Of a stretch of DNA of 64,000 bases, positions 1 through 64,000 are shown piece by piece. Below the pieces are notes generated by a model. That model saw nothing but the letters and a program-made list of their open reading frames with translations, did no database searches and was not told where the DNA came from. The DNA comes from Sphingomonas sp. AOB5 (GTDB lineage: Bacteria; Pseudomonadota; Alphaproteobacteria; Sphingomonadales; Sphingomonadaceae). Each line of letters begins with the position of its first letter. Position 1 is the first letter of the stretch. The translations under genes and the position numbers were made by a program. The stretch is from the NCBI RefSeq assembly GCF_029433115.1, contig NZ_JARNTV010000013.1, positions 1 through 64,000 on the forward strand, written 5' to 3'.

Positions 1-144
1 CTCGCCCAGCCGCCCGCCCAGCGCTTCGGACGCCAGCCGCAGATCGGTGCCATAGGCCGCGACGGTGTTCGCCGCCGCGCCCGCCTCAGCCGTCATCATC
101 TCCAGAAAGCGCTCGATCAGCGCTTTGTCTTCAATCGAACTCAA
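1..144 (-). CDS. xerD: Tyrosine recombinase, XerD-like (N-terminal part, cut by window edge)
   Basis: Only the first 48 codons are present. The residues read as the start of the N-terminal core-binding SAM-like domain of XerC/XerD recombinases, including IERFLEMMTAEAGAAANT, where XerD has the helix that grips the dif site. The start is a TTG at 142-144 that shares bases with the TGA of the upstream gene (TTGA overlap), so translation is probably coupled. XerD resolves chromosome dimers at dif with XerC and FtsK. The catalytic domain lies outside the window, so a XerC-like assignment cannot be excluded; position next to aroK favours XerD by analogy with other sphingomonads. Confidence 0.6.
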   Translation of the reverse strand, partial: MSSIEDKALIERFLEMMTAEAGAAANTVAAYGTDLRLASEALGGRLGE

Positions 145-1919
145 GCCCGCGTGATCGCCTCGATGGCGATCATCCGCGCATAATCGGGCATCCCCGCCGC
201 GCGGAACGCCGCGACGACATGGAACAGGGCTTCGGGCGTCACCGCCGCCCAGCTGCGCGACTGCATGCCGACCGCCGCCAGCAATGCCACCGTGCCCGGA
301 TCGCCAGCCTGCGCCGCACGATCGATCGCGCGCGTCCAGCTGTTCACGCCGCCCACCTGAACCTCCAGCGCCTGCGCATAACGACGCACATCGCTTTCGG
401 ACATCTTGCCGAGGCCGGCCAGCGCCGCCAGCGCAAGCTGCGAGTGCCGCCGGCTTGCCGATCCGCGATAGGAATCGAAATCGGCCGAACGCATCACCGC
501 CGCCGCCGGATCGGCCAGTTCGAGCAGCATCCAGCCATAGCCGCCCTTCGCCACCACGCCGCGCCAGTTGAGCGACGGCTCGACGAGCCCCGCGCTCAGC
601 ATCGATGCGACCAGCTGGTCGGCATCTTCCGCCAGTTCGGCGTTGGCCGGAATCTTGGTTGCAGCGCGCGCGGTCAGGATCAGCCGCGCATAGCGTTCGC
701 GCTGCGATTCAGGGCCGTTCCACAGCGTCTTCAGCGCCGCGATGCGTGCCGCCGCGTCAGCACCGGTATAGGCCGTGCGCAGATCGCGTGCCGCCGCGAC
801 CGAAGCGCTCGACGCTTCTTCCTCGGCTTCGATCTCGGAATAGAGCGAGACCAGCCCGGCATTGGAGAAGACGCCCTGCGCCGCCGCCAGCTCGGCCGAG
901 CGCAGCCGCGCCTGAGCCGACAGGGTCGGCGCCAATGCCTGCCAGTAACGGACCTGCGGACCGACCGTGGCATAGAGCCGGTCTGGCACCGCCTCGCCGG
1001 TCGCCGTCGCCAGTCCCCAGCGCCACGAATTGAGCTGCGTCACCGCATCCCATTCGATCGTCACCGCGCTGCGGCCGCCCGCACCGGCCACCTTCTCGCC
1101 CAGCAGATTGTCGATGCTGCCCTGATCGGTGCCGCCACGCGCCCGCGACAAAAGCTGCTGCGCCTTGCTCGGCTGACCGCCCAGCCCTGCGCACCATGCC
1201 TGCGCCATCTTCCATCCGCGCTCGGGCAGCATCTCCGCCGCCGTATCGGCAATCGGGCACACCATGCCCGGATCGGCCGAGGCCAGCGAGGATTGCAGTG
1301 CGATGCGGTACAGCATCGGCGTGTAATTCTCGGTGTCGACTTCCTGGATCACCGCACGCGCAGCGTTCGATTCGCCCATGCGCAGCAACAGCCAAGCACG
1401 CTCGGCAGCATAGTCCGCGCCGTTCACACCCTGCGGCGTATCGATCGGCGATTGCAGCGCACGGCGCAGCGCGATCGAGATCCAGCGCGACGCGACCGGC
1501 GCGTCCAGCCGGTGCATCAGGATCATCAGCGCCTTGCCGTCGGTCCGGCCGAACGCGTTCGCGGGAAACGGCTGGTTGCCCGACGCGACCACGCCCACCC
1601 GGTCGAGCGTGCGCTTGGCATAATCGGGCATTTCGTAACGCGAGAGATCGACCGGCGCGGCCGGCCCCTCGGCGGCGGTGCTGTTACCCGCGGGCGCATC
1701 GCCGGGAACCGATTCGGTCGTGGTCGTCGTCGCAGCCGGACGCGGCGCGCTGTCCGCCGGACGGGTCGGCGGCGGCGCGGGTGCAGGCGCAGGATTGTCG
1801 AATCCCGGCGGCAGCAGCGATTCGGGCGTGTCCTGCGCAACCGCCGGCATCAGCGCGGTGATCGCCGCGCAGCCCAGCAGCCCGGAGAGAATCGCGATCC
1901 TAGTTGGCGAGGTTTTCAA
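141..1919 (-). CDS. Secreted helical-repeat protein of unknown function, 592 aa
   Basis: The N-terminus (MKTSPTRIAILSGLLGCAA, cleavage likely after AVAQ) is a Sec signal peptide. A Pro/Ala/Thr-rich linker follows to about residue 95, then some 450 residues of Ala/Leu-rich helices resembling degenerate TPR-like repeats. An ATG at 1973 exists, but it would bury the signal peptide and overlap a small gene fully. The TTG at 1917-1919 has a GAAGG ribosome site 8-9 bases upstream and places the signal peptide at the extreme N-terminus, so I chose it. It overlaps the preceding 45-codon gene by 20 bases and the following xerD start by 4 bases, so the three look like one minus-strand operon. No family recognised; periplasmic location is inferred. 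Confidence 0.75.
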   Translation of the reverse strand: MKTSPTRIAILSGLLGCAAITALMPAVAQDTPESLLPPGFDNPAPAPAPPPTRPADSAPRPAATTTTTESVPGDAPAGNSTAAEGPAAPVDLSRYEMPDYAKRTLDRVGVVASGNQPFPANAFGRTDGKALMILMHRLDAPVASRWISIALRRALQSPIDTPQGVNGADYAAERAWLLLRMGESNAARAVIQEVDTENYTPMLYRIALQSSLASADPGMVCPIADTAAEMLPERGWKMAQAWCAGLGGQPSKAQQLLSRARGGTDQGSIDNLLGEKVAGAGGRSAVTIEWDAVTQLNSWRWGLATATGEAVPDRLYATVGPQVRYWQALAPTLSAQARLRSAELAAAQGVFSNAGLVSLYSEIEAEEEASSASVAAARDLRTAYTGADAAARIAALKTLWNGPESQRERYARLILTARAATKIPANAELAEDADQLVASMLSAGLVEPSLNWRGVVAKGGYGWMLLELADPAAAVMRSADFDSYRGSASRRHSQLALAALAGLGKMSESDVRRYAQALEVQVGGVNSWTRAIDRAAQAGDPGTVALLAAVGMQSRSWAAVTPEALFHVVAAFRAAGMPDYARMIAIEAITRA

Positions 1920-2037
1920 GCGGGACCACCTTCTCGACGCGCGTGGGTTCCTTGGTCGAATCGCGGCCCGCAAGCAGGAACAGGCCTGCGATCAGCACGA
2001 CCAGCACCACGATCAGCACGACTATCGAACGGGGCAT
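1900..2037 (-). CDS. Small single-pass membrane peptide, 45 aa
   Basis: The reading frame starts at ATG 2035-2037 (MPRSIVVLIVVLVVLIAGLF) and stops at 1900-1902. Residues 4-21 are almost purely Val/Leu/Ile, a single membrane anchor, followed by a short charged tail (AGRDSTKEPTRVEKVVP). Its last 20 bases overlap the TTG start of the secreted protein downstream, a spacing typical of coupled genes. Too short for usual gene-length cutoffs. Function unknown; it may help localise or assemble its neighbour, which is inference from position only. Confidence 0.6.
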   Translation of the reverse strand: MPRSIVVLIVVLVVLIAGLFLLAGRDSTKEPTRVEKVVPLENLAN

Positions 2038-2129
2038 GGGAAAACTCTTGTGGCCACAATGAAGACTATGCGCGTGGCCTTTTGCCCGAGCGGGACCCTC
2101 GCTGTATAGCCCCCCAGGAGATGTTACAA

Positions 2130-2660
2130 ATGCGTCACAACCAGCCCCATTGGTGCGGCAAGCCGATCGTGCTCGTCGGGCTGATGGGCGCGGGCAAGAC
2201 GACGGTCGGCCGGCGGCTGGCGCAACGGCTCAATCTGCCCTTCGTCGATGCCGATGCGGAGATCGAGTCCGCGGCCGGCATGACCATCTCCGACATCTTC
2301 GATCGCTATGGCGAAGCCTATTTCCGCGACGGTGAGCGCCGCGTGATCGGCCGGCTGGTCGACGGCACGGCCAAGGTGATCGCCACCGGCGGCGGCGCCT
2401 TCATCCAGGAACAGACCCGCGAGCTGATCCTCGAACATGCCATCGCCGTCTGGCTCGATGCCGAGCCTTCGGTGCTGGCCGACCGCGTCCGCCGCCGCGA
2501 CACCCGCCCGCTGCTGCGCGGCCGCGATCCCGAGGAAGCGCTGATCGAGCTGGCGGCGGTCCGCAATCCTTTCTACGCGATGGCTCCGATCCGCGTGCAG
2601 AGCGTCACCGCCCCGCACGATTCCACCGTCAACGCCATTTTGAAGGCCATGGAAGCGTGA
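2130..2660 (+). CDS. aroK: Shikimate kinase
   Basis: Phosphorylates shikimate to shikimate 3-phosphate with ATP in the cytoplasmic shikimate pathway. The 176-residue protein has the P-loop GLMGAGKT at residues 17-24, the shikimate-binding Asp in FVDADAEIE (D42), the GGGAF loop and the RPLLRG lid arginines, all in normal order and length for AroK. Two ATGs lie after AGGAG (2116-2120): the one at 2121 touches the ribosome site, the one at 2130 is 9 bases away and is preferred. The stop overlaps the aroB start (GTGA), so aroK-aroB is an operon. Confidence 0.96.
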   Translation: MRHNQPHWCGKPIVLVGLMGAGKTTVGRRLAQRLNLPFVDADAEIESAAGMTISDIFDRYGEAYFRDGERRVIGRLVDGTAKVIATGGGAFIQEQTRELILEHAIAVWLDAEPSVLADRVRRRDTRPLLRGRDPEEALIELAAVRNPFYAMAPIRVQSVTAPHDSTVNAILKAMEA

Positions 2661-3784
2661 CATTTTCTGAGGTCGCGCCTGCCGCGCGCGTGGTGAAGGT
2701 CGCGCTCGGCGCGCGCAGCTACGATATCCATATCGAGGCGGGCCTGCTTGCCCATGCGGGCGACTATCTCGCCCCCCTCTCGCGCGGACGCAGAATGGTG
2801 ATCGTCACCGATCAGAATGTCCTGCCGCACGCAGCAACGCTTCAGGGATCGCTGACCCGTGCCGGCGTGCTGGGTAAGGTGATCGTCCTGCCGCCGGGCG
2901 AAGGCACCAAGAGCTGGGCGCAGCTCGAATCTCTGACCGACCAGTTGCTCGAACTCGGTGTCGAGCGCGGCGATCACGTCATCGCGCTGGGCGGCGGCGT
3001 GATCGGCGATCTGGTCGGCTTCGCCACCTCGATCCTCAAGCGCGGTTGCGGCTTCGTCCAGATCCCCACCACCCTGTTGGCTCAGGTCGACAGCTCGGTC
3101 GGCGGCAAGACCGCGATCAATTCCAGCGCGGGCAAGAACCTCGTCGGCGCCTTCCATCAGCCCGCGATGGTGCTGATCGATCCGTCGGTGCTCGACACGC
3201 TGCCGATCCGCGAACAGCGCGCCGGCTATGCCGAGGTCGTGAAATACGGCCTGATCGACGATTTCGCATTCTTCGAATGGTGCGAAGCCAACGGCCCCGC
3301 CTTGCTCGCAGGTGACGCGCAAGCCCGCGCCCACGCCATCGCCCATTCGGTCGCCGCCAAGGCGCGCATCGTCGCGGAGGACGAGCGCGAAACCACCGGC
3401 AAGCGCGCACTGCTCAATCTGGGCCACACCTTCGGCCACGCACTCGAAGCCGAGACCGGCTTCTCCGACAAGCTGCTCCATGGTGAGGGCGTCGCGGCTG
3501 GCATGGCGCTGGCCTTCGCCTATTCGGCGCGGCTCGGGCTGTGCCCCGGACAGGATGCCGAACGCGTCGCCGCGCATCTTCGCGCGGTGAGCCTGCCCGA
3601 TGGCCTCGCCGCCGCCGACATCACTGCCAGCGGCGCCACGCTGGTCGAGCATATGCTCCACGACAAGAAGATGGACGCTGGCACCCTGCCCTTCCTCCTC
3701 GCGCGCGGCATCGGTCAGACCTTCCTCGACAAGTCGGTCGACCTCACGGACGTAGCGGCGTTCCTCGACGCCCAGGCCGACTGA
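2657..3784 (+). CDS. aroB: 3-dehydroquinate synthase
   Basis: Converts DAHP to 3-dehydroquinate, the second step of the shikimate pathway, using NAD+ and a divalent metal. The 375-residue protein has the NAD-binding GGGVIGDLVGF region, the metal and substrate segments (DSSVGGKTAIN, EVVKYGLI) and the metal His in LNLGHTFGHALE and HGEGVA, all intact. It starts with GTG at 2657, overlapping the aroK stop by four bases. It pairs with aroK here and with aroA some 9 kb downstream, so three shikimate enzymes are in this window. Confidence 0.97.
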   Translation: MTFSEVAPAARVVKVALGARSYDIHIEAGLLAHAGDYLAPLSRGRRMVIVTDQNVLPHAATLQGSLTRAGVLGKVIVLPPGEGTKSWAQLESLTDQLLELGVERGDHVIALGGGVIGDLVGFATSILKRGCGFVQIPTTLLAQVDSSVGGKTAINSSAGKNLVGAFHQPAMVLIDPSVLDTLPIREQRAGYAEVVKYGLIDDFAFFEWCEANGPALLAGDAQARAHAIAHSVAAKARIVAEDERETTGKRALLNLGHTFGHALEAETGFSDKLLHGEGVAAGMALAFAYSARLGLCPGQDAERVAAHLRAVSLPDGLAAADITASGATLVEHMLHDKKMDAGTLPFLLARGIGQTFLDKSVDLTDVAAFLDAQAD

Positions 3785-3847
3785 AGCCTTTCGCCCGTAG
3801 TTCAATCCGCGCGATCTCCCCTGCACTGAATAGCGTTTCCCATCCGC

Positions 3848-5914
3848 ATGAACCCTTCGGGTCCGTGCGCGTTGTCGCATCCAAACAGGGAAACGGCATT
3901 GATCACGTCCAGGGGGATTGCCTCGGAACAATTCGCGTCGATGGGCGAACTCGGCCGTCTGACGGCCGCGCTCGACGACACATCGCCTTTGGGGCCGGTT
4001 TCGGGCTGGTCGCCGGCGCTCGTCAGCGCGGTGCGCCTGATGCTCCCGTCGCGCGCGGAAATCGTGATGTTCTGGGGTCCCGAATTCTGCGCTCTCTACA
4101 ATCAGCAATATGCGCCCACGATCGGGGACAAGCACCCCGCCGCGCTCGGCCAGCCAGCAAGCATCTGGTGGGGTGAATTGTGGGACGATCTCGGCCCCCT
4201 GCTCCAGGGTGTCCGTGAAAGCGGTGAGACCTATTGGGCCAAGGATCGCCCCTTCTACATCGAGCGCGCCGGTGACCGCGGCGAAACCGTCTATTTCGAC
4301 ATCAGCTATTCGCCGGTCTTCGAAGAGGACGGCGCGGTCGGCGGTGTGCTGTGCATCGTCAGCGAAACCACGGCGCGCGTCATCGCCGAACGCGAAGCGC
4401 TGGCCGACCGCAACCGCCTGTGGAACCTGGCCCGAGATCCCTTCATGATCGCCGACCAGAAGGGCACCTGGCTTCACGCCAGCCCGGCCTGGACCAATAT
4501 TCTCGGCTGGGAGATCGACGAGCTCACCGGGCGTACCTCCGAATGGATCGAGCACCCCGACGATCGTGAGCGGACACGCGAGGAAGTGGCGCAGATCGCC
4601 GGCGGCGAAACCACGCTCCGGTTCGAGAACCGCTTCCGCGCGAAAGACGGCAGCTATCGCTGGTTCAGCTGGACCGCGGTGCCCGAATCCGACCTGATGT
4701 ACTGCGTCGCGCGAGACATCACCGCCGAGCGTGAAGCCGCCGAAGCGCTGCGCACCGCCGAGGAAGCGCTGCGCCAGTCGCAGAAGATGGAGACGGTCGG
4801 CCAGCTTACCGGCGGGGTCGCGCATGATTTCAACAATCTGCTTCAGGTCGTCACCGGCAATCTCGATATCCTGCTGCGAAACCTGCCCGAGGATGAGCCA
4901 CGCCTCGCCCGCGCCGCCCGCGCCGCGCTGACAGGCGCCGAGCGCGCCGCGGTCCTGACCCAGCGCCTGCTCGCCTTCGCCCGGCGTCAGCCACTGGCGC
5001 CGTCGCGGATCGATCCCAACCGCCTGATCTCGGGCATGTCCGATCTGCTCGCACGCACCCTGGGCGAGACGGTCGAGATCGAGACTGTCCAGTCCGCGCG
5101 CGTCTGGCCGATCGAGGTCGATGCCAATCAGCTCGAGAATGCGATCATCAATCTGGCGGTCAATGCCCGCGATGCGATGCCCAAGGGCGGCAAGCTCACG
5201 ATCGAGACGGCCAATACCCATCTCGACAAGCATTACACCGAGCGCGACGTCGAAGTCGTGCCGGGCCAATATGTCGTGATCAGCGTATCCGACACCGGCG
5301 GCGGCATGGACGAAGCCACGCTCGCGCATGCTTTCGAGCCGTTCTTCACCACCAAGGAGGTCGGTCGCGGTACCGGCCTTGGTCTGTCGATGGTCTATGG
5401 CTTCATCAAGCAATCGGGCGGCCATGTGCAGCTCTATTCAGAACCCGGCCACGGCACGACGGTGAAGATCTACCTTCCCCGCCACCACGGACCGGCCGGC
5501 GAAGAACCCGCCCCTGAACCCGAAGTCGAGGCCCCACGCGGTCTCCATGGCGAGACGATCCTGGTGTGCGAGGATGACGAGAGCGTCCGTGCCTTCTCCG
5601 CCGAAGTGCTGCGCGAACTGGGCTACACCGTCGTCGAAGCCGCCAACGGCCCCGATGCCCTCGCCGCACTCGATTCCACGGACAAGGTCGACCTGCTCTT
5701 CACCGACGTCGTTCTCCCGCAGGGCATGACCGGCGCCCAGCTCGCGGCAGAGGCGCAGGAACGGCGGCCCGGCCTGCGCGTCCTCTACACAACCGGCTAT
5801 GCCCGCAACGCGATCGTCCATCACGGCCGGCTGGACCCGGGCGTCGAGCTGTTGCCCAAGCCCTTCACCTATGCCGATCTCGCGGCACGCGTGCGCGAGT
5901 TGCTCGATCGCTAG
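3848..5914 (+). CDS. PAS-domain hybrid histidine kinase with C-terminal receiver
   Basis: A 688-residue sensor without obvious membrane segments, so probably cytosolic. Order: a PAS/GAF-like sensor (about 40-180), a second PAS with PAC tail (about 185-300, ending [11 protein letters not shown]), a HisKA-type dimerisation helix with phospho-acceptor H326 in [12 protein letters not shown], an ATPase domain with N box, G1 (DTGGGMDEA) and G2 ([10 protein letters not shown]) boxes, and a receiver domain with acidic pair CEDDES and phospho-Asp D620 in FTDVVLP. The ATG at 3848 has no clear ribosome site. A TTG at 3899 preceded by CAGGGAAA is a realistic alternative start. Signal and output partner are unknown; no response regulator with an output domain is adjacent. 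Confidence 0.88.
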
Positions 5915-5954
5915 GTCAGTTGCGGTTCATCGCCGCTCGGCATAGCAGGGCGCC

Positions 5955-7820
5955 ATGCGTCATTTCCTTGCTTCGCTCGCCGCGCTCCTCTTCGCGCTCC
6001 CCGCCGCCGCTCAGGTCGCCCCGATCCTCACCACGCCCGAGGCGAAGGACGTCTGGACCCGCGCCCGGCCGGAAATCGCCCGCGTCACCCATGTCGATCT
6101 GAACCTGCGCGCCGATTTCGCTGCAAAGACCATGTCGGGCCGCGCGACGCTCACCATCCTTGCGGCCAAGGGTGCGAAGGAGATCGTGCTCGATACCGAC
6201 GATCTCGACATCGCCTCGATTACCGACGATCGCGGCCGCCCGCTCCAGTACAGCGTCGGCGCAGACGATCCCGAACTCGGCGCACCGCTCACAATCCAGC
6301 TGAACGGCCGCAAGCGCATCACCATCCGCTACAGCAGCAAGCCCGGCGCCGGCGCGCTCCAGTGGCTCAGCCCGGAGCAGACCGCGGGCAAGACCCAGCC
6401 CTATCTCTTCAGCCAGGGTCAGGCGATCTACAACCGCAGCTGGATCCCGACGCAGGACAGCCCCGGTATCCGCCAGACCTGGTCGGCGACGATTACCGTC
6501 CCCGGCAATCTCGTCGCGGTGATGAGCGCCGCGCGCGTCAACGGCGGCAAGGCCAAGGCCGCGCCGAACGGCGAGCACAGCTTCTCGTTCAAGATGGACA
6601 AGCCCGTCCCGCCCTATCTGATCGCGCTCGCAGTCGGCGACCTCAAATACAAGGCGCTCGGCCCCCGCAGCGGCGTGTGGACCGAAGCCCCGATGCTCGA
6701 GGCCGCTGCGACCGAATTCGCCGATATCGAGAAGATGATCGACGCGGCCGAAGCGCTCTACGGCCCCTATCGCTGGGGCCGCTACGACATGCTCGTCCTG
6801 CCCCCGGCCTTCCCGTACGGCGGCATGGAAAACCCGATGCTGACCTTCCTGACGCCAACCCTGCTGACCGGCGACCGTTCGAACACCGATGTGGTGGCGC
6901 ACGAGCTGGCGCATAGCTGGTCGGGCAATCTGGTCACCAACGCCACCTGGTCGGATTCGTGGCTCAACGAAGGCTTCACCACCTATTTCGAGAACCGCAT
7001 CATGGAGGCGCTCTACGGCCCCGAGCGCGCCGCGATGTACACCGATCTCGACTGGGACGGCCTGCAGCGCGACATCGGCCTCGCCGGTGGCCCCGAAGCG
7101 CCTGCCACGCGCCTGCACGGCAATCCCGGCGAAACCTATGGCCAGCTCGATTACTTCAAGGGCTCGACGTTCCTGCGCACGATCGAGCGCACCGTCGGCC
7201 GCGCGAAGTTCGACGCGTATCTGCGCTCCTATTTCGACCGCCACGCCTTCCAGCCGCAGACGACCGCGGGCTTCCTCGCCGATATCCGCGCCAATCTGAT
7301 CAAGGGCGACAAGGCGCTGGAAGATGCGCTTCAGCTCGATCGCTGGGCCTATGGGCCGGGCCTGCCCGCCAATGCCGTCCGCGTCACCAGCACCACGCTG
7401 GCCGCAGTCGATGCGAAGCTCGTCGCGTTCAACGCCGGCGGCCCGGCCAGCGCGATCCAGCCGACCGGCTGGAGCACGCAGGAATGGCAGCGTTTCCTGA
7501 ACGGCCTGCCCCGCCAGCTTCCCGCCGCGCGCCTGAAGGAGTTGGACGAGACGCTCGGCCTGTCGGTGTCGGGCAACGCCTATATCCGCTCGGCCTGGCT
7601 CGATCTGGCGATCTCCAATCGCTACGAACCCGCGCTGCCCTCGCTGCGCCAGTTCGTCCACAGCGTCGGCCGTGGCCTGCTGATCCGCCCGCTCTACACC
7701 CGGCTGATGCAGCAGGGCGACTGGGGCACGGCGATCGCGCGCGAACTCTTCGCCTCGGCACGCGCCGGCTATCATCCCGGCACGGCCGCCGGGATCGAGC
7801 GAATCGTCAATCCGAACTGA
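5955..7820 (+). CDS. Secreted M1-family zinc aminopeptidase
   Basis: A 621-residue peptidase with signal peptide MRHFLASLAALLFALPAAAQ. The exopeptidase motif YGGMENP and the gluzincin zinc site HELAH (H316, H320, catalytic E317) with the third ligand E339 in WLNEGF are all present, followed by the catalytic-region Tyr in GETYGQLDYFKG. The C-terminal 170 residues are helical like the leukotriene A4 hydrolase branch of M1. It should remove N-terminal residues from peptides in the periplasm or outside the cell. It stands alone 40 bases after the kinase and has no ribosome site stronger than GGGCGCC. Confidence 0.92.
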   Translation: MRHFLASLAALLFALPAAAQVAPILTTPEAKDVWTRARPEIARVTHVDLNLRADFAAKTMSGRATLTILAAKGAKEIVLDTDDLDIASITDDRGRPLQYSVGADDPELGAPLTIQLNGRKRITIRYSSKPGAGALQWLSPEQTAGKTQPYLFSQGQAIYNRSWIPTQDSPGIRQTWSATITVPGNLVAVMSAARVNGGKAKAAPNGEHSFSFKMDKPVPPYLIALAVGDLKYKALGPRSGVWTEAPMLEAAATEFADIEKMIDAAEALYGPYRWGRYDMLVLPPAFPYGGMENPMLTFLTPTLLTGDRSNTDVVAHELAHSWSGNLVTNATWSDSWLNEGFTTYFENRIMEALYGPERAAMYTDLDWDGLQRDIGLAGGPEAPATRLHGNPGETYGQLDYFKGSTFLRTIERTVGRAKFDAYLRSYFDRHAFQPQTTAGFLADIRANLIKGDKALEDALQLDRWAYGPGLPANAVRVTSTTLAAVDAKLVAFNAGGPASAIQPTGWSTQEWQRFLNGLPRQLPAARLKELDETLGLSVSGNAYIRSAWLDLAISNRYEPALPSLRQFVHSVGRGLLIRPLYTRLMQQGDWGTAIARELFASARAGYHPGTAAGIERIVNPN

Positions 7821-7971
7821 TCCGCAGGAAACCGCGCGGGATCACGGTTCCACCGGGATCCCGTCGGGTACGGCCCCCGATCCGCAAGACGAATGCGTTT
7901 GTCGTCGATTGTGAAAAGCTGAACGCAGAACAGAAGATCGCCGCCGGTCGGAAACCCGGGCCGCGATCAAT

Positions 7972-8520
7972 TCACGGCTTCTTCGGGAAAGTACCGCTCC
8001 AGCAGATGCCGATCGGCATCGCCAGATAGGGGTGGCGGTTCTCGTGCGGCAGGCCGTCGCCTGTGCTTCCCACCATCTGGAGAAAGATCGCATTGCCCGA
8101 ATAATCCGGCTTCTTCCACGCCCCCACTACGTTTCCGGTGGGGAGAACGCATCCGCTAATCCAGTCGCCCGTGGCGGGCGTGGTGTGCATGTTCGCGAAT
8201 GTCTGCGCGACCTTTGCCTTCGCCATGTGGTTGTGCGGCGGCATCTGATCAATCGACAATGCCACCGTCGCCTGGCCAAACGCCTGTCCGGCGTCATATT
8301 CGTCGCCGTCCGTCGATGTGCCCCAGCTTGCCAGCGTCGCGCCCTGAAGATTGGGTACCGCGAAACTCTGGCCGGACGTGCCACCATAAAGGTTGCCGAT
8401 CACCGCACCCAGCGCGTTGTACGTGCCGTTGAACGGATAGGTCTTGCCGTCGCAGGGCAGCCAGCCCTTCGGCACGAATCCGAAGGTGAAGGCGCGGATT
8501 TCCCCGACATAATAGTTCAT
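7972..8520 (-). CDS. Phage tail-collar domain protein, MdpB-like (array member 1)
   Basis: A 182-residue single-domain protein with the tail-collar signature: MNYYVGEIRAF at the N-terminus, PKGWLPCDG, NLYGGTSGQSFAVPNLQG, a central QMPPHNH segment and the terminal HENRHPYLAM block. Families with this domain include phage fibre collars and the so-called microcystin-dependent proteins; their cellular role is not established. A strong ribosome site (GGGGAGGG) precedes the ATG at 8518-8520. It is the last gene of a minus-strand array of five ORFs. Its VPNLQG variant groups it with the member at 9741; the others have PDLRGR-like sequences. Confidence 0.85.
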   Translation of the reverse strand: MNYYVGEIRAFTFGFVPKGWLPCDGKTYPFNGTYNALGAVIGNLYGGTSGQSFAVPNLQGATLASWGTSTDGDEYDAGQAFGQATVALSIDQMPPHNHMAKAKVAQTFANMHTTPATGDWISGCVLPTGNVVGAWKKPDYSGNAIFLQMVGSTGDGLPHENRHPYLAMPIGICWSGTFPKKP

Positions 8521-8525
8521 TTCCG

Positions 8526-9065
8526 TTACCCTCCCCTCGCCGGATAGAGGCCCGTGTTCGAGATGATGTAGCTGATCGCCACGCTGGGCATGCAATTCTC
8601 ATGGGCCTGGCCGCCGCCGGCCATTCCGATCGTTCCCCAATCCAGCAACGCGTCCTTCGGTTCGGTTGCCGTCGATGGAAGATAAAGGCCATTGGCGGAC
8701 GCGGCGGGAAGGCTCATTGGCGTTTTGTCCGTCGCCGGTAACGTGGTCGCGAATGCCGGATGCGAGTGGCTCGGCATCTGCGAGGGCCGCAGGAATACGT
8801 CGCTCAAGCCCCCATTCTCGCCCAATGCTCGCGGCGACAATGGGCCGTCCGCCGGCAGGTCCGCGCTGGCGCCCACGATCGTGCGTCCGCGCAGATCGGG
8901 CAGCGCGAAATTGTTCATCCCGTCGCCACCATAGGTGACGCCGATCAGGTTGAACAAAACCTCATAGTCGTTGATCTGCAGGAGCGATCCGTCGCACAGC
9001 AACCAGCCCTCCGGGGCGTAATTGCCGCCGAACGGCCGGATCTCCCCGACATAAGTTGCGCTCAT
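8526..9065 (-). CDS. Phage tail-collar domain protein, MdpB-like (array member 2)
   Basis: A 179-residue paralogue with MSATYVGEIRPFGG, PEGWLLCDGS, LIGVTYGGDGMNNFALPDLRGRT, the QMPSHSH segment and the closing HENCMPSVAISYII block. It ends five bases before the start of the next array member, so the genes are co-transcribed. No signal peptide or membrane segment is visible. The central region between the collar core and the HEN block is the most divergent part compared with its siblings, as expected if that part determines ligand binding (inference). Confidence 0.85.
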   Translation of the reverse strand: MSATYVGEIRPFGGNYAPEGWLLCDGSLLQINDYEVLFNLIGVTYGGDGMNNFALPDLRGRTIVGASADLPADGPLSPRALGENGGLSDVFLRPSQMPSHSHPAFATTLPATDKTPMSLPAASANGLYLPSTATEPKDALLDWGTIGMAGGGQAHENCMPSVAISYIISNTGLYPARGG

Positions 9066-9087
9066 CGATCCTCTCCCCCGCTTTGCA

Positions 9088-9636
9088 TCAGTCCCTCGTG
9101 GGGAAAACGCCGGTCACGGCGATGCAATAGATCATCACCAGATAGGGCTGCATATTCTCGTGCGGCGCATTGCCCCCCGCCACGCCGACGGTGTCGCCCG
9201 CCAGCGTGACGTTGTTGGCGCCCTGGTCCATCTGCGCATACAGGTTGCCCACGGCGTCCGCCGGGGTCGCCAGCCGGCCGGCCGAAGGATTGGGCGACCC
9301 AGCCGGGTTTGCGGTCGCAAGCCAGGCATGGGCATGCCCTCCCATCTGGCCCTTGGTGAGAGTCACGCTTTCGAGGCCGCCCTTGTCGCCCGGATTGATC
9401 GTACCACCGCCCTGCGTCGGCTGGGCCGGGGTCATCGTCGATCCGATCAGCGAGCGCGCGCGCAGGTCCGGCAGCGCGAAAGTGGTCCGTCCGTCGCCGC
9501 CATAGGTGGTGCCGATCAGCGAGAAGAGCGCCTTGTAGTCGCTGATCTTGAGCACACGCCCGTTGGCGGCCATCCAGCCCTTCGGCACGATGCCAGCCGA
9601 AAATGCGCGAATCTCGCCGAGATATGTCTCTGACAT
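9088..9636 (-). CDS. Phage tail-collar domain protein, MdpB-like (array member 3)
   Basis: A 182-residue paralogue with MSETYLGEIRAFSAG, PKGWMAANGR (the usual Cys-Asp-Gly is replaced by Ala-Asn-Gly), LIGTTYGGDGRTTFALPDLRAR, QMGGHAH and the terminal HENMQPYLVMIYCI block. It is separated by 22 bases from the member downstream and by 104 bases from the one upstream. That upstream gap holds an imperfect CCTGAAG/CTTCAGG inverted repeat near 9713-9753, which may end or pause transcription of the previous gene. Confidence 0.85.
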   Translation of the reverse strand: MSETYLGEIRAFSAGIVPKGWMAANGRVLKISDYKALFSLIGTTYGGDGRTTFALPDLRARSLIGSTMTPAQPTQGGGTINPGDKGGLESVTLTKGQMGGHAHAWLATANPAGSPNPSAGRLATPADAVGNLYAQMDQGANNVTLAGDTVGVAGGNAPHENMQPYLVMIYCIAVTGVFPTRD

Positions 9637-9740
9637 CGTGTACGGCCCCCCGGTCCGCGAAACGATCGATATAGTTCATCGAACATGAAGCTGTTCTTCC
9701 GGAATTTGAAGACCCTGAAGCGCGTTCCGGTCAAAAATCT

Positions 9741-10295
9741 TCAGGACCGGACCGGAATATATCCCTCGGTGCAGATGCAGATCGTCATCGCCAGAAAGGG
9801 CTGCCGGTTCTCATGGGATCCGAATCCGCCCGTATTCTCGATCATACCCTCGGCCATGATCCCCGCCTGATTGCTGGGAAAGGGCGGCCTCAACCATACC
9901 GGCGCAACCGTACCGGTGGCCGTGACGCAGCCGGACAGATAGTCTCCGTCTTGCGGATAGGCATGCATATTGGTTCCCGACTGGGGAAGCTTCCCCATCG
10001 CCTGATGGCCATGGACGGGCATCTGCCCTTCCGTCAGTTGCACGCTGGTGGTGCCGACAAAGGTACCGGCCGGATAGAGTGACGCGGTGTCCGCCGCAAA
10101 GCAGCCGATCAGCGTCGTGCCCTGCAGGTTGGGAACCGCGAAATTCTTTCCGGCCGTGCCGCCATAGATGTTTTCGATGACCGAATAGAGTCCCGGATAT
10201 TGTCTTACCGGATAGAGCGATCCATCGCAGGCCAGCCAGTCATAAGGGATGAAGTTCAAGGCGAAGGCGCGAATTTCCCCGATATAGGCGTCCAT
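9741..10295 (-). CDS. Phage tail-collar domain protein, MdpB-like (array member 4)
   Basis: A 184-residue paralogue with MDAYIGEIRAFALN, YDWLACDGS, NIYGGTAGKNFAVPNLQGTTL, QMPVHGH and the closing HENRQPFLAMTICI block. The VPNLQG core and the GDYLSGCVTATG segment match member 1 (GDWISGCVLPTG) more closely than the others, so members 1 and 4 form one subtype. The ATG at 10293-10295 is preceded by AGGAGA on the minus strand. The gap to the fused ORF upstream is 17 bases, consistent with one transcript. Confidence 0.85.
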   Translation of the reverse strand: MDAYIGEIRAFALNFIPYDWLACDGSLYPVRQYPGLYSVIENIYGGTAGKNFAVPNLQGTTLIGCFAADTASLYPAGTFVGTTSVQLTEGQMPVHGHQAMGKLPQSGTNMHAYPQDGDYLSGCVTATGTVAPVWLRPPFPSNQAGIMAEGMIENTGGFGSHENRQPFLAMTICICTEGYIPVRS

Positions 10296-10312
10296 CTTTC
10301 TCTCCTGTGGCC

Positions 10313-11434
10313 TTAGAGCTTCGGGAATTTGCCGTTCATCGCGATAATGTAGCTGATGGCGAGGCTGGGCATCCGGTTCTCGTGCGGCGCGCCCAACCCA
10401 ACCTGCATGATCGTCTCCCGGTCGAGCGGGGCGTCGACCGGATTGGGGGCGCCGCCGGAAAGGTAGAAGGTGTTGCCGGTCTGCGAAGCGCCCGGATAGC
10501 ATTGGAGAGGGACAGAGGAACTGCCGGGGGAGCCGCTGGCGCGGACCGCGTGCGTGTGGATCGGCATCGTTGCAGTGGTCAGGCGAACATGTTCCTCGCC
10601 ACCCCTGGCGCCCAGAGCCCGCGGCGTGAGACCCGGGGCGGGGTCCCCGTCGATGATCGCCCCGACGACCGTGATGCCGCGAAGATCGGGCAGCCCGAAA
10701 TTATTATTTCCGTCTCCGCCATAGGTCCTGCCGAGCATCGCGAAGAGCGAAGGAAATTGACGAATGCTCATGAGCGAGCCGTCGCACAGATGCCAGCTCA
10801 CCGGCGCAAAATTGCCTGCAAAGGGACGGATCTCGCCAAGAAACCAATCGCTCATGGAAATGCTCCAGGGACAGGGGTTGGTACCGTCAGCTGATGCTGG
10901 CTCATTTGGAGGGTAACTTCCCTGCACGCAGATGCAGTAGCTCATCGCGAGATAGGGCTGCATGTTGTCGTGGGGCATGCCGTTGCCGGTATTGCCCAGG
11001 GTCGCGGCGGCAAGCGTCACCGGAGACAGATCGCTGGTGTAGAGTGGGCCGGCAGCCGTGCCCACCTCGCAGAACCGGTTGTTCCTGGGGTTCGGCGCAT
11101 TGGCCACCCCGACTTCGCAAAACCAGTTGTGACGGTGCGCCGGGATCTGATCGACCATCAGCATCACCGTCTCCACCCCGCCTTTTGCGCCGATGGACAA
11201 GGATTGCCCGCCGGCGGTCGGCTGGTCCTCGTTCATGGTGCGGCCCATTATCGAACGGCTGCGCAGATCGGGAAGGGCGAACTGGGGGTAGTTGCCGCCG
11301 TATAAATTGCCGAGCAGTGTGTAGAGCGCGTTGTTCTCGTTCGCTTTCAGCAGGCGGCCGTCGCACGGCAGCCAGTTCTGGGGGATCCGGCTGTAAGGAA
11401 AAAGGCGAATCTCGCCAATATATGCAGCTAACAC
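10313..11434 (-). CDS. Double tail-collar protein (two MdpB-like domains in one ORF; array member 5)
   Basis: One uninterrupted 373-codon frame carries two complete collar domains. Domain A (about 1-190) starts LAAYIGEIRLF and ends HDNMQPYLAMSYCICVQ; domain B (about 194-373) starts MSDWFLGEIRPFAG and ends HENRMPSLAISYII. They are joined by a roughly 20-residue Pro/Ser linker. I chose GTG at 11432-11434, because GGAGG lies 7 bases upstream and it aligns with sibling N-termini. An internal ATG at 10853-10855 with GGAG 7 bases upstream could give a separate 180-residue product. Domain A also holds a short internal duplication around FCEVG. First gene of the array. Confidence 0.8.
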   Translation of the reverse strand: MLAAYIGEIRLFPYSRIPQNWLPCDGRLLKANENNALYTLLGNLYGGNYPQFALPDLRSRSIMGRTMNEDQPTAGGQSLSIGAKGGVETVMLMVDQIPAHRHNWFCEVGVANAPNPRNNRFCEVGTAAGPLYTSDLSPVTLAAATLGNTGNGMPHDNMQPYLAMSYCICVQGSYPPNEPASADGTNPCPWSISMSDWFLGEIRPFAGNFAPVSWHLCDGSLMSIRQFPSLFAMLGRTYGGDGNNNFGLPDLRGITVVGAIIDGDPAPGLTPRALGARGGEEHVRLTTATMPIHTHAVRASGSPGSSSVPLQCYPGASQTGNTFYLSGGAPNPVDAPLDRETIMQVGLGAPHENRMPSLAISYIIAMNGKFPKL

Positions 11435-11745
11435 TGGCCCGCCTCCCCCATTCTGTCCTGCCCGTCTCACGGGCGGCAGATATTGCGGAAGTGTAATGAG
11501 CGTGCGGCGTCGCCGAACAGATGAAACCCGTTCCGATTCGGCGTGATTTCGGGACCAAGGGCCCGCAGGCCTTCATCAGTATCCAATTATTTCAGATACT
11601 TGCCCGCGATCCACTCGAGAGAAAGGGGTCTCTCAAGTTATCCAGAATGGGGCAGAAACGCATGCCACACCGACAGCGCAGCCCGATCTCAAGCTAGGCA
11701 TACCCGGCGATGATGGGGGTCGCCTCGAACCGAGGCGAAGGGGAA
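11435..11745. promoter_or_regulatory. 311-bp non-coding gap: probable promoter region of the tail-collar array
   Basis: No credible gene on either strand. An AT-rich patch holds a perfect 6-bp dyad, AGTATC and GATACT, at 11578-11583 and 11595-11600 with an 11-base spacer, a possible operator for the minus-strand collar genes. On the minus strand a TTGAGA hexamer near 11630 could be a -35 element. A second dyad, TCGCCTCG-AAC-CGAGGCGA at 11720-11738, sits just past the 3' end of tRNA-Ala and may be its terminator, although no T-run follows it. Confidence 0.4.
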
Positions 11746-11821
11746 TGGTGGAGCCGAGGGGGATCGAACCCCTGACCTCTGCAATGCCATTGCAGCGCTC
11801 TCCCAGCTGAGCTACGGCCCC
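11746..11821 (-). tRNA. tRNA-Ala (anticodon GGC)
   Basis: A 76-nt cloverleaf read from the minus strand: acceptor GGGGCCG pairing with CGGCTCC, D arm AGCTCAGCTGGGAGAGC, anticodon stem CTGCA/TGCAG around loop ATGGCAT (anticodon GGC, reads GCC), TPsiC arm with GGTTCGATCCC and an encoded CCA end. The G3-U70 wobble pair, the alanine identity element, is present. Confidence 0.97.
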
Positions 11822-11917
11822 AAGCCCCGGCTGGTATCCCCGGGGAGGCGTGGCCATTAGAAGGCCATTGCGGGGATGGCAAGCGGGTTTCTTGCCCCGC
11901 TTGCCGATCATCCCGTT

Positions 11918-12244
11918 TTAGTTGTCGTCGTCGTTGCCGCCGGTCTCGACGCCCAGGTCGTCGTCACCGCCCAGATCGACGTCATCGTCCGGCGACGGCT
12001 CTTCGTCGTCAGCCTCGACAATGTCCAGATCCTCGTCGCCCAGATCCGAATCCGCGGTGGCAACCTTGTCCGGATCGGCCTTGACCTGTTCGAACGGCAG
12101 CGGCTGCTTCGACTTCAGGATCGGCTCCGGCTCCCATGCATAGCCGCAGCTGATGCAGGTGACCGGTTCGTCCTTGGTCAGATCGTAGAAACGCGTTCCG
12201 CACTTCGGGCACCCACGCTTGGTACCCCATTCGGCCTTCACCAT
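11918..12244 (-). CDS. TIGR02300-type zinc-ribbon protein with acidic tail
   Basis: A 108-residue protein. The N-terminal 45 residues hold two CxxC knuckles (CPKCGTRF and CISCGYAW), a zinc ribbon, with the family's FYDLTKDEP segment between them. The remainder is very acidic, ending in repeated Asp/Glu clusters. This matches the alphaproteobacterial FYDLN-acid family (TIGR02300), of unknown function and often found near aroA, as here. The ATG at 12242-12244 follows an AGAGG ribosome site. Transcribed away from aroA, with which it shares a roughly 100-bp intergenic region. Confidence 0.88.
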   Translation of the reverse strand: MVKAEWGTKRGCPKCGTRFYDLTKDEPVTCISCGYAWEPEPILKSKQPLPFEQVKADPDKVATADSDLGDEDLDIVEADDEEPSPDDDVDLGGDDDLGVETGGNDDDN

Positions 12245-12345
12245 GTGATGCCTCTTGCCTTTCAAAATGACTGGATTTCGGGTGTTGACCCGGAAAGTGG
12301 GGGGCGCCTTGCCATAGCGCAAGGCGGCTGTCAAAGCCGCCCGCA

Positions 12346-13671
12346 ATGTCGCATGCAGCCCCCTCCCCCATGAGCATTTCCCCGCGCGGACCATTGCGCG
12401 GCACCCTCACCGTTCCCGGTGACAAGTCGATCAGCCATCGCAGCCTGATGTTCTCGGCGCTGGCGGTGGGCGAAAGCCGGATCGAAGGCCTGCTCGAAGG
12501 TGAGGACGTGCTGGCCACCGCCGCAGCGATGCGGGCGATGGGCGCCACCGTCGAGCGCGGCGCCGACGATATCTGGCGCGTCCACGGCGTCGGTGTCGGC
12601 GGCCTGCTCCAGCCCGCACAGGCGCTGGAGATGGGCAATTCGGGCACCTCCACCCGCCTGCTGATGGGCCTGGTCGCCAGCCACGCGATCACCGCCACCT
12701 TCACCGGCGATGCTTCGCTGTCCTCGCGCCCGATGAACCGGGTGATCGATCCGCTGTCGAAGATGGGCGCGGAGTTCACCGCCAGCCCCGGTGGCCGCCT
12801 GCCGCTGATGGTGCGCGGTCTCTGCCCTGCAGTACCGATCGAATATACGCTGCCTGTCGCTTCGGCGCAGGTGAAGTCGGCGGTCTTGCTCGCGGGCCTC
12901 AACACGCCGGGCATCACCCGCGTGATCGAACCGGTGCCCACGCGCGACCATAGCGAGCGCATGCTGCGCGGGTTCGGCGCCGAGCTGACGGTCGAGGACA
13001 GCCCGGCAGGCAAGATCATATCGATCACCGGCGAGGCCGAACTGAAGCCACAGCATATCGTGGTGCCGGGCGATCCCTCGTCCGCCGGCTTCTGGATGGT
13101 CGCCGCGTCGATCGTGCCGGACTCGGACGTGACCATCGCCAATGTCTGCCTGAACCCCACCCGTGCTGGCCTGGTCACCGCGCTGAAACTGATGGGCGCC
13201 GACATTACCGAGCTGAACCCGCGCGAAGTCGGCGGCGAATCGGTCGCGGACCTGCGCGTCCGCCACGCCCCGCTCAGCGCGATCGAGGTCCCGCCCGAAC
13301 TCGCGCCCAGCATGATCGACGAATATCCGATCCTGTTCGTCGCCGCTGCTTGTGCCGAGGGCCGCACCCTCGCCCGCGGCGCGCACGAGCTGCGCGTCAA
13401 GGAATCGGACCGGATCGCGGTGATGGCCGAAGCACTGACCGCCATCGGCGTGGCCGTGGAGGAGTTTGAGGACGGCCTCGCCATCCAGGGTTCGGGCGGC
13501 GATCCCCTGCCCGGCGGCGCTCAAGTCGCCTCGAAACTCGATCACCGTATCGCGATGAGCATGGCCGTGGCTGGACTTGTCGCCCGCGCGCCCGTCAGCA
13601 TCGACGATGTGGCGCCGGTCGCCACCAGCTATCCAAATTTCTTCGCAACCCTTGACGCGCTTACCGAGTAG
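12346..13671 (+). CDS. aroA: 3-phosphoshikimate 1-carboxyvinyltransferase (EPSP synthase)
   Basis: Transfers enolpyruvyl from PEP to shikimate 3-phosphate. The 441-residue protein shows the PEP-site loop (GNSGTSTRLLMG, where class I enzymes have GNAGTAMR), PGDKSISHR at the N-terminus, the SSAGFWMV segment, DEYPILFVAAA and the RVKESDRIAVM loop. The Ser-Gly-Thr-Ser loop with alternate residues resembles the class II enzymes known in alphaproteobacteria. ATG 12346 gives the MSHAAP start usual in relatives; ATG 12370 is an alternative. Eight bases separate it from cmk. Confidence 0.96.
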   Translation: MSHAAPSPMSISPRGPLRGTLTVPGDKSISHRSLMFSALAVGESRIEGLLEGEDVLATAAAMRAMGATVERGADDIWRVHGVGVGGLLQPAQALEMGNSGTSTRLLMGLVASHAITATFTGDASLSSRPMNRVIDPLSKMGAEFTASPGGRLPLMVRGLCPAVPIEYTLPVASAQVKSAVLLAGLNTPGITRVIEPVPTRDHSERMLRGFGAELTVEDSPAGKIISITGEAELKPQHIVVPGDPSSAGFWMVAASIVPDSDVTIANVCLNPTRAGLVTALKLMGADITELNPREVGGESVADLRVRHAPLSAIEVPPELAPSMIDEYPILFVAAACAEGRTLARGAHELRVKESDRIAVMAEALTAIGVAVEEFEDGLAIQGSGGDPLPGGAQVASKLDHRIAMSMAVAGLVARAPVSIDDVAPVATSYPNFFATLDALTE

Positions 13672-13678
13672 TCCACTC

Positions 13679-14332
13679 ATGGCATCCATGATCATCGCAG
13701 TCGACGGACCGGCAGCTTCGGGCAAGGGCACCATCGCCCGGGCACTCTCACGGCATTACAGCCTGCCGCATCTCGATACCGGGCTGCTTTATCGCGCCGT
13801 CGCGGCCGCGGTGCTGAAGGACGAGTTCGATCCGGCGAACGAGACCGATGCCGTCTCGGCCTGCAGCTTCGACGATTACACGCTGGACGATCCCTGGCTG
13901 AAGAGCGAGGAGGTCGGCAAGGCGGCGTCGATCGTCTCGGCCCACCCGCTGGTCCGCGCCGCCCTGCTGCTCCGCCAGAAGAAGTTCGCGCACCAAGCCG
14001 GCGGCGCCGTGCTCGACGGGCGCGACATCGGCACGGTGATCGCGCCGGACGCCGACGTGAAGCTCTACGTCAAGGCAACCCCGATGATCCGCGCCCAGCG
14101 CCGTCATATGGAGCTGCGCAAACAGGGCATCCTCACCAGCCTCGACAAGGTGCTGAACGACATCCGCGCCCGCGACGAGCGCGACGCCAAGCGCGCCAAC
14201 TCGCCGATGGTGCCCGCCGACGATGCGGCGATGCTCGACACCAGCTTCCTATCGATCGACGCCGCGGTTCAGCGCGCGGTGGCGCTGGTCGAGGCACGGA
14301 TGGCGGCCAAGGCATCCGCGGCCGCCGACTGA
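13679..14332 (+). CDS. cmk: Cytidylate kinase
   Basis: Phosphorylates CMP and dCMP with ATP. The 217-residue protein has the P-loop DGPAASGKGT, the LDTGLLYRAVA substrate segment, DGRDIGTVIAPDA and the lid region RDERDAKRANSPM. The aroA-cmk arrangement, followed by rpsA a little further on, is a widely conserved alphaproteobacterial cluster. Here a cyclophilin, a small membrane protein and a divergent lipoprotein sit between cmk and rpsA. The start MASMIIAVDG at 13679 is chosen over the inner Met because it keeps the family's short N-terminal lead. Confidence 0.95.
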   Translation: MASMIIAVDGPAASGKGTIARALSRHYSLPHLDTGLLYRAVAAAVLKDEFDPANETDAVSACSFDDYTLDDPWLKSEEVGKAASIVSAHPLVRAALLLRQKKFAHQAGGAVLDGRDIGTVIAPDADVKLYVKATPMIRAQRRHMELRKQGILTSLDKVLNDIRARDERDAKRANSPMVPADDAAMLDTSFLSIDAAVQRAVALVEARMAAKASAAAD

Positions 14333-14343
14333 GCTTCCCTGTG

Positions 14344-14997
14344 ATGCGTACCCTGATCCTCGCCGCGATGATGTTGTTCGGGCTGGCCGCGGCCATGCCC
14401 GCCGATCAGAACCGCCCGATCCCCGGCATGATGCGGGTGCGGATCGTCACCTCCGAAGGCGCGATCGTGGTCGCGCTCGACGCAAAGCGCGCGCCGAAGA
14501 CCACCGCCAATTTCCTCGCCTATGTCGATGACGGCCGCTTCGAAGGCACCAATTTCTACCGCGCCTCGCGCCGCAAGGGCGCGCCGGGACAGGGCTTCAT
14601 TCAGGGCGGGATCGGCAGCGAGGTACGCCGCATGCTCGGCCCGGTGCCACTCGAGCCGACCAATATCACCGGCATCCGCCACACCGATGGCGTGATCTCG
14701 ATGGCGCGCGGGGCGAATCCCAATTCCGCCAACGGCAATTTCTCGATCATGTCCGGCCCCTCGCCCAGCCTCGACGCCAAGCCCGGCAATCCCGGCTATG
14801 CCGCGTTCGGCCGGGTGCTGTCGGGCATGGACGTGGTGAAGCGCATCCTCGCCAAGCCTTCGAGCGGCGGTTACGGCGCGATGACCGGCCAGATGATCGA
14901 CCGCCCGGTCACGATCCTGCGCGTCGAGCGCCTCGACGGCGTAGCCCGCCCGACCGTCTCGTTCCGGCCCTGGGAACTGCCGAAACGGAAGCGATAG
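14344..14997 (+). CDS. Cyclophilin-type peptidyl-prolyl isomerase, exported
   Basis: A 217-residue protein starting MRTLILAAMMLFGLAAAMP, a signal peptide, followed by the cyclophilin fold: TSEGAIVVALDAKRAPKTTANFLAYVDDGRFEGTNFYR is replaced by recognisable blocks (APKTTANF, GTNFYRA, GQGFIQGG, ISMARG, FSIMSG, AFGRVLSGMDVV). The catalytic Arg normally in FHRV is present as Arg in FYRAS. It should catalyse prolyl isomerisation in the periplasm. A GTG at 14341 directly before the ATG is an alternative start. It follows cmk by 11 bases. Confidence 0.88.
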   Translation: MRTLILAAMMLFGLAAAMPADQNRPIPGMMRVRIVTSEGAIVVALDAKRAPKTTANFLAYVDDGRFEGTNFYRASRRKGAPGQGFIQGGIGSEVRRMLGPVPLEPTNITGIRHTDGVISMARGANPNSANGNFSIMSGPSPSLDAKPGNPGYAAFGRVLSGMDVVKRILAKPSSGGYGAMTGQMIDRPVTILRVERLDGVARPTVSFRPWELPKRKR

Positions 14998-15001
14998 CGG
15001 C

Positions 15002-15283
15002 ATGTCCCGGTACGCGGTCGCCAGATGGCATGCCCTGGCATTCCTGATCGGCATGCCGGCCTATTGTCTCATCGCCGGCGCGTTGCTGGCGGAAACGCGG
15101 CCGCTGCTGTTCTTCCTCGGCTTCTTCGCGCTGGCCGCCGCTTTCGCCTTCTCGCCGGGCGCAAGGTGCCCCGATTGCCGCCAGTCGATGTTCACGCGCG
15201 TCTATAGTGAGAAGAGAATCTCCAGCAGCTTCTGGCCAGGCCGAGCCTGCGCGCGCTGCGGACGCGACTTCACCCGCAACTAG
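15002..15283 (+). CDS. Small membrane protein with four-cysteine tail, 93 aa
   Basis: Two hydrophobic helices (about residues 10-30 and 34-52) are followed by a cytoplasmic-type segment with CPDC and, 20-odd residues later, CARCGRDF, a likely zinc ribbon. The ATG at 15002 lies four bases after the cyclophilin stop, so the two are probably co-transcribed. I do not recognise a named family. It is convergent with the lipoprotein gene at 15287. Confidence 0.6.
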   Translation: MSRYAVARWHALAFLIGMPAYCLIAGALLAETRPLLFFLGFFALAAAFAFSPGARCPDCRQSMFTRVYSEKRISSSFWPGRACARCGRDFTRN

Positions 15284-15286
15284 AAT

Positions 15287-15751
15287 TCAGTCCTGCTGCG
15301 TGCAGTTGACCACGCTTTCCTTCGGCGATCCCTCGGCAGTCCCACGCGGCGCCTGGATCAACAGCGCGCCATCGCCCTTGGTCCACCAGGTCAGGCTCTT
15401 GTCCGGCGCCAGGCCGCCTTCGGACCTGTATTTGCTGCCCGAAGCCGCAGTCACGCCCGGCAGCGTCACCGTCTTGCCGCCCACCGTGATCTGCACGCCG
15501 CCATCGTCGTCGTACAGTGCCAGCACGACCGTGCCGTCCTCGCATTTGTAGCGATCGGCGTCGGCAGCGGCCGCATTGGCGTCGTCGTCCGCCGCTTCGT
15601 TCTCGATTCCCGATGCCAGTGCATCCTGATCGTTCTCGAACGCGGCCTCGACCACCGATTCGTTCGGCTGGGCAGTCTGATTGGTGGGTTCCGCGGGCTT
15701 TCCGCAGCCGGCGAGGCACATCAGGGCGAGACCGATCGGAACGATACGCAT
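15287..15751 (-). CDS. MliC-like lysozyme inhibitor lipoprotein
   Basis: A 154-residue lipoprotein with lipobox LAGC (modified Cys16). An acidic, low-complexity spacer runs to about residue 65. The C-terminal 80 residues carry the pattern of the MliC C-type lysozyme inhibitor family: YKCEDG, then VTLPGV, then SGSKY and WWTKGDGALL. In MliC the Ser-Gly-x-x-Tyr and Trp-x-Lys-Gly segments insert into the lysozyme active site. The protein is probably anchored to a cell-envelope membrane. Assignment is by motif; the domain is divergent. Confidence 0.72.
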   Translation of the reverse strand: MRIVPIGLALMCLAGCGKPAEPTNQTAQPNESVVEAAFENDQDALASGIENEAADDDANAAAADADRYKCEDGTVVLALYDDDGGVQITVGGKTVTLPGVTAASGSKYRSEGGLAPDKSLTWWTKGDGALLIQAPRGTAEGSPKESVVNCTQQD

Positions 15752-16056
15752 ATGCTTCTCCGGCTAAGGCGCGGATATTCGGCCGGACCGGCACGGATGA
15801 CAAGTCCGACTCTCCTTGCCACAAGGCCCCTCACAGGTTATGTGCGCGCCCGTCCGGCGAGCGTCATGTTCGCGGAGGAAGGCGCGGGGCTTTGCCCATC
15901 GCGCCCTTTTCGCATTTTCCAGTGCGTCAGCTTCCTCCGCTTTCCTGTCGCCCGATGGATACCGCGAACGGCATGGGGCCGCCGCGGTGTTTCGGCCTTA
16001 AAGACCACCGGATTCAACCGGTTGGCCGGAAAAACGAACTTAGGAACGATCCTCTT
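15752..16056. promoter_or_regulatory. 305-bp divergent intergenic region and rpsA leader
   Basis: No gene is visible. It must hold the promoter of the minus-strand lipoprotein and that of rpsA. On the plus strand TTGCCA at 15816-15821 and TATGTG 17 bases later resemble a sigma-70 promoter, which would give a leader of over 200 bases. Near the end ACCGGATTCAACCGGT (around 16007-16022) is a short dyad upstream of the rpsA ribosome site. A role in autogenous control by S1 is only a guess. Confidence 0.35.
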
Positions 16057-17769
16057 ATGGCCTCATCGGCAAACCCGACCCGCGACGATTTCGCGGCTCT
16101 CCTCGAACAGACCCTTGGCAGCGCAGACGGCTTTGAAGGCCGCGTTGTCGTCGGCACCGTCACCGGCATCGAAAACGATCTCGCCGTCATCGACGTCGGC
16201 CTGAAGTCGGAAGGCCGCGTGCCGCTTCGCGAATTCGCGATGCCCGGCCAGAAGGCTGACCTGAAGGTTGGCGACGAAGTGCAGGTCTATGTCGACCGCG
16301 TCGAGAACGCCAATGGCGAAGCGATGCTCAGCCGCGACCGCGCCCGCCGCGAAGCCGCCTGGGACACGCTGGAAACCGAGTTCGCCAAGACCGCACGCGT
16401 CACCGGCGTGATCTTCGGCCGCGTCAAGGGCGGCTTCACCGTCGACCTGAACGGCGCCGTCGCCTTCCTGCCCGGCTCGCAGGTCGATATCCGCCCGGTC
16501 CGCGACGTGACCCCGCTGATGGACATCGAGCAGCCCTTCCAGATCCTGAAGATGGACCGCAAGCGCGGTAACATCGTCGTCTCGCGCCGCGCCGTTCTCG
16601 AAGAGACCCGCGCCGAGCAGCGTTCGGGCCTGATCCAGTCGCTGGCCGAGGGTCAGGTGATCGACGGCGTCGTCAAGAACATCACCGATTACGGTGCGTT
16701 CGTTGATCTGGGCGGCATCGACGGCCTGCTGCACGTCACCGACCTCAGCTACAAGCGCGTCCAGCATCCGTCGGAGATGCTGAACATCGGCGACACGGTG
16801 AAGGTGCAGATCATCCGCATCAACCGCGACACCCAGCGCATCTCGCTCGGCATGAAGCAGCTCGAGAGCGATCCGTGGGAAGGCGCATCGACCAAGTATC
16901 CGCTCGGCGCGAAGCTTTCGGGCCGCGTCACGAACATCACCGAATACGGTGCGTTCGTCGAGCTGGAAGCCGGCATCGAAGGTCTGGTCCACGTCTCGGA
17001 AATGAGCTGGACCAAGAAGAACGTCCATCCGGGCAAGATCGTCTCGACCTCGCAGGAAGTCGAAGTCGTGGTGCTCGAGGTCGACGAGGAAAAGCGTCGC
17101 ATCTCGCTCGGCCTCAAGCAGGCCCAGAACAATCCGTGGGAAGCCTTTGCCGAGGCGCACCCGGTCGGCAGCGAAGTCGAGGGCGAAGTCAAGAACGCCA
17201 CCGAATTCGGCCTGTTCATCGGTCTGGACGGCGATGTGGACGGCATGGTCCACATGTCGGACATCGCATGGGGCATTTCGGGCGAAGACGCTCTGAACCT
17301 GCACCGCAAGGGCGAGATGGTGAAGGCCATCGTCCTGGCGATCGAGCCGGACAAGGAGCGTATCTCGCTCGGCATGAAGCAGCTTGAGCGCGGTGGCCCG
17401 TCGGCCGCTGTCGTGGCTGCTGGCGGCGACAAGCTGAACAAGAACGCGATCATCACCGTGACCGTTCTCGAAGTCCGCGACGCGGGCCTCGAAGTTCAGG
17501 CTGGCGACGATGGCGCGACCGGCTTCATCAAGCGCACCGATCTCGGCCGCGACCGCGACGAGCAGCGTCCGGAGCGTTTCCAGGTCGGCCAGAAGTTCGA
17601 CGCGATGGTCACCGGCTTCGATCGTTCGAAGAAGCCGACCTTCTCGGTCAAGGCGATGCAGATCGCCGAAGAGAAGCAGGCCGTTCAGCAGTATGGCTCG
17701 TCCGATTCGGGCGCGTCGCTGGGCGACATTCTCGGCGAAGCGCTCAAGGCTCGCAGCGAGAAGAACTGA
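16057..17769 (+). CDS. rpsA: 30S ribosomal protein S1
   Basis: A 570-residue protein with six S1 RNA-binding repeats. The first two are divergent and bind the ribosome (residues about 25-190). Repeats 3-6 are typical, with [27 protein letters not shown] and [11 protein letters not shown] cores and repeated RISLGMKQL ends. S1 recruits mRNA to the small subunit. The ATG at 16057 has AGGA 11 bases upstream; upstream in-frame extension is not conserved-looking. A strong terminator follows. The C-terminus ([13 protein letters not shown]) is the conserved alphaproteobacterial S1 tail. Confidence 0.97.
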
Positions 17770-17778
17770 CCCGGTTTG

Positions 17779-17808
17779 GGGGAGCGGCGCCGCGCCGCTC
17801 CCCTTTTC
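17779..17808 (+). terminator. Rho-independent terminator after rpsA
   Basis: GGGGAGCGGC at 17779-17788 pairs perfectly with GCCGCTCCCC at 17794-17803, a five-base loop between them, followed by TTTTCC. It lies ten bases after the rpsA stop codon. Confidence 0.9.
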
Positions 17809-17947
17809 CGTGTTTTTCCATACAATTTTCCATGAATCTGCCCATCTTCGGGTTGATGCATGTTGCGTAAGGGCGCTACGGTCCTCCCGTTCATGTTGCA
17901 GCGCCGCGGCGGTTCCGCAGACCCACGGCGCCAAAGGGAGGGTGCGG

Positions 17948-18226
17948 ATGATCCGTTCGGAACTCGTGCAGGCGCTGGTCTCGGAAAACCCCGGCCTGTC
18001 GATCCGTGAGGTCGAAAAGATCGTGTCGGTCTTTTTCGACGAGATCAGCGACCGTTTGTCGCAGGATGGCCGCGTCGAACTGCGCGGCTTCGGCGCTTTC
18101 TCCACCCGCGCCCGCGACGCCCGCACCGGCCGCAACCCGCGCACCGGCGAAACCGTAGACGTCGACGCCAAGCGCGTCCCCTATTTCAAACCCGGCAAGG
18201 AAATGCGCGCACGCTTAAATGTCTAA
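17948..18226 (+). CDS. ihfB: Integration host factor subunit beta
   Basis: A 92-residue HU/IHF-family DNA-bending protein. [18 protein letters not shown] matches IHF-beta starts, and the body has [12 protein letters not shown] and the arm with GRNPRTGE, whose Pro intercalates into DNA. With the alpha subunit (not in this window) it bends DNA at promoters and recombination sites. A clear AGGGAGGG ribosome site precedes ATG 17948. The rpsA-ihfB order is conserved in proteobacteria; here the terminator after rpsA separates their transcripts. Confidence 0.93.
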
Positions 18227-18262
18227 GCGCAGCGTGATGCTTCCGTGCGCTTGCGGAAGCAG

Positions 18263-18349
18263 GCGGACGTGGCGGAACCGGTAGACGCCGGAGACTTAAA
18301 ATCTTCTGCCCCTCGGGGCGTGCGGGTTCGAGTCCCGCCGTCCGCACCA
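18263..18349 (+). tRNA. tRNA-Leu (anticodon TAA)
   Basis: An 87-nt class II tRNA: acceptor GCGGACG/CGTCCGC, anticodon stem GGAGA/TCTTC around loop CTTAAAA (anticodon TAA), a long variable arm TGCCCCTCGGGGCG, TPsiC arm with GGTTCGAGTCC and an encoded CCA end. Confidence 0.97.
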
Positions 18350-18431
18350 TTTTTGTTCTGAAGGGCCTCGCATAAGCCCGGGCGCGCGCTCGCGCTTGCG
18401 GACCCTGCGGGTCCGGGTTTTCCGTTGGACT

Positions 18432-19010
18432 TCAAGCCGGATCATGCTCCTCGAATCCTGGCTGCAGCGCGCGCGACAGTTCGCGCATCCGTCCGTAATC
18501 AGCCTCCAGATAGCCATCCTCGACGAAGAAGGCGCCATCGCGGAACGAGGCTTCGATCACTTCCATCATCGCCGCCAGATTCTCGAACTCGACCAGATGG
18601 TCCGGTTCACCGGCCAGGAAGCCCAGCACCGCGCCGAAATCCGGGGATGACCGGTCACAGATCACGACATAGAAATCGCCGCCGCCGCTCGCGAACACCG
18701 GGAACCAGCCGCGCTGCCATTCCTCGTCGTCCGCGATCGACGCATAGGTCTCCGCCGCGCCCGCAAAGCTCAGCCAATAATAGCCGGGGAAGAACAGCAC
18801 CTCGTCGATCGTCGCATCGTCCGGCCCCTCCAGCCCGTCCGAACAGGCATAGAGCGCCGCGAGATAGGGTGGCAGATCGAGGCCGAACGCGGCAAAGGCC
18901 TGCTCGATGCTTGCCTGCGCCACCCCATCCTGCCGCGCCGTCGCGACCCCCCTGCCCAGCCGCTCCAGCGCCGAAAATATCCCGTCTACCGATACGCGTA
19001 CGCCGTCCAT
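18432..19010 (-). CDS. SMI1/KNR4 (SUKH)-family protein
   Basis: A 192-residue protein with the SUKH layout: LPPYLAALYACSDGL near residue 50, the FFPGYYWLSF and WFPVFASGGGDFYVV strands, GAVLGFLAGEPDH and a C-terminal FENLAAMMEVI helix. Many SUKH proteins are immunity proteins against contact-dependent or polymorphic toxins, while others have housekeeping roles. No toxin gene is adjacent, so it is either an orphan immunity gene or a non-immunity member. ATG 19008-19010 has GGAGG 7 bases upstream; the GTG three bases earlier is less well placed. It faces tRNA-Leu tail to tail. Confidence 0.75.
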   Translation of the reverse strand: MDGVRVSVDGIFSALERLGRGVATARQDGVAQASIEQAFAAFGLDLPPYLAALYACSDGLEGPDDATIDEVLFFPGYYWLSFAGAAETYASIADDEEWQRGWFPVFASGGGDFYVVICDRSSPDFGAVLGFLAGEPDHLVEFENLAAMMEVIEASFRDGAFFVEDGYLEADYGRMRELSRALQPGFEEHDPA

Positions 19011-19080
19011 CACTGCGCCTCCCCGAAACAGGAGATGGACTTAGAACAAGATAGTGCGAGGTGGAATCACCTCCGTCCCC

Positions 19081-19151
19081 GTTCGTTTCGAGCGAAGTCG
19101 AGAAACCGCTCCGTGCCTCATCCATGTTTCTCGACTTCGCTCGAAACGAAC
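19081..19151. repeat. Palindromic intergenic repeat, 26-bp perfect arms
   Basis: Left arm 19081-19106 (beginning GTTCGTTTCGAGCGAAG) is the exact reverse complement of 19126-19151, with a 19-base loop. It sits in the 254-bp gap between the SUKH gene and the binding-protein gene. The form (core TCGAGCGAAGTCGA) resembles REP/BIME-like dispersed repeats seen in sphingomonads. It could end transcription on either strand. Confidence 0.85.
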
Positions 19152-19264
19152 GGCTCAAGGTAAGGTCATCGGGCGCTGGCGCGAACCATGAACGCCGTCC
19201 ATCGGGGTTGGCAGCGCATCGCCGGGGCCATACACCGGCCCTGCGCCACCAACCGGAATCCCGC

Positions 19265-20722
19265 ATGATCCGCCGCTTCATCCCCCTTATCCTCGCGCTC
19301 GCGCTGGCGGCGTGCGAAGGCGGGCGCGTGGCGGATGCGCCGATCGTGGTGAGTGCGATCGGCAGCGAAGCGGGGATCGCCGATCCGGATACCGGCCCGC
19401 TGGAAATGCCCGACCGGCTGCTGATGGCCGCAACCGCGCAGGGACTGGTCCAGTTCGATGGCGCCGGCCAGATCGAGCCGGGCCTGGCCGAGCGCTGGAC
19501 CGTCGCAGATGATGGCCGCAGCTATATCTTCCGGCTGAAGGATGCGGTGTGGGCCAATGGCCAGCCGGTCACCGCCGAACAGGTCATCCGCATCCTGCGC
19601 CGCGCGACCCAGCCGGGCAGCCGCAATCCGCTCGCGCCCTTCCTCGTGGTGATCGACGAGATCGTCGAAATGACGCCGCAGGTGATCGAGGTGCGGCTCA
19701 GCAATCCACGCCCGGACCTGCTCAAACTGTTCGCCCAGCCCGAGCTGGCGATCTTCCGTACCGGCCCCGCCATCGGCACCGGCCCGCTTGCCGCCGAACG
19801 ACAGGGCGACGCGCTGCTGCTCGGCCCCGCCACCGATCCGGCGCATGTCGCGGTGGACACCGATGCCGCGCCGCGCCGCATCCAGCATATCGTGTTGCGC
19901 GGCGAGCGCGCCGCGGTCGCGGTCGGCCGGTTCCGCGCGGGCAAGGTCGATGCGATCATCGGCGGCACCTTTGCCGACTGGCCGATCCTGCAGGTCATCG
20001 CCCCGCCACAGGAGCGGGTGAAGATCGATCCCGCGCTCGGCCTGTTCGGCCTCGCCATCGTCTCGCGCGAAGGCTTCCTCGCCGATCCCGCCAATCGCGG
20101 CGCGCTGGCCATGGCGATCGATCGCGCCGCGCTGACCCAGGCCTTCCACCCCGACTGGCAGCCGGTCGAGACCCTGCTGCCGCTCCAGCTCGATTCCGCC
20201 GCCGCCCCTGCCCAGCCGCTCTGGGTCGGCCGTCCGGCGGCCGAACGCGGTGCCGCGGCGCGGCGTCAGGTCGAAACGTGGCGGATCGCGCATCCCGGCA
20301 AGATCCGCCTGCGCATCGCCCTCCCCCCCGGCCCGGGATCGACCCTGCTCTGGGCAAAGCTCGCCCAGGCGATGCTCGACATCAACATCGTCCCCCGCCG
20401 CGTGGGGCTGGACGAGGATGCCGATATCCGCCTTATCGACGCAGTGGCGCCCTATGACAGCGGCCGCTGGTTCCTCGTCACTGCCTGCCGCCTGTGCTCA
20501 CCTGAGGCGATGGCGGCGATCGAGGCGGCGCGCGAAGCACCCGATCTGGCCAGCCGCGCCCAGCGCATCGCGGAGGCCGACATCGCCCTCAGCGCCGACG
20601 TCGCGTATATCCCTATCGCCCAGCCCTTTCGTTGGGCTATCGTAACGGCGCGCCTCAATGGCTGGCAGGGGAACACACGGGCGTGGCACCCGTTGAACCA
20701 CCTGCGCAACGAAAGCGAGTAA
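19265..20722 (+). CDS. Peptide/nickel-type (SBP_bac_5) substrate-binding lipoprotein
   Basis: A 485-residue lipoprotein (MIRRFIPLILALALAAC, modified Cys17) resembling the extracytoplasmic binding proteins of oligopeptide ABC systems: LAERWTVADDGRSYIFRLKDAVWANGQPVTAEQVI is the usual N-terminal signature in shorter blocks (LAERWTV, FRLKDAVWANG), and a C-terminal domain rich in Trp/Arg closes the lobe. No permease or ATPase gene is adjacent, so it either works with a distant transporter or has another role such as sensing. Four bases separate it from the DUF4112 gene. Confidence 0.8.
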   Translation: MIRRFIPLILALALAACEGGRVADAPIVVSAIGSEAGIADPDTGPLEMPDRLLMAATAQGLVQFDGAGQIEPGLAERWTVADDGRSYIFRLKDAVWANGQPVTAEQVIRILRRATQPGSRNPLAPFLVVIDEIVEMTPQVIEVRLSNPRPDLLKLFAQPELAIFRTGPAIGTGPLAAERQGDALLLGPATDPAHVAVDTDAAPRRIQHIVLRGERAAVAVGRFRAGKVDAIIGGTFADWPILQVIAPPQERVKIDPALGLFGLAIVSREGFLADPANRGALAMAIDRAALTQAFHPDWQPVETLLPLQLDSAAAPAQPLWVGRPAAERGAAARRQVETWRIAHPGKIRLRIALPPGPGSTLLWAKLAQAMLDINIVPRRVGLDEDADIRLIDAVAPYDSGRWFLVTACRLCSPEAMAAIEAAREAPDLASRAQRIAEADIALSADVAYIPIAQPFRWAIVTARLNGWQGNTRAWHPLNHLRNESE

Positions 20723-20726
20723 GGCT

Positions 20727-21146
20727 ATGGCCAAGACCACGCGAATGGCATCGGCACCGATCGGCAAGGGGATATTGGGCAAGGAAGCGTCCGCCGTCCG
20801 CCAGCGGGTCGAGGCGATGGAAAAGCTGATGGAGGGGATGCTCCACATCCCAGGCACCAACCAGAAGGTCGGGCTGGACGTGATCCTCAGCATCCTGCCG
20901 TTCGGCGGCACCACCCTCGCCGCGGTGATGGGTGCCTATATGGTCTGGGAAGCGCGCAACCTGAACATGTCGAAGTCCGCGGTGATGCGGATGCTCGGCA
21001 ATGTCGGGTTCGATTGGCTGCTGGGGCTCGTGCCGTTCGTCGGCGTGATCCCCGATTTCTTCTTCCGCTCGAACTCGCGCAACCTGCGCATCATCCGCCG
21101 CCACCTCGACAAGCACCACCCGGCAACCGCGACGATCAATCAGTGA
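20727..21146 (+). CDS. DUF4112 membrane protein
   Basis: A 139-residue protein with the DUF4112 core: a basic N-terminal helix (VEAMEKLMEGM), IPGTNQKVGLDVILSILPFGG, a first membrane helix (TTLAAVMGAYMVW), then GNVGFDWLLGLVPFVGVIPDFFFRSNSRN, here split over a second helix pair. Function unknown in this family. It follows the binding-protein gene closely and probably shares its transcript. Confidence 0.82.
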   Translation: MAKTTRMASAPIGKGILGKEASAVRQRVEAMEKLMEGMLHIPGTNQKVGLDVILSILPFGGTTLAAVMGAYMVWEARNLNMSKSAVMRMLGNVGFDWLLGLVPFVGVIPDFFFRSNSRNLRIIRRHLDKHHPATATINQ

Positions 21147-21150
21147 GATT

Positions 21151-21272
21151 ATCCTCCCCCGCCAGGGGGAGGTGTCAGCGCAGCTGACGGAGGGGGAGGA
21201 TTCCAGAACGGAGGTTGGGGAGTCCTCCCCCTCCGTCGCCTCCGGCGCCACCTCCCCCTTGCGGGGGAGGAT
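21151..21272. repeat. Compound palindromic repeat (CCTCCCCC family), copy 1
   Basis: Two inverted units: 21151-21201 (ATCCTCCCCCGCC through GGGGGAGGAT) and 21223-21272, each able to fold on itself, with arms of the type TCCTCCCCC/GGGGGAGGA and an inner GTCAGC/GCTGAC dyad. It lies between the convergent DUF4112 and RNase T2 genes. A related element lies at 25949-26075. Confidence 0.8.
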
Positions 21273-21277
21273 TTGAG

Positions 21278-21997
21278 CTAGCGCCCCCCGCGCCAGATCT
21301 TCAGCTGCGTCCCGTCGGGCGCGCCCCCGCTGCCCGTGCGGCAGGTACGCCAGCGATAGCGCGTGTCGAGGCACAGCCACAATTCGTCGAGCCAGCCCTG
21401 CCGTGTCACCGTCACGCGGATCGCGCTTTCGGGCAGGCCGGGATTCACAGCGACCAGCTGCTTCTTGAACTGTCCCACGGTCAGCGGACGTCGGGAAAGC
21501 GCCATCATGTCCGGATAGCGCAGCGTCCCGTACAGCTGCCGCGCCTGCCGGAAATAACCGTCCACGGTCACGTCCATGCAGGTGCCGTGCTTGGCCCATT
21601 CGTGCTGGATCAGCTGCGCGTCCGGCGTCGCACACATCGTCTCGCGCACCACCTTGGGCGGCACGATGCTGGCACTGTCGCAATATTGCGGCCATTCGCG
21701 GCCCGCTCCATCGGGCCACAGCCCATGCAGGGTAAAGCCGAACCGGTTGCCGCTGGCGCATTGGAAGCGATTGTCCGGATCCTGCCGGTTCGCGCGGCAA
21801 TAACCGGGGCTCCAGGTCAGCGCGAGCGTGTAGGACGCGATCGGCACCACCCGCCGCGGCTCGCGCTCGCTCAGCAGGTCCGGCCGCGGCACCGGTGGCG
21901 TACCCGGCGCGCGGCACATCAGCGCCTGCGCCGAAGCGATGCCAGGGGTCAGCGCGATCAGCATCGCGGCCAGACGGGCGGTCAGATGCTTTCTCAT
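21278..21997 (-). CDS. Ribonuclease T2 family protein, secreted
   Basis: A 239-residue protein with a signal peptide ending around GIASAQA. Both catalytic segments are present: CAS1 as FTLHGLWPDG and CAS2 as HEWAKHGTC, providing the two His and Glu of RNase T2. Cys residues flank them as in family disulfides. It should cleave RNA in the periplasm or medium through 2',3'-cyclic phosphate products. Its ATG shares bases with the nadC stop (ATGA), so it is translated from the nadC message. Confidence 0.92.
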   Translation of the reverse strand: MRKHLTARLAAMLIALTPGIASAQALMCRAPGTPPVPRPDLLSEREPRRVVPIASYTLALTWSPGYCRANRQDPDNRFQCASGNRFGFTLHGLWPDGAGREWPQYCDSASIVPPKVVRETMCATPDAQLIQHEWAKHGTCMDVTVDGYFRQARQLYGTLRYPDMMALSRRPLTVGQFKKQLVAVNPGLPESAIRVTVTRQGWLDELWLCLDTRYRWRTCRTGSGGAPDGTQLKIWRGGR

Positions 21998-22839
21998 ATC
22001 GCGGCGAAATCCAGTCCGACGTCCGCCGCCGGGGCGGACTGGGTCAGGCGGCCGACGCTGACATAGGTCACGCCGCTCTCGGCAATCGCGCGGATCGTAT
22101 CGAGCCGCACCCCGCCCGAAGCCTCGGTCGGCACCCGCCCGCCAACCAGCGCGACGGCCTCACGCAACGTGTCCGGCCCCATATTGTCGAGCAGCAGATG
22201 CGTCGCGCCGGCCTCCAGCGCGGGCGCGATCTGGTCGATCCGGTCGACCTCCACGATGATGCTGGCGATCCCCGCATCTACCGCACGGCGCACCGCTTCG
22301 CCGACCGATCCGGCGACCGCGACATGATTGTCCTTGATCATCGCCGCATCCCACAGGCCCATGCGATGATTGGTCGCCCCGCCCATCCGCGTCGCATACT
22401 TCTCCAACACGCGCAGCCCGGGCAGCGTCTTGCGCGTATCCAGCAGGGTCGCGCCGCTCCCCGCAATCGCGTCGACATAGCTCCGCGTCATCGTCGCGAT
22501 GCCCGAGAGATGCTGGACGGTGTTCAGCGCCGAACGCTCCGCGGTCAGCATCGCCCGTGCCCGCCCGCGCAGCCGCAACAGGTCGCTCCCCGCCGCCACC
22601 CGGTCGCCATCCTCCGCCAGCCGCTCGATCTCCACCTGCGGATCCAGCGTGCGGAAAAAGGCCTCGGCGATCGGCAGCCCCGCCACCACGATGGCGTCGC
22701 GACTGTCCATCACCCCACGGAACACCGCATCGGCCGGGATCACCGCGGCGGAGGTGATGTCCCCCACCCCGCCCAGATCCTCGGCAAGCGTGGCGGCGAC
22801 GAAGGCGTCGAGATCGAACCGGTCGAGCGTGAAAGTCAT
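21994..22839 (-). CDS. nadC: Quinolinate phosphoribosyltransferase (decarboxylating)
   Basis: Forms nicotinate mononucleotide from quinolinate and PRPP in de novo NAD synthesis. The 281-residue protein shows ALNTVQHLSGIAT, LDTRKTLPGLR, KYATRMGGATNHRMGL, DNHVAVAG, EVDRIDQ and EASGGVRLDTIRAIAESGVTYVSVGRLT in divided blocks, all the active-site loops of NadC. ATG 22837-22839 is chosen; an upstream Met (23022) would add an unrelated repeat-derived peptide. nadA lies 5 kb away in this window; nadB is not seen. Confidence 0.95.
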   Translation of the reverse strand: MTFTLDRFDLDAFVAATLAEDLGGVGDITSAAVIPADAVFRGVMDSRDAIVVAGLPIAEAFFRTLDPQVEIERLAEDGDRVAAGSDLLRLRGRARAMLTAERSALNTVQHLSGIATMTRSYVDAIAGSGATLLDTRKTLPGLRVLEKYATRMGGATNHRMGLWDAAMIKDNHVAVAGSVGEAVRRAVDAGIASIIVEVDRIDQIAPALEAGATHLLLDNMGPDTLREAVALVGGRVPTEASGGVRLDTIRAIAESGVTYVSVGRLTQSAPAADVGLDFAAI

Positions 22840-23191
22840 GACCAGCGCCCTAGCCCACGACGTGTCCCCGCGAAAGCGGCAGCAAGCTGTGCTCCGGCGA
22901 AGGCCGGAGCGTTGGCAACCACGCATTCCCTTTCCGGCGCTCCGGCCTTCGCCGGAGCACCACAACGCTTCTTGGATGGATCGGCTTGCAATGTTGGATT
23001 TCCCCTGCTCCTCACGCGCCAATGATTATACTCGCAGTCCCTCGCGCGGACGCGCGCGGGCAGGCGGGCGCATACGCACGCGATGCCAGTGCGACATTTG
23101 TGACCTTTGGCGGAAATCCGCCGTTTTTGGCCCCTCCCGCCGGCGCGAATCCCGCGCTAGGCTGAGTACAGACAAAGATCGGGAGTTCCCC
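22840..23191. promoter_or_regulatory. 352-bp divergent intergenic region (nadC / DUF885) with repeats
   Basis: No gene. From left: the palindrome described separately (22889-22960), a 22-base motif at 22990-23011 (AATGTTGGATTTC...) that recurs at 26096, and the palindromic GCGGAAATCCGC box at 23110-23127 that recurs identically at 27206-27223. GGGAG at 23181-23185 is the ribosome site of the next gene. Promoters of nadC and the DUF885 gene must lie here. Confidence 0.5.
22889..22960. repeat. Palindromic intergenic repeat, 23-bp perfect arms
   Basis: Arm 22889-22911 (GTGCTCCGGCGAAGGCCGGA...) is the exact reverse complement of 22938-22960, with a 26-base loop. The CTCCGGCGAAGGCCGGAG core is typical of dispersed repeats in Sphingomonas genomes (from memory, not searched). 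Confidence 0.85.
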
Positions 23192-24973
23192 ATGCGCCTC
23201 ATCGCCGCCGCCCTGCTCGCCACTGCCGCGTTCGCGACCGCGTCCGCGCCGCTCCGCTCGGAACAGGCGGCGACCAATCCAGCCGAGACCGCCTTTGCGG
23301 CGCTGGCCAAGAAATATATCGACGGCCTCGCCCGTCTCTCGCCCACCTATGCGACGGTACTGGGCAACCACGCCTATGACGGCAATTTGCCCGACATCAC
23401 CGAGGCCGGGCGCAAACAGGCCGCAGCGTTCGACCGCGCACTGCTCGCCGAACTCGGCCGGATCGATCGCAAGAAGCTCAGCCCGGACAGTCAGGTCGAT
23501 GCCGCGCTGCTTGAGAACGCCCTGAAATATGATCTCTGGCAACTCGAGGAGCTTCAGAATTGGGCATGGGACGCGCAGATCTACAACGATATCGCCGGCG
23601 GCTCGCTCTACGGCCTCGCCGCGCGCGACTTCGCGCCGTGGAGTGAGCGTCTGAAATCGGCCACGTCGCGGATGGAAAAGCTCCCCGCCTTGCTCGCCGA
23701 CACCCGCAAGCAGCTCGTGCCCACCCGCGTGCCTCTGGTCTTCGCCCAGACCGTCTCGCGCCAGAATGGCGGCATCGTCGAGATCGCCGAGTCGATGCTT
23801 GCCCCGCACAAGGGCGATCTGAACGCCGCCGATCAGGCGCGCTTCGACAAGGCGCTTGCAGGCCTGAAGGTCGCCGTCGCCGAGCATCAGAAATGGATCG
23901 ACGAGGTGCTGGTGCCGAATGCCAAGGGCGAGTTCCGCCTCGGTGCCGAACGCTATGACCAGAAGATGCGCTTCGCCCTGCTTTCGAACATGACCCGCAC
24001 CGAGCTGAAGGCCAAGGCCGAACAGGCGGCGAAGGATATCCGCGTCGAGATGTACGGTCTCGCGAAGCAGGTGCTGGCGGGCAAGCCCGGCGCGCCCGAA
24101 CTGCCCGACAATCCCACCGCCGATCAGCAGCAAAAGGCGATCGAGGCCGCGCTCGAGCTCAGCTACGCCCAGCGCCCGCCGCGCACCGAGCTGATGGACA
24201 AGGCCAAGGCCACGCTGGCCGAAGCTACGGCCTTCGTCCGCGAAAAACAGCTGATGACCGTGCCGGATACGCCGGTGAAGATCATCACCATGCCCAAGTT
24301 CCAGCAGGGCTTCGCCGTCGCCTATTGCGACAGCCCCGGCGCGCTGGAGCGCAATCTCGACACCTTCTACGCCATCTCGCCCATCCCCGACGAATGGACC
24401 GACGAGCAGGCCACCTCGTTCCTGCGCGAATATAACAACTACATGATCCACGACCTGAGCATCCACGAAGCGATGCCGGGCCATTATCTCCAGATCGCGC
24501 ATTCGAACGGCAATCCGTCGGTGTTGCGCGCGGTGCTGGGATCGGGATCGTTCGTCGAAGGCTGGGCGGTCTATGCCGAAAGCCTGATGGCCGACGCCAA
24601 TTATCTGGACGGCGATCCGCTGTTCAAGATGACGGTGCTGAAGATGCGCCTGCGCTCGGTCACCAACACGCTGCTCGATATCGGCATCCAGACCGAGGGC
24701 ATGACCCGCGAACAGGCGATGGCGTTGATGACCAAGGGCGCCTTCCAGCAGGAGCGCGAAGCCGCGGGCAAATGGGTTCGCGCCAATCTCAGCTCCACCC
24801 AGCTACTCAGCTATTTCACCGGCTATGCCGAACATATCGCGCTGCGCGAGGAAGCGAAGAAGCGGCAGGGCGCCGCGTTCAACCTGAAGGCCTATAACGA
24901 CGCGGTGCTCAGCCATGGCTCGCCGCCCGCCAAATATGTCCGCGCGCTGATGTTCGGGCTGCCGATCGAGTGA
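23192..24973 (+). CDS. DUF885-family putative metal-dependent peptidase, exported
   Basis: A 593-residue protein with signal peptide MRLIAAALLATAAFATASA. The DUF885 hallmark SIHEAMPGHYLQ (a metal-binding HExxPGH-type motif) appears near residue 430, with EGWAVYAE some 30 residues later and the ending GSPPAKYVRALMFG typical of the family. DUF885 proteins are predicted zinc carboxypeptidase-like enzymes, and experimental roles are few. ATG 23192 follows GGGAG by six bases. The stop overlaps the dioxygenase start by four bases. Confidence 0.88.
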   Translation: MRLIAAALLATAAFATASAPLRSEQAATNPAETAFAALAKKYIDGLARLSPTYATVLGNHAYDGNLPDITEAGRKQAAAFDRALLAELGRIDRKKLSPDSQVDAALLENALKYDLWQLEELQNWAWDAQIYNDIAGGSLYGLAARDFAPWSERLKSATSRMEKLPALLADTRKQLVPTRVPLVFAQTVSRQNGGIVEIAESMLAPHKGDLNAADQARFDKALAGLKVAVAEHQKWIDEVLVPNAKGEFRLGAERYDQKMRFALLSNMTRTELKAKAEQAAKDIRVEMYGLAKQVLAGKPGAPELPDNPTADQQQKAIEAALELSYAQRPPRTELMDKAKATLAEATAFVREKQLMTVPDTPVKIITMPKFQQGFAVAYCDSPGALERNLDTFYAISPIPDEWTDEQATSFLREYNNYMIHDLSIHEAMPGHYLQIAHSNGNPSVLRAVLGSGSFVEGWAVYAESLMADANYLDGDPLFKMTVLKMRLRSVTNTLLDIGIQTEGMTREQAMALMTKGAFQQEREAAGKWVRANLSSTQLLSYFTGYAEHIALREEAKKRQGAAFNLKAYNDAVLSHGSPPAKYVRALMFGLPIE

Positions 24974-25944
24974 GCGGCACCGAACTGGTCCGCGGGCTTC
25001 GCGACTATTGGGAAAGCGCATCGGGGCGCGTCGCTCCCCGGCCGCTGACCAATGCCGATCGCGTGCGGCTCGACGTCCTCGGTCTCGGGCTGGGCCAGAC
25101 GATGCAGCAACTGATGCTGCAACGGCCGGACTATTCCGCCTTCGAAAGCTGGATTCTCGAAACCGCGGGCACACCCGATCCGCTCGCGGTGGCCCGCTTC
25201 CACGCATGGCTCGATGGCCTGCCGCCGCCGGAACCTGTCCGGGCAATGCTCGCCGAAATCGACGACGCCGGGCCCGCGCTGGATGCCGACGAAATGGCGC
25301 GCTGGGATCGTGACGGTTATGTGGTCCTGCGCAACGCGGTGACGCCCGAACAGGCCGCGGATGCCGCGGCTTTGGTCTGGCAAATCGCCAATGCCGATCC
25401 GGACGATCCATCCAGCTGGTACGCAACCGGCAATGGCAGCATCATGATCGAGCAGTTCCAGCACCCCGCCCAGACGGCGCTGCGCGCCTCGAAACGCATC
25501 CACAAGGCCTTTGCCCAACTCCACGGCACTGCGGACCTGTGGTGCCGGGTCGACCGGATGAGCTTCAGCCCGCCCTCGCGCCCCGGCAGCCCGCATGTCG
25601 GGCACCGCCTCCACTGGGATTGCAGCCTGGCCCTGCCGGTCACGTTCGAAACGCACGCCATCCTCTATCTCACCGACACGGCGGCGGATCAGGGTGCGCT
25701 TGAGGTCGTCCCCGGCTTCCACCGCCGCCTCGAATCCTGGCTCGAAGCGATCGGCGACGCCGACCCGCGCGAACAGGATATCAGCGAAGGCGCGATCACC
25801 GTCGCCGCCAATGCCGGCGATCTGGTCATCTGGCGCGAGGAAACGCCCCACGGCGCCAGCCCCAACCACGCCGCCGTGCCGCGGCTGGCGCAATATCTCT
25901 ATTACTATTCCGCCGACGCCGAGCCGAACCCGGTCTGGCGCTAG
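24970..25944 (+). CDS. Phytanoyl-CoA dioxygenase (PhyH)-family Fe(II)/2-oxoglutarate enzyme
   Basis: A 324-residue protein starting GTG within the DUF885 stop (GTGA). The iron triad is visible: H215 and D217 in LHWDCS, and distal H294 in EETPHGASPN, followed by the 2OG-binding Arg in AVPRLAQY. RDGYVVLRNAV is the family's N-terminal signature. The substrate cannot be read from sequence. The tight overlap with an exported peptidase-like protein is curious, because this enzyme has no signal peptide. Confidence 0.88.
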   Translation: MSGTELVRGLRDYWESASGRVAPRPLTNADRVRLDVLGLGLGQTMQQLMLQRPDYSAFESWILETAGTPDPLAVARFHAWLDGLPPPEPVRAMLAEIDDAGPALDADEMARWDRDGYVVLRNAVTPEQAADAAALVWQIANADPDDPSSWYATGNGSIMIEQFQHPAQTALRASKRIHKAFAQLHGTADLWCRVDRMSFSPPSRPGSPHVGHRLHWDCSLALPVTFETHAILYLTDTAADQGALEVVPGFHRRLESWLEAIGDADPREQDISEGAITVAANAGDLVIWREETPHGASPNHAAVPRLAQYLYYYSADAEPNPVWR

Positions 25945-25948
25945 TTCT

Positions 25949-26075
25949 AATCCTCCCCCGGAGGGGGGAGGGGGACCGCGAAGCGGTGGAGGGGTAATCT
26001 CCACGGACCACATCGCTCGCGGATAATACCCCTCCGTCAGCCTACGGCTGCCACCTCCCCCTCCGGGGGAGGATT
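25949..26075. repeat. Compound palindromic repeat (CCTCCCCC family), copy 2
   Basis: Outer arms AATCCTCCCCCGGAGGGGG and CCCCCTCCGGGGGAGGATT are inverted, with inner dyads CCGCGAAGCGG and GTCAGCCTACGGCTG. Same family as 21151-21272 but with a different middle. It lies between the convergent PhyH and HTH-regulator genes. Confidence 0.8.
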
Positions 26076-26167
26076 TGGAGGGTGTAATCCCTTGAAATGT
26101 TGGATTTCGCCTGCTCCGATCGCTGCGCAGAACCGCTCTTTGACAGTGTCGATCCGGATCGGACAAA

Positions 26168-27133
26168 TTAGGCGAACACCGTCAGCTCAGGCCGGCTGTC
26201 GGCATAGCAGAGTGCAGGCTGGTCGAAGCGAAATCCCCCCGTCGCCAGCCGCGCAAATATCTGTCGGGTATGGTCGGTGCTCGCGCGGCTGTCCTCCACC
26301 GCGCGGCCGTCGTTCAGCGTCGGCTCGGATACCAGCAGCCCGTTGGACTTGCGGATCAGCGCCCCGGCTTCGAGCAGCAGGTTCACCCGCCGCTGCGTCG
26401 TCGATGCGGGCAGCCCCAGCGCCCGCGCAACGACGCTCGCCGGCACCGGCGCCCGCATGCTTTCCGACGGCAGCCGGTTGAAGTCCGAATAATGGAGCGA
26501 GACCTTGCGGTCATAGGTGAAGGGACGCGCATTGGCGCACATGATCGTCGTCACGATCAGCAGGTCGAGCCAGCAGCTATAGCGCGGCGCATGGAACTCG
26601 AGGCCCGTCAGCAGGATATCGTGCGCCGCCACCAGCCCGGTGCGCCAGTCATAGGCAACCTGCGGCCGCGTTTCGGGCAAGGGCATGTCGAACCACACCA
26701 TGTCCTCCATCAGCCGCACCAGCACGTCGTGATGCATGCGGAACAGCGCGGCGATATCGGGCCGGTCGTGCACATCCGCGGGCACGATCACGCCCGCTGC
26801 GGTACGCAGGCATAGCCCGGCCCCGGTCAGCCCCTTCACATGCCGCCGCACCGTCTCGAACGGACGGGAGAGCGATGCGGCCAGCGCGTTGATGCTGATT
26901 CCCTTCGCAGTCCCCCGCTCGCCTGCCCCGGCATGCCCGTCGGACAGCTGGAACAGCGTCCCGCTATGCCGCGCGATCACCATGAACAGGATGGCGCGAT
27001 CCAGATCGCCGTCGAACACCCGCAGGCCATAGGCGGTCGCACTGGTCTGCATCTCGGCAAGCAGGCGCACCAGCAATCGCCCGCGATTGTAACGCGGCAA
27101 TTGCGATGCGGAGAGAGGCCTGACGTCGCTCAT
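26168..27133 (-). CDS. Transcriptional regulator with two winged-helix segments
   Basis: A 321-residue protein of no named family known to me. Two DNA-binding helix-turn-helix segments are visible: ISINALAASLSRPFETVRRH (about residues 85-105) followed by GAGLCLRTAAGVIVP, and VPASVVARALGLPASTTQRR (about 230-250) followed by EAGALIRKSNGLLV. Each looks like the recognition helix and wing of an MarR/IclR-like fold. ATG 27131-27133 is chosen; the track-length extension upstream would run into a repeated operator-like sequence. That repeat suggests autoregulation. Confidence 0.68.
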   Translation of the reverse strand: MSDVRPLSASQLPRYNRGRLLVRLLAEMQTSATAYGLRVFDGDLDRAILFMVIARHSGTLFQLSDGHAGAGERGTAKGISINALAASLSRPFETVRRHVKGLTGAGLCLRTAAGVIVPADVHDRPDIAALFRMHHDVLVRLMEDMVWFDMPLPETRPQVAYDWRTGLVAAHDILLTGLEFHAPRYSCWLDLLIVTTIMCANARPFTYDRKVSLHYSDFNRLPSESMRAPVPASVVARALGLPASTTQRRVNLLLEAGALIRKSNGLLVSEPTLNDGRAVEDSRASTDHTRQIFARLATGGFRFDQPALCYADSRPELTVFA

Positions 27134-27144
27134 CGCGCGCGACC

Positions 27145-27195
27145 ATGCCCGAAATGAGTATGCCCACAAGATGCGAATGCCCAGAATGAGTATCC
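27145..27195 (-). promoter_or_regulatory. Tandem 19-bp operator-like direct repeats before the HTH gene
   Basis: Read on the coding strand, GGATACTCATTCTGGGCAT (27177-27195) and GCATACTCATTTCGGGCAT (27145-27163) match at 16 of 19 positions. They begin 32 bp apart, about three helical turns, and end 12 bases before the start codon. This geometry fits a pair of repressor sites. Confidence 0.55.
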
Positions 27196-27205
27196 GCATT
27201 TTCTC

Positions 27206-27223
27206 GCGGAAATCCGCCGTTTT
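27206..27223. repeat. GCGGAAATCCGC palindromic box, identical to 23110-23127
   Basis: Eighteen bases, GCGGAAATCCGCCGTTTT, are identical to those upstream of the DUF885 gene. Here they lie between the divergent HTH-regulator and small-protein genes. Confidence 0.7.
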
Positions 27224-27372
27224 GCGGGTTTGTCAAAGGCCGCCCGGAAGCGTTTGAAATCGCGGGCCGGACTTCACGACGTCCGCCCGCCGGTATCGTG
27301 CTCCCTTGGCAAAATCGACGGACCGAGTGGCCTGAAAAGCGAGGGACAAGCGCGGACACAGGAAGGAAATCA

Positions 27373-27639
27373 TTGGCTGGTCTCAGCCACCGCATGTTTC
27401 AGCGTATTATTTCCCACCCCGATGCCCTTCCGGATCTCGATGCCTGGGAATGGCTGATCGATGCGCTTGCCGCAGAGATGGACCGCGCTCCCGATGACCG
27501 GGATGGACTGATCGCCGCCCTGTCCGAACGCGCCGAGGGTCCGGCGCTCGCTCTGGTCGAGCGCATCGCTGCTCGGTTGCGGCCGCAGGAACCGGATGCG
27601 GGGCTGGAACCCTATCTCGGCTTCCTGCTCCGGCCCTAG
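27373..27639 (+). CDS. Small hypothetical protein, 88 aa
   Basis: An acidic, helical protein ([20 protein letters not shown], then [13 protein letters not shown] and YLGFLLRP). I chose TTG 27373 because GGAAGG is six bases upstream; ATG 27394 (81 residues) has no ribosome site. The stop overlaps the nadA stop on the other strand by three bases. No family recognised. It is divergent from the HTH regulator. Confidence 0.5.
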
Positions 27640-28646
27640 TCGCCGCTGACCTTCAGCGGGCCCAGATCGCCCATCCCCACCGTGCCGCTAGCCATCGCCA
27701 GCATCCGGTCGAGGCTCTTCTTCGCCTTCAGGCGCAGCCCTTCCTCGATCTCGATCCGCGGCTCGAGGTCGCGCAGCGCGAGGTAGAGCTTCTCCATCGT
27801 GTTCAGCGCCATGTACGGGCAGATGTTGCAGTTGCAGTTCCCGTCCGCGCCCGGCGCGCCGATGAAGGTCTTTTCCGGAACCGCCTTCTCCATCTGGTGG
27901 ATGATGTGCGGCTCGGTCGCGACGATCAGCGTGTCGCCGGGGAAGGTCTTGGCAAACTCAAGGATGCCGCTGGTCGATCCGACATAATCGGCATGATCGA
28001 TCACGTGCGGCGGACATTCGGGATGCGCGGCGACCGGCGCGTCGGGATGCTGGGCCTTCAGCTTCAGCAACTCGGTTTCGCTGAACGCCTCGTGCACGAT
28101 GCACACGCCCGGCCACAACAGCATGTCGCGGCCCATCTTGCGGTTGATGTATCCACCCAGATGCTTGTCCGGACCGAAGATGATCTTCTGGTCCATCGGG
28201 ATCTGGCTCAGGATCTTCTCGGCCGACGAGCTGGTCACGATGATGTCGGACAGCGCCTTCACCTCGGTCGAGCAGTTGATATAGGTCAGCGCGATGTGAT
28301 CGGGATGCTGCGCGCGGAACGCCGCGAACTGATCGGGCGGACAGCTATCCTCCAGGCTGCATCCGGCGTTCATGTCCGGGAGCACGACGATCTTTTCCGG
28401 GCTCAGGATCTTGGCGGTATCGGCCATGAAGCGCACGCCGCAGAACGCGATCACATCGGCATCGGTATCCGCCGCCTTGCGCGACAGATCGAGGCTGTCG
28501 CCGACGAAATCTGCCAGATCCTGGATCTCGGGCTTCTGATAATAATGCGCGAGGATGACGGCATTGCGCTCCTTGCGCAGCCGGTCGATCTCGGCACGCA
28601 GATCGAGTCCGCTCAGGCTTCCACCGATACCGTTACGCGCGTCCAT
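27636..28646 (-). CDS. nadA: Quinolinate synthase (4Fe-4S)
   Basis: Condenses iminoaspartate with dihydroxyacetone phosphate to quinolinate. The 336-residue protein has the cluster cysteines in [10 protein letters not shown], the middle region and the [10 protein letters not shown] segment, plus [25 protein letters not shown] and [14 protein letters not shown] 28644-28646 has AAGGGA spaced seven bases upstream and is preferred to the ATG 15 bases earlier. nadC, the next enzyme of the pathway, is 5 kb upstream on the same strand. Confidence 0.95.
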
Positions 28647-28714
28647 TCCCGGTCCCTTCATTATCGGACCCGCACATGGCCCTCGGCGCCCGCGGGATCA
28701 ACCCGCAGCCGCTG

Positions 28715-29449
28715 CTATTGCCGGTTTGCGTAGACGTCCTCGGGCCGCCGCGACATGTCCCAGCGCTCGCGATTGCTGCGGTCGCCTTCGTCGGCGAAGC
28801 GCACCGTGACATTGGCGGTGATGCCCGCCGCCCGCAGCGGCAGCGCGAAGTTGTTTTCCACCGCACGCCGCGTCGCCTCACGCGCCATCCGCATCGGTGT
28901 CGCCTCGCGCGCCTGCCGGACCAGCTCCACCCGGGCCGCCTGACGATTGGCGGCGTCCAGCTTCGCCTCGGCATCGGTCAGCGCCATCAGGATACCGCCT
29001 TCGCCATATTCGCGGATCTGGTCGATATCGACATCGGGGCCGATCACCTCGACCGGCGGCAGGGTGATGGTCAGCGTGTTGCTGCCCGCATCCCAGCTAA
29101 GGTCCTTGTCGCTCAGTTTGGACAGGTCGACTTCGTAGCGGACCGATCCGGGCATGATCAGCGTCTTCTGCGCGGTCAGGCCCAGCCGGCTCTGCTTCGA
29201 GGTCACCACGGCGACATAGCGCGCGGCAAAGGTCGAGAGCCGGTTCTGCTCGCGCAGTCCCTGCAGGCTCGAGGTCGCCACGGTCACGGGATCGGGTTCG
29301 AGGAAGCGCTTCTTCAGGCTGTCGCCCAGGAACCAGAAGCCCGCCGCGATCGCGCCGAGGATCAGGATGGCGAGGATCACCGCGTTGACGCAGCCGCCAA
29401 GGCCACTGCCGCGCCTGCGTTCGCGCTCGGTCACGCCGCCATCTTCCAT
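28715..29449 (-). CDS. DUF4230 single-pass membrane protein
   Basis: A 244-residue protein with a basic N-terminus, one membrane helix (about 20-45, NAVILAILILGAIAAGFWFL) and an extracytoplasmic domain matching DUF4230 (SRLGLTAQKTLIMPGSVRYEVDLSKL, read in parts, and an ITLPPVEV strand). Function unknown. The ATG at 29447-29449 has GGAGG seven bases upstream inside the previous gene; a GTG at 29434, overlapping that gene's stop by four bases, is the alternative. Confidence 0.82.
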   Translation of the reverse strand: MEDGGVTERERRRGSGLGGCVNAVILAILILGAIAAGFWFLGDSLKKRFLEPDPVTVATSSLQGLREQNRLSTFAARYVAVVTSKQSRLGLTAQKTLIMPGSVRYEVDLSKLSDKDLSWDAGSNTLTITLPPVEVIGPDVDIDQIREYGEGGILMALTDAEAKLDAANRQAARVELVRQAREATPMRMAREATRRAVENNFALPLRAAGITANVTVRFADEGDRSNRERWDMSRRPEDVYANRQ

Positions 29450-30312
29450 GTGTCGCCCTCCCCGTCCACGAGTCCGCGCGCCTTGAGGTCGATCAGGTGC
29501 GCCTGCACCGAACGCGCCGCGGCTCCGGTGAGCCGCGGATCGAGTCCGACATACATGCGCGCAACCATATCGGGAATCTCGGTCACCTCCTCCTTGAGCA
29601 AACGCAGGATCTGCCCTTCGCGTTGCTTGCGGTGTCCGATCAGCCCGCGGACGAAGCGGTGCGGCCGCTCCACGGGGTCGCCATGGGCGGGGTAATAGAT
29701 CTTGTCCTGATCGCGCGCCATCAGCTTGGCGAGGCTCGCCATGAACATCGCCATGTCGCCATCGGGCGGCGCGATCACGGTGGTCGACCAGCCCATCACA
29801 TGATCGCCGGTGAACAACGCGCCATTCTCACGAACGGCGTAACAGAGATGGTTGGAAGTATGCCCCGGCGTCGCAACCGCCTCGATCGTCCAGCCCTGCC
29901 CCGACAGCGTCTCGCCATCGGTCAGCACGCGATCGGGCATGTAGTCGCGGTCGAACGCCGCATCAGCGCGCGGCCCATTGTCGGTCAGCACCAGCGGCGC
30001 GCAGCCAATGATCGGCGCACCGGTCAGCACCTTCAGCGGCGCCGCGGCGGGGCTGTGGTCGCGATGGGTGTGGGTGCACAGGATCGCCACGACCGGCCGG
30101 CCCGCGATTGCGGTCATCAGCGCATCGAGATGCGCGGACTCGTCGGGACCCGGATCGATCACCGCCAGATCGGTCGTGCCGACCAGATAGGTCTCGGTGC
30201 CGGTATAGGTATAGGGCGAGGGATTGGGCGCGATGATGCGCGTCACGAGAGGATCGAGCGCCTGCGCCACGCCGGTTAGAGCTTCGATCATGCCCTCGAT
30301 GTGGCCGCTCAT
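29431..30312 (-). CDS. Metallo-beta-lactamase-fold hydrolase (LACTB2/RNase-like branch)
   Basis: A 293-residue protein with THTHRDHSPAA (HxHxDH dinuclear metal site), TPGHTSNH and TGDHVMGW, followed by a C-terminal winged-helix segment (about 220-290) as in human LACTB2-type enzymes. That layout points to a nuclease or thioester hydrolase rather than an antibiotic-degrading lactamase, and there is no signal peptide. It overlaps DUF4230 and lies downstream of the M56-BlaI pair, separated from it by a row of hairpins. Confidence 0.85.
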   Translation of the reverse strand: MSGHIEGMIEALTGVAQALDPLVTRIIAPNPSPYTYTGTETYLVGTTDLAVIDPGPDESAHLDALMTAIAGRPVVAILCTHTHRDHSPAAAPLKVLTGAPIIGCAPLVLTDNGPRADAAFDRDYMPDRVLTDGETLSGQGWTIEAVATPGHTSNHLCYAVRENGALFTGDHVMGWSTTVIAPPDGDMAMFMASLAKLMARDQDKIYYPAHGDPVERPHRFVRGLIGHRKQREGQILRLLKEEVTEIPDMVARMYVGLDPRLTGAAARSVQAHLIDLKARGLVDGEGDTWKMAA

Positions 30313-30348
30313 GCCCGCGATGACAAGAGCAGACCCCGGAAAGGCAAC

Positions 30349-30481
30349 GGGGCCGGCTGCGAAGGAGAGCAGCCGGCCCCGCCTAGAGGCATTCGTGAAA
30401 GGGGCATTATCCCGAATGCCTCCCCCTAGTCTGGGGACCGGCCTCCCTCCCTGAAGGCCGGTCCCCGGGATTGTTCCCGGG
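30349..30481. terminator. Row of four hairpins between the M56 and MBL-fold genes
   Basis: Perfect stems: 30349-30360/30369-30380 (12 bp), 30386-30395/30413-30422 (10 bp), 30433-30444/30455-30466 (12 bp) and 30464-30470/30475-30481 (7 bp, sharing bases with the third). None is followed by a clear T-run. The set could terminate, pause or protect the minus-strand M56 transcript. Confidence 0.55.
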
Positions 30482-30490
30482 GGCTTGGGA

Positions 30491-32125
30491 TCAATCCTTG
30501 TGCTTTTCCTTGGCCTGCTGCTCGATCTCGGAAATCGCGGAGTCGATGCCCTTCAGCGCGTCGCGCTTCTGGTCGGCGGTCAGGTTGGTATCCCGCTCGA
30601 TGGTGGTGCGGGCATGGCGCAGGCCGATCAGTGCCGAGCGCAGCCCGGTCTCACGGGCCTGGAACGCCATCACCCGGGCTTCACCGGCGCGGACACGCGC
30701 CTCGCCGCTGGCCACGCGGATGCGATTGACGCAGACGGTGATCTTCTGCTTGCCGTCCGGACCCGGCTTGGGATGTACGACCATCGCCTCGCCGCCTTCG
30801 CCTTCCTTGCAGTTGCCCGACTGGACATCTGGGATCATCGCCATGATCTCGGCTTCGGTCGGCACTTCGGTGCGCTCGCCATCGTGGCGGATCATCACGA
30901 CGCGCTTCTTGCCGTCCGTGCCCTTCTCGCCTTCCTTGCCGTCCTCGGTGACGGTGTAGGTGTAGACGCGGCGCTCGACGCGCGGGGCCCCCGGTGCCGG
31001 CGGCGCATCCTTCGCGGCAGGCGGCTTGGGGGCGTCCGGGGCCTTGGGCGGCGGCGGGGCATCCTGGCCGGTCAGCGTGATGCCGGTCGCAGCTTCCACC
31101 TTCGAGGTGATCCGCTCGGCAGCCTGGGTGCCCGAGGCGGTCAGCGCCAGCGCGGCGGCGGACAGGCCGCCCAGCCCCAGCGTGCCGGCGATCAGCCGCA
31201 GCGGGGAAATCTTGTTGGTCTTCGAAAGCATGCGTAACCTCCCTTTGACTTCATTTATCGTGTGCAGATGACATGCCGCCGAGACCGCACCCCCATGCGC
31301 GGACTTGACGATTGCGCGACCATAGGCATGGCGCAGCGCCTGGTGGCGGCCGGCGAGCACGAGCGCGTCGCAAGCCATTTCCTGATCGGCGCGGAAGGCG
31401 CGGAAGGCCTTCCAGGCGACCGGATTGAACCAGTGAAGAGCGAGCACGAGCAGTGCGACCCAGTTGGCGATCAGATCGCCGCGGACATGGTGGCCAAGCT
31501 CATGGGCCAGCGCGAGGGCGCGCTCCTGCTCGTCATAGCGTTCGGCGAAATCGCGCGGGAACGCGACGTACTTGTGCCAGATGCCGAAGGCGAGCGGGCC
31601 ATGCGCGGCGTCGGTCTCGATCACCCGCACCTTGCCCTGCGCCACCGTCCGGTCGATCCGCGCGCGGCTGAGCAGCTTGCGGCAAAAGCGGCTGTGCGCG
31701 ATCAGGTGATAGGCGAGGAACGCCAGCGCTCCGATCGCCCACAGGCCGATCAGCAACAGCGCGATGCTGGGCCCGCCCTCGACCGTGGTCGGCGGCACGA
31801 CCGCGAAATGCGCCGCCTGTCCGGCAATCTCGACCGTACCCTGTGTCACCGCATGCTGCGCCAGTTCGGCGGGCATGGTGTCGGCGTTCAGCACGCCCAT
31901 GGTGACGCCCGGTCCATCGATCGCCTCCTGCGTCACCGGGGCCAGCACGCGGGTCAGTTGCCAGTCGCCCGGCAGCGGCGGCATCACCAGCCGCAGCACC
32001 GGCAACAGCCACAGTGCATAGGCCATGCCGGGGCCGAACGCCTTGCGCACCGGCGCGCGCACCACGAGGACCAGCAGCATCAGCAACGTGGTCGCGATGA
32101 AGGTTTCCAGAACCCAGGCCATCAT
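30491..32125 (-). CDS. M56-family (BlaR1/MecR1-like) membrane peptidase
   Basis: A 544-residue protein: membrane helices at about 5-25, 35-55, 115-135 and 215-235, the zinc motif HELGHH (H208, E209, H212) with AHxW-like distal residues in RADQEMACDALVL, a further helix near 310 and a long Pro/Lys-rich extracytoplasmic tail. In BlaR1 the last domain is a penicillin sensor. Here that domain is absent and the tail is charged low-complexity sequence ending in KEKHKD, so the signal is unknown. The ATG overlaps the stop of the BlaI-type repressor (ATGA), a classic pairing. Confidence 0.88.
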   Translation of the reverse strand: MMAWVLETFIATTLLMLLVLVVRAPVRKAFGPGMAYALWLLPVLRLVMPPLPGDWQLTRVLAPVTQEAIDGPGVTMGVLNADTMPAELAQHAVTQGTVEIAGQAAHFAVVPPTTVEGGPSIALLLIGLWAIGALAFLAYHLIAHSRFCRKLLSRARIDRTVAQGKVRVIETDAAHGPLAFGIWHKYVAFPRDFAERYDEQERALALAHELGHHVRGDLIANWVALLVLALHWFNPVAWKAFRAFRADQEMACDALVLAGRHQALRHAYGRAIVKSAHGGAVSAACHLHTINEVKGRLRMLSKTNKISPLRLIAGTLGLGGLSAAALALTASGTQAAERITSKVEAATGITLTGQDAPPPPKAPDAPKPPAAKDAPPAPGAPRVERRVYTYTVTEDGKEGEKGTDGKKRVVMIRHDGERTEVPTEAEIMAMIPDVQSGNCKEGEGGEAMVVHPKPGPDGKQKITVCVNRIRVASGEARVRAGEARVMAFQARETGLRSALIGLRHARTTIERDTNLTADQKRDALKGIDSAISEIEQQAKEKHKD

Positions 32126-32490
32126 GACTTGAGATCCTTCAGCAGAGCCTCGATCTCGGCGATGTCCTGATCGGTGATCGCGTCACGCTCGGCCAGATGC
32201 GCCACCAGCGGGGTCAGCCGGCCGCCGAACAGCCGGTCCATCAGCTTGCGCGATTCACCCGCGACATAATCGCCACGCTCGACCAGCGGGCGGTACAGAT
32301 AGCGCCGCCCTTCCTCCTGATGCGCGATCACATCCTTGGCGAGCAGACGCCCGAGCAGCGTCTTGACCGTGTTCGCGCTCCAGCCGCGTTCGGCAGGCAC
32401 GCGCTCGGCGACTTCCTGCGCGGTAAGCGGGGACTTGTCCCACAGCACTTCCATCACGGCATGCTCTGCGTCGCTGATCCGTTCGGTCAT
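32122..32490 (-). CDS. BlaI/MecI/CopY-family repressor
   Basis: A 122-residue protein with the family winged helix: RISDAEHAVMEVLWDKSPLTAQEV, then RGWSANTVKTLLGRLLAKDVIAHQEEGRRYLY (recognition helix and wing) and a C-terminal dimerisation helix pair. It should bind as a dimer to the paired boxes just upstream and be cleaved by the adjacent M56 peptidase when that receives its signal. No beta-lactamase gene is in the transcript. Confidence 0.92.
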   Translation of the reverse strand: MTERISDAEHAVMEVLWDKSPLTAQEVAERVPAERGWSANTVKTLLGRLLAKDVIAHQEEGRRYLYRPLVERGDYVAGESRKLMDRLFGGRLTPLVAHLAERDAITDQDIAEIEALLKDLKS

Positions 32491-32504
32491 TTCACCCTCT
32501 TAAT

Positions 32505-32539
32505 GACTACGTCTGTAATCGACGATTACGTCTGTAGTC
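32505..32539 (-). promoter_or_regulatory. Tandem BlaI-type operator boxes
   Basis: GACTACGTCTGTAATC (32505-32520) and GATTACGTCTGTAGTC (32524-32539), separated by GAC, are each imperfect dyads of the form GAYTAC-N4-GTARTC. That is close to the TACTAC-N4-GTAGTA pattern of BlaI/MecI/CopY operators. They end 15 bases upstream of the repressor start, the position expected for autoregulation. Confidence 0.8.
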
Positions 32540-32863
32540 AAACGGGTGAACGCTGGCTGAACGGAATCTGTCAGCTTCGTTGGCAGCTACGGGATTCTAC
32601 GCAGGAAAATGTCGGATCGCTTTACAACCTGCATCAAGCCGCAAGTAGCGTTAACCATCGAAACGCACGCAAAACCGCGGCTCTCTGCAACTGGCACGCC
32701 GCCTGCAAAGTATAAGGCACCCCGAGCGTTCAGCGCTTCATTCCAGGGTGGGTCGACCAGCTTAACGGTCTCGCGTCGGCCCACCCTACCCGGGCTTCCT
32801 GCATCTTCCCCTTCCGAAATTCGTATCTGCTGGTGTACGCAGATTCGCGAAAAGGGGGCAGCC
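32540..32863. other. 324-bp gap before the 396-aa membrane protein gene
   Basis: No convincing gene; an upstream extension of the next ORF covers it but has no coding character. GGGTGGGTCGAC at about 32744-32755 can pair with GTCGGCCCACCC near 32775-32786, a candidate hairpin in the leader of the next gene. Promoter not located with confidence. Confidence 0.35.
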
Positions 32864-34054
32864 ATGACCGAACTTCCCGCCACGACTCAGCCTGCCGCGG
32901 TGCCTGTAGCGCAACCGCCGCGCGGCATCGCCGCTTCGGCCAAGGCAGGCGCGCTGAAGGCATTGGGCAAGGTGCGGACCGAGGCGGGCGAAGCGATCGA
33001 GGCCGTCGGTGTATCGGTCCAGCGGCTGCACATGCGGATCCTGCTGATTGTCGCGGGCTTGCTGCTGATGCTGTTCCTCGGCGCGCTGTTCCGCAGTTGG
33101 GGGCTGCTCTGGGTCAACTACATCCTGATCGCCCTGTTCGGGCTGGGCGCGATCTACGCGTTCCTTCAGCCGGTCCATGTCGCGGGGATGCTCGCGGTCG
33201 GCGGCGGCGTCGCGGTGGTGCGCGACATGGGGACGGCAGGGAACGCGCTGCTCGGCTATGCGAAGATCCTCGGGCGGGTCTTCCTTGCCTTCCTGATCCC
33301 GTTGCTGCTGTTCGCACTGGCGCCGGGGGACCGGTCGCTCGGCTCTTCGCTGCCGTTCATCGTGCTGGCGCCGGTGGTGGTGCTGGCGATGTGGCTGTTC
33401 GGCCGGGTCGCGCCCAAGGTCGAAAAGTTCGTGTTCGTCGCCTTGCCCCTGCTCGCGCTGACCATCGCGGTGAGCAACATGCTGATCCCCGAGCGGATGC
33501 TCGCCGGCCTCGGCATTCCCGCATGGCTGCGCACCGGGCGGCCGCAGGACGAGGAACTGGCGCGGCTGGAAACCATGCTCGAGAAGCAGCGCAACGAAGC
33601 CCAGGCCCAACAACTCCGCGCGATCAGCCAGAAGGTCGAACGTGGCGAGCCGCTGACCGATGCCGATCTGGCGGTGATCGCGCAGGCGCAGAAGGACCGG
33701 GTAACGCTGACCGGCTGGTTCGGCGATCGCTACAAGGATGTCGAGGCGCGCGTGGCGAACTGGACCAAGGCACAGGCCGCGCCCAAGCCGGTCATCCCGG
33801 CGGGCGGGACCGTGAGCGTACCGTCGAAGGGCTGGTCCGCCGCAGTCGCAGTGCCCGTTGGCTTCACCTTGTGCGCTGCCGCCACTCACCGGGTGCAATG
33901 CCATCCGGCGGGCAAGGATGCGGGCCTGTGGTACGAAGGTAGCGCGCGCTGCGCCGAAACGAAGATCGACAGCAAGCGCTTCCGCGCCCGCCGCGGCACC
34001 CAGTCGCTCGGCTACAACTACGTCCCGGCAGGAAGCGCCTGCCCCACGAGCTAA
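32864..34054 (+). CDS. Polytopic membrane protein of unknown function, 396 aa
   Basis: Short Ala/Pro-rich N-terminus, then six or so membrane helices between residues 58 and 210 (for example ILLIVAGLLLMLFLGALF and VFVALPLLALTIAVS), a coiled charged region (ARLETMLEKQRNEAQAQQL) and a C-terminal domain with four cysteines (LCAAATHRVQCH, ARCAE, SACPTS) that is probably extracytoplasmic. A GGGGG ribosome site precedes ATG 32864. No family recognised. Confidence 0.75.
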   Translation: MTELPATTQPAAVPVAQPPRGIAASAKAGALKALGKVRTEAGEAIEAVGVSVQRLHMRILLIVAGLLLMLFLGALFRSWGLLWVNYILIALFGLGAIYAFLQPVHVAGMLAVGGGVAVVRDMGTAGNALLGYAKILGRVFLAFLIPLLLFALAPGDRSLGSSLPFIVLAPVVVLAMWLFGRVAPKVEKFVFVALPLLALTIAVSNMLIPERMLAGLGIPAWLRTGRPQDEELARLETMLEKQRNEAQAQQLRAISQKVERGEPLTDADLAVIAQAQKDRVTLTGWFGDRYKDVEARVANWTKAQAAPKPVIPAGGTVSVPSKGWSAAVAVPVGFTLCAAATHRVQCHPAGKDAGLWYEGSARCAETKIDSKRFRARRGTQSLGYNYVPAGSACPTS

Positions 34055-34055
34055 A

Positions 34056-34385
34056 TCAGCCCGCCTTCACGCCCGAATCGGCGAACAGCTGCGCCAGTTC
34101 GCCGCTCTCGTACATCTCCATCATGATGTCCGAGCCGCCGACGAACTCGCCCTTCACATAGAGCTGGGGGATGGTCGGCCAGTCCGAAAAGGCCTTGATG
34201 CCCTGACGGATGCCCTGATCCTGCAGCACGTCGACGCTCTCGAACTCGACGCCGAGATGGTTGAGGATCGAGATGGCGCGGTTCGAGAAGCCGCACTGCG
34301 GGAACAGCGGGCTGCCCTTCATGAACAGCAGTACGTCGTTCGAATCGACGAGTCCCTGGATGCGGTCCTGCGTGTCGTCGCTCAT
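34056..34385 (-). CDS. grxD: Monothiol glutaredoxin, Grx4 type
   Basis: A 109-residue CGFS glutaredoxin (Cys31 in PQCGFSN) with the glutathione-binding WPTIPQLYVKGEFVGG segment. CGFS glutaredoxins bind a shared [2Fe-2S] cluster and deliver it, commonly as a complex with BolA proteins. A BolA gene lies immediately upstream in the same operon, supporting that role. Confidence 0.95.
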   Translation of the reverse strand: MSDDTQDRIQGLVDSNDVLLFMKGSPLFPQCGFSNRAISILNHLGVEFESVDVLQDQGIRQGIKAFSDWPTIPQLYVKGEFVGGSDIMMEMYESGELAQLFADSGVKAG

Positions 34386-34388
34386 CTC

Positions 34389-34628
34389 TTACTCCTCGAC
34401 CGGCGCTTCGGTGGTCAGTTGTAGCGCGTGGAGTACGCCGCCCATCCTGCCGCCCAGCGCCGCATAAACGGCCTGATGCTGCCGCACGCGCGGCATGCCC
34501 CGGAACATCGGAGCCACCACGCGCGCCGCATAATGATCGCCGTCGCCGGCAAGATCGGTGATCTCGACGCGGGCATCGGGGATGCCCGCGCGGATCAGTT
34601 CCTCGATCTCGGCTGCGGCCATCGGCAT
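34389..34628 (-). CDS. BolA-family protein
   Basis: A 79-residue BolA fold: AEIEELIRAGIPDARVEI, the DGDHYAARVVAPMFRG strand-turn with the conserved His, and RVRQHQAVYAALGGRMGGVLHAL containing the His that ligates the shared iron-sulfur cluster with Grx4. It lies three bases from grxD, consistent with a two-protein complex for iron-sulfur handling. Confidence 0.9.
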   Translation of the reverse strand: MPMAAAEIEELIRAGIPDARVEITDLAGDGDHYAARVVAPMFRGMPRVRQHQAVYAALGGRMGGVLHALQLTTEAPVEE

Positions 34629-34629
34629 G

Positions 34630-34953
34630 TTACTGCGATTCCATCAGCTGGCGGCGGGCCTCGACGGTCTTCTCGTCCAGCGCGCGGCGCACGGTCGCAT
34701 CATCGGTCTCGACGCCCGCTGCGAGCAGATCGCCCAGCAGCTTGCGGATGACGTCCTCGTCACCGGCTTCCTCGAAATCGGCCTGCACCACCGCCTTGGC
34801 ATAGGCATCGGTCTCTTCCGCGGTCAGGCCCATCTGCACAGCGGCCCACTGGCCGACGAGACGGTTACGGCGCGCGGTGACGCGGAACGCCATATCCTCG
34901 TCCCGGGCGAACTTCGCCTCGAATGCCTTTTCGCGATCGTCGAAACTGGTCAT
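34630..34953 (-). CDS. DUF1476 / ATPase inhibitor zeta-type protein
   Basis: A 107-residue helical protein with the DUF1476 signature FDDREKAFEAKFARDEDMAF and an Asp/Glu-rich helical body (RKLLGDLLAAG). In Paracoccus denitrificans this family is the zeta subunit that inhibits the F1Fo-ATPase; transfer of that role is by family. The DUF1476-BolA-Grx4 order is common in alphaproteobacteria. Confidence 0.9.
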   Translation of the reverse strand: MTSFDDREKAFEAKFARDEDMAFRVTARRNRLVGQWAAVQMGLTAEETDAYAKAVVQADFEEAGDEDVIRKLLGDLLAAGVETDDATVRRALDEKTVEARRQLMESQ

Positions 34954-35021
34954 GGCTACCCCTGAGCATTGGTTTCGCCCGAGATAGGTGGGCGATGCCG
35001 GTTGGGCAACCTCTCAGACGA

Positions 35022-36023
35022 TCAGTCGCCCACCTTCACCACAAGCTTCCCGATTGCACCGCGCGCGGCCATCTTGGCGATGGCCTGTCCGCCATCGGCG
35101 AAGGCGAAGGTTTCCGAGACCTTGGGTCCGATCTTGCCCTCGTCCCAAAGGCGGAACAGCGTATCGAGATGTGCGGCGTTCGCTTGTGGGGAGCGCGCGG
35201 CGAAGGCACCCCAGAAGACACCGCACACGTCGCAGCTCTTGAGCAGGGTCAGGTTGAGCGGGAGCTTTGGGATGCCGGCGGGGAAGCCGACGACCAGATA
35301 CCGACCCTCCCACGCGATCGAACGCAGCGCCGGTTCGGCATAGTCGCCGCCGACCGGATCGTAGATCAGGTCGGCGCCATTGGGCCCGACCGCAGCCTTG
35401 AACTGATCGGCCAGCGCCTTGCTGGCCTCCTTGTCGAAGGGTGCGCGTCCGTAGATCAGCGTTTCGTCCGCGCCCGCCGCCTTCGCAGCCTCCGCCTTTT
35501 CCTCCGACGAGACCGCCGCGATCACTCGCGCGCCATAAGCCTTGCCCAGTTCGATCGCCGCCAGCCCGACACCGCCGGCCGCACCCAGCACCAGCAGGGT
35601 CTGGCCTGCCTTCAGATGCCCGCGGTCCAGCAGCGCGTGGATCGTGGTAGCATAGGTCAGCACCAGCGACGCGCCCTCGGCGAAGCTGCGGCCCTCGGGG
35701 AGCTTGAGCAGGCGCGAGGCATCGATCGCGATCTTCTCGACCAGCCCGCCATGGCCGGTCATCGCCAGCACGCGATCGCCGACCGACCAGCCGGTTACGC
35801 CTTCGCCCACGCTTTCGATCACACCCGAAATCTCACCACCCGGCGCGAAGGGGCGCGGCGGCTTGAACTGATACTTGTCCTCGATGATCAGCACGTCGGG
35901 ATAGTTGATCGCGCAGGCCTTCACCGCGACCACGACCTGGCCCTTGCCCGCTTGCGGATCGGGCATTTCCTCGAGCGTTAGAGTTTCAGGTCCGCCCGGC
36001 GCCTTCGACAGCAAAGCCTTCAT
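35022..36023 (-). CDS. NADPH:quinone oxidoreductase-like zinc-free MDR protein
   Basis: A 333-residue medium-chain reductase: [15 protein letters not shown] start, [15 protein letters not shown], the nucleotide-binding [23 protein letters not shown] motif in parts (GAAGGVG), and GFPAGIPK. No zinc-binding cysteines, as in quinone oxidoreductases. ATG 36021-36023 (GGGAGC upstream) lies inside leuD, giving a 38-base overlap with its 3' end; the start matches family N-termini, so the overlap seems real. Confidence 0.9.
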
Positions 36024-36615
36024 GTCCGCTCCCAACCGTGATCCACGGCCGTGACTCGACCGCATCGCTTTCGAATTTCGAAATCGCGGTATCTCGGGCC
36101 AAGGTCAAGCCGATCTCGTCGAGTCCCTGCATCAGGCAGTCGCGGCGGAACGGGTCCATCTCGAAGGTGAAGCGATCCTGGAAGGGCGTGGTGACGGTCA
36201 TCGTCTCCAGATCGATGGTCACTTCGTCGGTCTTGGCGACTTCGACCAGCCGATCGATCGCTTCCTGCGGCAGCACCACGGCGACGATGCCGTTCTTGAA
36301 TGCGTTGCCCGAGAAGATGTCCGAATAGCTGGGCGCGATCACCGCGGTGATGCCCATATCGGCCAGCGCCCATGCGGCATGTTCGCGGCTCGATCCGCAG
36401 CCGAAATTCTCGCCCGCGATCAGGAGCGGCGAACCGGCATAGCGCGGATCGTCGAACAGATTGCCCGGCTCTGCGCGCACCGTCTCGAACGCGCCCTTGC
36501 CCAGCCCCTTGCGCGTGGTGGTCTTCAGCCAGTGCGCGGGGATGATGACGTCGGTGTCGATATTCTTGGCGCCCCAGGGATAGGCGCGGCCATGGACGGT
36601 GCGGACAGGTTCCAT
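35986..36615 (-). CDS. leuD: 3-isopropylmalate dehydratase small subunit
   Basis: A 209-residue swivel-domain subunit with [29 protein letters not shown] and [15 protein letters not shown]. With LeuC it isomerises 2- and 3-isopropylmalate in leucine synthesis. It is separated from leuC by two genes, a 46-residue peptide and an MBL-fold protein. Its ATG overlaps the stop of that MBL gene (TAATG). Confidence 0.95.
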
Positions 36616-37454
36616 TATTTTGCCTTCGGAATAGCGGGGACTTTGGCGATGTCCGCCGGCTCGTGCTGGATGACGATCACGGCCTTCTCCTTCGCCGCCA
36701 GCCCGCGGAAGCGGTCGCTGGAGACCAGCGTCTGCGCGCGGTCGGCGTTGAAGATCGGGACCAGATTCTTGTCGAAACTCTCCTGCGCGTGGAACTGGTC
36801 GCCCGATAGCAGCAGTGGCGGACCGCCCGTCACGCGCACCAGCAGCGCATAATGGCCTGGCGTGTGGCCGGGCAGCGAGATCATCGTCACGCTGCCATCG
36901 CCGAACACGTCGTGATCGCCGGTCAGCGGCAGCGATTTCGACGCGAGCGTGAGCCAGGGCATCAGTCCCTCGCGCTCACTCAGCGTCGTCGATTTGGAGA
37001 GCCGGTCGAAATCGGGCTGGCCGATCAGCAGCGTCGCGCCGGGGAAATCGAGTGCCTGGCCGATATGATCGAAATGATGATGGCTGATGCCGACATATCT
37101 GACCTGCTCGGGCTTCACGCCCAGCCGCGCGATCTGCGTCACGATCCGCTCGTCGAGCATCACCTTGTTGCCGCCGCTGGTCATCGGATTGCCGACCAGC
37201 GCGCCGTTCAGCCCGGTATCCCACAGCAGATATTCGTCGCCATGCCGGATCAGGTAGCAGCTCGCGACGACCGTATGCGGCTTGCCCTTGTAATCGCCGG
37301 AATCGCTGAACGGCCCGAAATCGGCGAAGTCGATCCTGCCGCAATCGATGCGCCACAGCTTAACCTCTGCCGCGGCACTGGCCGGAGCAGGGACTTCGAC
37401 GGTTGGCTGGAACAGCGCAAGCGCGCTGGCGATGGCGAGTGTGGCGATCTTCAA
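36615..37454 (-). CDS. Exported MBL-fold hydrolase, N-acyl homoserine lactonase-like
   Basis: A 279-residue protein with a signal peptide ([15 protein letters not shown]), the metal motif [28 protein letters not shown] and a C-terminal IQHEP His. The layout follows the AHL-lactonase-like branch of the superfamily, but such a motif set does not prove quorum-quenching activity. It is inserted between leuC and leuD, in the same operon and orientation. Confidence 0.83.
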
Positions 37455-37515
37455 TGCGCGAACTCCCTCGGGCTGGCGCTGCCGACCCTAGGCGTTCGCG
37501 AAACCGAAGAAAATC

Positions 37516-37656
37516 TCAGTTCGCGAAGAGGTGCTTGCCCGATCCGGCCAGCTCGGCCTTGATCGGCACCGAAGGCGCGCGCGCGGAGGCCGACCAGGCC
37601 GCGGCCGCGCCGCACAATACCGTACCCGCAACAAGCAAAATCAGCGCCCGCTTCAT
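37516..37656 (-). CDS. Small exported peptide between leuC and leuD, 46 aa
   Basis: ATG 37654-37656 to TGA 37516-37518. The sequence MKRALILLVAGTVLCGAAAA is a signal-peptide-like N-terminus followed by SARAPSVPIKAELAGSGKHLFAN. A GGGGAT ribosome site is seven bases upstream. It lies 17 bases after leuC. Not a recognised family; too small for most length cutoffs. Confidence 0.55.
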   Translation of the reverse strand: MKRALILLVAGTVLCGAAAAWSASARAPSVPIKAELAGSGKHLFAN

Positions 37657-37673
37657 CGCTCATCCCCATCTAC

Positions 37674-39113
37674 TCACGCCTGCCGCGTCATCAGATCCCT
37701 GACGTCGGTCAGCCGCCCCGTTACCGCTGCTGCCGCGGCCATTGCCGGCGACAACAGATGCGTCCGGGCCCCCGGACCCTGCCTTCCTACAAAATTCCGA
37801 TTCGAGGTGGAAGCACAACGTTCGCCGCTAGGTACTTTATCGGGGTTCATCGCGAGACACATCGAGCAACCCGGCTCGCGCCACTGGAAGCCTGCTTCGG
37901 TGAAGATCCGGTCCAGTCCCTCGGCCTCGGCCTGGCGCTTTACCAGACCCGAACCCGGCACAATCAGCGCCTGACGCACGCCATCGGCGACATGGCGGCC
38001 CTCGACCACCGCAGCCGCGGCGCGCAGATCCTCGATCCGGCTGTTGGTGCAGCTGCCGATAAAGACATGTTCGATCGCCACGTCCTGCATCGCGGTGCCG
38101 GGCGTCAGGCCCATATAGTCGAGCGACTTCTGTGCCGCGACGCGCTTGGACGGATCGGCGAAGCTCTCCGGATCGGGGACCACGCCGGTGATCGGCACGA
38201 CGTCCTCGGGGCTGGTGCCCCAGGTGAGCGACGGCGCGATATCGGTCGCGTGGAGCTGGACGACGCTGTCGTAGCGCGCGCCCGGATCGCTGGGCAGCGT
38301 GCGCCAATAGGCGACGGCCTTGTCCCAATCCTCGCCCTGCGGCGCCATCGGGCGGCCCTTGAGGTAAGCGAAGGTCGTCTCATCCGGCGCGATCAGGCCC
38401 GACCGCGCGCCGCCTTCGATCGACATGTTCGAGACGGTCAACCGGCCCTCGATCGACATGTTGCGGATCACGTCGCCGGTAAACTCGATGACATAGCCGG
38501 TGCCGCCCGCAGCGCCGATCTTGCCGATGATCGCCAGGATCACATCCTTGGGGCTGACCCCGAAACCGAGTGAGCCATCGACGCGGATCTCCAGCGTCTT
38601 CGACTGACGCAGCAGCAAGGTCTGCGTCGCGAAGACATGCTCGACTTCGCTGGTGCCGATGCCGAACGCCAGCGCACCCAAAGCGCCGTGCGCCGAGGTA
38701 TGGCTGTCACCGCAAACCAGCGTCGTGCCCGGCAGGGTAAAGCCCTGCTCCGGCCCGACGACATGGACGATGCCCTGCTCGGCGGCGGTCGCGTCGATAT
38801 AGCGGATGCCGAACTCGGCAGTGTTCCGGCGCAGCGCAGCCAGCTGGTTCGCGCTCTCCGGATCGGCGATCGGCAGTTCGCGCCCCGCGGCATCGAGCCG
38901 CGCGGTGGTGGGCAGGTTATGGTCTGGCACTGCCAGGGTCAGATCGGGACGGCGCAGCTTGCGACCGGCCTCGCGAAGCCCGTCGAACGCCTGCGGGCTG
39001 GTCACCTCATGGATAAGGTGCCGGTCGATATAGACCAGACAGGTGCCATCATCCCGGCGCTCGACCACATGATCGGCCCAGATCTTCTCATACAGGGTGC
39101 GCGGACTCGCCAT
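37674..39113 (-). CDS. leuC: 3-isopropylmalate dehydratase large subunit
   Basis: A 479-residue aconitase-type protein. Start [13 protein letters not shown], catalytic-site segments [13 protein letters not shown] and [13 protein letters not shown], and the [4Fe-4S] ligands CTNSR and CSMCLAMN are all present. It leads the leucine operon leuC - small peptide - lactonase-like - leuD - quinone reductase on the minus strand. Confidence 0.96.
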
Positions 39114-39179
39114 GGGCGCGGTCTAGTCGAATCGTGCGCACCTGCAAGCATCGCCGCAATTTTCCATCGCGAAGCCCAG

Positions 39180-40181
39180 CTATCTGGTGGCGAGCAGCCA
39201 GATCGCCACTGCGGCGAACAACGCGAGCATGAGAATCTGAAGGAAGATGAGGGGGTAATAGACAAGATAATCCATCAAACCCCTGCCGACCGGCGGCAGG
39301 ACAATCCCTCGCGCCGCAAGGTGGCGATTTATTTCCGCGCGAAACAGGACCGATGGATTCATCGTACACGTGACGCGGGCCAGCGCCAGATATCCATATC
39401 CTGGAACTTTCCCCGTGACGGCGGCGAAGAAAGACTTCAAGTGCCGGATTCCCTGAGAATAATCGTAGAAGCGACGATATTCCGGGAAATAGGTTGCACG
39501 CCCCTTGTCGAAGGACAGGAAGGCGCATCGATACCCTTCATAGGGTATCGGCACACCCAACTGCCAGATATTCTTCGAGAATTGACTGACATCGAAGTCA
39601 GGGACGTCGACCCAGGGAATGAAGAATATTACCTTCCCCAGCATTTTACGCTCGATGATCGCTGCCACTTCCCATTGCAATCCGCTCGATGCCCCAACGT
39701 GCACGACGATCAGCTGCGCAGCCTCGATCAGCCGGACGACTTCCTGTTGCCACTCTTCATCGGGCAGATAGCGCCGACCAGCCCCCAGCGTCGGGAGTTC
39801 CTCACCAGGACGTCCAATCGCGACGAAGTTGAATGCGCCACCCAACGCGCGGGAGACCGACTGTTCTGACGTCTCGAAGAGCGACAAACTGTTCTTGTTG
39901 CTGGCGATATGCGCGTCATGCTCGAAAGAACGAAGATAAAGCGCCGTCGGAAGCGTCTCGTCCACGGCATCGGACGCGCCACTCTCGACCAGGCGATACT
40001 GCCGAATCCTGTTGATATTCGTTCCAACCAGGATCGCTATAATTGACAGTGGAATGATCGCGATCGACTTGGCGATGCCTTTCGAATCGAAATATTCCCC
40101 TATAGCCACCGCGACCAGCATCACGACGATCGCCCCGGCGCAACCGAAGGACGTTGCGAGATAGGCCCTGGTCTTGCTCAT
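39180..40181 (-). CDS. Membrane-anchored TIR-like domain protein
   Basis: A 333-residue protein with two N-terminal membrane helices (about 8-28, 37-54), a cytosolic domain and a C-terminal helix pair (about 300-330). The middle reads ALYLRSFEHDAHI, AIGRPGEELPTLGAGRRYLPDEEW and then AQLIVVHVGASSGLQWEVAAIIE: a strand-helix order with Ser-Ser and Trp-Glu (E171) where TIR NADases have their WxxE catalytic segment. The DNA is poorer in GC than its neighbours. A nucleotide-sensing or defence role is inference, and no family name is certain. Confidence 0.6.
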   Translation of the reverse strand: MSKTRAYLATSFGCAGAIVVMLVAVAIGEYFDSKGIAKSIAIIPLSIIAILVGTNINRIRQYRLVESGASDAVDETLPTALYLRSFEHDAHIASNKNSLSLFETSEQSVSRALGGAFNFVAIGRPGEELPTLGAGRRYLPDEEWQQEVVRLIEAAQLIVVHVGASSGLQWEVAAIIERKMLGKVIFFIPWVDVPDFDVSQFSKNIWQLGVPIPYEGYRCAFLSFDKGRATYFPEYRRFYDYSQGIRHLKSFFAAVTGKVPGYGYLALARVTCTMNPSVLFRAEINRHLAARGIVLPPVGRGLMDYLVYYPLIFLQILMLALFAAVAIWLLATR

Positions 40182-40184
40182 CCG

Positions 40185-41021
40185 TTATTGTTGTTCCGCC
40201 TGTTTCTTCAGATAGGCGTGGATCGCATCGATCTCGGGATCGGTCAGCACCGCATAGCCGCCCAGCGCCGCGGTGCGCATCATGCCAAGGTCTCGATTGG
40301 TCATGCCGACGCCGGTGTGGAGCAGCTTGCGGAACGCCGCGGTGTCGTAGCTGGCGGCCATGGCGGCCAGCGGCGGGACGATCTGCTTGCCGTCGTCCGA
40401 CGGGCGCTCACGGTCCATCGCGTGGCAGCCCAGGCACGACGTCTGCACCACATATTGCCCCATGTCCGCGGGACGCTGCTTCGGCGCGGCGCTCAGATCG
40501 TGCGCGCTGCCCTTGAACATGCCGGTCAGCACCAGCGCGCGGCCGACGGGTCCGAAGCTGGTGTTGCGCGTCTCGTCCTTGGGGCCAGGCTTCACGCTGC
40601 GGATCCAGGCGATGATCCGGCCCATATCGTCATCGGCGATATAGGCATGCGAGGCGCTGGGCATGACCCACAGGGTCGTCCCGTCGCGCCGCACGCCCTG
40701 ACGCACCGCGCGGACGATCTCCGCATCACTGTAGCGACTGGCGATATCGGCAAAGGCGGGCGGCGCGATGCGGCCGAGCATCGGGTCGTCGAGCAGCACC
40801 AGCCCCTCACCGCTTGCGCCATGACAGTCGCGGCAACCCATCACCCGCGCCATCCGCCCGCCCTCGGCGATCGAGGCAGCGTCTTTCGGCACCGCGACAG
40901 TATCGAGCGGTGCGGCGTGGCTGCGGCTCAGCACCCATTGCGAACCGCCATAGACCACCGCCAGCGCCAGCACGATCAGTCCCGCCAGACCGATCCCCAC
41001 CCTTTTCGCGATACGCACCAT
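40185..41021 (-). CDS. Membrane-anchored dihaem cytochrome c
   Basis: A 278-residue protein with one N-terminal anchor (GLAGLIVLALAVVYGGSQWVL), then two class I haem sites: CRDCH with distal Met in WVMPSAS, and CLGCH with Met in VGMTNRD or MMRTAALGG. It should carry electrons in the periplasm; partner unknown. A perfect dyad lies 17 bases upstream of its start (see operator). Confidence 0.9.
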   Translation of the reverse strand: MVRIAKRVGIGLAGLIVLALAVVYGGSQWVLSRSHAAPLDTVAVPKDAASIAEGGRMARVMGCRDCHGASGEGLVLLDDPMLGRIAPPAFADIASRYSDAEIVRAVRQGVRRDGTTLWVMPSASHAYIADDDMGRIIAWIRSVKPGPKDETRNTSFGPVGRALVLTGMFKGSAHDLSAAPKQRPADMGQYVVQTSCLGCHAMDRERPSDDGKQIVPPLAAMAASYDTAAFRKLLHTGVGMTNRDLGMMRTAALGGYAVLTDPEIDAIHAYLKKQAEQQ

Positions 41022-41039
41022 CTACCCTGATCCTTATGT

Positions 41040-41059
41040 GTATTGCTTGAATAATACAC
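41040..41059. promoter_or_regulatory. Dyad operator upstream of cytochrome c gene (site 1)
   Basis: GTATTGCTTGAATAATACAC at 41040-41059. Extended to GTGTATT (41038-41044) and AATACAC (41053-41059), it is a perfect 7-bp inverted repeat with an eight-base spacer. It starts 17 bases from the cytochrome ATG. The same 20-base pattern recurs at 62428-62447. Confidence 0.6.
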
Positions 41060-41089
41060 TTCGGCAAACAGGGCAAGACTATGAGCGAG

Positions 41090-42052
41090 TCAGGCCACGC
41101 CGATTCGTTCCTTGGGCGAAACATAGTCCGCATCGTGCGCGAAGGGTAGGTCCCTGCCCTCATGCAGCGCCGCCAGTATTGCGGCGAAGTCCGTCTCGCA
41201 GCGGAAGCCCCATTCCCGTTCGGCCAGCGATGCGTCGTACACCCGCCCGATACTGCGCGGCAGCTTCCACCCGCGCCGGGCATAGAGCGCCTCGGCGTCA
41301 GGGAAATGGCGTGCGATCACTGCGGGGGCATCGGCCTTCAGTTCGGCGCAGTCCGCCCGCGAAAACGGCGTCGGCGCGGACAGGACATAGGTGCCGAAGC
41401 CGATCGCCGGCGCCTTTTCCAGTGCCAGCAGATGCGCCCGTGCCGCGTCTTCCACCGTCAGGCGGCGATTGAGGAACTCGTTCGCCTTCATATTCTCGCC
41501 CGAAAGGTCGCGATGCGTGTCGTCCTCCTCAGGGAAGAAGCGTGCGGTGCGTAGTACGGCGCAGGACAATCCATGTTCGAGATGCGCGAGACGGCACAAA
41601 TGCTCGGCCGCCAGCTTGGTCACGCCATAGATGTTGCGCGGCGCCAGCGGACCGCTGGTCTCGTCGAGCCAGATCGCTTCCGCGGCACGCTCGTCGCGGA
41701 TCGCCTGGGTGATCATCAGCGAGGTGGTGGAGGTGAAGACGAACCGGTCGTGCCCGGCAATCCGCGCCGCCTCGAGCAGGTTCTGCGTGCCGCTGGCATT
41801 CACGTCGATGAATGCCTGTGCGGGATAGCGGACGATGTCCGGCTTGTGCAGCGCGCCGCCATGGATCACCGCTTCGATGCCGTGATCGCCGAACACGCGA
41901 TCGACCAGCGCGCGATCGGCGACGCTGCCCACCACATCGGTGTCCGCGCTCGGCGCCACGTCCAGTCCGGTCACGACATGGCCCGCCTCGCGCAGCATCG
42001 GCGCGAGGAAGCGGCCCAGCCAGCCGGACGATCCAGTCAGAAGTACCCGCAT
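41090..42052 (-). CDS. NAD-dependent epimerase/dehydratase
   Basis: A 320-residue extended SDR: TGSSGWLGRFL (nucleotide loop TGxxGxxG), VGSVADR, catalytic YGVTK in NIYGVTKLAAEHL, and RTARFFPEED. The substrate, probably a nucleotide sugar or polyol, is not predictable. ATG 42050-42052 is preferred because the upstream 26 residues are not part of the fold and no ribosome site precedes them. Confidence 0.88.
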   Translation of the reverse strand: MRVLLTGSSGWLGRFLAPMLREAGHVVTGLDVAPSADTDVVGSVADRALVDRVFGDHGIEAVIHGGALHKPDIVRYPAQAFIDVNASGTQNLLEAARIAGHDRFVFTSTTSLMITQAIRDERAAEAIWLDETSGPLAPRNIYGVTKLAAEHLCRLAHLEHGLSCAVLRTARFFPEEDDTHRDLSGENMKANEFLNRRLTVEDAARAHLLALEKAPAIGFGTYVLSAPTPFSRADCAELKADAPAVIARHFPDAEALYARRGWKLPRSIGRVYDASLAEREWGFRCETDFAAILAALHEGRDLPFAHDADYVSPKERIGVA

Positions 42053-42165
42053 GCCGCCCCAAGGCCCGGATCGCGCGCGGAAATCAACCCCGCCACGACA
42101 AAACCCGGCGAAAGTTACCGGCCAAAACAAAACTAGGTAGAAAGGCCGATCGTAGTTCGACTCAA

Positions 42166-42260
42166 TTGTCCCGTGTCGGGATTCGAGTAAAAGGGCGCCA
42201 CGTACCGAGGATTAGGTTCCTGAGGACTTCAAGGCCGGGCACCCCTGTGCCCGGCCTTTT
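42166..42260 (+). ncRNA. Candidate small RNA with own promoter and terminator
   Basis: Between two minus-strand genes the plus strand has TTGTCC (42166-42171), 16 bases, TAAAAG (42188-42193), then 40 bases and a perfect 12-bp hairpin: AAGGCCGGGCAC (42231-42242), loop CCCT, GTGCCCGGCCTT (42247-42258), continuing TTCC. There is no reading frame, so a transcript of about 60 bases would be non-coding. It could instead be only a terminator for antisense transcription. Confidence 0.4.
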
Positions 42261-42269
42261 CCATTCCGA

Positions 42270-42839
42270 TCAGCCAATCGTTTGAAAATAAAGAGCGAAA
42301 TAGGCGATCATCATCCCCAGAACCGCCACCGGGACCAACCTGTGCACCCAGCGGTTCGATGTTACCCATGCCAGCACGGTGAGCGCCAGCGCAGGCCCAA
42401 GGGTCGCATAGTTGGCAAGATCCATCATCGCCTCGGGCGGCAGGATCATCACGTTGGTGATCCAGCCCAGCACGCAGTAGATGCCGAACGCCGTCAGGAA
42501 GAGTCGCCGGTTGGTCACCAGATAGTCGCGCAGGTCGATCTCGCTGTCCCCGGCGCCCTTTGGCACCAGCCACAGCACATAGAGATAGATGGTCGACGCC
42601 TGGAGCAGCATGAACACCAGCGTCACCAGCCGCCACTGCCCCACGCCGCGCACCAGCCACAGGCTGGTCCGCCAGTCGAGCACCAGCAGGAAACCGATCA
42701 CCAGCCACAGCGCATAGCCGAACGACCAGCGCACAAGCCCGCGCGCCCGGATCAGTTCGCCCGCGCCGGTCACCAGCTGTGCCAGCGCCAGCGACAGCAT
42801 CACCGACAGCAGCACCATGAAATATTCGAAGATCGTCAT
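42270..42839 (-). CDS. Six-helix membrane protein of unknown function, 189 aa
   Basis: MTIFEYFMVLLSVMLSLALAQ starts the first of about six hydrophobic helices with short loops; the last ends AYFALYFQTIG. No motif recognised. ATG 42837-42839 gives a protein that starts directly at the first helix; longer versions carry a Arg-rich non-membrane leader without family support. Confidence 0.7.
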   Translation of the reverse strand: MTIFEYFMVLLSVMLSLALAQLVTGAGELIRARGLVRWSFGYALWLVIGFLLVLDWRTSLWLVRGVGQWRLVTLVFMLLQASTIYLYVLWLVPKGAGDSEIDLRDYLVTNRRLFLTAFGIYCVLGWITNVMILPPEAMMDLANYATLGPALALTVLAWVTSNRWVHRLVPVAVLGMMIAYFALYFQTIG

Positions 42840-42868
42840 CGTGGCCCTGCCCTCCCCGGCGCCGCGGA

Positions 42869-43552
42869 CTATGCCGCCGCGTTCACCGGCGAGGCAAGCC
42901 GCTCGGCCGGATCGCTCGCGTCGGCCCAATCGCTCCGCCGCTTCAGCCAGGGGTTCACGAACAGCAGGGGCAGTTTCAGGAACAGCAATTCCGAATGGAT
43001 GAACGTGTCGATCGCGCACTCCCACCATTTCGGGTCGCGCTTGCCATTGGCCTTCAGCCAGCCGTCATAGGGCGCCCAATGACTCGGCTCGTCGCGATGG
43101 ACGACCTGGAAGATGCGGATCATCGCCTTGTCGTCGCGCACCAGTGGATGGCGCAGCAATATCTCGACCTGGCGGAAACCGCGCTGCTCGGTCAGCGAGA
43201 TCACCCGGCACAATTTCTCGAACTGATCGTCCTCGGCAATGATCCGCTGCGTATCGAGATTGTCGATGGTGCGGTGGAACATGATCTCGACGAAGCGATC
43301 GATATGGCCGCAGGTGCGATCCACCTTCAGCGGCATCATGCCCTTCAGCTCGAACCAGCGCTTGAACATCACATAATGTTTGCGCTCGTCGGCACGGTGT
43401 TTCTCGATATCCGCGATCAGTTGCAGATCGTCGGGCGAGCGCGCGCGGACAGCCTCAAGCACCCGGTCGATGCTCGTATAGCCGCGATGCTCGTTATAGA
43501 TGTAGATCGACGCCAGCAGGTCCAGATATCGGCGGCGGAATGCGGCAATCAT
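42869..43552 (-). CDS. Ferritin-like diiron-domain protein
   Basis: A 227-residue helical protein with two candidate metal-binding repeats, DIEKHRADERKHYVMF and VVHRDEPSHWAPY, of the ExxH/DExxH type that ligates a diiron site in ferritin-like oxygenases or rubrerythrin-type proteins. It lacks a signal peptide. Its function is not predictable, and it is preceded by an unrelated small protein gene. Confidence 0.72.
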   Translation of the reverse strand: MIAAFRRRYLDLLASIYIYNEHRGYTSIDRVLEAVRARSPDDLQLIADIEKHRADERKHYVMFKRWFELKGMMPLKVDRTCGHIDRFVEIMFHRTIDNLDTQRIIAEDDQFEKLCRVISLTEQRGFRQVEILLRHPLVRDDKAMIRIFQVVHRDEPSHWAPYDGWLKANGKRDPKWWECAIDTFIHSELLFLKLPLLFVNPWLKRRSDWADASDPAERLASPVNAAA

Positions 43553-43613
43553 GGGCGAAGGCTACGCCTCGTATGCCCCAGCGTCAAACAGTCAAATCAA
43601 GGGCTTACGGCAA

Positions 43614-43643
43614 TCGCCGCCGCGATCGATGTCGCGGCGGCGA
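43614..43643 (-). terminator. Hairpin after the small acidic protein gene
   Basis: TCGCCGCCGCGA (43614-43625) is the reverse complement of TCGCGGCGGCGA (43632-43643), loop six bases. It lies 27 bases past the stop of the minus-strand gene at 43671; no T-run. Confidence 0.5.
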
Positions 43644-43670
43644 TGCGGTTTTCACGCTGTGCCGTCAGCC

Positions 43671-44009
43671 TCAATCGAGACCCAGCTTCTGCGCGATCTT
43701 TCCGATCAGGCCGGGTTCCTTGCCCTTGGCGAGCTTGGCCTCGGCCTTCGCGTTATAGCCCGAGCTTTCGGGCGGTTCGTGGCTGTGCACCGGCTGGGTG
43801 GTCGCGGGCGGATCGGACGCGTCCATCGACTCGTCCAGACCGCGGTCCAGCCGCGCTTCCTTGCTTTCGGGGTTACGATAGAGGCGCTGGGCAATCGATT
43901 CATCCGTGCCCGCATCGGCAGCCAGCGTCGGGGCCGGCTTGCCTTCGTCCTCCATCACGGGCGCCACGGACATTCGGTCCAGCGCCGGATCGATCGGGTT
44001 CGCGTCCAT
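43671..44009 (-). CDS. Small soluble hypothetical protein, 112 aa
   Basis: A charged, probably disordered protein: MDANPIDPALDRMSV, SIAQRLYRNPESKEARLDRG and KAEAKLAKGKEPGLIGKIAQKLGLD (read in parts). Cytoplasmic by composition. ATG 44007-44009 has GGAGAG eight bases upstream, so it is preferred to an upstream ATG at 44126. No family recognised. Confidence 0.6.
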   Translation of the reverse strand: MDANPIDPALDRMSVAPVMEDEGKPAPTLAADAGTDESIAQRLYRNPESKEARLDRGLDESMDASDPPATTQPVHSHEPPESSGYNAKAEAKLAKGKEPGLIGKIAQKLGLD

Positions 44010-44080
44010 TGTCACTCTCCAATTGAGCGTTGCCCTACTGAAACGGATGGAACCCGACCCCGTTCCCCGGCTCGGCGCAA

Positions 44081-44118
44081 AGAAAAACGGCCCGGCGAAT
44101 TTCTCCGCCGGGCCGTTG
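44081..44118 (-). terminator. Rho-independent terminator of the BI-1 family gene
   Basis: On the minus strand AACGGCCCGGCG and CGCCGGGCCGTT (plus-strand positions 44086-44097 and 44106-44117) form a 12-bp stem, followed by TTTTTC. It lies 23 bases after the stop at 44141. Confidence 0.85.
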
Positions 44119-44140
44119 ATCCACATTATGTTCGAGCGAC

Positions 44141-44884
44141 TTAATCCCGGCTGGAGCCGAACAGGCGCAGCAGGAACAGGAACATGTTGATGAAGTCGAG
44201 ATACAGGTTCAGCGCACCCATGATCACGACCTTGCCCATCATGTCGGTGCCCGCGACATAAGCGTACATGCTCTTGATCTTCTGCGTATCGTAAGCGGTC
44301 AGGCCCGCGAACAGCAGCACGCCGGCGGCGCTGATCACCAGGCTGAGCGAATCAGACTGCATGAAGATGTTGATGATGCTCGCCACGATCAGGCCGACCA
44401 CACCCATGATCAGGAAGGTGCCGAACGCCGACAGGTCCTTCTTGGTGGTGTAGCCCCACAGGCTGAGGCCCGCGAAGCCCGCCGCGGTCGCGAAGAAGCA
44501 CTGCGCGATCGAGGTGCCGGTGTAGCGCAGGAAGATGGTCGAGAGCGAAAGGCCCATCAGCACCGTGTAGGTCCAGTACAGGGCCTGGAGCGTGCCGGTC
44601 GACATGCGGTTCTGGCCGAAGCTCATCGCGAGCACGATGATCAGCGGCGAGAAGATGATCGCCAGCGGCAGGAAACCGCCGCCCGAGAAGATCTGTGCGG
44701 CCAGCGACGTCTCGATGCCCCACGAGAACGCCATCGCGACGATGCCGGTCAGCAGCACGCCCGATGCCATGTAATTGTACACGGACAGCATGTACGCACG
44801 CAGGCCCGCGTCATAGGCCGCGCTGCGCGCATCCACCTGCGGCGCGTAGCCGACGCTCGGATTGGGATCGGACCAGTTGGCCAT
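44141..44884 (-). CDS. Bax inhibitor-1 / YccA family membrane protein
   Basis: A 247-residue protein with seven hydrophobic helices starting SVYNYMASGVLLTGIVA and ending INMFLFLLRLFGSSRD. The family motif of paired Asp residues in the last helices, GLTAYDTQKI and YLDFINMFLFLLRLF, is present. BI-1-type proteins form a pH-sensitive calcium leak channel; the bacterial role is unclear. Preceded by AAAGGAG. Confidence 0.9.
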   Translation of the reverse strand: MANWSDPNPSVGYAPQVDARSAAYDAGLRAYMLSVYNYMASGVLLTGIVAMAFSWGIETSLAAQIFSGGGFLPLAIIFSPLIIVLAMSFGQNRMSTGTLQALYWTYTVLMGLSLSTIFLRYTGTSIAQCFFATAAGFAGLSLWGYTTKKDLSAFGTFLIMGVVGLIVASIINIFMQSDSLSLVISAAGVLLFAGLTAYDTQKIKSMYAYVAGTDMMGKVVIMGALNLYLDFINMFLFLLRLFGSSRD

Positions 44885-45013
44885 CTTCAACTCCTTTGCC
44901 GGCACATCTGCCGGTTTCACTCGGGAATATCATCGTTCCGGGGCCGATTTTCAAGCAAAACCCGGGTGCAGCGCCCTGTGTTAATCACGTCCCGGCCGCG
45001 CTAGAGCAGGCAT

Positions 45014-45547
45014 ATGCACCGCCTGTTCGTCGGCCTGCGCCCGCCCGCGGCGATCCGCGCCCGCCTGCTCGACCTGATGGGCGGCATCCCCGGCGCGCGC
45101 TGGCAGGATGACGGCCAGCTTCATATCACCCTTCGCTATATCGGCGAAGTCGAGCGCCCGGTCGCCGAGGATATCGCCATCGCGCTCGGCCAGGTCCACT
45201 GGCCCGCGATGCAGGTCGCGATCGACGGCGTCGGCGAGTTCGACAGCCGCGGCCGACCGAATGCAGTGTGGGCAGGCTTGCGCCCGCACGATGCGCTTGC
45301 CAGCCTCCATCGCAAGGTCGATCAGGCGCTGGTCCGGCTCGGCCTCGAGCCGGAACGCCGCGCCTATCTGCCCCACATTACTCTTGCCCGGATGAGCGGC
45401 CCGTCCGGCATCGCCGATCGTTTCCTGGCCGATCATGCCGGGCTGTCGAGCGAGCCGTTCGGCTTTACCCATTTCATCCTGTTCGAAAGCCGGCTGGGCA
45501 GCGAAGGCGCCAGCTACGAGACGGTCGAACGCTATCCGTTGGGTTAA
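45014..45547 (+). CDS. thpR: RNA 2',3'-cyclic phosphodiesterase (LigT/ThpR)
   Basis: A 177-residue 2H phosphoesterase with both catalytic motifs, HITLRY near residue 37 and HITLARM near residue 121. The enzyme opens 2',3'-cyclic phosphates on RNA ends. It converges on the DUF4199 gene, overlapping it by four bases at the stops. Confidence 0.94.
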   Translation: MHRLFVGLRPPAAIRARLLDLMGGIPGARWQDDGQLHITLRYIGEVERPVAEDIAIALGQVHWPAMQVAIDGVGEFDSRGRPNAVWAGLRPHDALASLHRKVDQALVRLGLEPERRAYLPHITLARMSGPSGIADRFLADHAGLSSEPFGFTHFILFESRLGSEGASYETVERYPLG

Positions 45548-46095
45548 TCCGGCGCCTTTTCCCGCGCGGGCAGAAACTTGGGGTTGCGCAGCAGCGCCGC
45601 CGAGATCAGCGGCACGACTGGCGTCACCACCGCGATCTCCATGAAGGTGATCAGCATGCGCCACACCGGATTGGCGTACCACACTCGCATCGCGTCCATC
45701 TCGGCCACCTTCTTCGCCAACTCGGCCGCGGGCATGCCCTGCGCGCGCCATATCTCGGTCTGGGTCGCGATGAACTTGTCGAGGAAGGTATAGTCGGTCG
45801 CCCACATATAGACCTCCCACAGCACCACATAGGCAAGCGCCGCCATCAGAGAGATCGCCATGCCCACGCCAAGCGCTGGCAGGAAGCGGATCACCCCGCC
45901 CTTCTCCACATCGCGATAGCGCTTCAACCCGACGAAGATCAGCACCATCGCCACCAGCATGATCAGATAGCCGAGGAACACCGATCCGTCGGCATGATCC
46001 TGGCCCGATGTGACCAGCAGCACCAATGTGGTTCCGATGATGGCGGCTCCCACCAGCCAGCCATAGACCAAAGCGTAACGAAGAACCGGATTCAT
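45544..46095 (-). CDS. DUF4199 membrane protein
   Basis: A 183-residue protein with four hydrophobic helices; NPVLRYALVYGWLVGAAIIG and FLGYLIMLVAMVLIFVGLKRYRD match DUF4199. ATG 46093-46095 has GGGGAG eight bases upstream. Often paired with a membrane LuxR-type protein, as here 96 bases upstream. Confidence 0.8.
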   Translation of the reverse strand: MNPVLRYALVYGWLVGAAIIGTTLVLLVTSGQDHADGSVFLGYLIMLVAMVLIFVGLKRYRDVEKGGVIRFLPALGVGMAISLMAALAYVVLWEVYMWATDYTFLDKFIATQTEIWRAQGMPAAELAKKVAEMDAMRVWYANPVWRMLITFMEIAVVTPVVPLISAALLRNPKFLPAREKAPD

Positions 46096-46191
46096 GACGA
46101 TCACTCCCCTTGTTGCGCCGCCGGTCTGGCCGGTTTTCAGGGCCGGGAGCTATCACCCGGATGGGTGATTTGGGCCCGTCGCCCCGATTTC

Positions 46192-46605
46192 CTACTCGAT
46201 CAGTGCCAGCCAGCGGGCCTTTTCGATCGCCTGGATGCGCCCGCCCACTTCCAGTTTCTCGAACAGGCGCGCGACATGCGTCTTCACCGTGTTGGGCGAG
46301 ATGCCCAGTGTCCGCGCCAGTTCCTTGTTCGATTGTCCCGAGGCCAGCAGTCCGAGAATCTCGCATTCGCGTGGTGTCAGCCCCAGCGAGTCGATCGCGG
46401 CCCGATTGCGCTCGAACGGCCCGCGCACGGTGCGCGGCGTCAGCCGCATGCCCGCCCAGATGCCCAGCCCGACAAAGGCGACGGCCAGCACCGCGATATA
46501 GATTTCACCGGTCAGCGCGCGCGCCGCATAGCGATACTCCAGCCACTGCACGGCAAACGCCGCCGCGGCCAGCGCACCGGCATAGAGGAATATCATCCGC
46601 TTCAT
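46192..46605 (-). CDS. Membrane-bound LuxR-type helix-turn-helix protein
   Basis: A 137-residue protein with two membrane helices (about 5-25 and 35-52) and a C-terminal LuxR domain: LTPRECEILGLLASGQSNKELA and ISPNTVKTHVARLFEKL. No receiver or ligand domain exists, so control may depend on the membrane or on the DUF4199 partner downstream. A membrane-tethered HTH regulator is unusual. Confidence 0.85.
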   Translation of the reverse strand: MKRMIFLYAGALAAAAFAVQWLEYRYAARALTGEIYIAVLAVAFVGLGIWAGMRLTPRTVRGPFERNRAAIDSLGLTPRECEILGLLASGQSNKELARTLGISPNTVKTHVARLFEKLEVGGRIQAIEKARWLALIE

Positions 46606-46659
46606 CGCCGTCGAGGCTGCCGCAAAGCGCGGCGCACGCCAAGCCCCGTCGCGGCGGAC

Positions 46660-47397
46660 CTACTCGGTGGGAACCTGCATGATCGCCGGCCCGCCCGCAC
46701 CGCGCTCCACACCATCGGCTCGCGCGCCCATCATCGCTCCGGGCGTGACGTTCCAATTACCGTTGGACGTCAGGGTGACCGTGCACGCATTCTGCGCGAA
46801 ATCTGTCGGCACCGACACATAGGCGCTGTTCTGCTGGATCGTATCCCAGTCGGTCAGGGCGTTGTTGCTGAAATTGCCCGTCGTGACATAGAAGTTCAGG
46901 ACCGGCGTCATGGTCAAGGTCTGGCCGGGTGCCGGCGACCAGGTCATGCCGACGAAACCGGACGAGGTCTGAATGCCGAACGACATGCTGGCAAACCAGC
47001 CGTTTCCTTCGTTGTTCGGCTGGTCGAATTCATTCGCGGTGATCGCGATATTGTCCGGCCCTGTCGCTCCCGCCAGTTCCATATTCGGCCCCTCGGGGGG
47101 CGGCACGTTCGCGTAGTTCACCTGCCAAGTCTGCGACAGGTCGCTGTTGTTGACGATGTCCGAATCGATCACGACATTCAGCCCGACCGCCTCTTTGCTC
47201 GCGCCTGCCCCGACGATATATTGCACGGGGATCGTGATGCTGGTCGGCGAAGGGGCGTTCGGAGCGACCACCATCGCCGCGCTGGAATTGGCGAACACGC
47301 CCGGATTGTACGCAAGCTCCTGCGGCGGCGCGAGGAAGACCCAGAAGACCTGATTGACGGCGGACTGGTTCACCAGATTGATCGTGTACTGGTCCAT
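46660..47397 (-). CDS. Unknown protein, paralogue of the next gene (pair member 1)
   Basis: A 245-residue protein without signal peptide or membrane helix: MDQYTINLVNQSAVNQVFWVF at the start, Asn/Gln/Thr-rich beta-type sequence, and a closing GGPAIMQVPTE. The next gene upstream has the same architecture (YTIYLVNQS start, GGPAIMPASLE end, a MSFG core and TWSP/TWLP block). No family recognised. GAGGAG precedes ATG 47395-47397. Confidence 0.65.
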   Translation of the reverse strand: MDQYTINLVNQSAVNQVFWVFLAPPQELAYNPGVFANSSAAMVVAPNAPSPTSITIPVQYIVGAGASKEAVGLNVVIDSDIVNNSDLSQTWQVNYANVPPPEGPNMELAGATGPDNIAITANEFDQPNNEGNGWFASMSFGIQTSSGFVGMTWSPAPGQTLTMTPVLNFYVTTGNFSNNALTDWDTIQQNSAYVSVPTDFAQNACTVTLTSNGNWNVTPGAMMGARADGVERGAGGPAIMQVPTE

Positions 47398-47456
47398 GGC
47401 TTCGCTCTCCTCGATCATGGCATGGCCCATGATACCGCGAAACCGCGCCGCCACCG

Positions 47457-47491
47457 CTATCGTTATTGAACCGTTCTGATCGGCAAATCAC
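47457..47491 (-). promoter_or_regulatory. Conserved promoter block of pair member 1
   Basis: On the minus strand TTGCCG, 17 bases, ACGATA within a 35-base block that is nearly identical to 48312-48347. It lies 59 bases upstream of the start codon, as its counterpart lies 58 bases upstream of the other gene. Confidence 0.5.
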
Positions 47492-47503
47492 CCGGCGCGG
47501 TGG

Positions 47504-48253
47504 CTATTCCAGCGAAGCCGGCATGATCGCCGGGCCGCCAGAGCCGGGTTCCTCGCCGCGGGCTGGATGCGCGCCAAGCACTATTCCCGGAACGACGCTC
47601 CATGTACCGTCGGGGAGCAACGTGACAGTGCACGCTCCCTCGGCAAAGCTGTCCGGCACCGAAACGGCCGCACTAGACTGCGCCAGTTCGGCCAGCGGGG
47701 TCAGTTGATTGGACTCGAACCTACCCATCGCCACGACAAGGAAATCCATCTTCGGCGTGATCGTCACAGTCTCACCCGCAACCGGGAGCCACGTCACGCC
47801 GGTGAACCCCAACTCGAAATCCAACCCGAACGACATGCTGGGACACAGATCCTCATTCCCGCGAGCGGGCGGGTCGCAAATGTCGGTGGTAATCGAGACG
47901 CTGCCCGGCGGCACCGCTGTGGACAACGCCGTCAGCCCCGGCCCCACGGGCGGTCGCAGGTAGAAATAGGTTGCGCGCCATGCCTGTGACAGGTTGGTCG
48001 GCACGAACACTATCGGCGCGATCGTCGATCCCTCCAGGACCGATTGGTTGCCGGCGTCCGGCGCCACAACATAGCTCTCCGCAATGCCGAAGCCGAGAAG
48101 CCCGTCATAATTGGGTTTTACCGGCATCCATACGCTTGAATTACCGTACACATATGGATGGCCTGCCAGTTCCGGCGGCATCGCGAAGAAGAGAGCGAAA
48201 TCCCAGGTCGTTCCGGACTGGTTGACCAGATAGATCGTGTACTGCGTCGTCAT
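47504..48253 (-). CDS. Unknown protein, paralogue of 46660 gene (pair member 2)
   Basis: A 249-residue protein: MTTQYTIYLVNQSGTTWDFAL start, Pro-rich loops, PSMSFGLDFELGFTGVTWLP core and GSGGPAIMPASLE end. No signal peptide. It differs from its partner throughout the middle, so duplication is not recent. No family recognised. Confidence 0.65.
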   Translation of the reverse strand: MTTQYTIYLVNQSGTTWDFALFFAMPPELAGHPYVYGNSSVWMPVKPNYDGLLGFGIAESYVVAPDAGNQSVLEGSTIAPIVFVPTNLSQAWRATYFYLRPPVGPGLTALSTAVPPGSVSITTDICDPPARGNEDLCPSMSFGLDFELGFTGVTWLPVAGETVTITPKMDFLVVAMGRFESNQLTPLAELAQSSAAVSVPDSFAEGACTVTLLPDGTWSVVPGIVLGAHPARGEEPGSGGPAIMPASLE

Positions 48254-48311
48254 GGCTTCGCGCTCCCGGGCCGTGGCATGCTTCCGGATAGCTTGAATCG
48301 TGCCAAGGCCA

Positions 48312-48347
48312 CTATCGTTATTGCACCGTTCCGACGGGCAAAATCAC
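48312..48347 (-). promoter_or_regulatory. Conserved promoter block of pair member 2
   Basis: On the minus strand TTGCCC, 17 bases, ACGATA. The shared core CAATAACGATAG and GGAACGGT/AGAACGGT are identical or near-identical to the block at 47457-47491. It begins at the phosphatase stop. Confidence 0.5.
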
Positions 48348-48811
48348 GCGGTACGCAGAGCCCGCACCAGCCCCTCGGCAGCCAGTTTCACCTCTTCCCA
48401 CACCGTGTCGAAATCACCTTCGTCGCCATAATAGGGATCGCGCACATCCTCGCCCGTGCGGCCGGGGACATGATCCATCAGCAGCGCGATCTGCGCGGTC
48501 GAGTCATTGGGCGCAATCGCGCGAAGGTCGCGCAGATTCTGCCGGTCCAGCGCCAGGATGAAGTCGAAGCGCCGGAAATCCTCGCCGCGCACCTGACGCG
48601 CCTTGTACCTTGAGATGTCGATCCCGTGCCGCGCCGCGACCGCCTGCGATCGTGGATCGGGTGGGAAGCCAGCATGCCAGTCGCCCGTCCCGGCGCTGTC
48701 GACGGTCGCTTCCACGCCCGCCCGCGCGGCAGCGTCGCGCATCGCGGCCTCGGCCAGTGGCGACCGGCAGATATTGCCCAGACAGACGAACAGATAGGAT
48801 TGCGGCCTCAC
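48344..48811 (-). CDS. Low-molecular-weight protein tyrosine phosphatase
   Basis: A 155-residue phosphatase: catalytic P-loop CLGNICRS with Cys10 and Arg16, and the acid loop DPYYGD near residue 120. Acts in the cytoplasm on phosphotyrosine (often exopolysaccharide kinases). No tyrosine kinase gene is adjacent. Confidence 0.93.
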   Translation of the reverse strand: MRPQSYLFVCLGNICRSPLAEAAMRDAAARAGVEATVDSAGTGDWHAGFPPDPRSQAVAARHGIDISRYKARQVRGEDFRRFDFILALDRQNLRDLRAIAPNDSTAQIALLMDHVPGRTGEDVRDPYYGDEGDFDTVWEEVKLAAEGLVRALRTA

Positions 48812-48873
48812 GAAAACCCCTTTTCGTAAACTCGGTATGGTCCTAGGCTGGGCGCAAAGAAAAGGGAGAGGAT

Positions 48874-50436
48874 ATGGCGAGCGATACGCAGGCGGCTCCG
48901 GCCGAAACCCGTGCCAGTGCCTATAGCTGGTATGTTCTCGTCATCCTCTTCCTCGTCTACGCGCTCAATTTCATCGATCGCCAGATCATCACCATTCTTG
49001 CCGACGATATCCAGAAGGATCTCGGCCTCACCCATGCCGATATCGGCTTTCTCTACGGCACCGCTTTCGGCGTGTTCTACGCGCTGTTCGGCATTCCGCT
49101 CGGGCGGCTGGCCGATAACTGGCACCGCGTCCGCCTGCTCACCGCGGGCCTTGCGCTGTGGTCGGCGATGACTGCGCTTTCGGGCCTCGCGCGCAGCGGG
49201 ATGCAGCTTACCGCCGCGCGGATCGGCGTCGGCATCGGCGAGGCGACTGCCAGCCCTGCCGCCTATTCGCTGCTGTCGGACTGGTTCCCCAAGCGCCAGC
49301 GCGCCACTGCGCTGGCTATCTATTCGGCCGGCATCTATTTCGGCGGCGGCTTCTCGCTGTTCGTCGGGGGCAAGATCGTCGAGTGGTGGAACGCCGCCTA
49401 TCCCGGCGGCGGTCCGTTCGGGCTGGTCGGCTGGCAGGCCGCGTTCATGGCGGTCGGCCTGCCCGGCATCCTGCTTGCCGTGCTGGTCTTCACCCTGCGC
49501 GAGCCCACCCGCGGCCAGTCGGAGGGGCTGATCGCTCCGGCCCATCCCGCACCGTTCAAGGCCTTTTTCGAAGACCTTCTGACCATCGTCCCGCCGCTCA
49601 CCCTGATCGGTGCGGCGCGCAACGGGGTGAATGCGCTGATCGGCAATCTGGCGGTGCTGCTGGCGGTCGTGCTGGTGGTCAGCGGGCTGATTTGGGCCGG
49701 CGAGCCGAAGCCGCAATGGATCGCGGTCGGGATCGGCGTCTATGCGGTGTACAGCTGGGCAGCGGCGCTGCGTCACCGCGACCGGCCAACCTTCGCGCTG
49801 ATCGTCGGCACCCCCGCGTTCCTGTGCGTCGTGGTCGCCTATGGCCTGAACGCGTTCATGGCCTATGCCGTGTCGGCAGTCGCGCCGATCTATGGCATCC
49901 GCACCTTCGGCGTGACCCCGGCCGAGATCGGTCTGTGGGTCGGCGGTCCGGCGATCCTTTCCGGCTTCCTCGGCGTCACGCTGGGCGGGATGACCGCGGA
50001 CCGGCTGCGGCTGAAGCGGCCTTCGGGCCGTATCGCGGTGATCATCTTCGGGGCGATCGCTCCGATCCCCGCCGTCGCGCTCGCCTTCACCACCGGCGAG
50101 AAATCGGTCTTCTACATGATGCTGCCCGTCGCGCAGTTCCTCGCCAGCAGTGCACTGGGCGCCGCCGCCGCATCGACGCAGGACCTCGTCCTGCCCCGCA
50201 TGCGCGGTACCGCGACTGCCGCCTTCTTCATCGGCACGACGTTGCTGGGGTTGGCGATGGGTCCGTATCTGGCGGGCCGGGTGGCGGATCTGACCGGCAG
50301 CCTGTCGACCGGTATCCTGTCGCTGATCGCTACCGTGCCGGTTGCGCTGCTGGCGGGTATTCTGGCTTATCGGCTGGTGCCGAAGGCCGAAGCGACCCGT
50401 GAGGAACGTGCGCGGCAGTCTGGGGAACCGCTCTGA
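48874..50436 (+). CDS. MFS transporter, spinster-like
   Basis: A 520-residue protein with about 12 hydrophobic helices; NFIDRQIITILADDIQKDLGLT (in parts) and GRLADNWHRVRLL are the family's first-loop signatures, and a central extra cytosolic/hydrophobic block lies at about 230-290. Substrate unknown; spinster-like carriers move sphingolipids or other organic anions. AGGGAGAGG precedes the ATG. Confidence 0.86.
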   Translation: MASDTQAAPAETRASAYSWYVLVILFLVYALNFIDRQIITILADDIQKDLGLTHADIGFLYGTAFGVFYALFGIPLGRLADNWHRVRLLTAGLALWSAMTALSGLARSGMQLTAARIGVGIGEATASPAAYSLLSDWFPKRQRATALAIYSAGIYFGGGFSLFVGGKIVEWWNAAYPGGGPFGLVGWQAAFMAVGLPGILLAVLVFTLREPTRGQSEGLIAPAHPAPFKAFFEDLLTIVPPLTLIGAARNGVNALIGNLAVLLAVVLVVSGLIWAGEPKPQWIAVGIGVYAVYSWAAALRHRDRPTFALIVGTPAFLCVVVAYGLNAFMAYAVSAVAPIYGIRTFGVTPAEIGLWVGGPAILSGFLGVTLGGMTADRLRLKRPSGRIAVIIFGAIAPIPAVALAFTTGEKSVFYMMLPVAQFLASSALGAAAASTQDLVLPRMRGTATAAFFIGTTLLGLAMGPYLAGRVADLTGSLSTGILSLIATVPVALLAGILAYRLVPKAEATREERARQSGEPL

Positions 50437-50440
50437 GAAA

Positions 50441-50469
50441 AAGCCCCTCCCCTTCAGAAGGAGGGGCTT
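50441..50469 (-). terminator. Terminator of sodC
   Basis: AAGCCCCTCC (50441-50450) pairs with GGAGGGGCTT (50460-50469); on the minus strand TTTTTC follows. It is shared by the convergent MFS gene. Confidence 0.85.
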
Positions 50470-50476
50470 AGAGAAC

Positions 50477-51028
50477 TCACTTCGCAGCAAACACCCCGCA
50501 CGCGATCCGCGCGCCGCTGTTGCCTGCGGGGTCGGTCTTCAGATCGTCCGGACCGGCATGCACGACGAAGGCCGCGCCGTCCTCGTCCATCAGATCCTCG
50601 AACGCGCCGCCCGGCAGGGTGAAGGTCATCGTGCCCTTGCCGTCCGCGCCGACCACCAGATTGGGGATGTCGCCGACATGCGGGCCGGCCGGGTTCATGC
50701 TGCCATGCTGGTGGCCGCTCGGGTTCCAGTGACCGCCCGCCGTGGTGAAGCCGGGCGCTTCGCACTTGCCGACCGTGTGGATGTGCACGCCGTGCGGGCC
50801 GGGCGAGACGCCGCTCACCTCCATGCTCACCACAAGGTCGCCGTCCTTCTGCTTCACCCAGGCCTTGCCGACATCGGCGCCCTCCGGCGTCTTGAGCAGC
50901 GCCTCGACGACGAAGCTGCCCGCCGCATAGCGTCCGCCGGAAGTCGTCACGACCTCTTCCTTCGCCGCACACGCGCTGGTGCCTGCCAGAACCAGCGCCG
51001 CCGCTGCTGCAATCCGCAAAGCCGTCAT
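50477..51028 (-). CDS. sodC: Cu/Zn superoxide dismutase
   Basis: A 183-residue enzyme with a signal peptide (MTALRIAAAAALVLAGTSAC, which also gives a lipobox-like SAC). Metal ligands: HGVHIHTVGKC, GHWNPSGHQHG, HVGD and the ADG/VVHAGPDDL region, plus the disulfide partner in RIACGV. Removes superoxide in the periplasm. ATG 51026-51028 follows GGAGAT. Confidence 0.93.
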   Translation of the reverse strand: MTALRIAAAAALVLAGTSACAAKEEVVTTSGGRYAAGSFVVEALLKTPEGADVGKAWVKQKDGDLVVSMEVSGVSPGPHGVHIHTVGKCEAPGFTTAGGHWNPSGHQHGSMNPAGPHVGDIPNLVVGADGKGTMTFTLPGGAFEDLMDEDGAAFVVHAGPDDLKTDPAGNSGARIACGVFAAK

Positions 51029-51146
51029 CGTCCGATCTCCATGAAATTTGCCTTCCAATGACTGGATAGCGCGCGGGTTCCAAGAGCCGTGACGCCACGG
51101 AAACGATTCCGCGGTCCTGGAAACACAATAATACAATCGTCGAATA

Positions 51147-52172
51147 TCAGGCGATGCAGTCCCCGGTGCGCGTCCCGCCGATCGATCCGACGCCCAAAAT
51201 GATCTTCGCTCGCCGCTGGAAGGTCAGCGCCTGCCACCGCCCGCCATTGCCGGTCGCGGTGCGGCTGCGCAGGAAGGTCAGCGTCAGCAACTCGTGCTGC
51301 TCCTCGTCCACCAGCCCCTTGTCGATCATGCAGGTCCAGCGCTGGGCATTCCACGCCAGATCATAGACGATGCCGTCCTGATCGATCGTCTCGCCGATCG
51401 CCTGATACCAGCGCACCAGTGCCTTCAGCCGCGCGGTCCGCTGCTCGGGCGTCTGGTTGATCATCTTCAGCCGCACGCGCAGCAGGTCCGCGTCGGCCGG
51501 GAAACCGCCCTGCTGCACCTTGGTGTCGATCGCCCATTTGATCTTGCGCGCGGTGATCGGCCCGCTTGGGAACACCCGCGCCAGATCGGCCTGCACCGAC
51601 CGCAGCAGCTTCACGAACGTGTCGGTTTGCACCTGCAGCATCAGGTCGGTCTCGAACAGGGCGACCAGTTCGGCCTTCAGCACCGGCCCCAGCTTGCCCG
51701 CCGCGTCCTGCCCGGCCAGCAATCCGTTGCGGCACGCGGTGCTGATCGTGGCGGCCAGGCATCCGTCGGAGAACAGTAGTTCGCCGAACGCCGGCGCCAG
51801 CGTGTTCCGGGCATTCACGAACGCCGCATTGGTCGCGAAGCGCGAGCGCCAGCTCTTGAGCAGCGGCTGCAGGCTGCCCGTCCCGAAATTCCATTGCGAC
51901 ATGCCGACCGAGATGACCTGTCCGTCGAAATTGCCCGATGGCCCTGCCCAGCAGCCGCCCGTCTCCGGCATCGACGTCTCGACCATCGCGGCGAAGATCA
52001 TCGCGCGGTCGATCCCGATCTCCGCCAGCTTGGCCGCGTCCACGGGATCGATCTTGAGGAAGTTCGGCTTGCCCGACTTGCCATCGACATCGCCCACCTT
52101 GCGGCACTCCGCCGCATGCGCGGGCATGGCCGCCGCCAGCATCAGGAACAGCGCAAGAAACCACCGTGCCAT
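51147..52172 (-). CDS. Exported protein of unknown function (tandem paralogue 1)
   Basis: A 341-residue protein with signal peptide (MARWFLALFLMLAAAMPAHA). Shared with its neighbour: CRKVGDV, FLKIDP, LAEIGIDRAMIFAAM, METS-type VETSMPETGGCWA, and VISVGMSQWNFGTGSLQPLL, plus the C-terminal WQALTFQRRAKIILG. Glu in ETS and the GMSQW segment look like a hydrolase active site, but I cannot name the family. An operon with the next gene is likely. Confidence 0.65.
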   Translation of the reverse strand: MARWFLALFLMLAAAMPAHAAECRKVGDVDGKSGKPNFLKIDPVDAAKLAEIGIDRAMIFAAMVETSMPETGGCWAGPSGNFDGQVISVGMSQWNFGTGSLQPLLKSWRSRFATNAAFVNARNTLAPAFGELLFSDGCLAATISTACRNGLLAGQDAAGKLGPVLKAELVALFETDLMLQVQTDTFVKLLRSVQADLARVFPSGPITARKIKWAIDTKVQQGGFPADADLLRVRLKMINQTPEQRTARLKALVRWYQAIGETIDQDGIVYDLAWNAQRWTCMIDKGLVDEEQHELLTLTFLRSRTATGNGGRWQALTFQRRAKIILGVGSIGGTRTGDCIA

Positions 52173-52237
52173 GAAACGCTCCCCCGACGAACGCGATCAT
52201 GCAGGATGATGCAGGTTCCCCGGCGGGGAGTCGAGCC

Positions 52238-53317
52238 TCAGCCGGTACAATTCCCGTCGCGGCGCCCGCTCACGCTGCCGATGCCGAGGATGATCTTCGC
52301 CCGCCGCGAGAAGGTCAGCGCCTGCCACCGGCCCGAATTGCCGACCGCGGTGCGGCTGCGGATGAAGGTCAGATGCAGCATCTCATAGGCTTCGGGATCG
52401 ATCATCCCCTTGTCGATCATGCAGTTCCACTGCTGGTAGTTCCAGTCGAAGTCGCGCTTCACCCCGTCCTGATCGATCGTCAGGCTGAGGCTGCGATACC
52501 AGTTAAAGATCGCGCGCAACCGGTCCCAGCGCTCGCTTTCGGGCATCGCCGCCAGCTTGCCGCGCACCCGCGCCAGATCCTCGTCGAGCGGAAAGAAGCC
52601 CTGCTGCACCTTGGTATCCACCGCCCAGCGCACCTTGCGCCGGGTGATCGGCTGGCCCGCGAACACGCGCAGCAGATCGATCCGCACCGCTTCGAGCAGT
52701 TCGACATAGTGATCGGCCTGCACCTGCAGCATCTCGTCGCTTTCGAAGATTGCGGTCAGCTCGGCGAAGATCACCGGGTTCAGCCAGCCGTCGCTGCCAT
52801 GCGCCGCCAGCACGCCTGCGCGGCATTTGTCCCCCACCGGCACCTTCAGGCAATCGCGCGAGAACAGCAGCTTGCCATAGACCGGCGCCAGCTCGCGTAC
52901 CGCCTTGCGATACGCCCGCCCTGACCGGAACTGCGCGCGCCAAGCCTTCAGCACCGGTTGCAGGCTGCCCGTCCCGAAATTCCATTGCGACATGCCGACC
53001 GAGATCAACTGGCTGTCGAAATTGCCCACCGGCATCGCCCAGCAACCGACCGTTTCGGGGATCGAGGTCTCGGCCATCAGCGCGAAAATGCCCGCGCGGT
53101 CCAGCCCGATCTCGGCCAGCCGTGCGGCGCTTTCGGGTGCGATCTTCAGGAATTGCGGGCGGCCGTCGCGGCTCGCCACATCGCCCACCTTGCGGCAGGT
53201 TTTCGCGATCTCCTGCGGGGTCTGGGGATGTACTGGCGGCTCGACAGGCGTCTGGGCCATCGCGCTTCCGCCAGCCGCAAGCGCCAGCCCCGCGATCAGA
53301 ATAGCAAGCCGCCGCAT
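52238..53317 (-). CDS. Exported protein of unknown function (tandem paralogue 2)
   Basis: A 359-residue protein with signal peptide (MRRLAILIAGLALAAGGSAMA). It matches the neighbouring gene through TCRKVGDV, FLKIAPESAARLAEIG, ETSIPETVGCWA, GMSQWNFGTGSLQP and RWQALTFSRRAKIILG. A Pro-rich spacer follows the signal peptide. It lies 65 bases upstream of its paralogue in the same orientation. Confidence 0.65.
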   Translation of the reverse strand: MRRLAILIAGLALAAGGSAMAQTPVEPPVHPQTPQEIAKTCRKVGDVASRDGRPQFLKIAPESAARLAEIGLDRAGIFALMAETSIPETVGCWAMPVGNFDSQLISVGMSQWNFGTGSLQPVLKAWRAQFRSGRAYRKAVRELAPVYGKLLFSRDCLKVPVGDKCRAGVLAAHGSDGWLNPVIFAELTAIFESDEMLQVQADHYVELLEAVRIDLLRVFAGQPITRRKVRWAVDTKVQQGFFPLDEDLARVRGKLAAMPESERWDRLRAIFNWYRSLSLTIDQDGVKRDFDWNYQQWNCMIDKGMIDPEAYEMLHLTFIRSRTAVGNSGRWQALTFSRRAKIILGIGSVSGRRDGNCTG

Positions 53318-53406
53318 CGTCGATCCCCAAATCCTGCCCGACGCGCACCATGCCCGCGCGACGCACGGCGGCGCAAGCCAGCAGCAAATCGGTGAAAAAT
53401 GCGGCC

Positions 53407-53793
53407 TCAGCCGCGCGGCATCTGCAGCGAGGCGAAGCAGGTGAAGCCCGCCGTGCCCGATTGCAGGCGGCGGATATAGTTGGTGTAGGCGCGGCTGCGC
53501 TCATAATCAGCGCCGGGCAGCGTGCCGCCGTTCAGCGCGCGCTTCACATCCTCGGCCTTGTACTTCACGCCCGGCGGCGGGAATGCGCCTGCAGTGCCGG
53601 GTGCGACCAGCGTCCCGTCGGGCGCGATATAGCTGCCCGCCTTGCCCGGATCGGGCACCGGAATCTCGCAATTCATCACCGATGCACTGGTCTGCGCCAG
53701 TGCCGGACGGATCGAAACGATCGCGGACGCCGACGCGGCGCCGATCATCAGCGCACGTCTGGTTGCCCGGGGAAGCTCGTTATCGTCGGCCAT
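53407..53793 (-). CDS. Small exported protein with twin-arginine-like signal
   Basis: A 128-residue protein: RATRRALMIGAASASAIVSIRPALAQ resembles a Tat signal (RR followed by a hydrophobic stretch and ALAQ). The mature part has two cysteines (NCEIPVP, FTCFASLQ) and no recognised family. AGGAAG precedes ATG 53791-53793. Confidence 0.6.
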   Translation of the reverse strand: MADDNELPRATRRALMIGAASASAIVSIRPALAQTSASVMNCEIPVPDPGKAGSYIAPDGTLVAPGTAGAFPPPGVKYKAEDVKRALNGGTLPGADYERSRAYTNYIRRLQSGTAGFTCFASLQMPRG

Positions 53794-53865
53794 GATGCTT
53801 CTTCCTGCGCCCAAGCCTCTTTCGCAATCGTAAATCGCAGTTAACCCGGCTAGAGGGGCCGCATC

Positions 53866-55083
53866 ATGCCTGCTTCTTCCGGATTTCGCGCATTGATGGC
53901 GCTGGCCGTCGCGGCGCTCGCGGCGCTGGCCAGCTATCTGCTCAATCATGACGCGCAGGCGGCGCTGCTGGTGCTGGTCGCCGGCGTGGCGGCAGTGCTG
54001 ATCGCGACCGGCGCGGGGGAAGAACCCGATCGTTCGTCTCGCCCTGCCCCCGCGGCAAGCCCCGAGAGCCAGGAACCACCGCTGGCCGAAGCGATGGAGG
54101 CCATTGCCGAGCCGGTGCTGGTGATCGCCGCCAATCGCGTGCTTTCCGCCAATCACGCCGCCCGCGCGCTGCTGGGCCAGCATATCATCGGCGAGGATGT
54201 CCGCCTGGCGATCCGCCACCCCGCCGCGGCCGAACGCCTGCTCAATCCGATCGAGGCAACGCCCGGCGCGCCGATCCATCTGGTCGGCTTGGGCACGCGT
54301 GACCAGCGCTGGGAAATGCGCGTCCGCGATATCGGCCGCCAGCGCATCGTCCATCTGATCGACCGCACCGGCAGCTATACCGCCGAGCGGATGCGTGTCG
54401 ATTTCGTCGCCAATGCCAGCCACGAGCTGCGCACGCCGCTGGCCGCGCTGCTCGGCTATGTCGAAACGCTGCGCGACGATCCCGACACCGAACCGGCGAT
54501 GCGCGACCGCTTTCTGCGGATCATGTTCGACGAGGCACGACGCATGCAGCGGCTGATCGACGACCTGATCTCATTGAGCCGCATCGAAGCCGACAAATAT
54601 CGCAAGCCCGAACAGACGGTCGATCTGAACGCCCTGCTCAAGGAAGTGCTGGAGGAGATCGGCGCCGGGGGCAGCAAGCGATCGGACGATCTGGTGGTCG
54701 ACACCAGCGAAGTCCCTGAAATCCGCGGCGACCGGGTCCAGCTTTCGCAGCTGCTCCACAATATCGTCGGCAACGCCATGAAATATGGCCGCGAATCCAC
54801 GCCGGTCACGCTGAAGCTCCATCCGCGCAGCGACGGCATGGTCCAGCTCAGCGTGGCCGACGAAGGCGAAGGCATTCCGCCCGAACATATCCCGCGCCTG
54901 ACCGAGCGCTTCTACCGCGTCGATTCCGGACGCAGCCGCACGCTGGGCGGCACCGGCCTCGGCCTCGCCATCGTCAAGCATGTGGTCGAGCGGCACCGCG
55001 GCCGCCTCGATATCACCTCGGCCGTCGGCAAGGGAACGACGGTCACCATCCTTCTGCCTGCCCGGACTGTCATAAAGACGTAA
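53866..55083 (+). CDS. phoR: Phosphate regulon sensor kinase PhoR
   Basis: A 405-residue membrane kinase: one or two N-terminal membrane helices, a PAS-like domain (about 75-165), HisKA with H186 in NASHELRTPLAAL, N box LLHNIVGNAMKYG, G1 VADEGEGIP, G2 LGGTGLGLAIVKH. With PhoB (last gene) it switches on phosphate-starvation genes. First of seven co-oriented genes. Confidence 0.94.
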   Translation: MPASSGFRALMALAVAALAALASYLLNHDAQAALLVLVAGVAAVLIATGAGEEPDRSSRPAPAASPESQEPPLAEAMEAIAEPVLVIAANRVLSANHAARALLGQHIIGEDVRLAIRHPAAAERLLNPIEATPGAPIHLVGLGTRDQRWEMRVRDIGRQRIVHLIDRTGSYTAERMRVDFVANASHELRTPLAALLGYVETLRDDPDTEPAMRDRFLRIMFDEARRMQRLIDDLISLSRIEADKYRKPEQTVDLNALLKEVLEEIGAGGSKRSDDLVVDTSEVPEIRGDRVQLSQLLHNIVGNAMKYGRESTPVTLKLHPRSDGMVQLSVADEGEGIPPEHIPRLTERFYRVDSGRSRTLGGTGLGLAIVKHVVERHRGRLDITSAVGKGTTVTILLPARTVIKT

Positions 55084-55084
55084 C
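55067..55084 (+). promoter_or_regulatory. Pho-box-like PhoB binding site
   Basis: CTGTCATAAAGACGTAAC spans the phoR stop codon. Its first ten bases equal the first half of the E. coli Pho-box consensus (CTGTCATAAA); the second half is weaker (KMCGTMAY-like). It lies directly upstream of pstS. Confidence 0.55.
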
Positions 55085-55124
55085 CGTGTTGAAAGAGAGG
55101 CGTTTGCACGGAGGGCCGATTCTC

Positions 55125-56177
55125 GTGCTCCCGGGGAGACCTCACATTCTCGGACGGATCACGCTTTTCGCGGTTGCGGCGCTCGCCCTTTCGGCATGCG
55201 ACGGCAACACGACGCGCGAAATCCGCGTGGTCGGCTCGTCGACGGTGTTCCCGTTCACGACCGCCGTGGCCGAAGCGTTCGTCAACCAGAGCGGCGAGCG
55301 CCGCCCGCCGGTGATCGAATCGATCGGCACCGGCGCGGGCATGAAGCGCTTTTGCGACGGCGTGGGCTGGGAATATCCCGACGCGGTCAACGCATCGCGG
55401 CGGATGAAGAAATCCGAATATGCGCTGTGCGAGAAGAATGGCGTCGGCGAGATCCTGGAGGTCCAGATCGGCGTGGACGGCGTGGCGCTGGCCGAAAGCA
55501 ATCGCGGCCCGAAGCTGAAGCTGAGCAAGAAGGACGTCTATCTCGCCCTCGCCGCCAATCCCTACGGCCGGCCGAACAGCGCGAAGCTGTGGCGCGACGT
55601 CAATCCCGCGCTGCCCGCGATCCCGATCCAGGTGATGGGTCCGCCCTCTACCAGCGGCACCCGCGACGCGCTGGTCGAGCTGATCCTCGAACCCGGCTGC
55701 GCCGAAGCCGATCCGAACGCCAAGGTGCTGAAAAAGGCCAAGGACACCGCGCCTTACGACAAATTGTGCAAGCGGATCCGCGACGACGGCGCCTATATCG
55801 ACAAGGGCGAGAACGACAATCTGATCGTCCAGGGCCTGTCGCAGAACCCCAACGCCATCGGCGTGTTCGGCTATTCCTATCTCGAGGAAAATGCGGACCG
55901 GCTGCACGGCGTGCCGATCGATGGCGTGGCGCCGTCCTATGACAGCATCGCCGGCGGGCAATATCCCGGCGCGCGGCCGCTCTACCTTTATGTGAAGAAG
56001 CGCCATTTGCGCGCGGTGCCCGGCCTTGCCGATTTCCTGCAGTTGTACAGCACCATGTGGGAGCCGGGCGGCAAGCTGATGAAGCGCGGGCTGATCGCCG
56101 CGCCCGAGGCGCTGCGCAAGCATTCGCGTGAGATAATTGCGCAGGGTATTCCGCTCGATCCGGCGGGGCTGCACTGA
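55125..56177 (+). CDS. pstS: Phosphate ABC transporter substrate-binding lipoprotein PstS
   Basis: Binds phosphate outside the inner membrane: VGSSTVFPFTTAVAEAF and ESIGTGAG with the downstream DSIAGGQYP region are PstS signatures; ALALSAC is a lipobox. I chose GTG 55125, because GGAGG lies ten bases upstream and the signal peptide then has a normal 25 residues. GTG 55086 would add 13 residues and would start inside the possible promoter. The stop overlaps pstC (TGATG). Confidence 0.9.
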   Translation: MLPGRPHILGRITLFAVAALALSACDGNTTREIRVVGSSTVFPFTTAVAEAFVNQSGERRPPVIESIGTGAGMKRFCDGVGWEYPDAVNASRRMKKSEYALCEKNGVGEILEVQIGVDGVALAESNRGPKLKLSKKDVYLALAANPYGRPNSAKLWRDVNPALPAIPIQVMGPPSTSGTRDALVELILEPGCAEADPNAKVLKKAKDTAPYDKLCKRIRDDGAYIDKGENDNLIVQGLSQNPNAIGVFGYSYLEENADRLHGVPIDGVAPSYDSIAGGQYPGARPLYLYVKKRHLRAVPGLADFLQLYSTMWEPGGKLMKRGLIAAPEALRKHSREIIAQGIPLDPAGLH

Positions 56178-57553
56178 TGAGCAGTTTCGCCCTTATCTTC
56201 CTGATCGCCGGTCTCGGCCTGATCGCATGGCTCACCGCGCGCGCCCGCGCCGCGCGGTTCGATCGCGGCGGCGCCAAGCGGCTCCATTCGCTGCCGGCCC
56301 AGCATGGCTGGTACGTCGCGATCTGGACTTTGCTCCCTGCGCTGCTGTTCATCACGGTGTGGAATTCGGTCAGCCCGGGGCTGGTCAAGGACGCGGTGCT
56401 TCAGCATCCGGTCGCCGCGCAGCTGCCCAAGTTCGATTTCGAACGCGACGCCCTGCTCGCCGAGGCACGGCGCGTGGCCGAGCATCCCCAGTCCAAGGCG
56501 TTCGATCCGCTGGCGCAGCAGCTTGCCCCGGTCGTGGCCGATGCGCGCAGCCGCTACAACTGGATGGGCACGCTGGCGGCGATCCTGCTCGCGTTCGCAG
56601 GCGCAGCCTATGCATTCACCCGCATTCGCGCCGATTTCCGCGCGCGTTCCCATGTCGAACGCGGCGTGATGGTGATCCTGCTGGTCGCTTCGCTGATCGC
56701 GATCCTGACGACGCTGGGCATCTTCTTGTCGCTGCTGTGGGAGTCGCTACGCTTCTTCCAGATGGTGCCCTTCTGGGATTTCCTGTTCGGCACGCACTGG
56801 AGCCCGCAGGTGATCGACGCCAAGGATCCCGGCGCGTCGCTCGGCGCGGTGCCGCTGTTCTGGGGTACCTTCTTCATCGGCGCGGTGATCGCGATGATCG
56901 TCGCGATCCCGTTCGGCCTGATGAGCGCGATCTACCTGACCCAGTACGCCGCGCCGCGCGTACGCCGCTGGATGAAGCCGATCCTCGAGATCCTCGCGGG
57001 CGTGCCGACCGTGGTCTATGGCTATTTCGCCGCGCTCACCGTCGCGCCTGCGGTGCGCGATCTCGCAGTGATGCTCGGCATGCCCTACGCCTCGTCCGAA
57101 AGCGCGCTGGCCGCCGGTCTGGTGATGGGCGTGATGATCATCCCGTTCGTGTCGTCCATGGCCGACGACTCGATCGCCGCGGTGCCCAACTCGATGCGCG
57201 ACGGCAGCCTCGCCATGGGCGCCACGCCCAGCGAGACAATCACCAAGGTGCTGATCCCCGCTGCGCTTCCGGGCGTGGTGGCAGGCGTACTGCTCGCGGT
57301 CAGCCGCGCGATCGGCGAGACGATGATCGTGGTGATGGCCGCCAGCGGCGCTGCCAACATCACGCTCAACCCGTTCGAAAGCGCCACCACCGTGACCAAG
57401 CAGATCGTCGACCTGCTGACCGGTGAAAGCGAGTTCGACAGCCCCAAGACGCTTGCTGCATTTGCTTTGGGCCTGACGCTGTTCGTCATCACCCTGCTGC
57501 TCAACATCGTCGCGTTGCGCGTCGTGAAGAAGTATCGCGAAGCCTATGAATAG
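56177..57553 (+). CDS. pstC: Phosphate ABC transporter permease PstC
   Basis: A 458-residue inner-membrane permease, longer than the E. coli protein because of an N-terminal membrane segment and extracytoplasmic insert. The permease loop with EILAGVPTVVYGYFA, and SMADDSIAAVPNSMRDGSLAMGA in parts, are typical. It overlaps pstA by eight bases. Confidence 0.94.
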   Translation: MSSFALIFLIAGLGLIAWLTARARAARFDRGGAKRLHSLPAQHGWYVAIWTLLPALLFITVWNSVSPGLVKDAVLQHPVAAQLPKFDFERDALLAEARRVAEHPQSKAFDPLAQQLAPVVADARSRYNWMGTLAAILLAFAGAAYAFTRIRADFRARSHVERGVMVILLVASLIAILTTLGIFLSLLWESLRFFQMVPFWDFLFGTHWSPQVIDAKDPGASLGAVPLFWGTFFIGAVIAMIVAIPFGLMSAIYLTQYAAPRVRRWMKPILEILAGVPTVVYGYFAALTVAPAVRDLAVMLGMPYASSESALAAGLVMGVMIIPFVSSMADDSIAAVPNSMRDGSLAMGATPSETITKVLIPAALPGVVAGVLLAVSRAIGETMIVVMAASGAANITLNPFESATTVTKQIVDLLTGESEFDSPKTLAAFALGLTLFVITLLLNIVALRVVKKYREAYE

Positions 57554-58826
57554 CGCGCTCGATCCGACCCCGACCGACTGGAAGGGCGCAGCGATGCAGA
57601 AGCGCATCCGCCGCCGCTATGCCGCCGAACGCCGCTTCAAGGCGATCGGACTGGCAGCGGTCGTGCTGTCGGCGGCGTTCCTCGCCTTCCTGCTCGTCAC
57701 CATGGCGGCCAATGGCGCACGCGGCTTCATGCGCAGCGAAGTGAAGCTGGAGATGGACTTCCCCGCGCTCGCGCTGCCGGTCGACAAGGCCCAGCTCAGC
57801 ACACCGGGCGCAGATCTGGCGCTGTCCGGCGCCGAGCTGGAGAATGCGGTCAACGGCGCGGCCAGTGCCCAGCATGGCGACGGCGCGATCTCCGACAGTG
57901 CCTGGCTGAAGGTCCGCGACGCGATCAAGGCCGATCCGCTGGTGCTCAGCCGCAAGGAGACCTTCTGGCTTCCCGCCTCGCCCGAGATCGAAGCCGGTCT
58001 GCGTAGCGGTGGCACGGCCGAGGAAAAGGCCGCGGCGCAGAAGCTGGAGTCAGCCGGCGCGCTGCACACCGGCTTCAACGCGGACTTCCTGACCGGCAGC
58101 AACTCGATCGATCCGACCCAGGTCGGCATCTGGGGGGCGCTGAAGGGATCGCTGATGACCATGCTCATCACCTTCCTGATCGCCTTCCCCGTTGGTGTGC
58201 TGTCGGCCGTCTATCTCGAGGAATATGCGCCGAAGAACCGCTGGACCGATCTGATCGAGGTCTCGATCAACAATCTGGCCGCGGTGCCCTCGATCATCTT
58301 CGGCCTGCTCGGCCTCGCCGTGTTCCTCGGCAGCTGGAGCCTGTTCGGATATCAGTTCGGCCCGCTTTTCCCGCGATCGGCGGCTTTGGTCGGCGGTCTC
58401 ACCCTCGCGCTGATGATCATGCCCGTGATCGTCATCGCCAGCCGCAACGCGATGAAGGCGGTGCCGCCCTCGATCCGCGACGCGGCGCTCGGCATCGGCG
58501 CCAGCCGCGTGCAGGTGGTGTTTCACCACGTCATCCCGCTCGCCTTGCCCGGCATCCTGACCGGCACGATCATCGGCATGGCCCGCGCGCTGGGCGAGAC
58601 CGCGCCGCTGCTGCTGATCGGCATGCGCGCCTTCATCGTCCAGCCGCCGAACGGCTTCACCGATCCCGCCACCGTGCTGCCGGTGCAGATCTTCCTGTGG
58701 TCCGACGAAGTCAGCCGCGCCTTTGTCGAGAAGACCAGCGCCGCGATCATCGTTCTGCTGGTGTTCCTGCTCGCCATGAACGGGCTGGCAATCTACCTTC
58801 GTAACAAATTCGAGACCCGCTGGTGA
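57546..58826 (+). CDS. pstA: Phosphate ABC transporter permease PstA (DUF3333 type)
   Basis: A 426-residue permease with an N-terminal DUF3333-like extracytoplasmic domain (residues about 50-175) that is characteristic of alphaproteobacteria. The EAA loop region [23 protein letters not shown] (in parts) and [13 protein letters not shown] follow. It overlaps pstC and pstB. Confidence 0.93.
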
Positions 58827-59605
58827 TGACCGAAGCAACCAATCCGGCCCAGCCGAAGATGTCGGCGCGCAACGTCAACGTCTTCTATGGCTCGACCCAG
58901 GCGATCCGCGACGTGTCGATCGATATCGACATGGACAAGGTGACGGCCTTCATCGGCCCGTCGGGCTGCGGCAAATCGACCTTCCTGCGCACGCTCAACC
59001 GGATGAACGATACGGTCGCCTCGGCCCGCGTCGAAGGCGATATCCGGCTGGACGGTGAGGATATCTATTCCGCCGCAATGGACGTGGTTCAGCTGCGTGC
59101 CCGCGTCGGCATGGTGTTCCAGAAGCCGAACCCCTTCCCCAAGTCGATCTACGAAAACGTCGCCTATGGCCCGCGCATCCACGGCCTGGCCGGTTCCAAG
59201 GCCGAGATGGACGTGATCGTCGAGCGCTCGCTGAAGCGCGCAGGCCTGTGGGACGAAGTCAGCAGCCGCCTTCAGGACAGCGGCACCGCGCTTTCGGGCG
59301 GCCAGCAGCAGCGCCTGTGCATCGCCCGGGCCATCGCAGTCGATCCCGAGGTGATCCTGATGGACGAGCCCTGCTCGGCGCTCGATCCGATCGCCACCGC
59401 CAAGATCGAGGAGTTGATCCACGAGCTGCGCGGCAAGTACGCGATCGTGATCGTTACCCACAACATGCAGCAGGCAGCCCGCGTCAGCCAGCGCACGGCC
59501 TTTTTCCACCTCGGTCAGCTCGTCGAATATGGCGTGACCGACGACATCTTCACCGCGCCCCGGATGGAGCGTACGAAGGACTATATCACCGGAAGGTACG
59601 GATAA
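58826..59605 (+). CDS. pstB: Phosphate ABC transporter ATPase PstB
   Basis: A 259-residue ATPase: Walker [11 protein letters not shown] loop VFQKPNPFP, signature [16 protein letters not shown], Walker [13 protein letters not shown] and H loop [11 protein letters not shown] 58826 overlaps the pstA stop (TGATG); GTG 58823 is a less likely start. Confidence 0.96.
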
Positions 59606-60303
59606 TGGCCACGGGCCACGAGCATACCGTCAAGGCGTTCGACCAGGATATCGGTCAGCTCCGCGCGCTGATCTCCCAGATGGGCGGCCTCGCCGAACAG
59701 GCGATCAGCGATGCGATGACTGCATTGGCGCGCAACGATACCGTGTTGGCGAAGGAAGTCCGCAAGCGCGACAAGCAGATCGACGCGATCGAAGCCGAGG
59801 TGGAGCGCCTCGCGGTGCGCGTGATCGCCCTGCGCGCGCCGATGGCCGACGATCTTCGCGAAGTGGTCGCCGCGCTCAAGATCGCCGCGGTGGTCGAGCG
59901 GATCGGCGACTATGCCAAGAACATCGCCAAGCGCGTGCCGATGATCCATGGCGAGGGCAAGGACCGGATCGAAGCGATCTCGCTGCTGCCCGCGATGGCC
60001 CAGATGGCCAGCGAAATGGTGCATGACGTGCTCGACGCCTTCTCCGCGCGCGATGCCGATGCGGCGGCCCAGGTCCATGGCCGCGACAATGCGCTGGACG
60101 ATTTCTACGACAGCATCTTCCGCACACTGGTCACCTTCATGATCGAGAATCCGCAGACGATCAGCCAGGTTGCGCATCTGCTGTTCGTCGCCAAGAATAT
60201 CGAACGGATCGGCGATCACGCGACCAACGTCGCCGAGATGGTCTATTTCGCCGCGACCGGCCGCTACATCGCCGATCGCGAAGCAGAGCAGGGAGCCGCC
60301 TGA
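59605..60303 (+). CDS. phoU: Phosphate transport regulator PhoU
   Basis: A 232-residue all-helical protein with two repeats (RVIALRAPMADDLREVVAALKI and VAHLLFVAKNIERIGDHATNVAE). It restrains PhoR/PhoB signalling through the Pst transporter. ATG 59605 overlaps the pstB stop; GGAAGG upstream. Confidence 0.95.
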   Translation: MATGHEHTVKAFDQDIGQLRALISQMGGLAEQAISDAMTALARNDTVLAKEVRKRDKQIDAIEAEVERLAVRVIALRAPMADDLREVVAALKIAAVVERIGDYAKNIAKRVPMIHGEGKDRIEAISLLPAMAQMASEMVHDVLDAFSARDADAAAQVHGRDNALDDFYDSIFRTLVTFMIENPQTISQVAHLLFVAKNIERIGDHATNVAEMVYFAATGRYIADREAEQGAA

Positions 60304-60995
60304 TGGCGCGAGCACGCATGCTGCTGGTCGAGGACGATGCCGCCCTCGCCGAACTCGTGACCTATCATTTCCGTCGCGAGGATTTCGACGTCAAGCACAC
60401 CCCGGATGGCGAGGAAGCGCTGCTGCTCGCCAAGGAAGCGACGCCGGACATCGTGCTGCTCGACTGGATGGTCGAGGGTATTTCGGGGATCGAGGTCTGC
60501 CGCCGCCTGCGCCGCATGCCCGAGACCGCGAACATCCCGATCATCATGCTGACCGCGCGCGGCGAAGAAGAGGATCGCGTCCGCGGCCTCGAAACCGGCG
60601 CCGATGATTATGTCACCAAGCCGTTCAGCCCCCGCGAGTTGGTCGCCCGCGTCGGCGCCGTACTGCGCCGCGTCCGCCCGGCGCTGGCCGGCGAAGCGCT
60701 GATCTACGCCGATATCGAGATGGATACGGTGGGCCACAAGGTGCGCCGCGGCGGCGAGTTCGTGCCGCTCGGCCCCACCGAGTTCCGCCTGCTCAAGCAT
60801 TTCCTCGAGCATCCGGGCTGGGTCTTCTCGCGCGAGCGCCTGCTCGACGCGGTATGGGGCCATGACAGCGATATCGAAAGCCGCACGGTGGACGTCCATA
60901 TCCGACGCCTGCGCAAGGCGATCAATGTCGGCAACAAGCCCGACATCATCCGCACGGTGCGCTCGGCCGGCTACGCGCTCGACAGCGGGAACTGA
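60303..60995 (+). CDS. phoB: Phosphate regulon response regulator PhoB
   Basis: A 230-residue OmpR-type regulator: receiver with acidic pair VEDDAA, phospho-Asp D54 in LLDWMVEG, Lys in VTKPFSPRE, and a winged-helix DNA-binding domain (SRTVDVHIRRLRKAI, IIRTVRSAGYAL). Phosphorylated by PhoR; binds Pho boxes. Confidence 0.96.
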   Translation: MARARMLLVEDDAALAELVTYHFRREDFDVKHTPDGEEALLLAKEATPDIVLLDWMVEGISGIEVCRRLRRMPETANIPIIMLTARGEEEDRVRGLETGADDYVTKPFSPRELVARVGAVLRRVRPALAGEALIYADIEMDTVGHKVRRGGEFVPLGPTEFRLLKHFLEHPGWVFSRERLLDAVWGHDSDIESRTVDVHIRRLRKAINVGNKPDIIRTVRSAGYALDSGN

Positions 60996-61002
60996 TCTTC
61001 TT

Positions 61003-61031
61003 AGCCCCTCCTCTTCAGGGGAGGGGCTTTA
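61003..61031 (+). terminator. Terminator of the phosphate operon
   Basis: AGCCCCTCC (61003-61011), loop eight bases, GGAGGGGCT (61020-61028), then TTTAAA. Seven bases after the phoB stop. Confidence 0.85.
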
Positions 61032-61108
61032 AATACGGACCCATTCCCCAACTCCTGCGTTCCCACGCCCGAGCCTCCCCCGCTCGCACAGGATTCAGGA
61101 GATACCCC

Positions 61109-61396
61109 ATGAAGCTGATTGCTCTGGCAGCAGCCTCGTTCGTCGCCTTCGCCGCCCCGGCGATGGCGCAGACCGCACCGGCGCCCGCCGATGAGGTCCA
61201 GACGGTCGACGATCCCAAGGGCGGCTATCAGCCCGCCGCGCCGCTGTTCAGCGCGCCGCCCGCGCCCGGCGCGCAGGTGATCTTCGTGCCCAACACGCAA
61301 ACGCCGACCCAGGCCTATCCGCCGCCCCCGGCCCAGGCGACCTATCCGATCTGCAAGAAGAACCAGTACGACAATTGCCGCCAGCGCGGCGGCTGA
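61109..61396 (+). CDS. Small exported Pro-rich protein, 95 aa
   Basis: Signal peptide MKLIALAAASFVAFAAPAMAQ, then an Ala/Pro/Gln-rich extended segment and a short Cys-containing end (YPICKKNQYDNCRQRGG). No family recognised. Strong AGGAG ribosome site. Confidence 0.6.
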   Translation: MKLIALAAASFVAFAAPAMAQTAPAPADEVQTVDDPKGGYQPAAPLFSAPPAPGAQVIFVPNTQTPTQAYPPPPAQATYPICKKNQYDNCRQRGG

Positions 61397-61512
61397 TTTG
61401 CAGATCGCAGGAGCCGGGGTGGCCATGATGCACCCGGTTCCCCTTTTCGACCCCGTTTCCCTTTTCGAATTGCCGGTATAGGAAGCGCCCCATCATTCTG
61501 GGGACTGCTGTC

Positions 61513-62409
61513 ATGACCATCTCTTTCAAGGACCGTGTCGCGATCGTTACCGGTGCCGGCGGCGGCTTGGGCCGTGCCTATGCGCTCGAACTGGCCCGGC
61601 GCGGCGCGAAGGTCGTCGTCAACGACCTCGGCGGATCGCGCGACGGCACCGGCCATTCGGACGCGGCGCTCGCGGTCGTGAAGGAGATCGAAGCGCTGGG
61701 CGGCGAGGCGATGTCGAACGGCGGCAGCGTCACAGAATATGACCAGATGGTCGCGATGGTCGAGGCGGCCAAGGAACGCTGGGGCCGGATCGACATCCTG
61801 ATCAACAATGCGGGCGTCCTGCGTGACAAGAGCTTCGCCAAGATGGAGCCGGCCGATTTCGATTTCGTCGTGAAGGTCCATCTGATCGGATCGGCCAACT
61901 GCACCAAGGCGGTGTGGGATACGATGCGCGAACAGGCCTATGGCCGCATCCTGATGACCGCGTCGTCCACCGGTCTCTACGGCAATTTCGGGCAGGCCAA
62001 TTATGGCGCGGCGAAGCTCGGCCTCGCGGGTCTGACGAAGACGCTCTATCTTGAGGGCGCCAAGTACAACATCAAGGTCAACACGCTGGCTCCCACCGCG
62101 GGCACGCGCATGACCGAAGACATTTTCCCCGAGGAAGCGTTCAAGGCCTTCTCGCCCGAAAGCGTGGCACCCGCTGCAATATTCCTCGTCTCCGAAGACG
62201 CGCCGACCAACATGATCGTGGGCGCGGGTGCGGGTGTGTTCCAGAGCGCGTACATCACCCTCACCCCCGGCGTCCGCCTTCAGGGTGACGAGCTGACCGC
62301 CGATGGCGTCGCAGCGCACTGGGCCGAAATCACCGACCGTAGCGGCGAGATCGTGCCCAAGTCGGGCGCCGAGCAATCGATGATGATCCTGGGCAAGCTG
62401 CAGGGCTGA
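61513..62409 (+). CDS. SDR-family dehydrogenase, multifunctional-enzyme-type-2-like
   Basis: A 298-residue SDR: GAGGGLGRAYALELARRGAK (in parts: cofactor loop GAGGGLG), NNAGVL, and catalytic YGAAK with the preceding Ser in ASSTG. The sequence VVVNDLGGS and the long tail resemble the hydroxyacyl-CoA dehydrogenase domain of peroxisomal MFE-2 proteins, suggesting a fatty-acid or sterol oxidation role (inference). Confidence 0.9.
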   Translation: MTISFKDRVAIVTGAGGGLGRAYALELARRGAKVVVNDLGGSRDGTGHSDAALAVVKEIEALGGEAMSNGGSVTEYDQMVAMVEAAKERWGRIDILINNAGVLRDKSFAKMEPADFDFVVKVHLIGSANCTKAVWDTMREQAYGRILMTASSTGLYGNFGQANYGAAKLGLAGLTKTLYLEGAKYNIKVNTLAPTAGTRMTEDIFPEEAFKAFSPESVAPAAIFLVSEDAPTNMIVGAGAGVFQSAYITLTPGVRLQGDELTADGVAAHWAEITDRSGEIVPKSGAEQSMMILGKLQG

Positions 62410-62427
62410 TCGGTACGGCCACGTACC

Positions 62428-62447
62428 GTATTGCTTCGGTAATACAC
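62428..62447. promoter_or_regulatory. Dyad operator before 62485 membrane-protein gene (site 2)
   Basis: GTATTGCTTCGGTAATACAC. Outside the central three bases it is identical to 41040-41059. It includes TTGCTT (62431-62436), a possible -35, with TATGCA 17 bases later, and ends 37 bases before the start codon. Confidence 0.6.
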
Positions 62448-62484
62448 CTGTAGTATGCATCCTCCCAACAGAGGAGGATGGCCC

Positions 62485-63606
62485 ATGTATAGCGAAAGCG
62501 ATCTCGCGGCAGCGGTGGAGGCAGGCGTACTCACGCCGGAAGCCGCCGACGCATTCCGCAACCATATCGCCGAAACCCGTTCGGCACCCGCGGTGGACGA
62601 AGAGCATTTCAAGCTGCTCACCGGCTTCAACGACATCTTCGTCGCCATCGCGGCGGCGCTGATGCTGGTCGCGGTCGGCTGGATCGGCGCCTATATCGGC
62701 GGCCATGTCTTCAACGTCGAGCGCGAAGGTCCGGTCGAGATCGGCGCGACGATCGCTGCAGGGGGCTTCAGCGTCGCGATCGTCAGCTGGCTGCTGGCCG
62801 AATATTTCACCCGCCAGCGCCGCATGGCCCTGCCCAGCATCCTGCTGCTGATGGGCTTTGCGGGCGGCATCTTCACCGGCGTCAGCGCGATTTTCGGCGC
62901 GAACACGCCATGGCTCGCGGAAAAGCTGGGCATCGCCTTCCAGGACGAGACCGGCATGAAGCAGCTGATGGGCAGCATCGCGATCATCGTCGGTGTCGTC
63001 ACCGCGATCGCGACCTGGATCCACTGGCGCCGCTTCATGGTGCCGATCACCGTTGCGGTCGGCGCAGTCGCGCTGGTTACCGTCGCCGTCGGCGCGATCA
63101 TGGCCTTCGTTCCGGGTTCGGAAGACTGGCTGAACGCCATCCTGCTCGCCGCCGGCCTGATCGTGTTCACCGTCGCGATGCGCTGGGACATGTCGGACCT
63201 CGAACGCCGCACCCGCCGCAGCGACGTGGCCTTCTGGCTGCACCTCGCCGCCGCGCCGCTGATCGCGCATCCGGTGTTCCACATGCTCGGCGTGTTCGAT
63301 CATGACGTCGGCCTGGGCATGGCCGCGGTGGTGCTGGCGCTCTACGTCGCCTTCGCCTTCATCGCACTGGCGGTGGACCGTCGCGCGCTGCTCGTCTCCA
63401 GTCTCGTCTATGTGCTGTGGGCGATGTACGCCCTGTTCCAGATGACCGGCGCGGTCGAACTGAGCGCGGCGCTGACCGCCCTCGTGATCGGCTCGGCACT
63501 GCTGATGCTCTCGGCCTTCTGGCAGCCGATGCGCCGCAGCGTGGTCGGCCTGCTGGGCGGCCTGCGTGAAAGCCTGCCGCCGACGGCGGAACCGGCCTTC
63601 GCCTGA
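62485..63606 (+). CDS. Polytopic membrane protein, DUF2157-like layout
   Basis: A 373-residue protein: short soluble N-terminal helix (DLAAAVEAGVLTPEAADAF) and about ten membrane helices. The N-terminal helix followed by a helical membrane bundle resembles DUF2157, but I am not sure of the family. ATG 62485 has GGAGG seven bases upstream. Confidence 0.72.
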   Translation: MYSESDLAAAVEAGVLTPEAADAFRNHIAETRSAPAVDEEHFKLLTGFNDIFVAIAAALMLVAVGWIGAYIGGHVFNVEREGPVEIGATIAAGGFSVAIVSWLLAEYFTRQRRMALPSILLLMGFAGGIFTGVSAIFGANTPWLAEKLGIAFQDETGMKQLMGSIAIIVGVVTAIATWIHWRRFMVPITVAVGAVALVTVAVGAIMAFVPGSEDWLNAILLAAGLIVFTVAMRWDMSDLERRTRRSDVAFWLHLAAAPLIAHPVFHMLGVFDHDVGLGMAAVVLALYVAFAFIALAVDRRALLVSSLVYVLWAMYALFQMTGAVELSAALTALVIGSALLMLSAFWQPMRRSVVGLLGGLRESLPPTAEPAFA

Positions 63607-63629
63607 ACCGCAACCAGCTGAAAAACGGG

Positions 63630-63660
63630 AAGGCCCGGGGGGAAACCCCCGGGCCTTTCC
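63630..63660 (+). terminator. Terminator after the 62485 gene
   Basis: AAGGCCCGGGGG (63630-63641), GAAA tetraloop, CCCCCGGGCCTT (63646-63657), TCC. 23 bases after the stop. Confidence 0.85.
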
Positions 63661-63682
63661 TCTCCCGCTCAAGGAAAACCGG

Positions 63683-64000
63683 ATGTCTCGCTTATTTGCC
63701 CTCGCCTTCGCCGCGCCGATGGCGATCGTCGCCACGCCCGCCATGGCCCAGCCGGCCGATGCCGCGCTGGTGCAACTGGTCACCGATTTCGTCGACGCCG
63801 AGCGCAATTTCGACCAGCCGCGCCTCGCTGCGCTCATCACCAGCGACTATGCGGAAGTCTCACCGGTCGGCGAACTCGACCTGCACGACGCGTTCCTCGG
63901 CTTCTACGCGCCCGACAAGAAGCGCCCGGTGCCGGTTACCACGATCAGCGAACCGCTGGTGCGCAGCTATGGCGATGCTGCGTCGATCATCGTCCGTCTG
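63683..64000 (+). CDS. NTF2-like (DUF4440-type) exported protein, 3' end cut off
   Basis: 106 codons are present: signal peptide MSRLFALAFAAPMAIVATPAMAQ, then VTDFVDAERNFDQPRLAALITSDY and ISEPLVRSYGDAASIIVRL (each read in parts), the start of a SnoaL/NTF2-like fold. The window ends before its stop. Confidence 0.75.
   Translation, partial: MSRLFALAFAAPMAIVATPAMAQPADAALVQLVTDFVDAERNFDQPRLAALITSDYAEVSPVGELDLHDAFLGFYAPDKKRPVPVTTISEPLVRSYGDAASIIVRL

Follow-up and report, generated by a model that had tools for sequence, protein, structure and literature searches.

The window, by which we mean the whole stretch of 64,000 nucleotides analysed, carries on its minus strand a single intact ORF, the translation of which is 333 residues in length (Table 1). 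LYLRSF, GRPGEELPTLGA and SSGLQWE, the motifs that the initial annotation had singled out together with Glu171, are all present in the translated ORF, and residue 171 is indeed a glutamate. The choice of these motifs was more than chance, as they contain most of the invariant columns of the 63-sequence family described below. Within the host genome, the sole significant match to the protein is the gene itself. On one side, the stop of a cytochrome c gene is located 3 nt ahead of the ATG; on the other side, the leuC-like gene, which we take to encode the isopropylmalate dehydratase large subunit, begins 66 nt beyond the end.

Table 1. Positions of the TIR-like gene, its predicted parts and its two neighbours in the window
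Feature	Position	Strand	Basis
Predicted membrane-anchored TIR-like gene	39180..40181	-	ORF and translation; ATG at 40181, stop at 39180-39182
Predicted membrane helix 1, residues ~9-27	40101..40157	-	Hydropathy
Predicted membrane helix 2, residues ~35-53	40023..40079	-	Hydropathy and charge count
TIR-like α/β domain (putative), residues 70-262	39396..39974	-	63-row alignment A4, AlphaFold model, TIR profile match
Glu171 codon, predicted catalytic glutamate	39669..39671	-	63/63 identity, TIR-profile alignment, model helix
Predicted C-terminal membrane helix, residues ~309-330	39192..39257	-	Hydropathy
Upstream neighbour, cytochrome c, two haem-binding stretches	40185..41021	-	Pfam, sequence
Downstream neighbour, presumably LeuC-like isopropylmalate dehydratase large subunit	37674..39113	-	Translation

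Hydropathy analysis of the window protein gave two N-terminal segments, a soluble middle part and one C-terminal segment. A fourth segment was not detected, the hydropathy window starts sampled from 261 to 300 being all under threshold. The protein had been described as carrying two pairs of membrane helices; the membrane tether is supported, but by three predicted helices (two N-terminal and one C-terminal) instead of four. After predicted helix 2 lies one Arg-rich stretch, NRIRQYR, which by the positive-inside rule suggests that the central domain is cytoplasmic.

The TIR-like gene has a GC content of 56%, whereas 50 ORFs called mechanically in the window average 65.4% (sd 2.6); this set includes the gene itself and perhaps some spurious frames. 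The kilobase 39001-40000 has the lowest GC of the 64 in the window, 57.2%; the next lowest is 61.1%. The lower GC noted at the outset is thus borne out. The codon choice, which had also been said to differ, was measured as GC3 only and is mildly shifted, with a GC3 of 0.68 for the gene versus 0.78 (sd 0.085).

A close LeuC homologue is present in 40 of the 41 genomes of our genus sample, the host's own included. Thirty of these leuC loci were examined, and in none of the 29 from genomes other than that of the window was the TIR-like gene found within the locus and its 1.5 kb flanks. One of them, L234, has the same gene order as the window (epimerase, cytochrome c, leuC, lactonase, leuD) and no TIR-like gene; ~49 nt separate its cytochrome c stop from leuC. 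Because this one relative has the neighbours without the gene, the window gene looks like an insertion at the junction of cytochrome c and leuC. The gene is also absent from 36 other same-genus genomes (E 1e-10) and from five listed same-genus genomes at E 1e-3, one of which is shared with the 36. Protein search across the taxonomic family found 4 positive genomes out of 298, and profile search across the class found 5 out of 337; both counts include the host and are lower bounds. Low GC, absence from the sampled same-genus genomes and L234 all agree with the initial annotation, which called the gene compositionally foreign; it was apparently acquired from elsewhere.

The window copy is solitary among metabolic genes. 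No match to the 8xMP, SLOG-like, DUF4328, patatin, TIR or deoxyribosyltransferase profiles built in this work was observed in the 64 kb of the window, and 8xMP was not found in the host genome. The host strain seems to be rich in TIR proteins: seven TIR_2 genes exceed the cut-off, with eight matches in total, on contigs C89, C74, C67, C109, C106, C55 and C24, whereas each of the 24 other same-genus genomes sampled gave at most two TIR_2 matches.

Used as a single query, the window protein matched no Pfam family up to E 10, no entry in PADLOC, NCBIfam or the PDB sequences, and nothing in the first scan of genome contigs or in phages. Seed alignments were built from matches in same-family genomes and in Streptomyces and Embleya plasmids. 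Relatives were collected by pattern scan and confirmed by tblastn; 80 of the 82 confirmed loci, together with one locus from a viral collection, form the 81-locus set. The domain census comprises 80 frames, with L042 dropped, as its domain is split over two frames. In that locus (9062-10681, Rhizobium sp. BK251), the split of the family gene represents either a frameshift or an assembly error. The viral-collection locus, L016, is an IMG/VR contig that is filed as viral and bears the family gene; it is probably bacterial, because the gene upstream presumably encodes an alanyl-tRNA synthetase, to judge from how it reads.

The membrane segments of the relatives were counted on stop-to-stop frames. 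All 80 frames have a hydrophobic segment ahead of the domain and 55 also have one after it; the number of upstream segments varies from 1 to 10 per relative. The tree of 83 rows covers nine labelled phyla; in it, the branch of the window row is long (2.62), and this row has no supported neighbours. Eight residues, Arg84, Phe86, Gly123, Pro125, Gly133, Arg136, Trp144 and Glu171, are identical in 63 of 63 rows, and Trp170 is kept in 62. The position six ahead of Glu171 is Ser or Thr in 38 of the 63 rows and Gly in 20. The window protein deviates at 117 and 118, where nearly all other rows have Gly and Pro; it retains Asp89, Glu106, Gly126, Glu127, Tyr138 and Trp170 along with Glu171.

Member scans against Pfam, PADLOC and NCBIfam gave no name for the family at the sensitivity used. 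Single-member matches to PADLOC PDC-M34B and Cas8e and to five NCBIfam models were judged to be chance, as were the matches of the A4 profile to PDB sequences, the best of which were designed TIM barrels and the others short. Ten long relatives were also scanned, and eight of them have no Pfam family up to E 0.01; L058 has one below-cut-off match and L093 an MFS match. In L093 (8078-10888), one 937-residue open frame contains an MFS (ATG22-like) region and the family domain; this could reflect a genuine fusion, or else a frame that was extended beyond its start. One Altererythrobacter genome carries two divergent family paralogues, L050 and L064, on contig CANLLZ010000001.1, and one of the two has an RDD match below the cut-off. 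The literature searched, including the portions available of PMC9503650, PMC7159879 and PMC11256431, yielded no description of the family, and an earlier one may exist. What we describe is no new fold or principle; it is a branch without a name in the libraries searched.

To place the branch, its alignment was compared with four profiles using hhalign. The probabilities were 88% for TIR_2, 49% for ThsB_TIR, 1.6% for nucleoside deoxyribosyltransferase and 1.9% for the response regulator, which served as control. After the alignment had been trimmed of columns occupied in fewer than half of the rows, the corresponding probabilities were 82%, 35%, 1.8% and 0.8%, and the scores were 38.2, 28.8, 19.3 and 16.0, respectively. 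Column shuffles of the trimmed alignment (75 in number) were taken as the null. Their maximal scores were 19.6 for TIR_2, 16.5 for ThsB_TIR, 17.0 for nucleoside deoxyribosyltransferase and 20.9 for the response regulator; the mean was 10.4 (sd 2.1) for TIR_2 and 9.8 (sd 1.8) for ThsB_TIR. The control score was reached by 2 of the 75 shuffles. One earlier shuffle control had been set aside, as it gave absurdly high scores for all four targets, the control included. With a score of 38.2 versus a shuffle maximum of 19.6, the profile homology to TIR is beyond chance.

In the TIR_2, ThsB_TIR and deoxyribosyltransferase alignments, Glu171 is paired in each case with a glutamate of the partner profile, which we take to be the catalytic one. 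At the position of this glutamate in the TIR profile, all 63 rows carry a glutamate. Single members matched Pfam weakly. TIR_2 was matched most often, by 3 of 63 members with a best E value of 0.011; ThsB_TIR was matched by one member of 63 (E 0.19), and Nuc_deoxyrib_tr (PF05014) by none of the 63 up to E 5, with an hhalign probability below 2%. The window protein lies below the curated TIR cut-off (PF13676/PF01582), and 0.011 is the best E value among the 63 members scanned. At the level of sequence profiles, these data establish a family that is related to TIR, with Glu171 on the TIR-profile glutamate. The description of the protein as TIR-like is supported by these profiles and by the invariance of Glu171.

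The AlphaFold model of the window domain (55 rows) has a pLDDT of 81 and a pTM of 0.83; for the Streptomyces domain (63 rows), the values are 89 and 0.86, respectively. The models are confident and Rossmann-like, and they concur in the order of the main elements: strands and helices alternate, and more than five strands are listed. The TIR / deoxyribohydrolase / SLOG class is characterised by a three-layer sandwich around a central 5-stranded sheet. Glu171 resides within model helix 97-108, which follows strand 88-92. Counted plainly, this strand is the fourth; it becomes the third of the core if short strand 66-69 is regarded as an additional one.

In the fold comparison, the window model matched DNPH1 (Z 9.5, 3.2 Å over 119 residues), one chain of an IL-17RA/RB/ACT1 complex (9.0), SfSTING (8.8), MilB (8.6), an unrelated glycosyltransferase (8.5) and AbTir (8.2). 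TIR-type chains, with Z of 7.9-9.0, are thus on a par with DNPH1, with MilB and with unrelated Rossmann folds. For the second model, Z was 8.0 for DNPH1, 7.9 for MilB, 7.2 for unrelated folds and 6.3-6.6 for TIR chains; the tool itself notes that queries lacking a true relative commonly reach a top Z of 7 to 8. Foldseek gave zero matches past E 0.001 for either model; it ranked Rv3272 first for one of the models and the methyltransferase CmcI first for the other, both of them unrelated proteins with E values above 0.001. The initial annotation had proposed a fold search against TIR and had named a fold without TIR-like topology as the result that would speak against it. The predicted fold would accommodate a TIR-like topology but does not single TIR out, as DNPH1 and unrelated folds tie with it or outrank it. 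The fold is likewise compatible with the TIR / deoxyribohydrolase / SLOG class, to which the best matches (DNPH1, MilB and, for one model, TIR) belong, without proving it, since these matches exceed unrelated folds by little; the TIR claim rests on the sequence profiles.

To describe the surroundings of the relatives, HMMs derived from their neighbours were run on the six-frame ORFs of the 81 loci, and the seeds of each profile were counted. The gene calls of the loci came from a simple script and include spurious frames, and some loci end at contig edges. 8xMP was matched strongly in 15 of 81 loci, at most ~1.4 kb from the family gene, and weakly in one more. SLOG-like proteins were present in 13 loci (two of them 4 to 5 kb off), patatin in three (L072, L088 and L091), and TIR matches in six (one weak, up to 7 kb off). 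DUF4328, a gene with no role assigned, was matched in 16 of 81. At least one tested partner was found in 24 of 81 loci, or 25 if the weak 8xMP match is counted; 57 loci lack all tested partners when strong matches alone are considered, and 56 do so once the weak one is included. Both 8xMP and SLOG-like genes were observed in eight loci (L021, L024, L031, L035, L036, L061, L066 and L080), where they are clearly adjacent. SLOG-like matches are spread over several phyla, and two Caulobacterales loci have a divergent gene that unites SLOG-like and DUF4231/SLATT_3-like parts. Five plasmid records bear the family; three of them also bear 8xMP, ~1.0 to 2.7 kb off, and one of these three, the S. nigrescens plasmid, is locus L074 too.

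Among the neighbours, Pfam identified 8xMP (one with SLATT_1 below the cut-off), DUF4328 and TIR_2; among further neighbours, it identified Patatin, TPR-S, SEFIR, DUF4231 and, over the cut-off in L088, SLATT_1. SLATT_3 and the YAcAr SLOG family were matched below the cut-off. Three SLOG-like proteins from different Streptomyces loci, and a fourth one, have no family name in Pfam, so the SLOG name is provisional; it comes from motif likeness and from a cross-match to L084, whose own YAcAr (SLOG) match is below the cut-off. PADLOC gave phospholipase effector matches for the patatins of L091 and L088 and a TIR effector match for the TPR-S protein of L091; none of its models fits the family.

A per-genome background count was made for 8xMP only. 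Among 36 actinomycete genomes, 22 have 8xMP over the cut-off, at a copy number of one or two per genome of 7 to 11 Mb, and 14 have none over it. In 15 of the 22, 8xMP adjoins the family gene, and in the other 7 it lies outside the fetched locus. Chance adjacency in 15 genomes, though related ones, is very unlikely. The 15 8xMP-linked loci have a median of 0 other neighbour families in common (0 in 78 of 105 pairs), which argues that the linkage survives moves to unlike surroundings. For nine Lentzea-type loci, the median is 8 (36 pairs); this group looks vertically inherited and shows no tested partners. Homologues confined to housekeeping operons, the outcome that would have counted against a defence setting, were thus not what we observed, given partner genes in 24 of 81 loci. 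The proposed setting is supported by gene neighbourhood for that part of the relatives, but the window copy itself has metabolic neighbours.

Several loci have further genes near the family gene. In L031 (6567-9113, Streptomyces naganishii), one 849-residue TIR_2 frame (E 2e-20) ends 111 nt before the family frame. In a Vicinamibacteria MAG (L046, 3877-8397), one 1507-residue frame with WD40 repeats and a TIR match (E 7.5e-17) ends 4 nt ahead of the family's open frame. Amycolatopsis L071 (1884-7946) contains a SEFIR/TIR protein, a second TIR match and a SLOG-like gene, all within ~7 kb of the family gene. In the Planctomycetota/Verrucomicrobiota loci L072, L088 and L091, patatin lies close to the family gene and in the same orientation, accompanied by TPR-S in L072 and L091 and by SLATT_1 in L088, likewise on that strand; the three could represent a single conserved system. 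Two distant proteobacteria (L079, 9115-9531; L083, 9110-9532) have a small protein of ~140 residues upstream of the family gene, alike by eye in the two loci and with no Pfam match.

We propose that the family is a membrane-anchored, divergent branch of TIR-class N-glycosidases working in nucleotide-signalling conflict systems. Taken as a whole, this reading has in our judgement slightly less than an even chance of being right. That the family belongs to the TIR / deoxyribohydrolase / SLOG class is highly probable; that its domain is catalytic is reasonably probable, and the chance that it has a conflict role is a little better than even. In this scheme, a signal such as phage or envelope damage would be sensed and the domain would be activated at the membrane. 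There, on its inner face, NAD+ or a related nucleotide would be split at an N-glycosidic bond in a reaction driven by Glu171. In relatives with a cassette, a SLOG-like protein would read the product and the membrane would be the target of an 8xMP/SLATT-like protein or a patatin; for solitary copies such as that of the window, loss of NAD itself may be enough as effect. A more specific version, which we consider possible but doubtful, is one immune cassette consisting of the membrane TIR-class enzyme, a SLOG-like sensor and 8xMP/SLATT, or patatin, in which the signal would be made right beside the channel or lipase and solitary copies would be one-gene versions. The SLOG-like and 8xMP/SLATT components are separate genes in Streptomyces and apparently one gene in two Caulobacterales.

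The alternatives overlap, and their odds do not add up to one. One alternative is a deoxyribohydrolase-like enzyme of the DNPH1 or MilB type, not TIR, that would clip nucleoside monophosphates instead of NAD+ with the same glutamate: DNPH1 is the top structural match for both models and MilB the second for the second model, and the nucleoside deoxyribosyltransferase profile, which pairs its own glutamate with Glu171, scored above all 75 shuffles. We regard this as unlikely, however, as its profile similarity is far weaker than that of TIR (19.3 versus 38.2, probability <2%), no member of the 63 matched Nuc_deoxyrib_tr, and DNPH1 and the best TIR-type chains are within 1 Z for the window model. 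The domain may instead be a non-enzymatic sensor or scaffold that binds an ADP-ribose-type signal and relays it to the membrane part. The class includes non-catalytic sensors, according to the portion available of PMC9503650, and a constant domain with a varying membrane region (1 to 10 upstream segments) is what a sensor module would be expected to show. Nevertheless, the invariance of Glu171, Arg84 and Arg136 in 63 of 63 rows from nine phyla is beyond the usual demand of plain binding, and we consider such a role rather improbable.

A housekeeping membrane protein, involved in envelope or transport regulation and with defence-type neighbours only in certain lineages, would explain the shared surroundings of the nine Lentzea-type loci (median 8 families), the metabolic neighbours of the window copy, the L093 frame continuing from an MFS transporter region and the 57 of 81 loci without tested partners by strong matches. 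However, the family is uncommon and scattered, with 4 positives among 298 family genomes and 5 among 337 class genomes (own included, as lower bounds); 36 other same-genus genomes lack the gene; and the 8xMP and SLOG-like genes turn up repeatedly as partners in dissimilar genomic settings, SLOG-like in several phyla. We consider a purely housekeeping role with no part in conflict unlikely. For the window copy alone, decay or orphaning of a larger system has to be weighed, which is compatible with the reading we prefer for the family. Its long branch, the deviations at 117 and 118, the lack of tested partner genes in the window and of 8xMP in the genome are in line with a remnant. But the frame is intact, Glu171, Asp89, Glu106, Gly126, Glu127, Tyr138 and Trp170 are all retained, and the start 3 nt past the upstream stop is arranged as in translational coupling. 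SpbK, a TIR protein, reportedly acts alone. Single TIR proteins can defend, as the part available of PMC12847820 describes for SpbK. A remnant is the least probable of these alternatives.

TIR-class enzymes form a core that the innate immunity of bacteria, plants and animals has in common. A branch of them that is tethered to the membrane, has a signature of its own and in several lineages is linked to genes of the 8xMP/SLATT-like, SLOG-like and patatin types would be a concrete new target for phage-defence work, and with it one could test directly if TIR-made nucleotides gate membrane proteins of this kind.

Compared with known systems, the family resembles Thoeris (ThsA/ThsB) in having a TIR-class enzyme as presumed source of a nucleotide signal, and differs from it in the domain, ThsB_TIR being matched by that one member alone. 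DNPH1, MilB and nucleoside deoxyribosyltransferase, the DrHyd enzymes, are similar in being the top fold matches and in the alignment of the deoxyribosyltransferase glutamate with Glu171; their sequence-profile similarity to the family is weak and, to our knowledge, they have no membrane anchor. The portions available of PMC9503650 and PMC7159879 describe SLATT as an effector in the membrane that responds to nucleotides and is found next to TIR genes. Like SLOG-SLATT systems, relatives adjoin 8xMP with weak SLATT_1 likeness, DUF4231/SLATT_3-like genes and SLOG-like genes, and the neighbour of one relative is a SLATT_1 protein over the cut-off; different from them, the window copy has no tested partner genes, and the SLOG-SLATT accounts in those portions of PMC9503650 and PMC7159879 do not mention a membrane TIR-like family. 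The closest likeness is to TIR_2 (PF13676) and ThsB_TIR (PF08937), which have the highest profile similarity of the four compared and the TIR glutamate at Glu171. Different from TIR, no family member does better than E 0.011 in Pfam, the members have membrane segments on one or both sides of the domain, and the family has marks of its own, the Trp directly before the Glu and the G-x-P-G-E...G-A-x-R-x-Y stretch.
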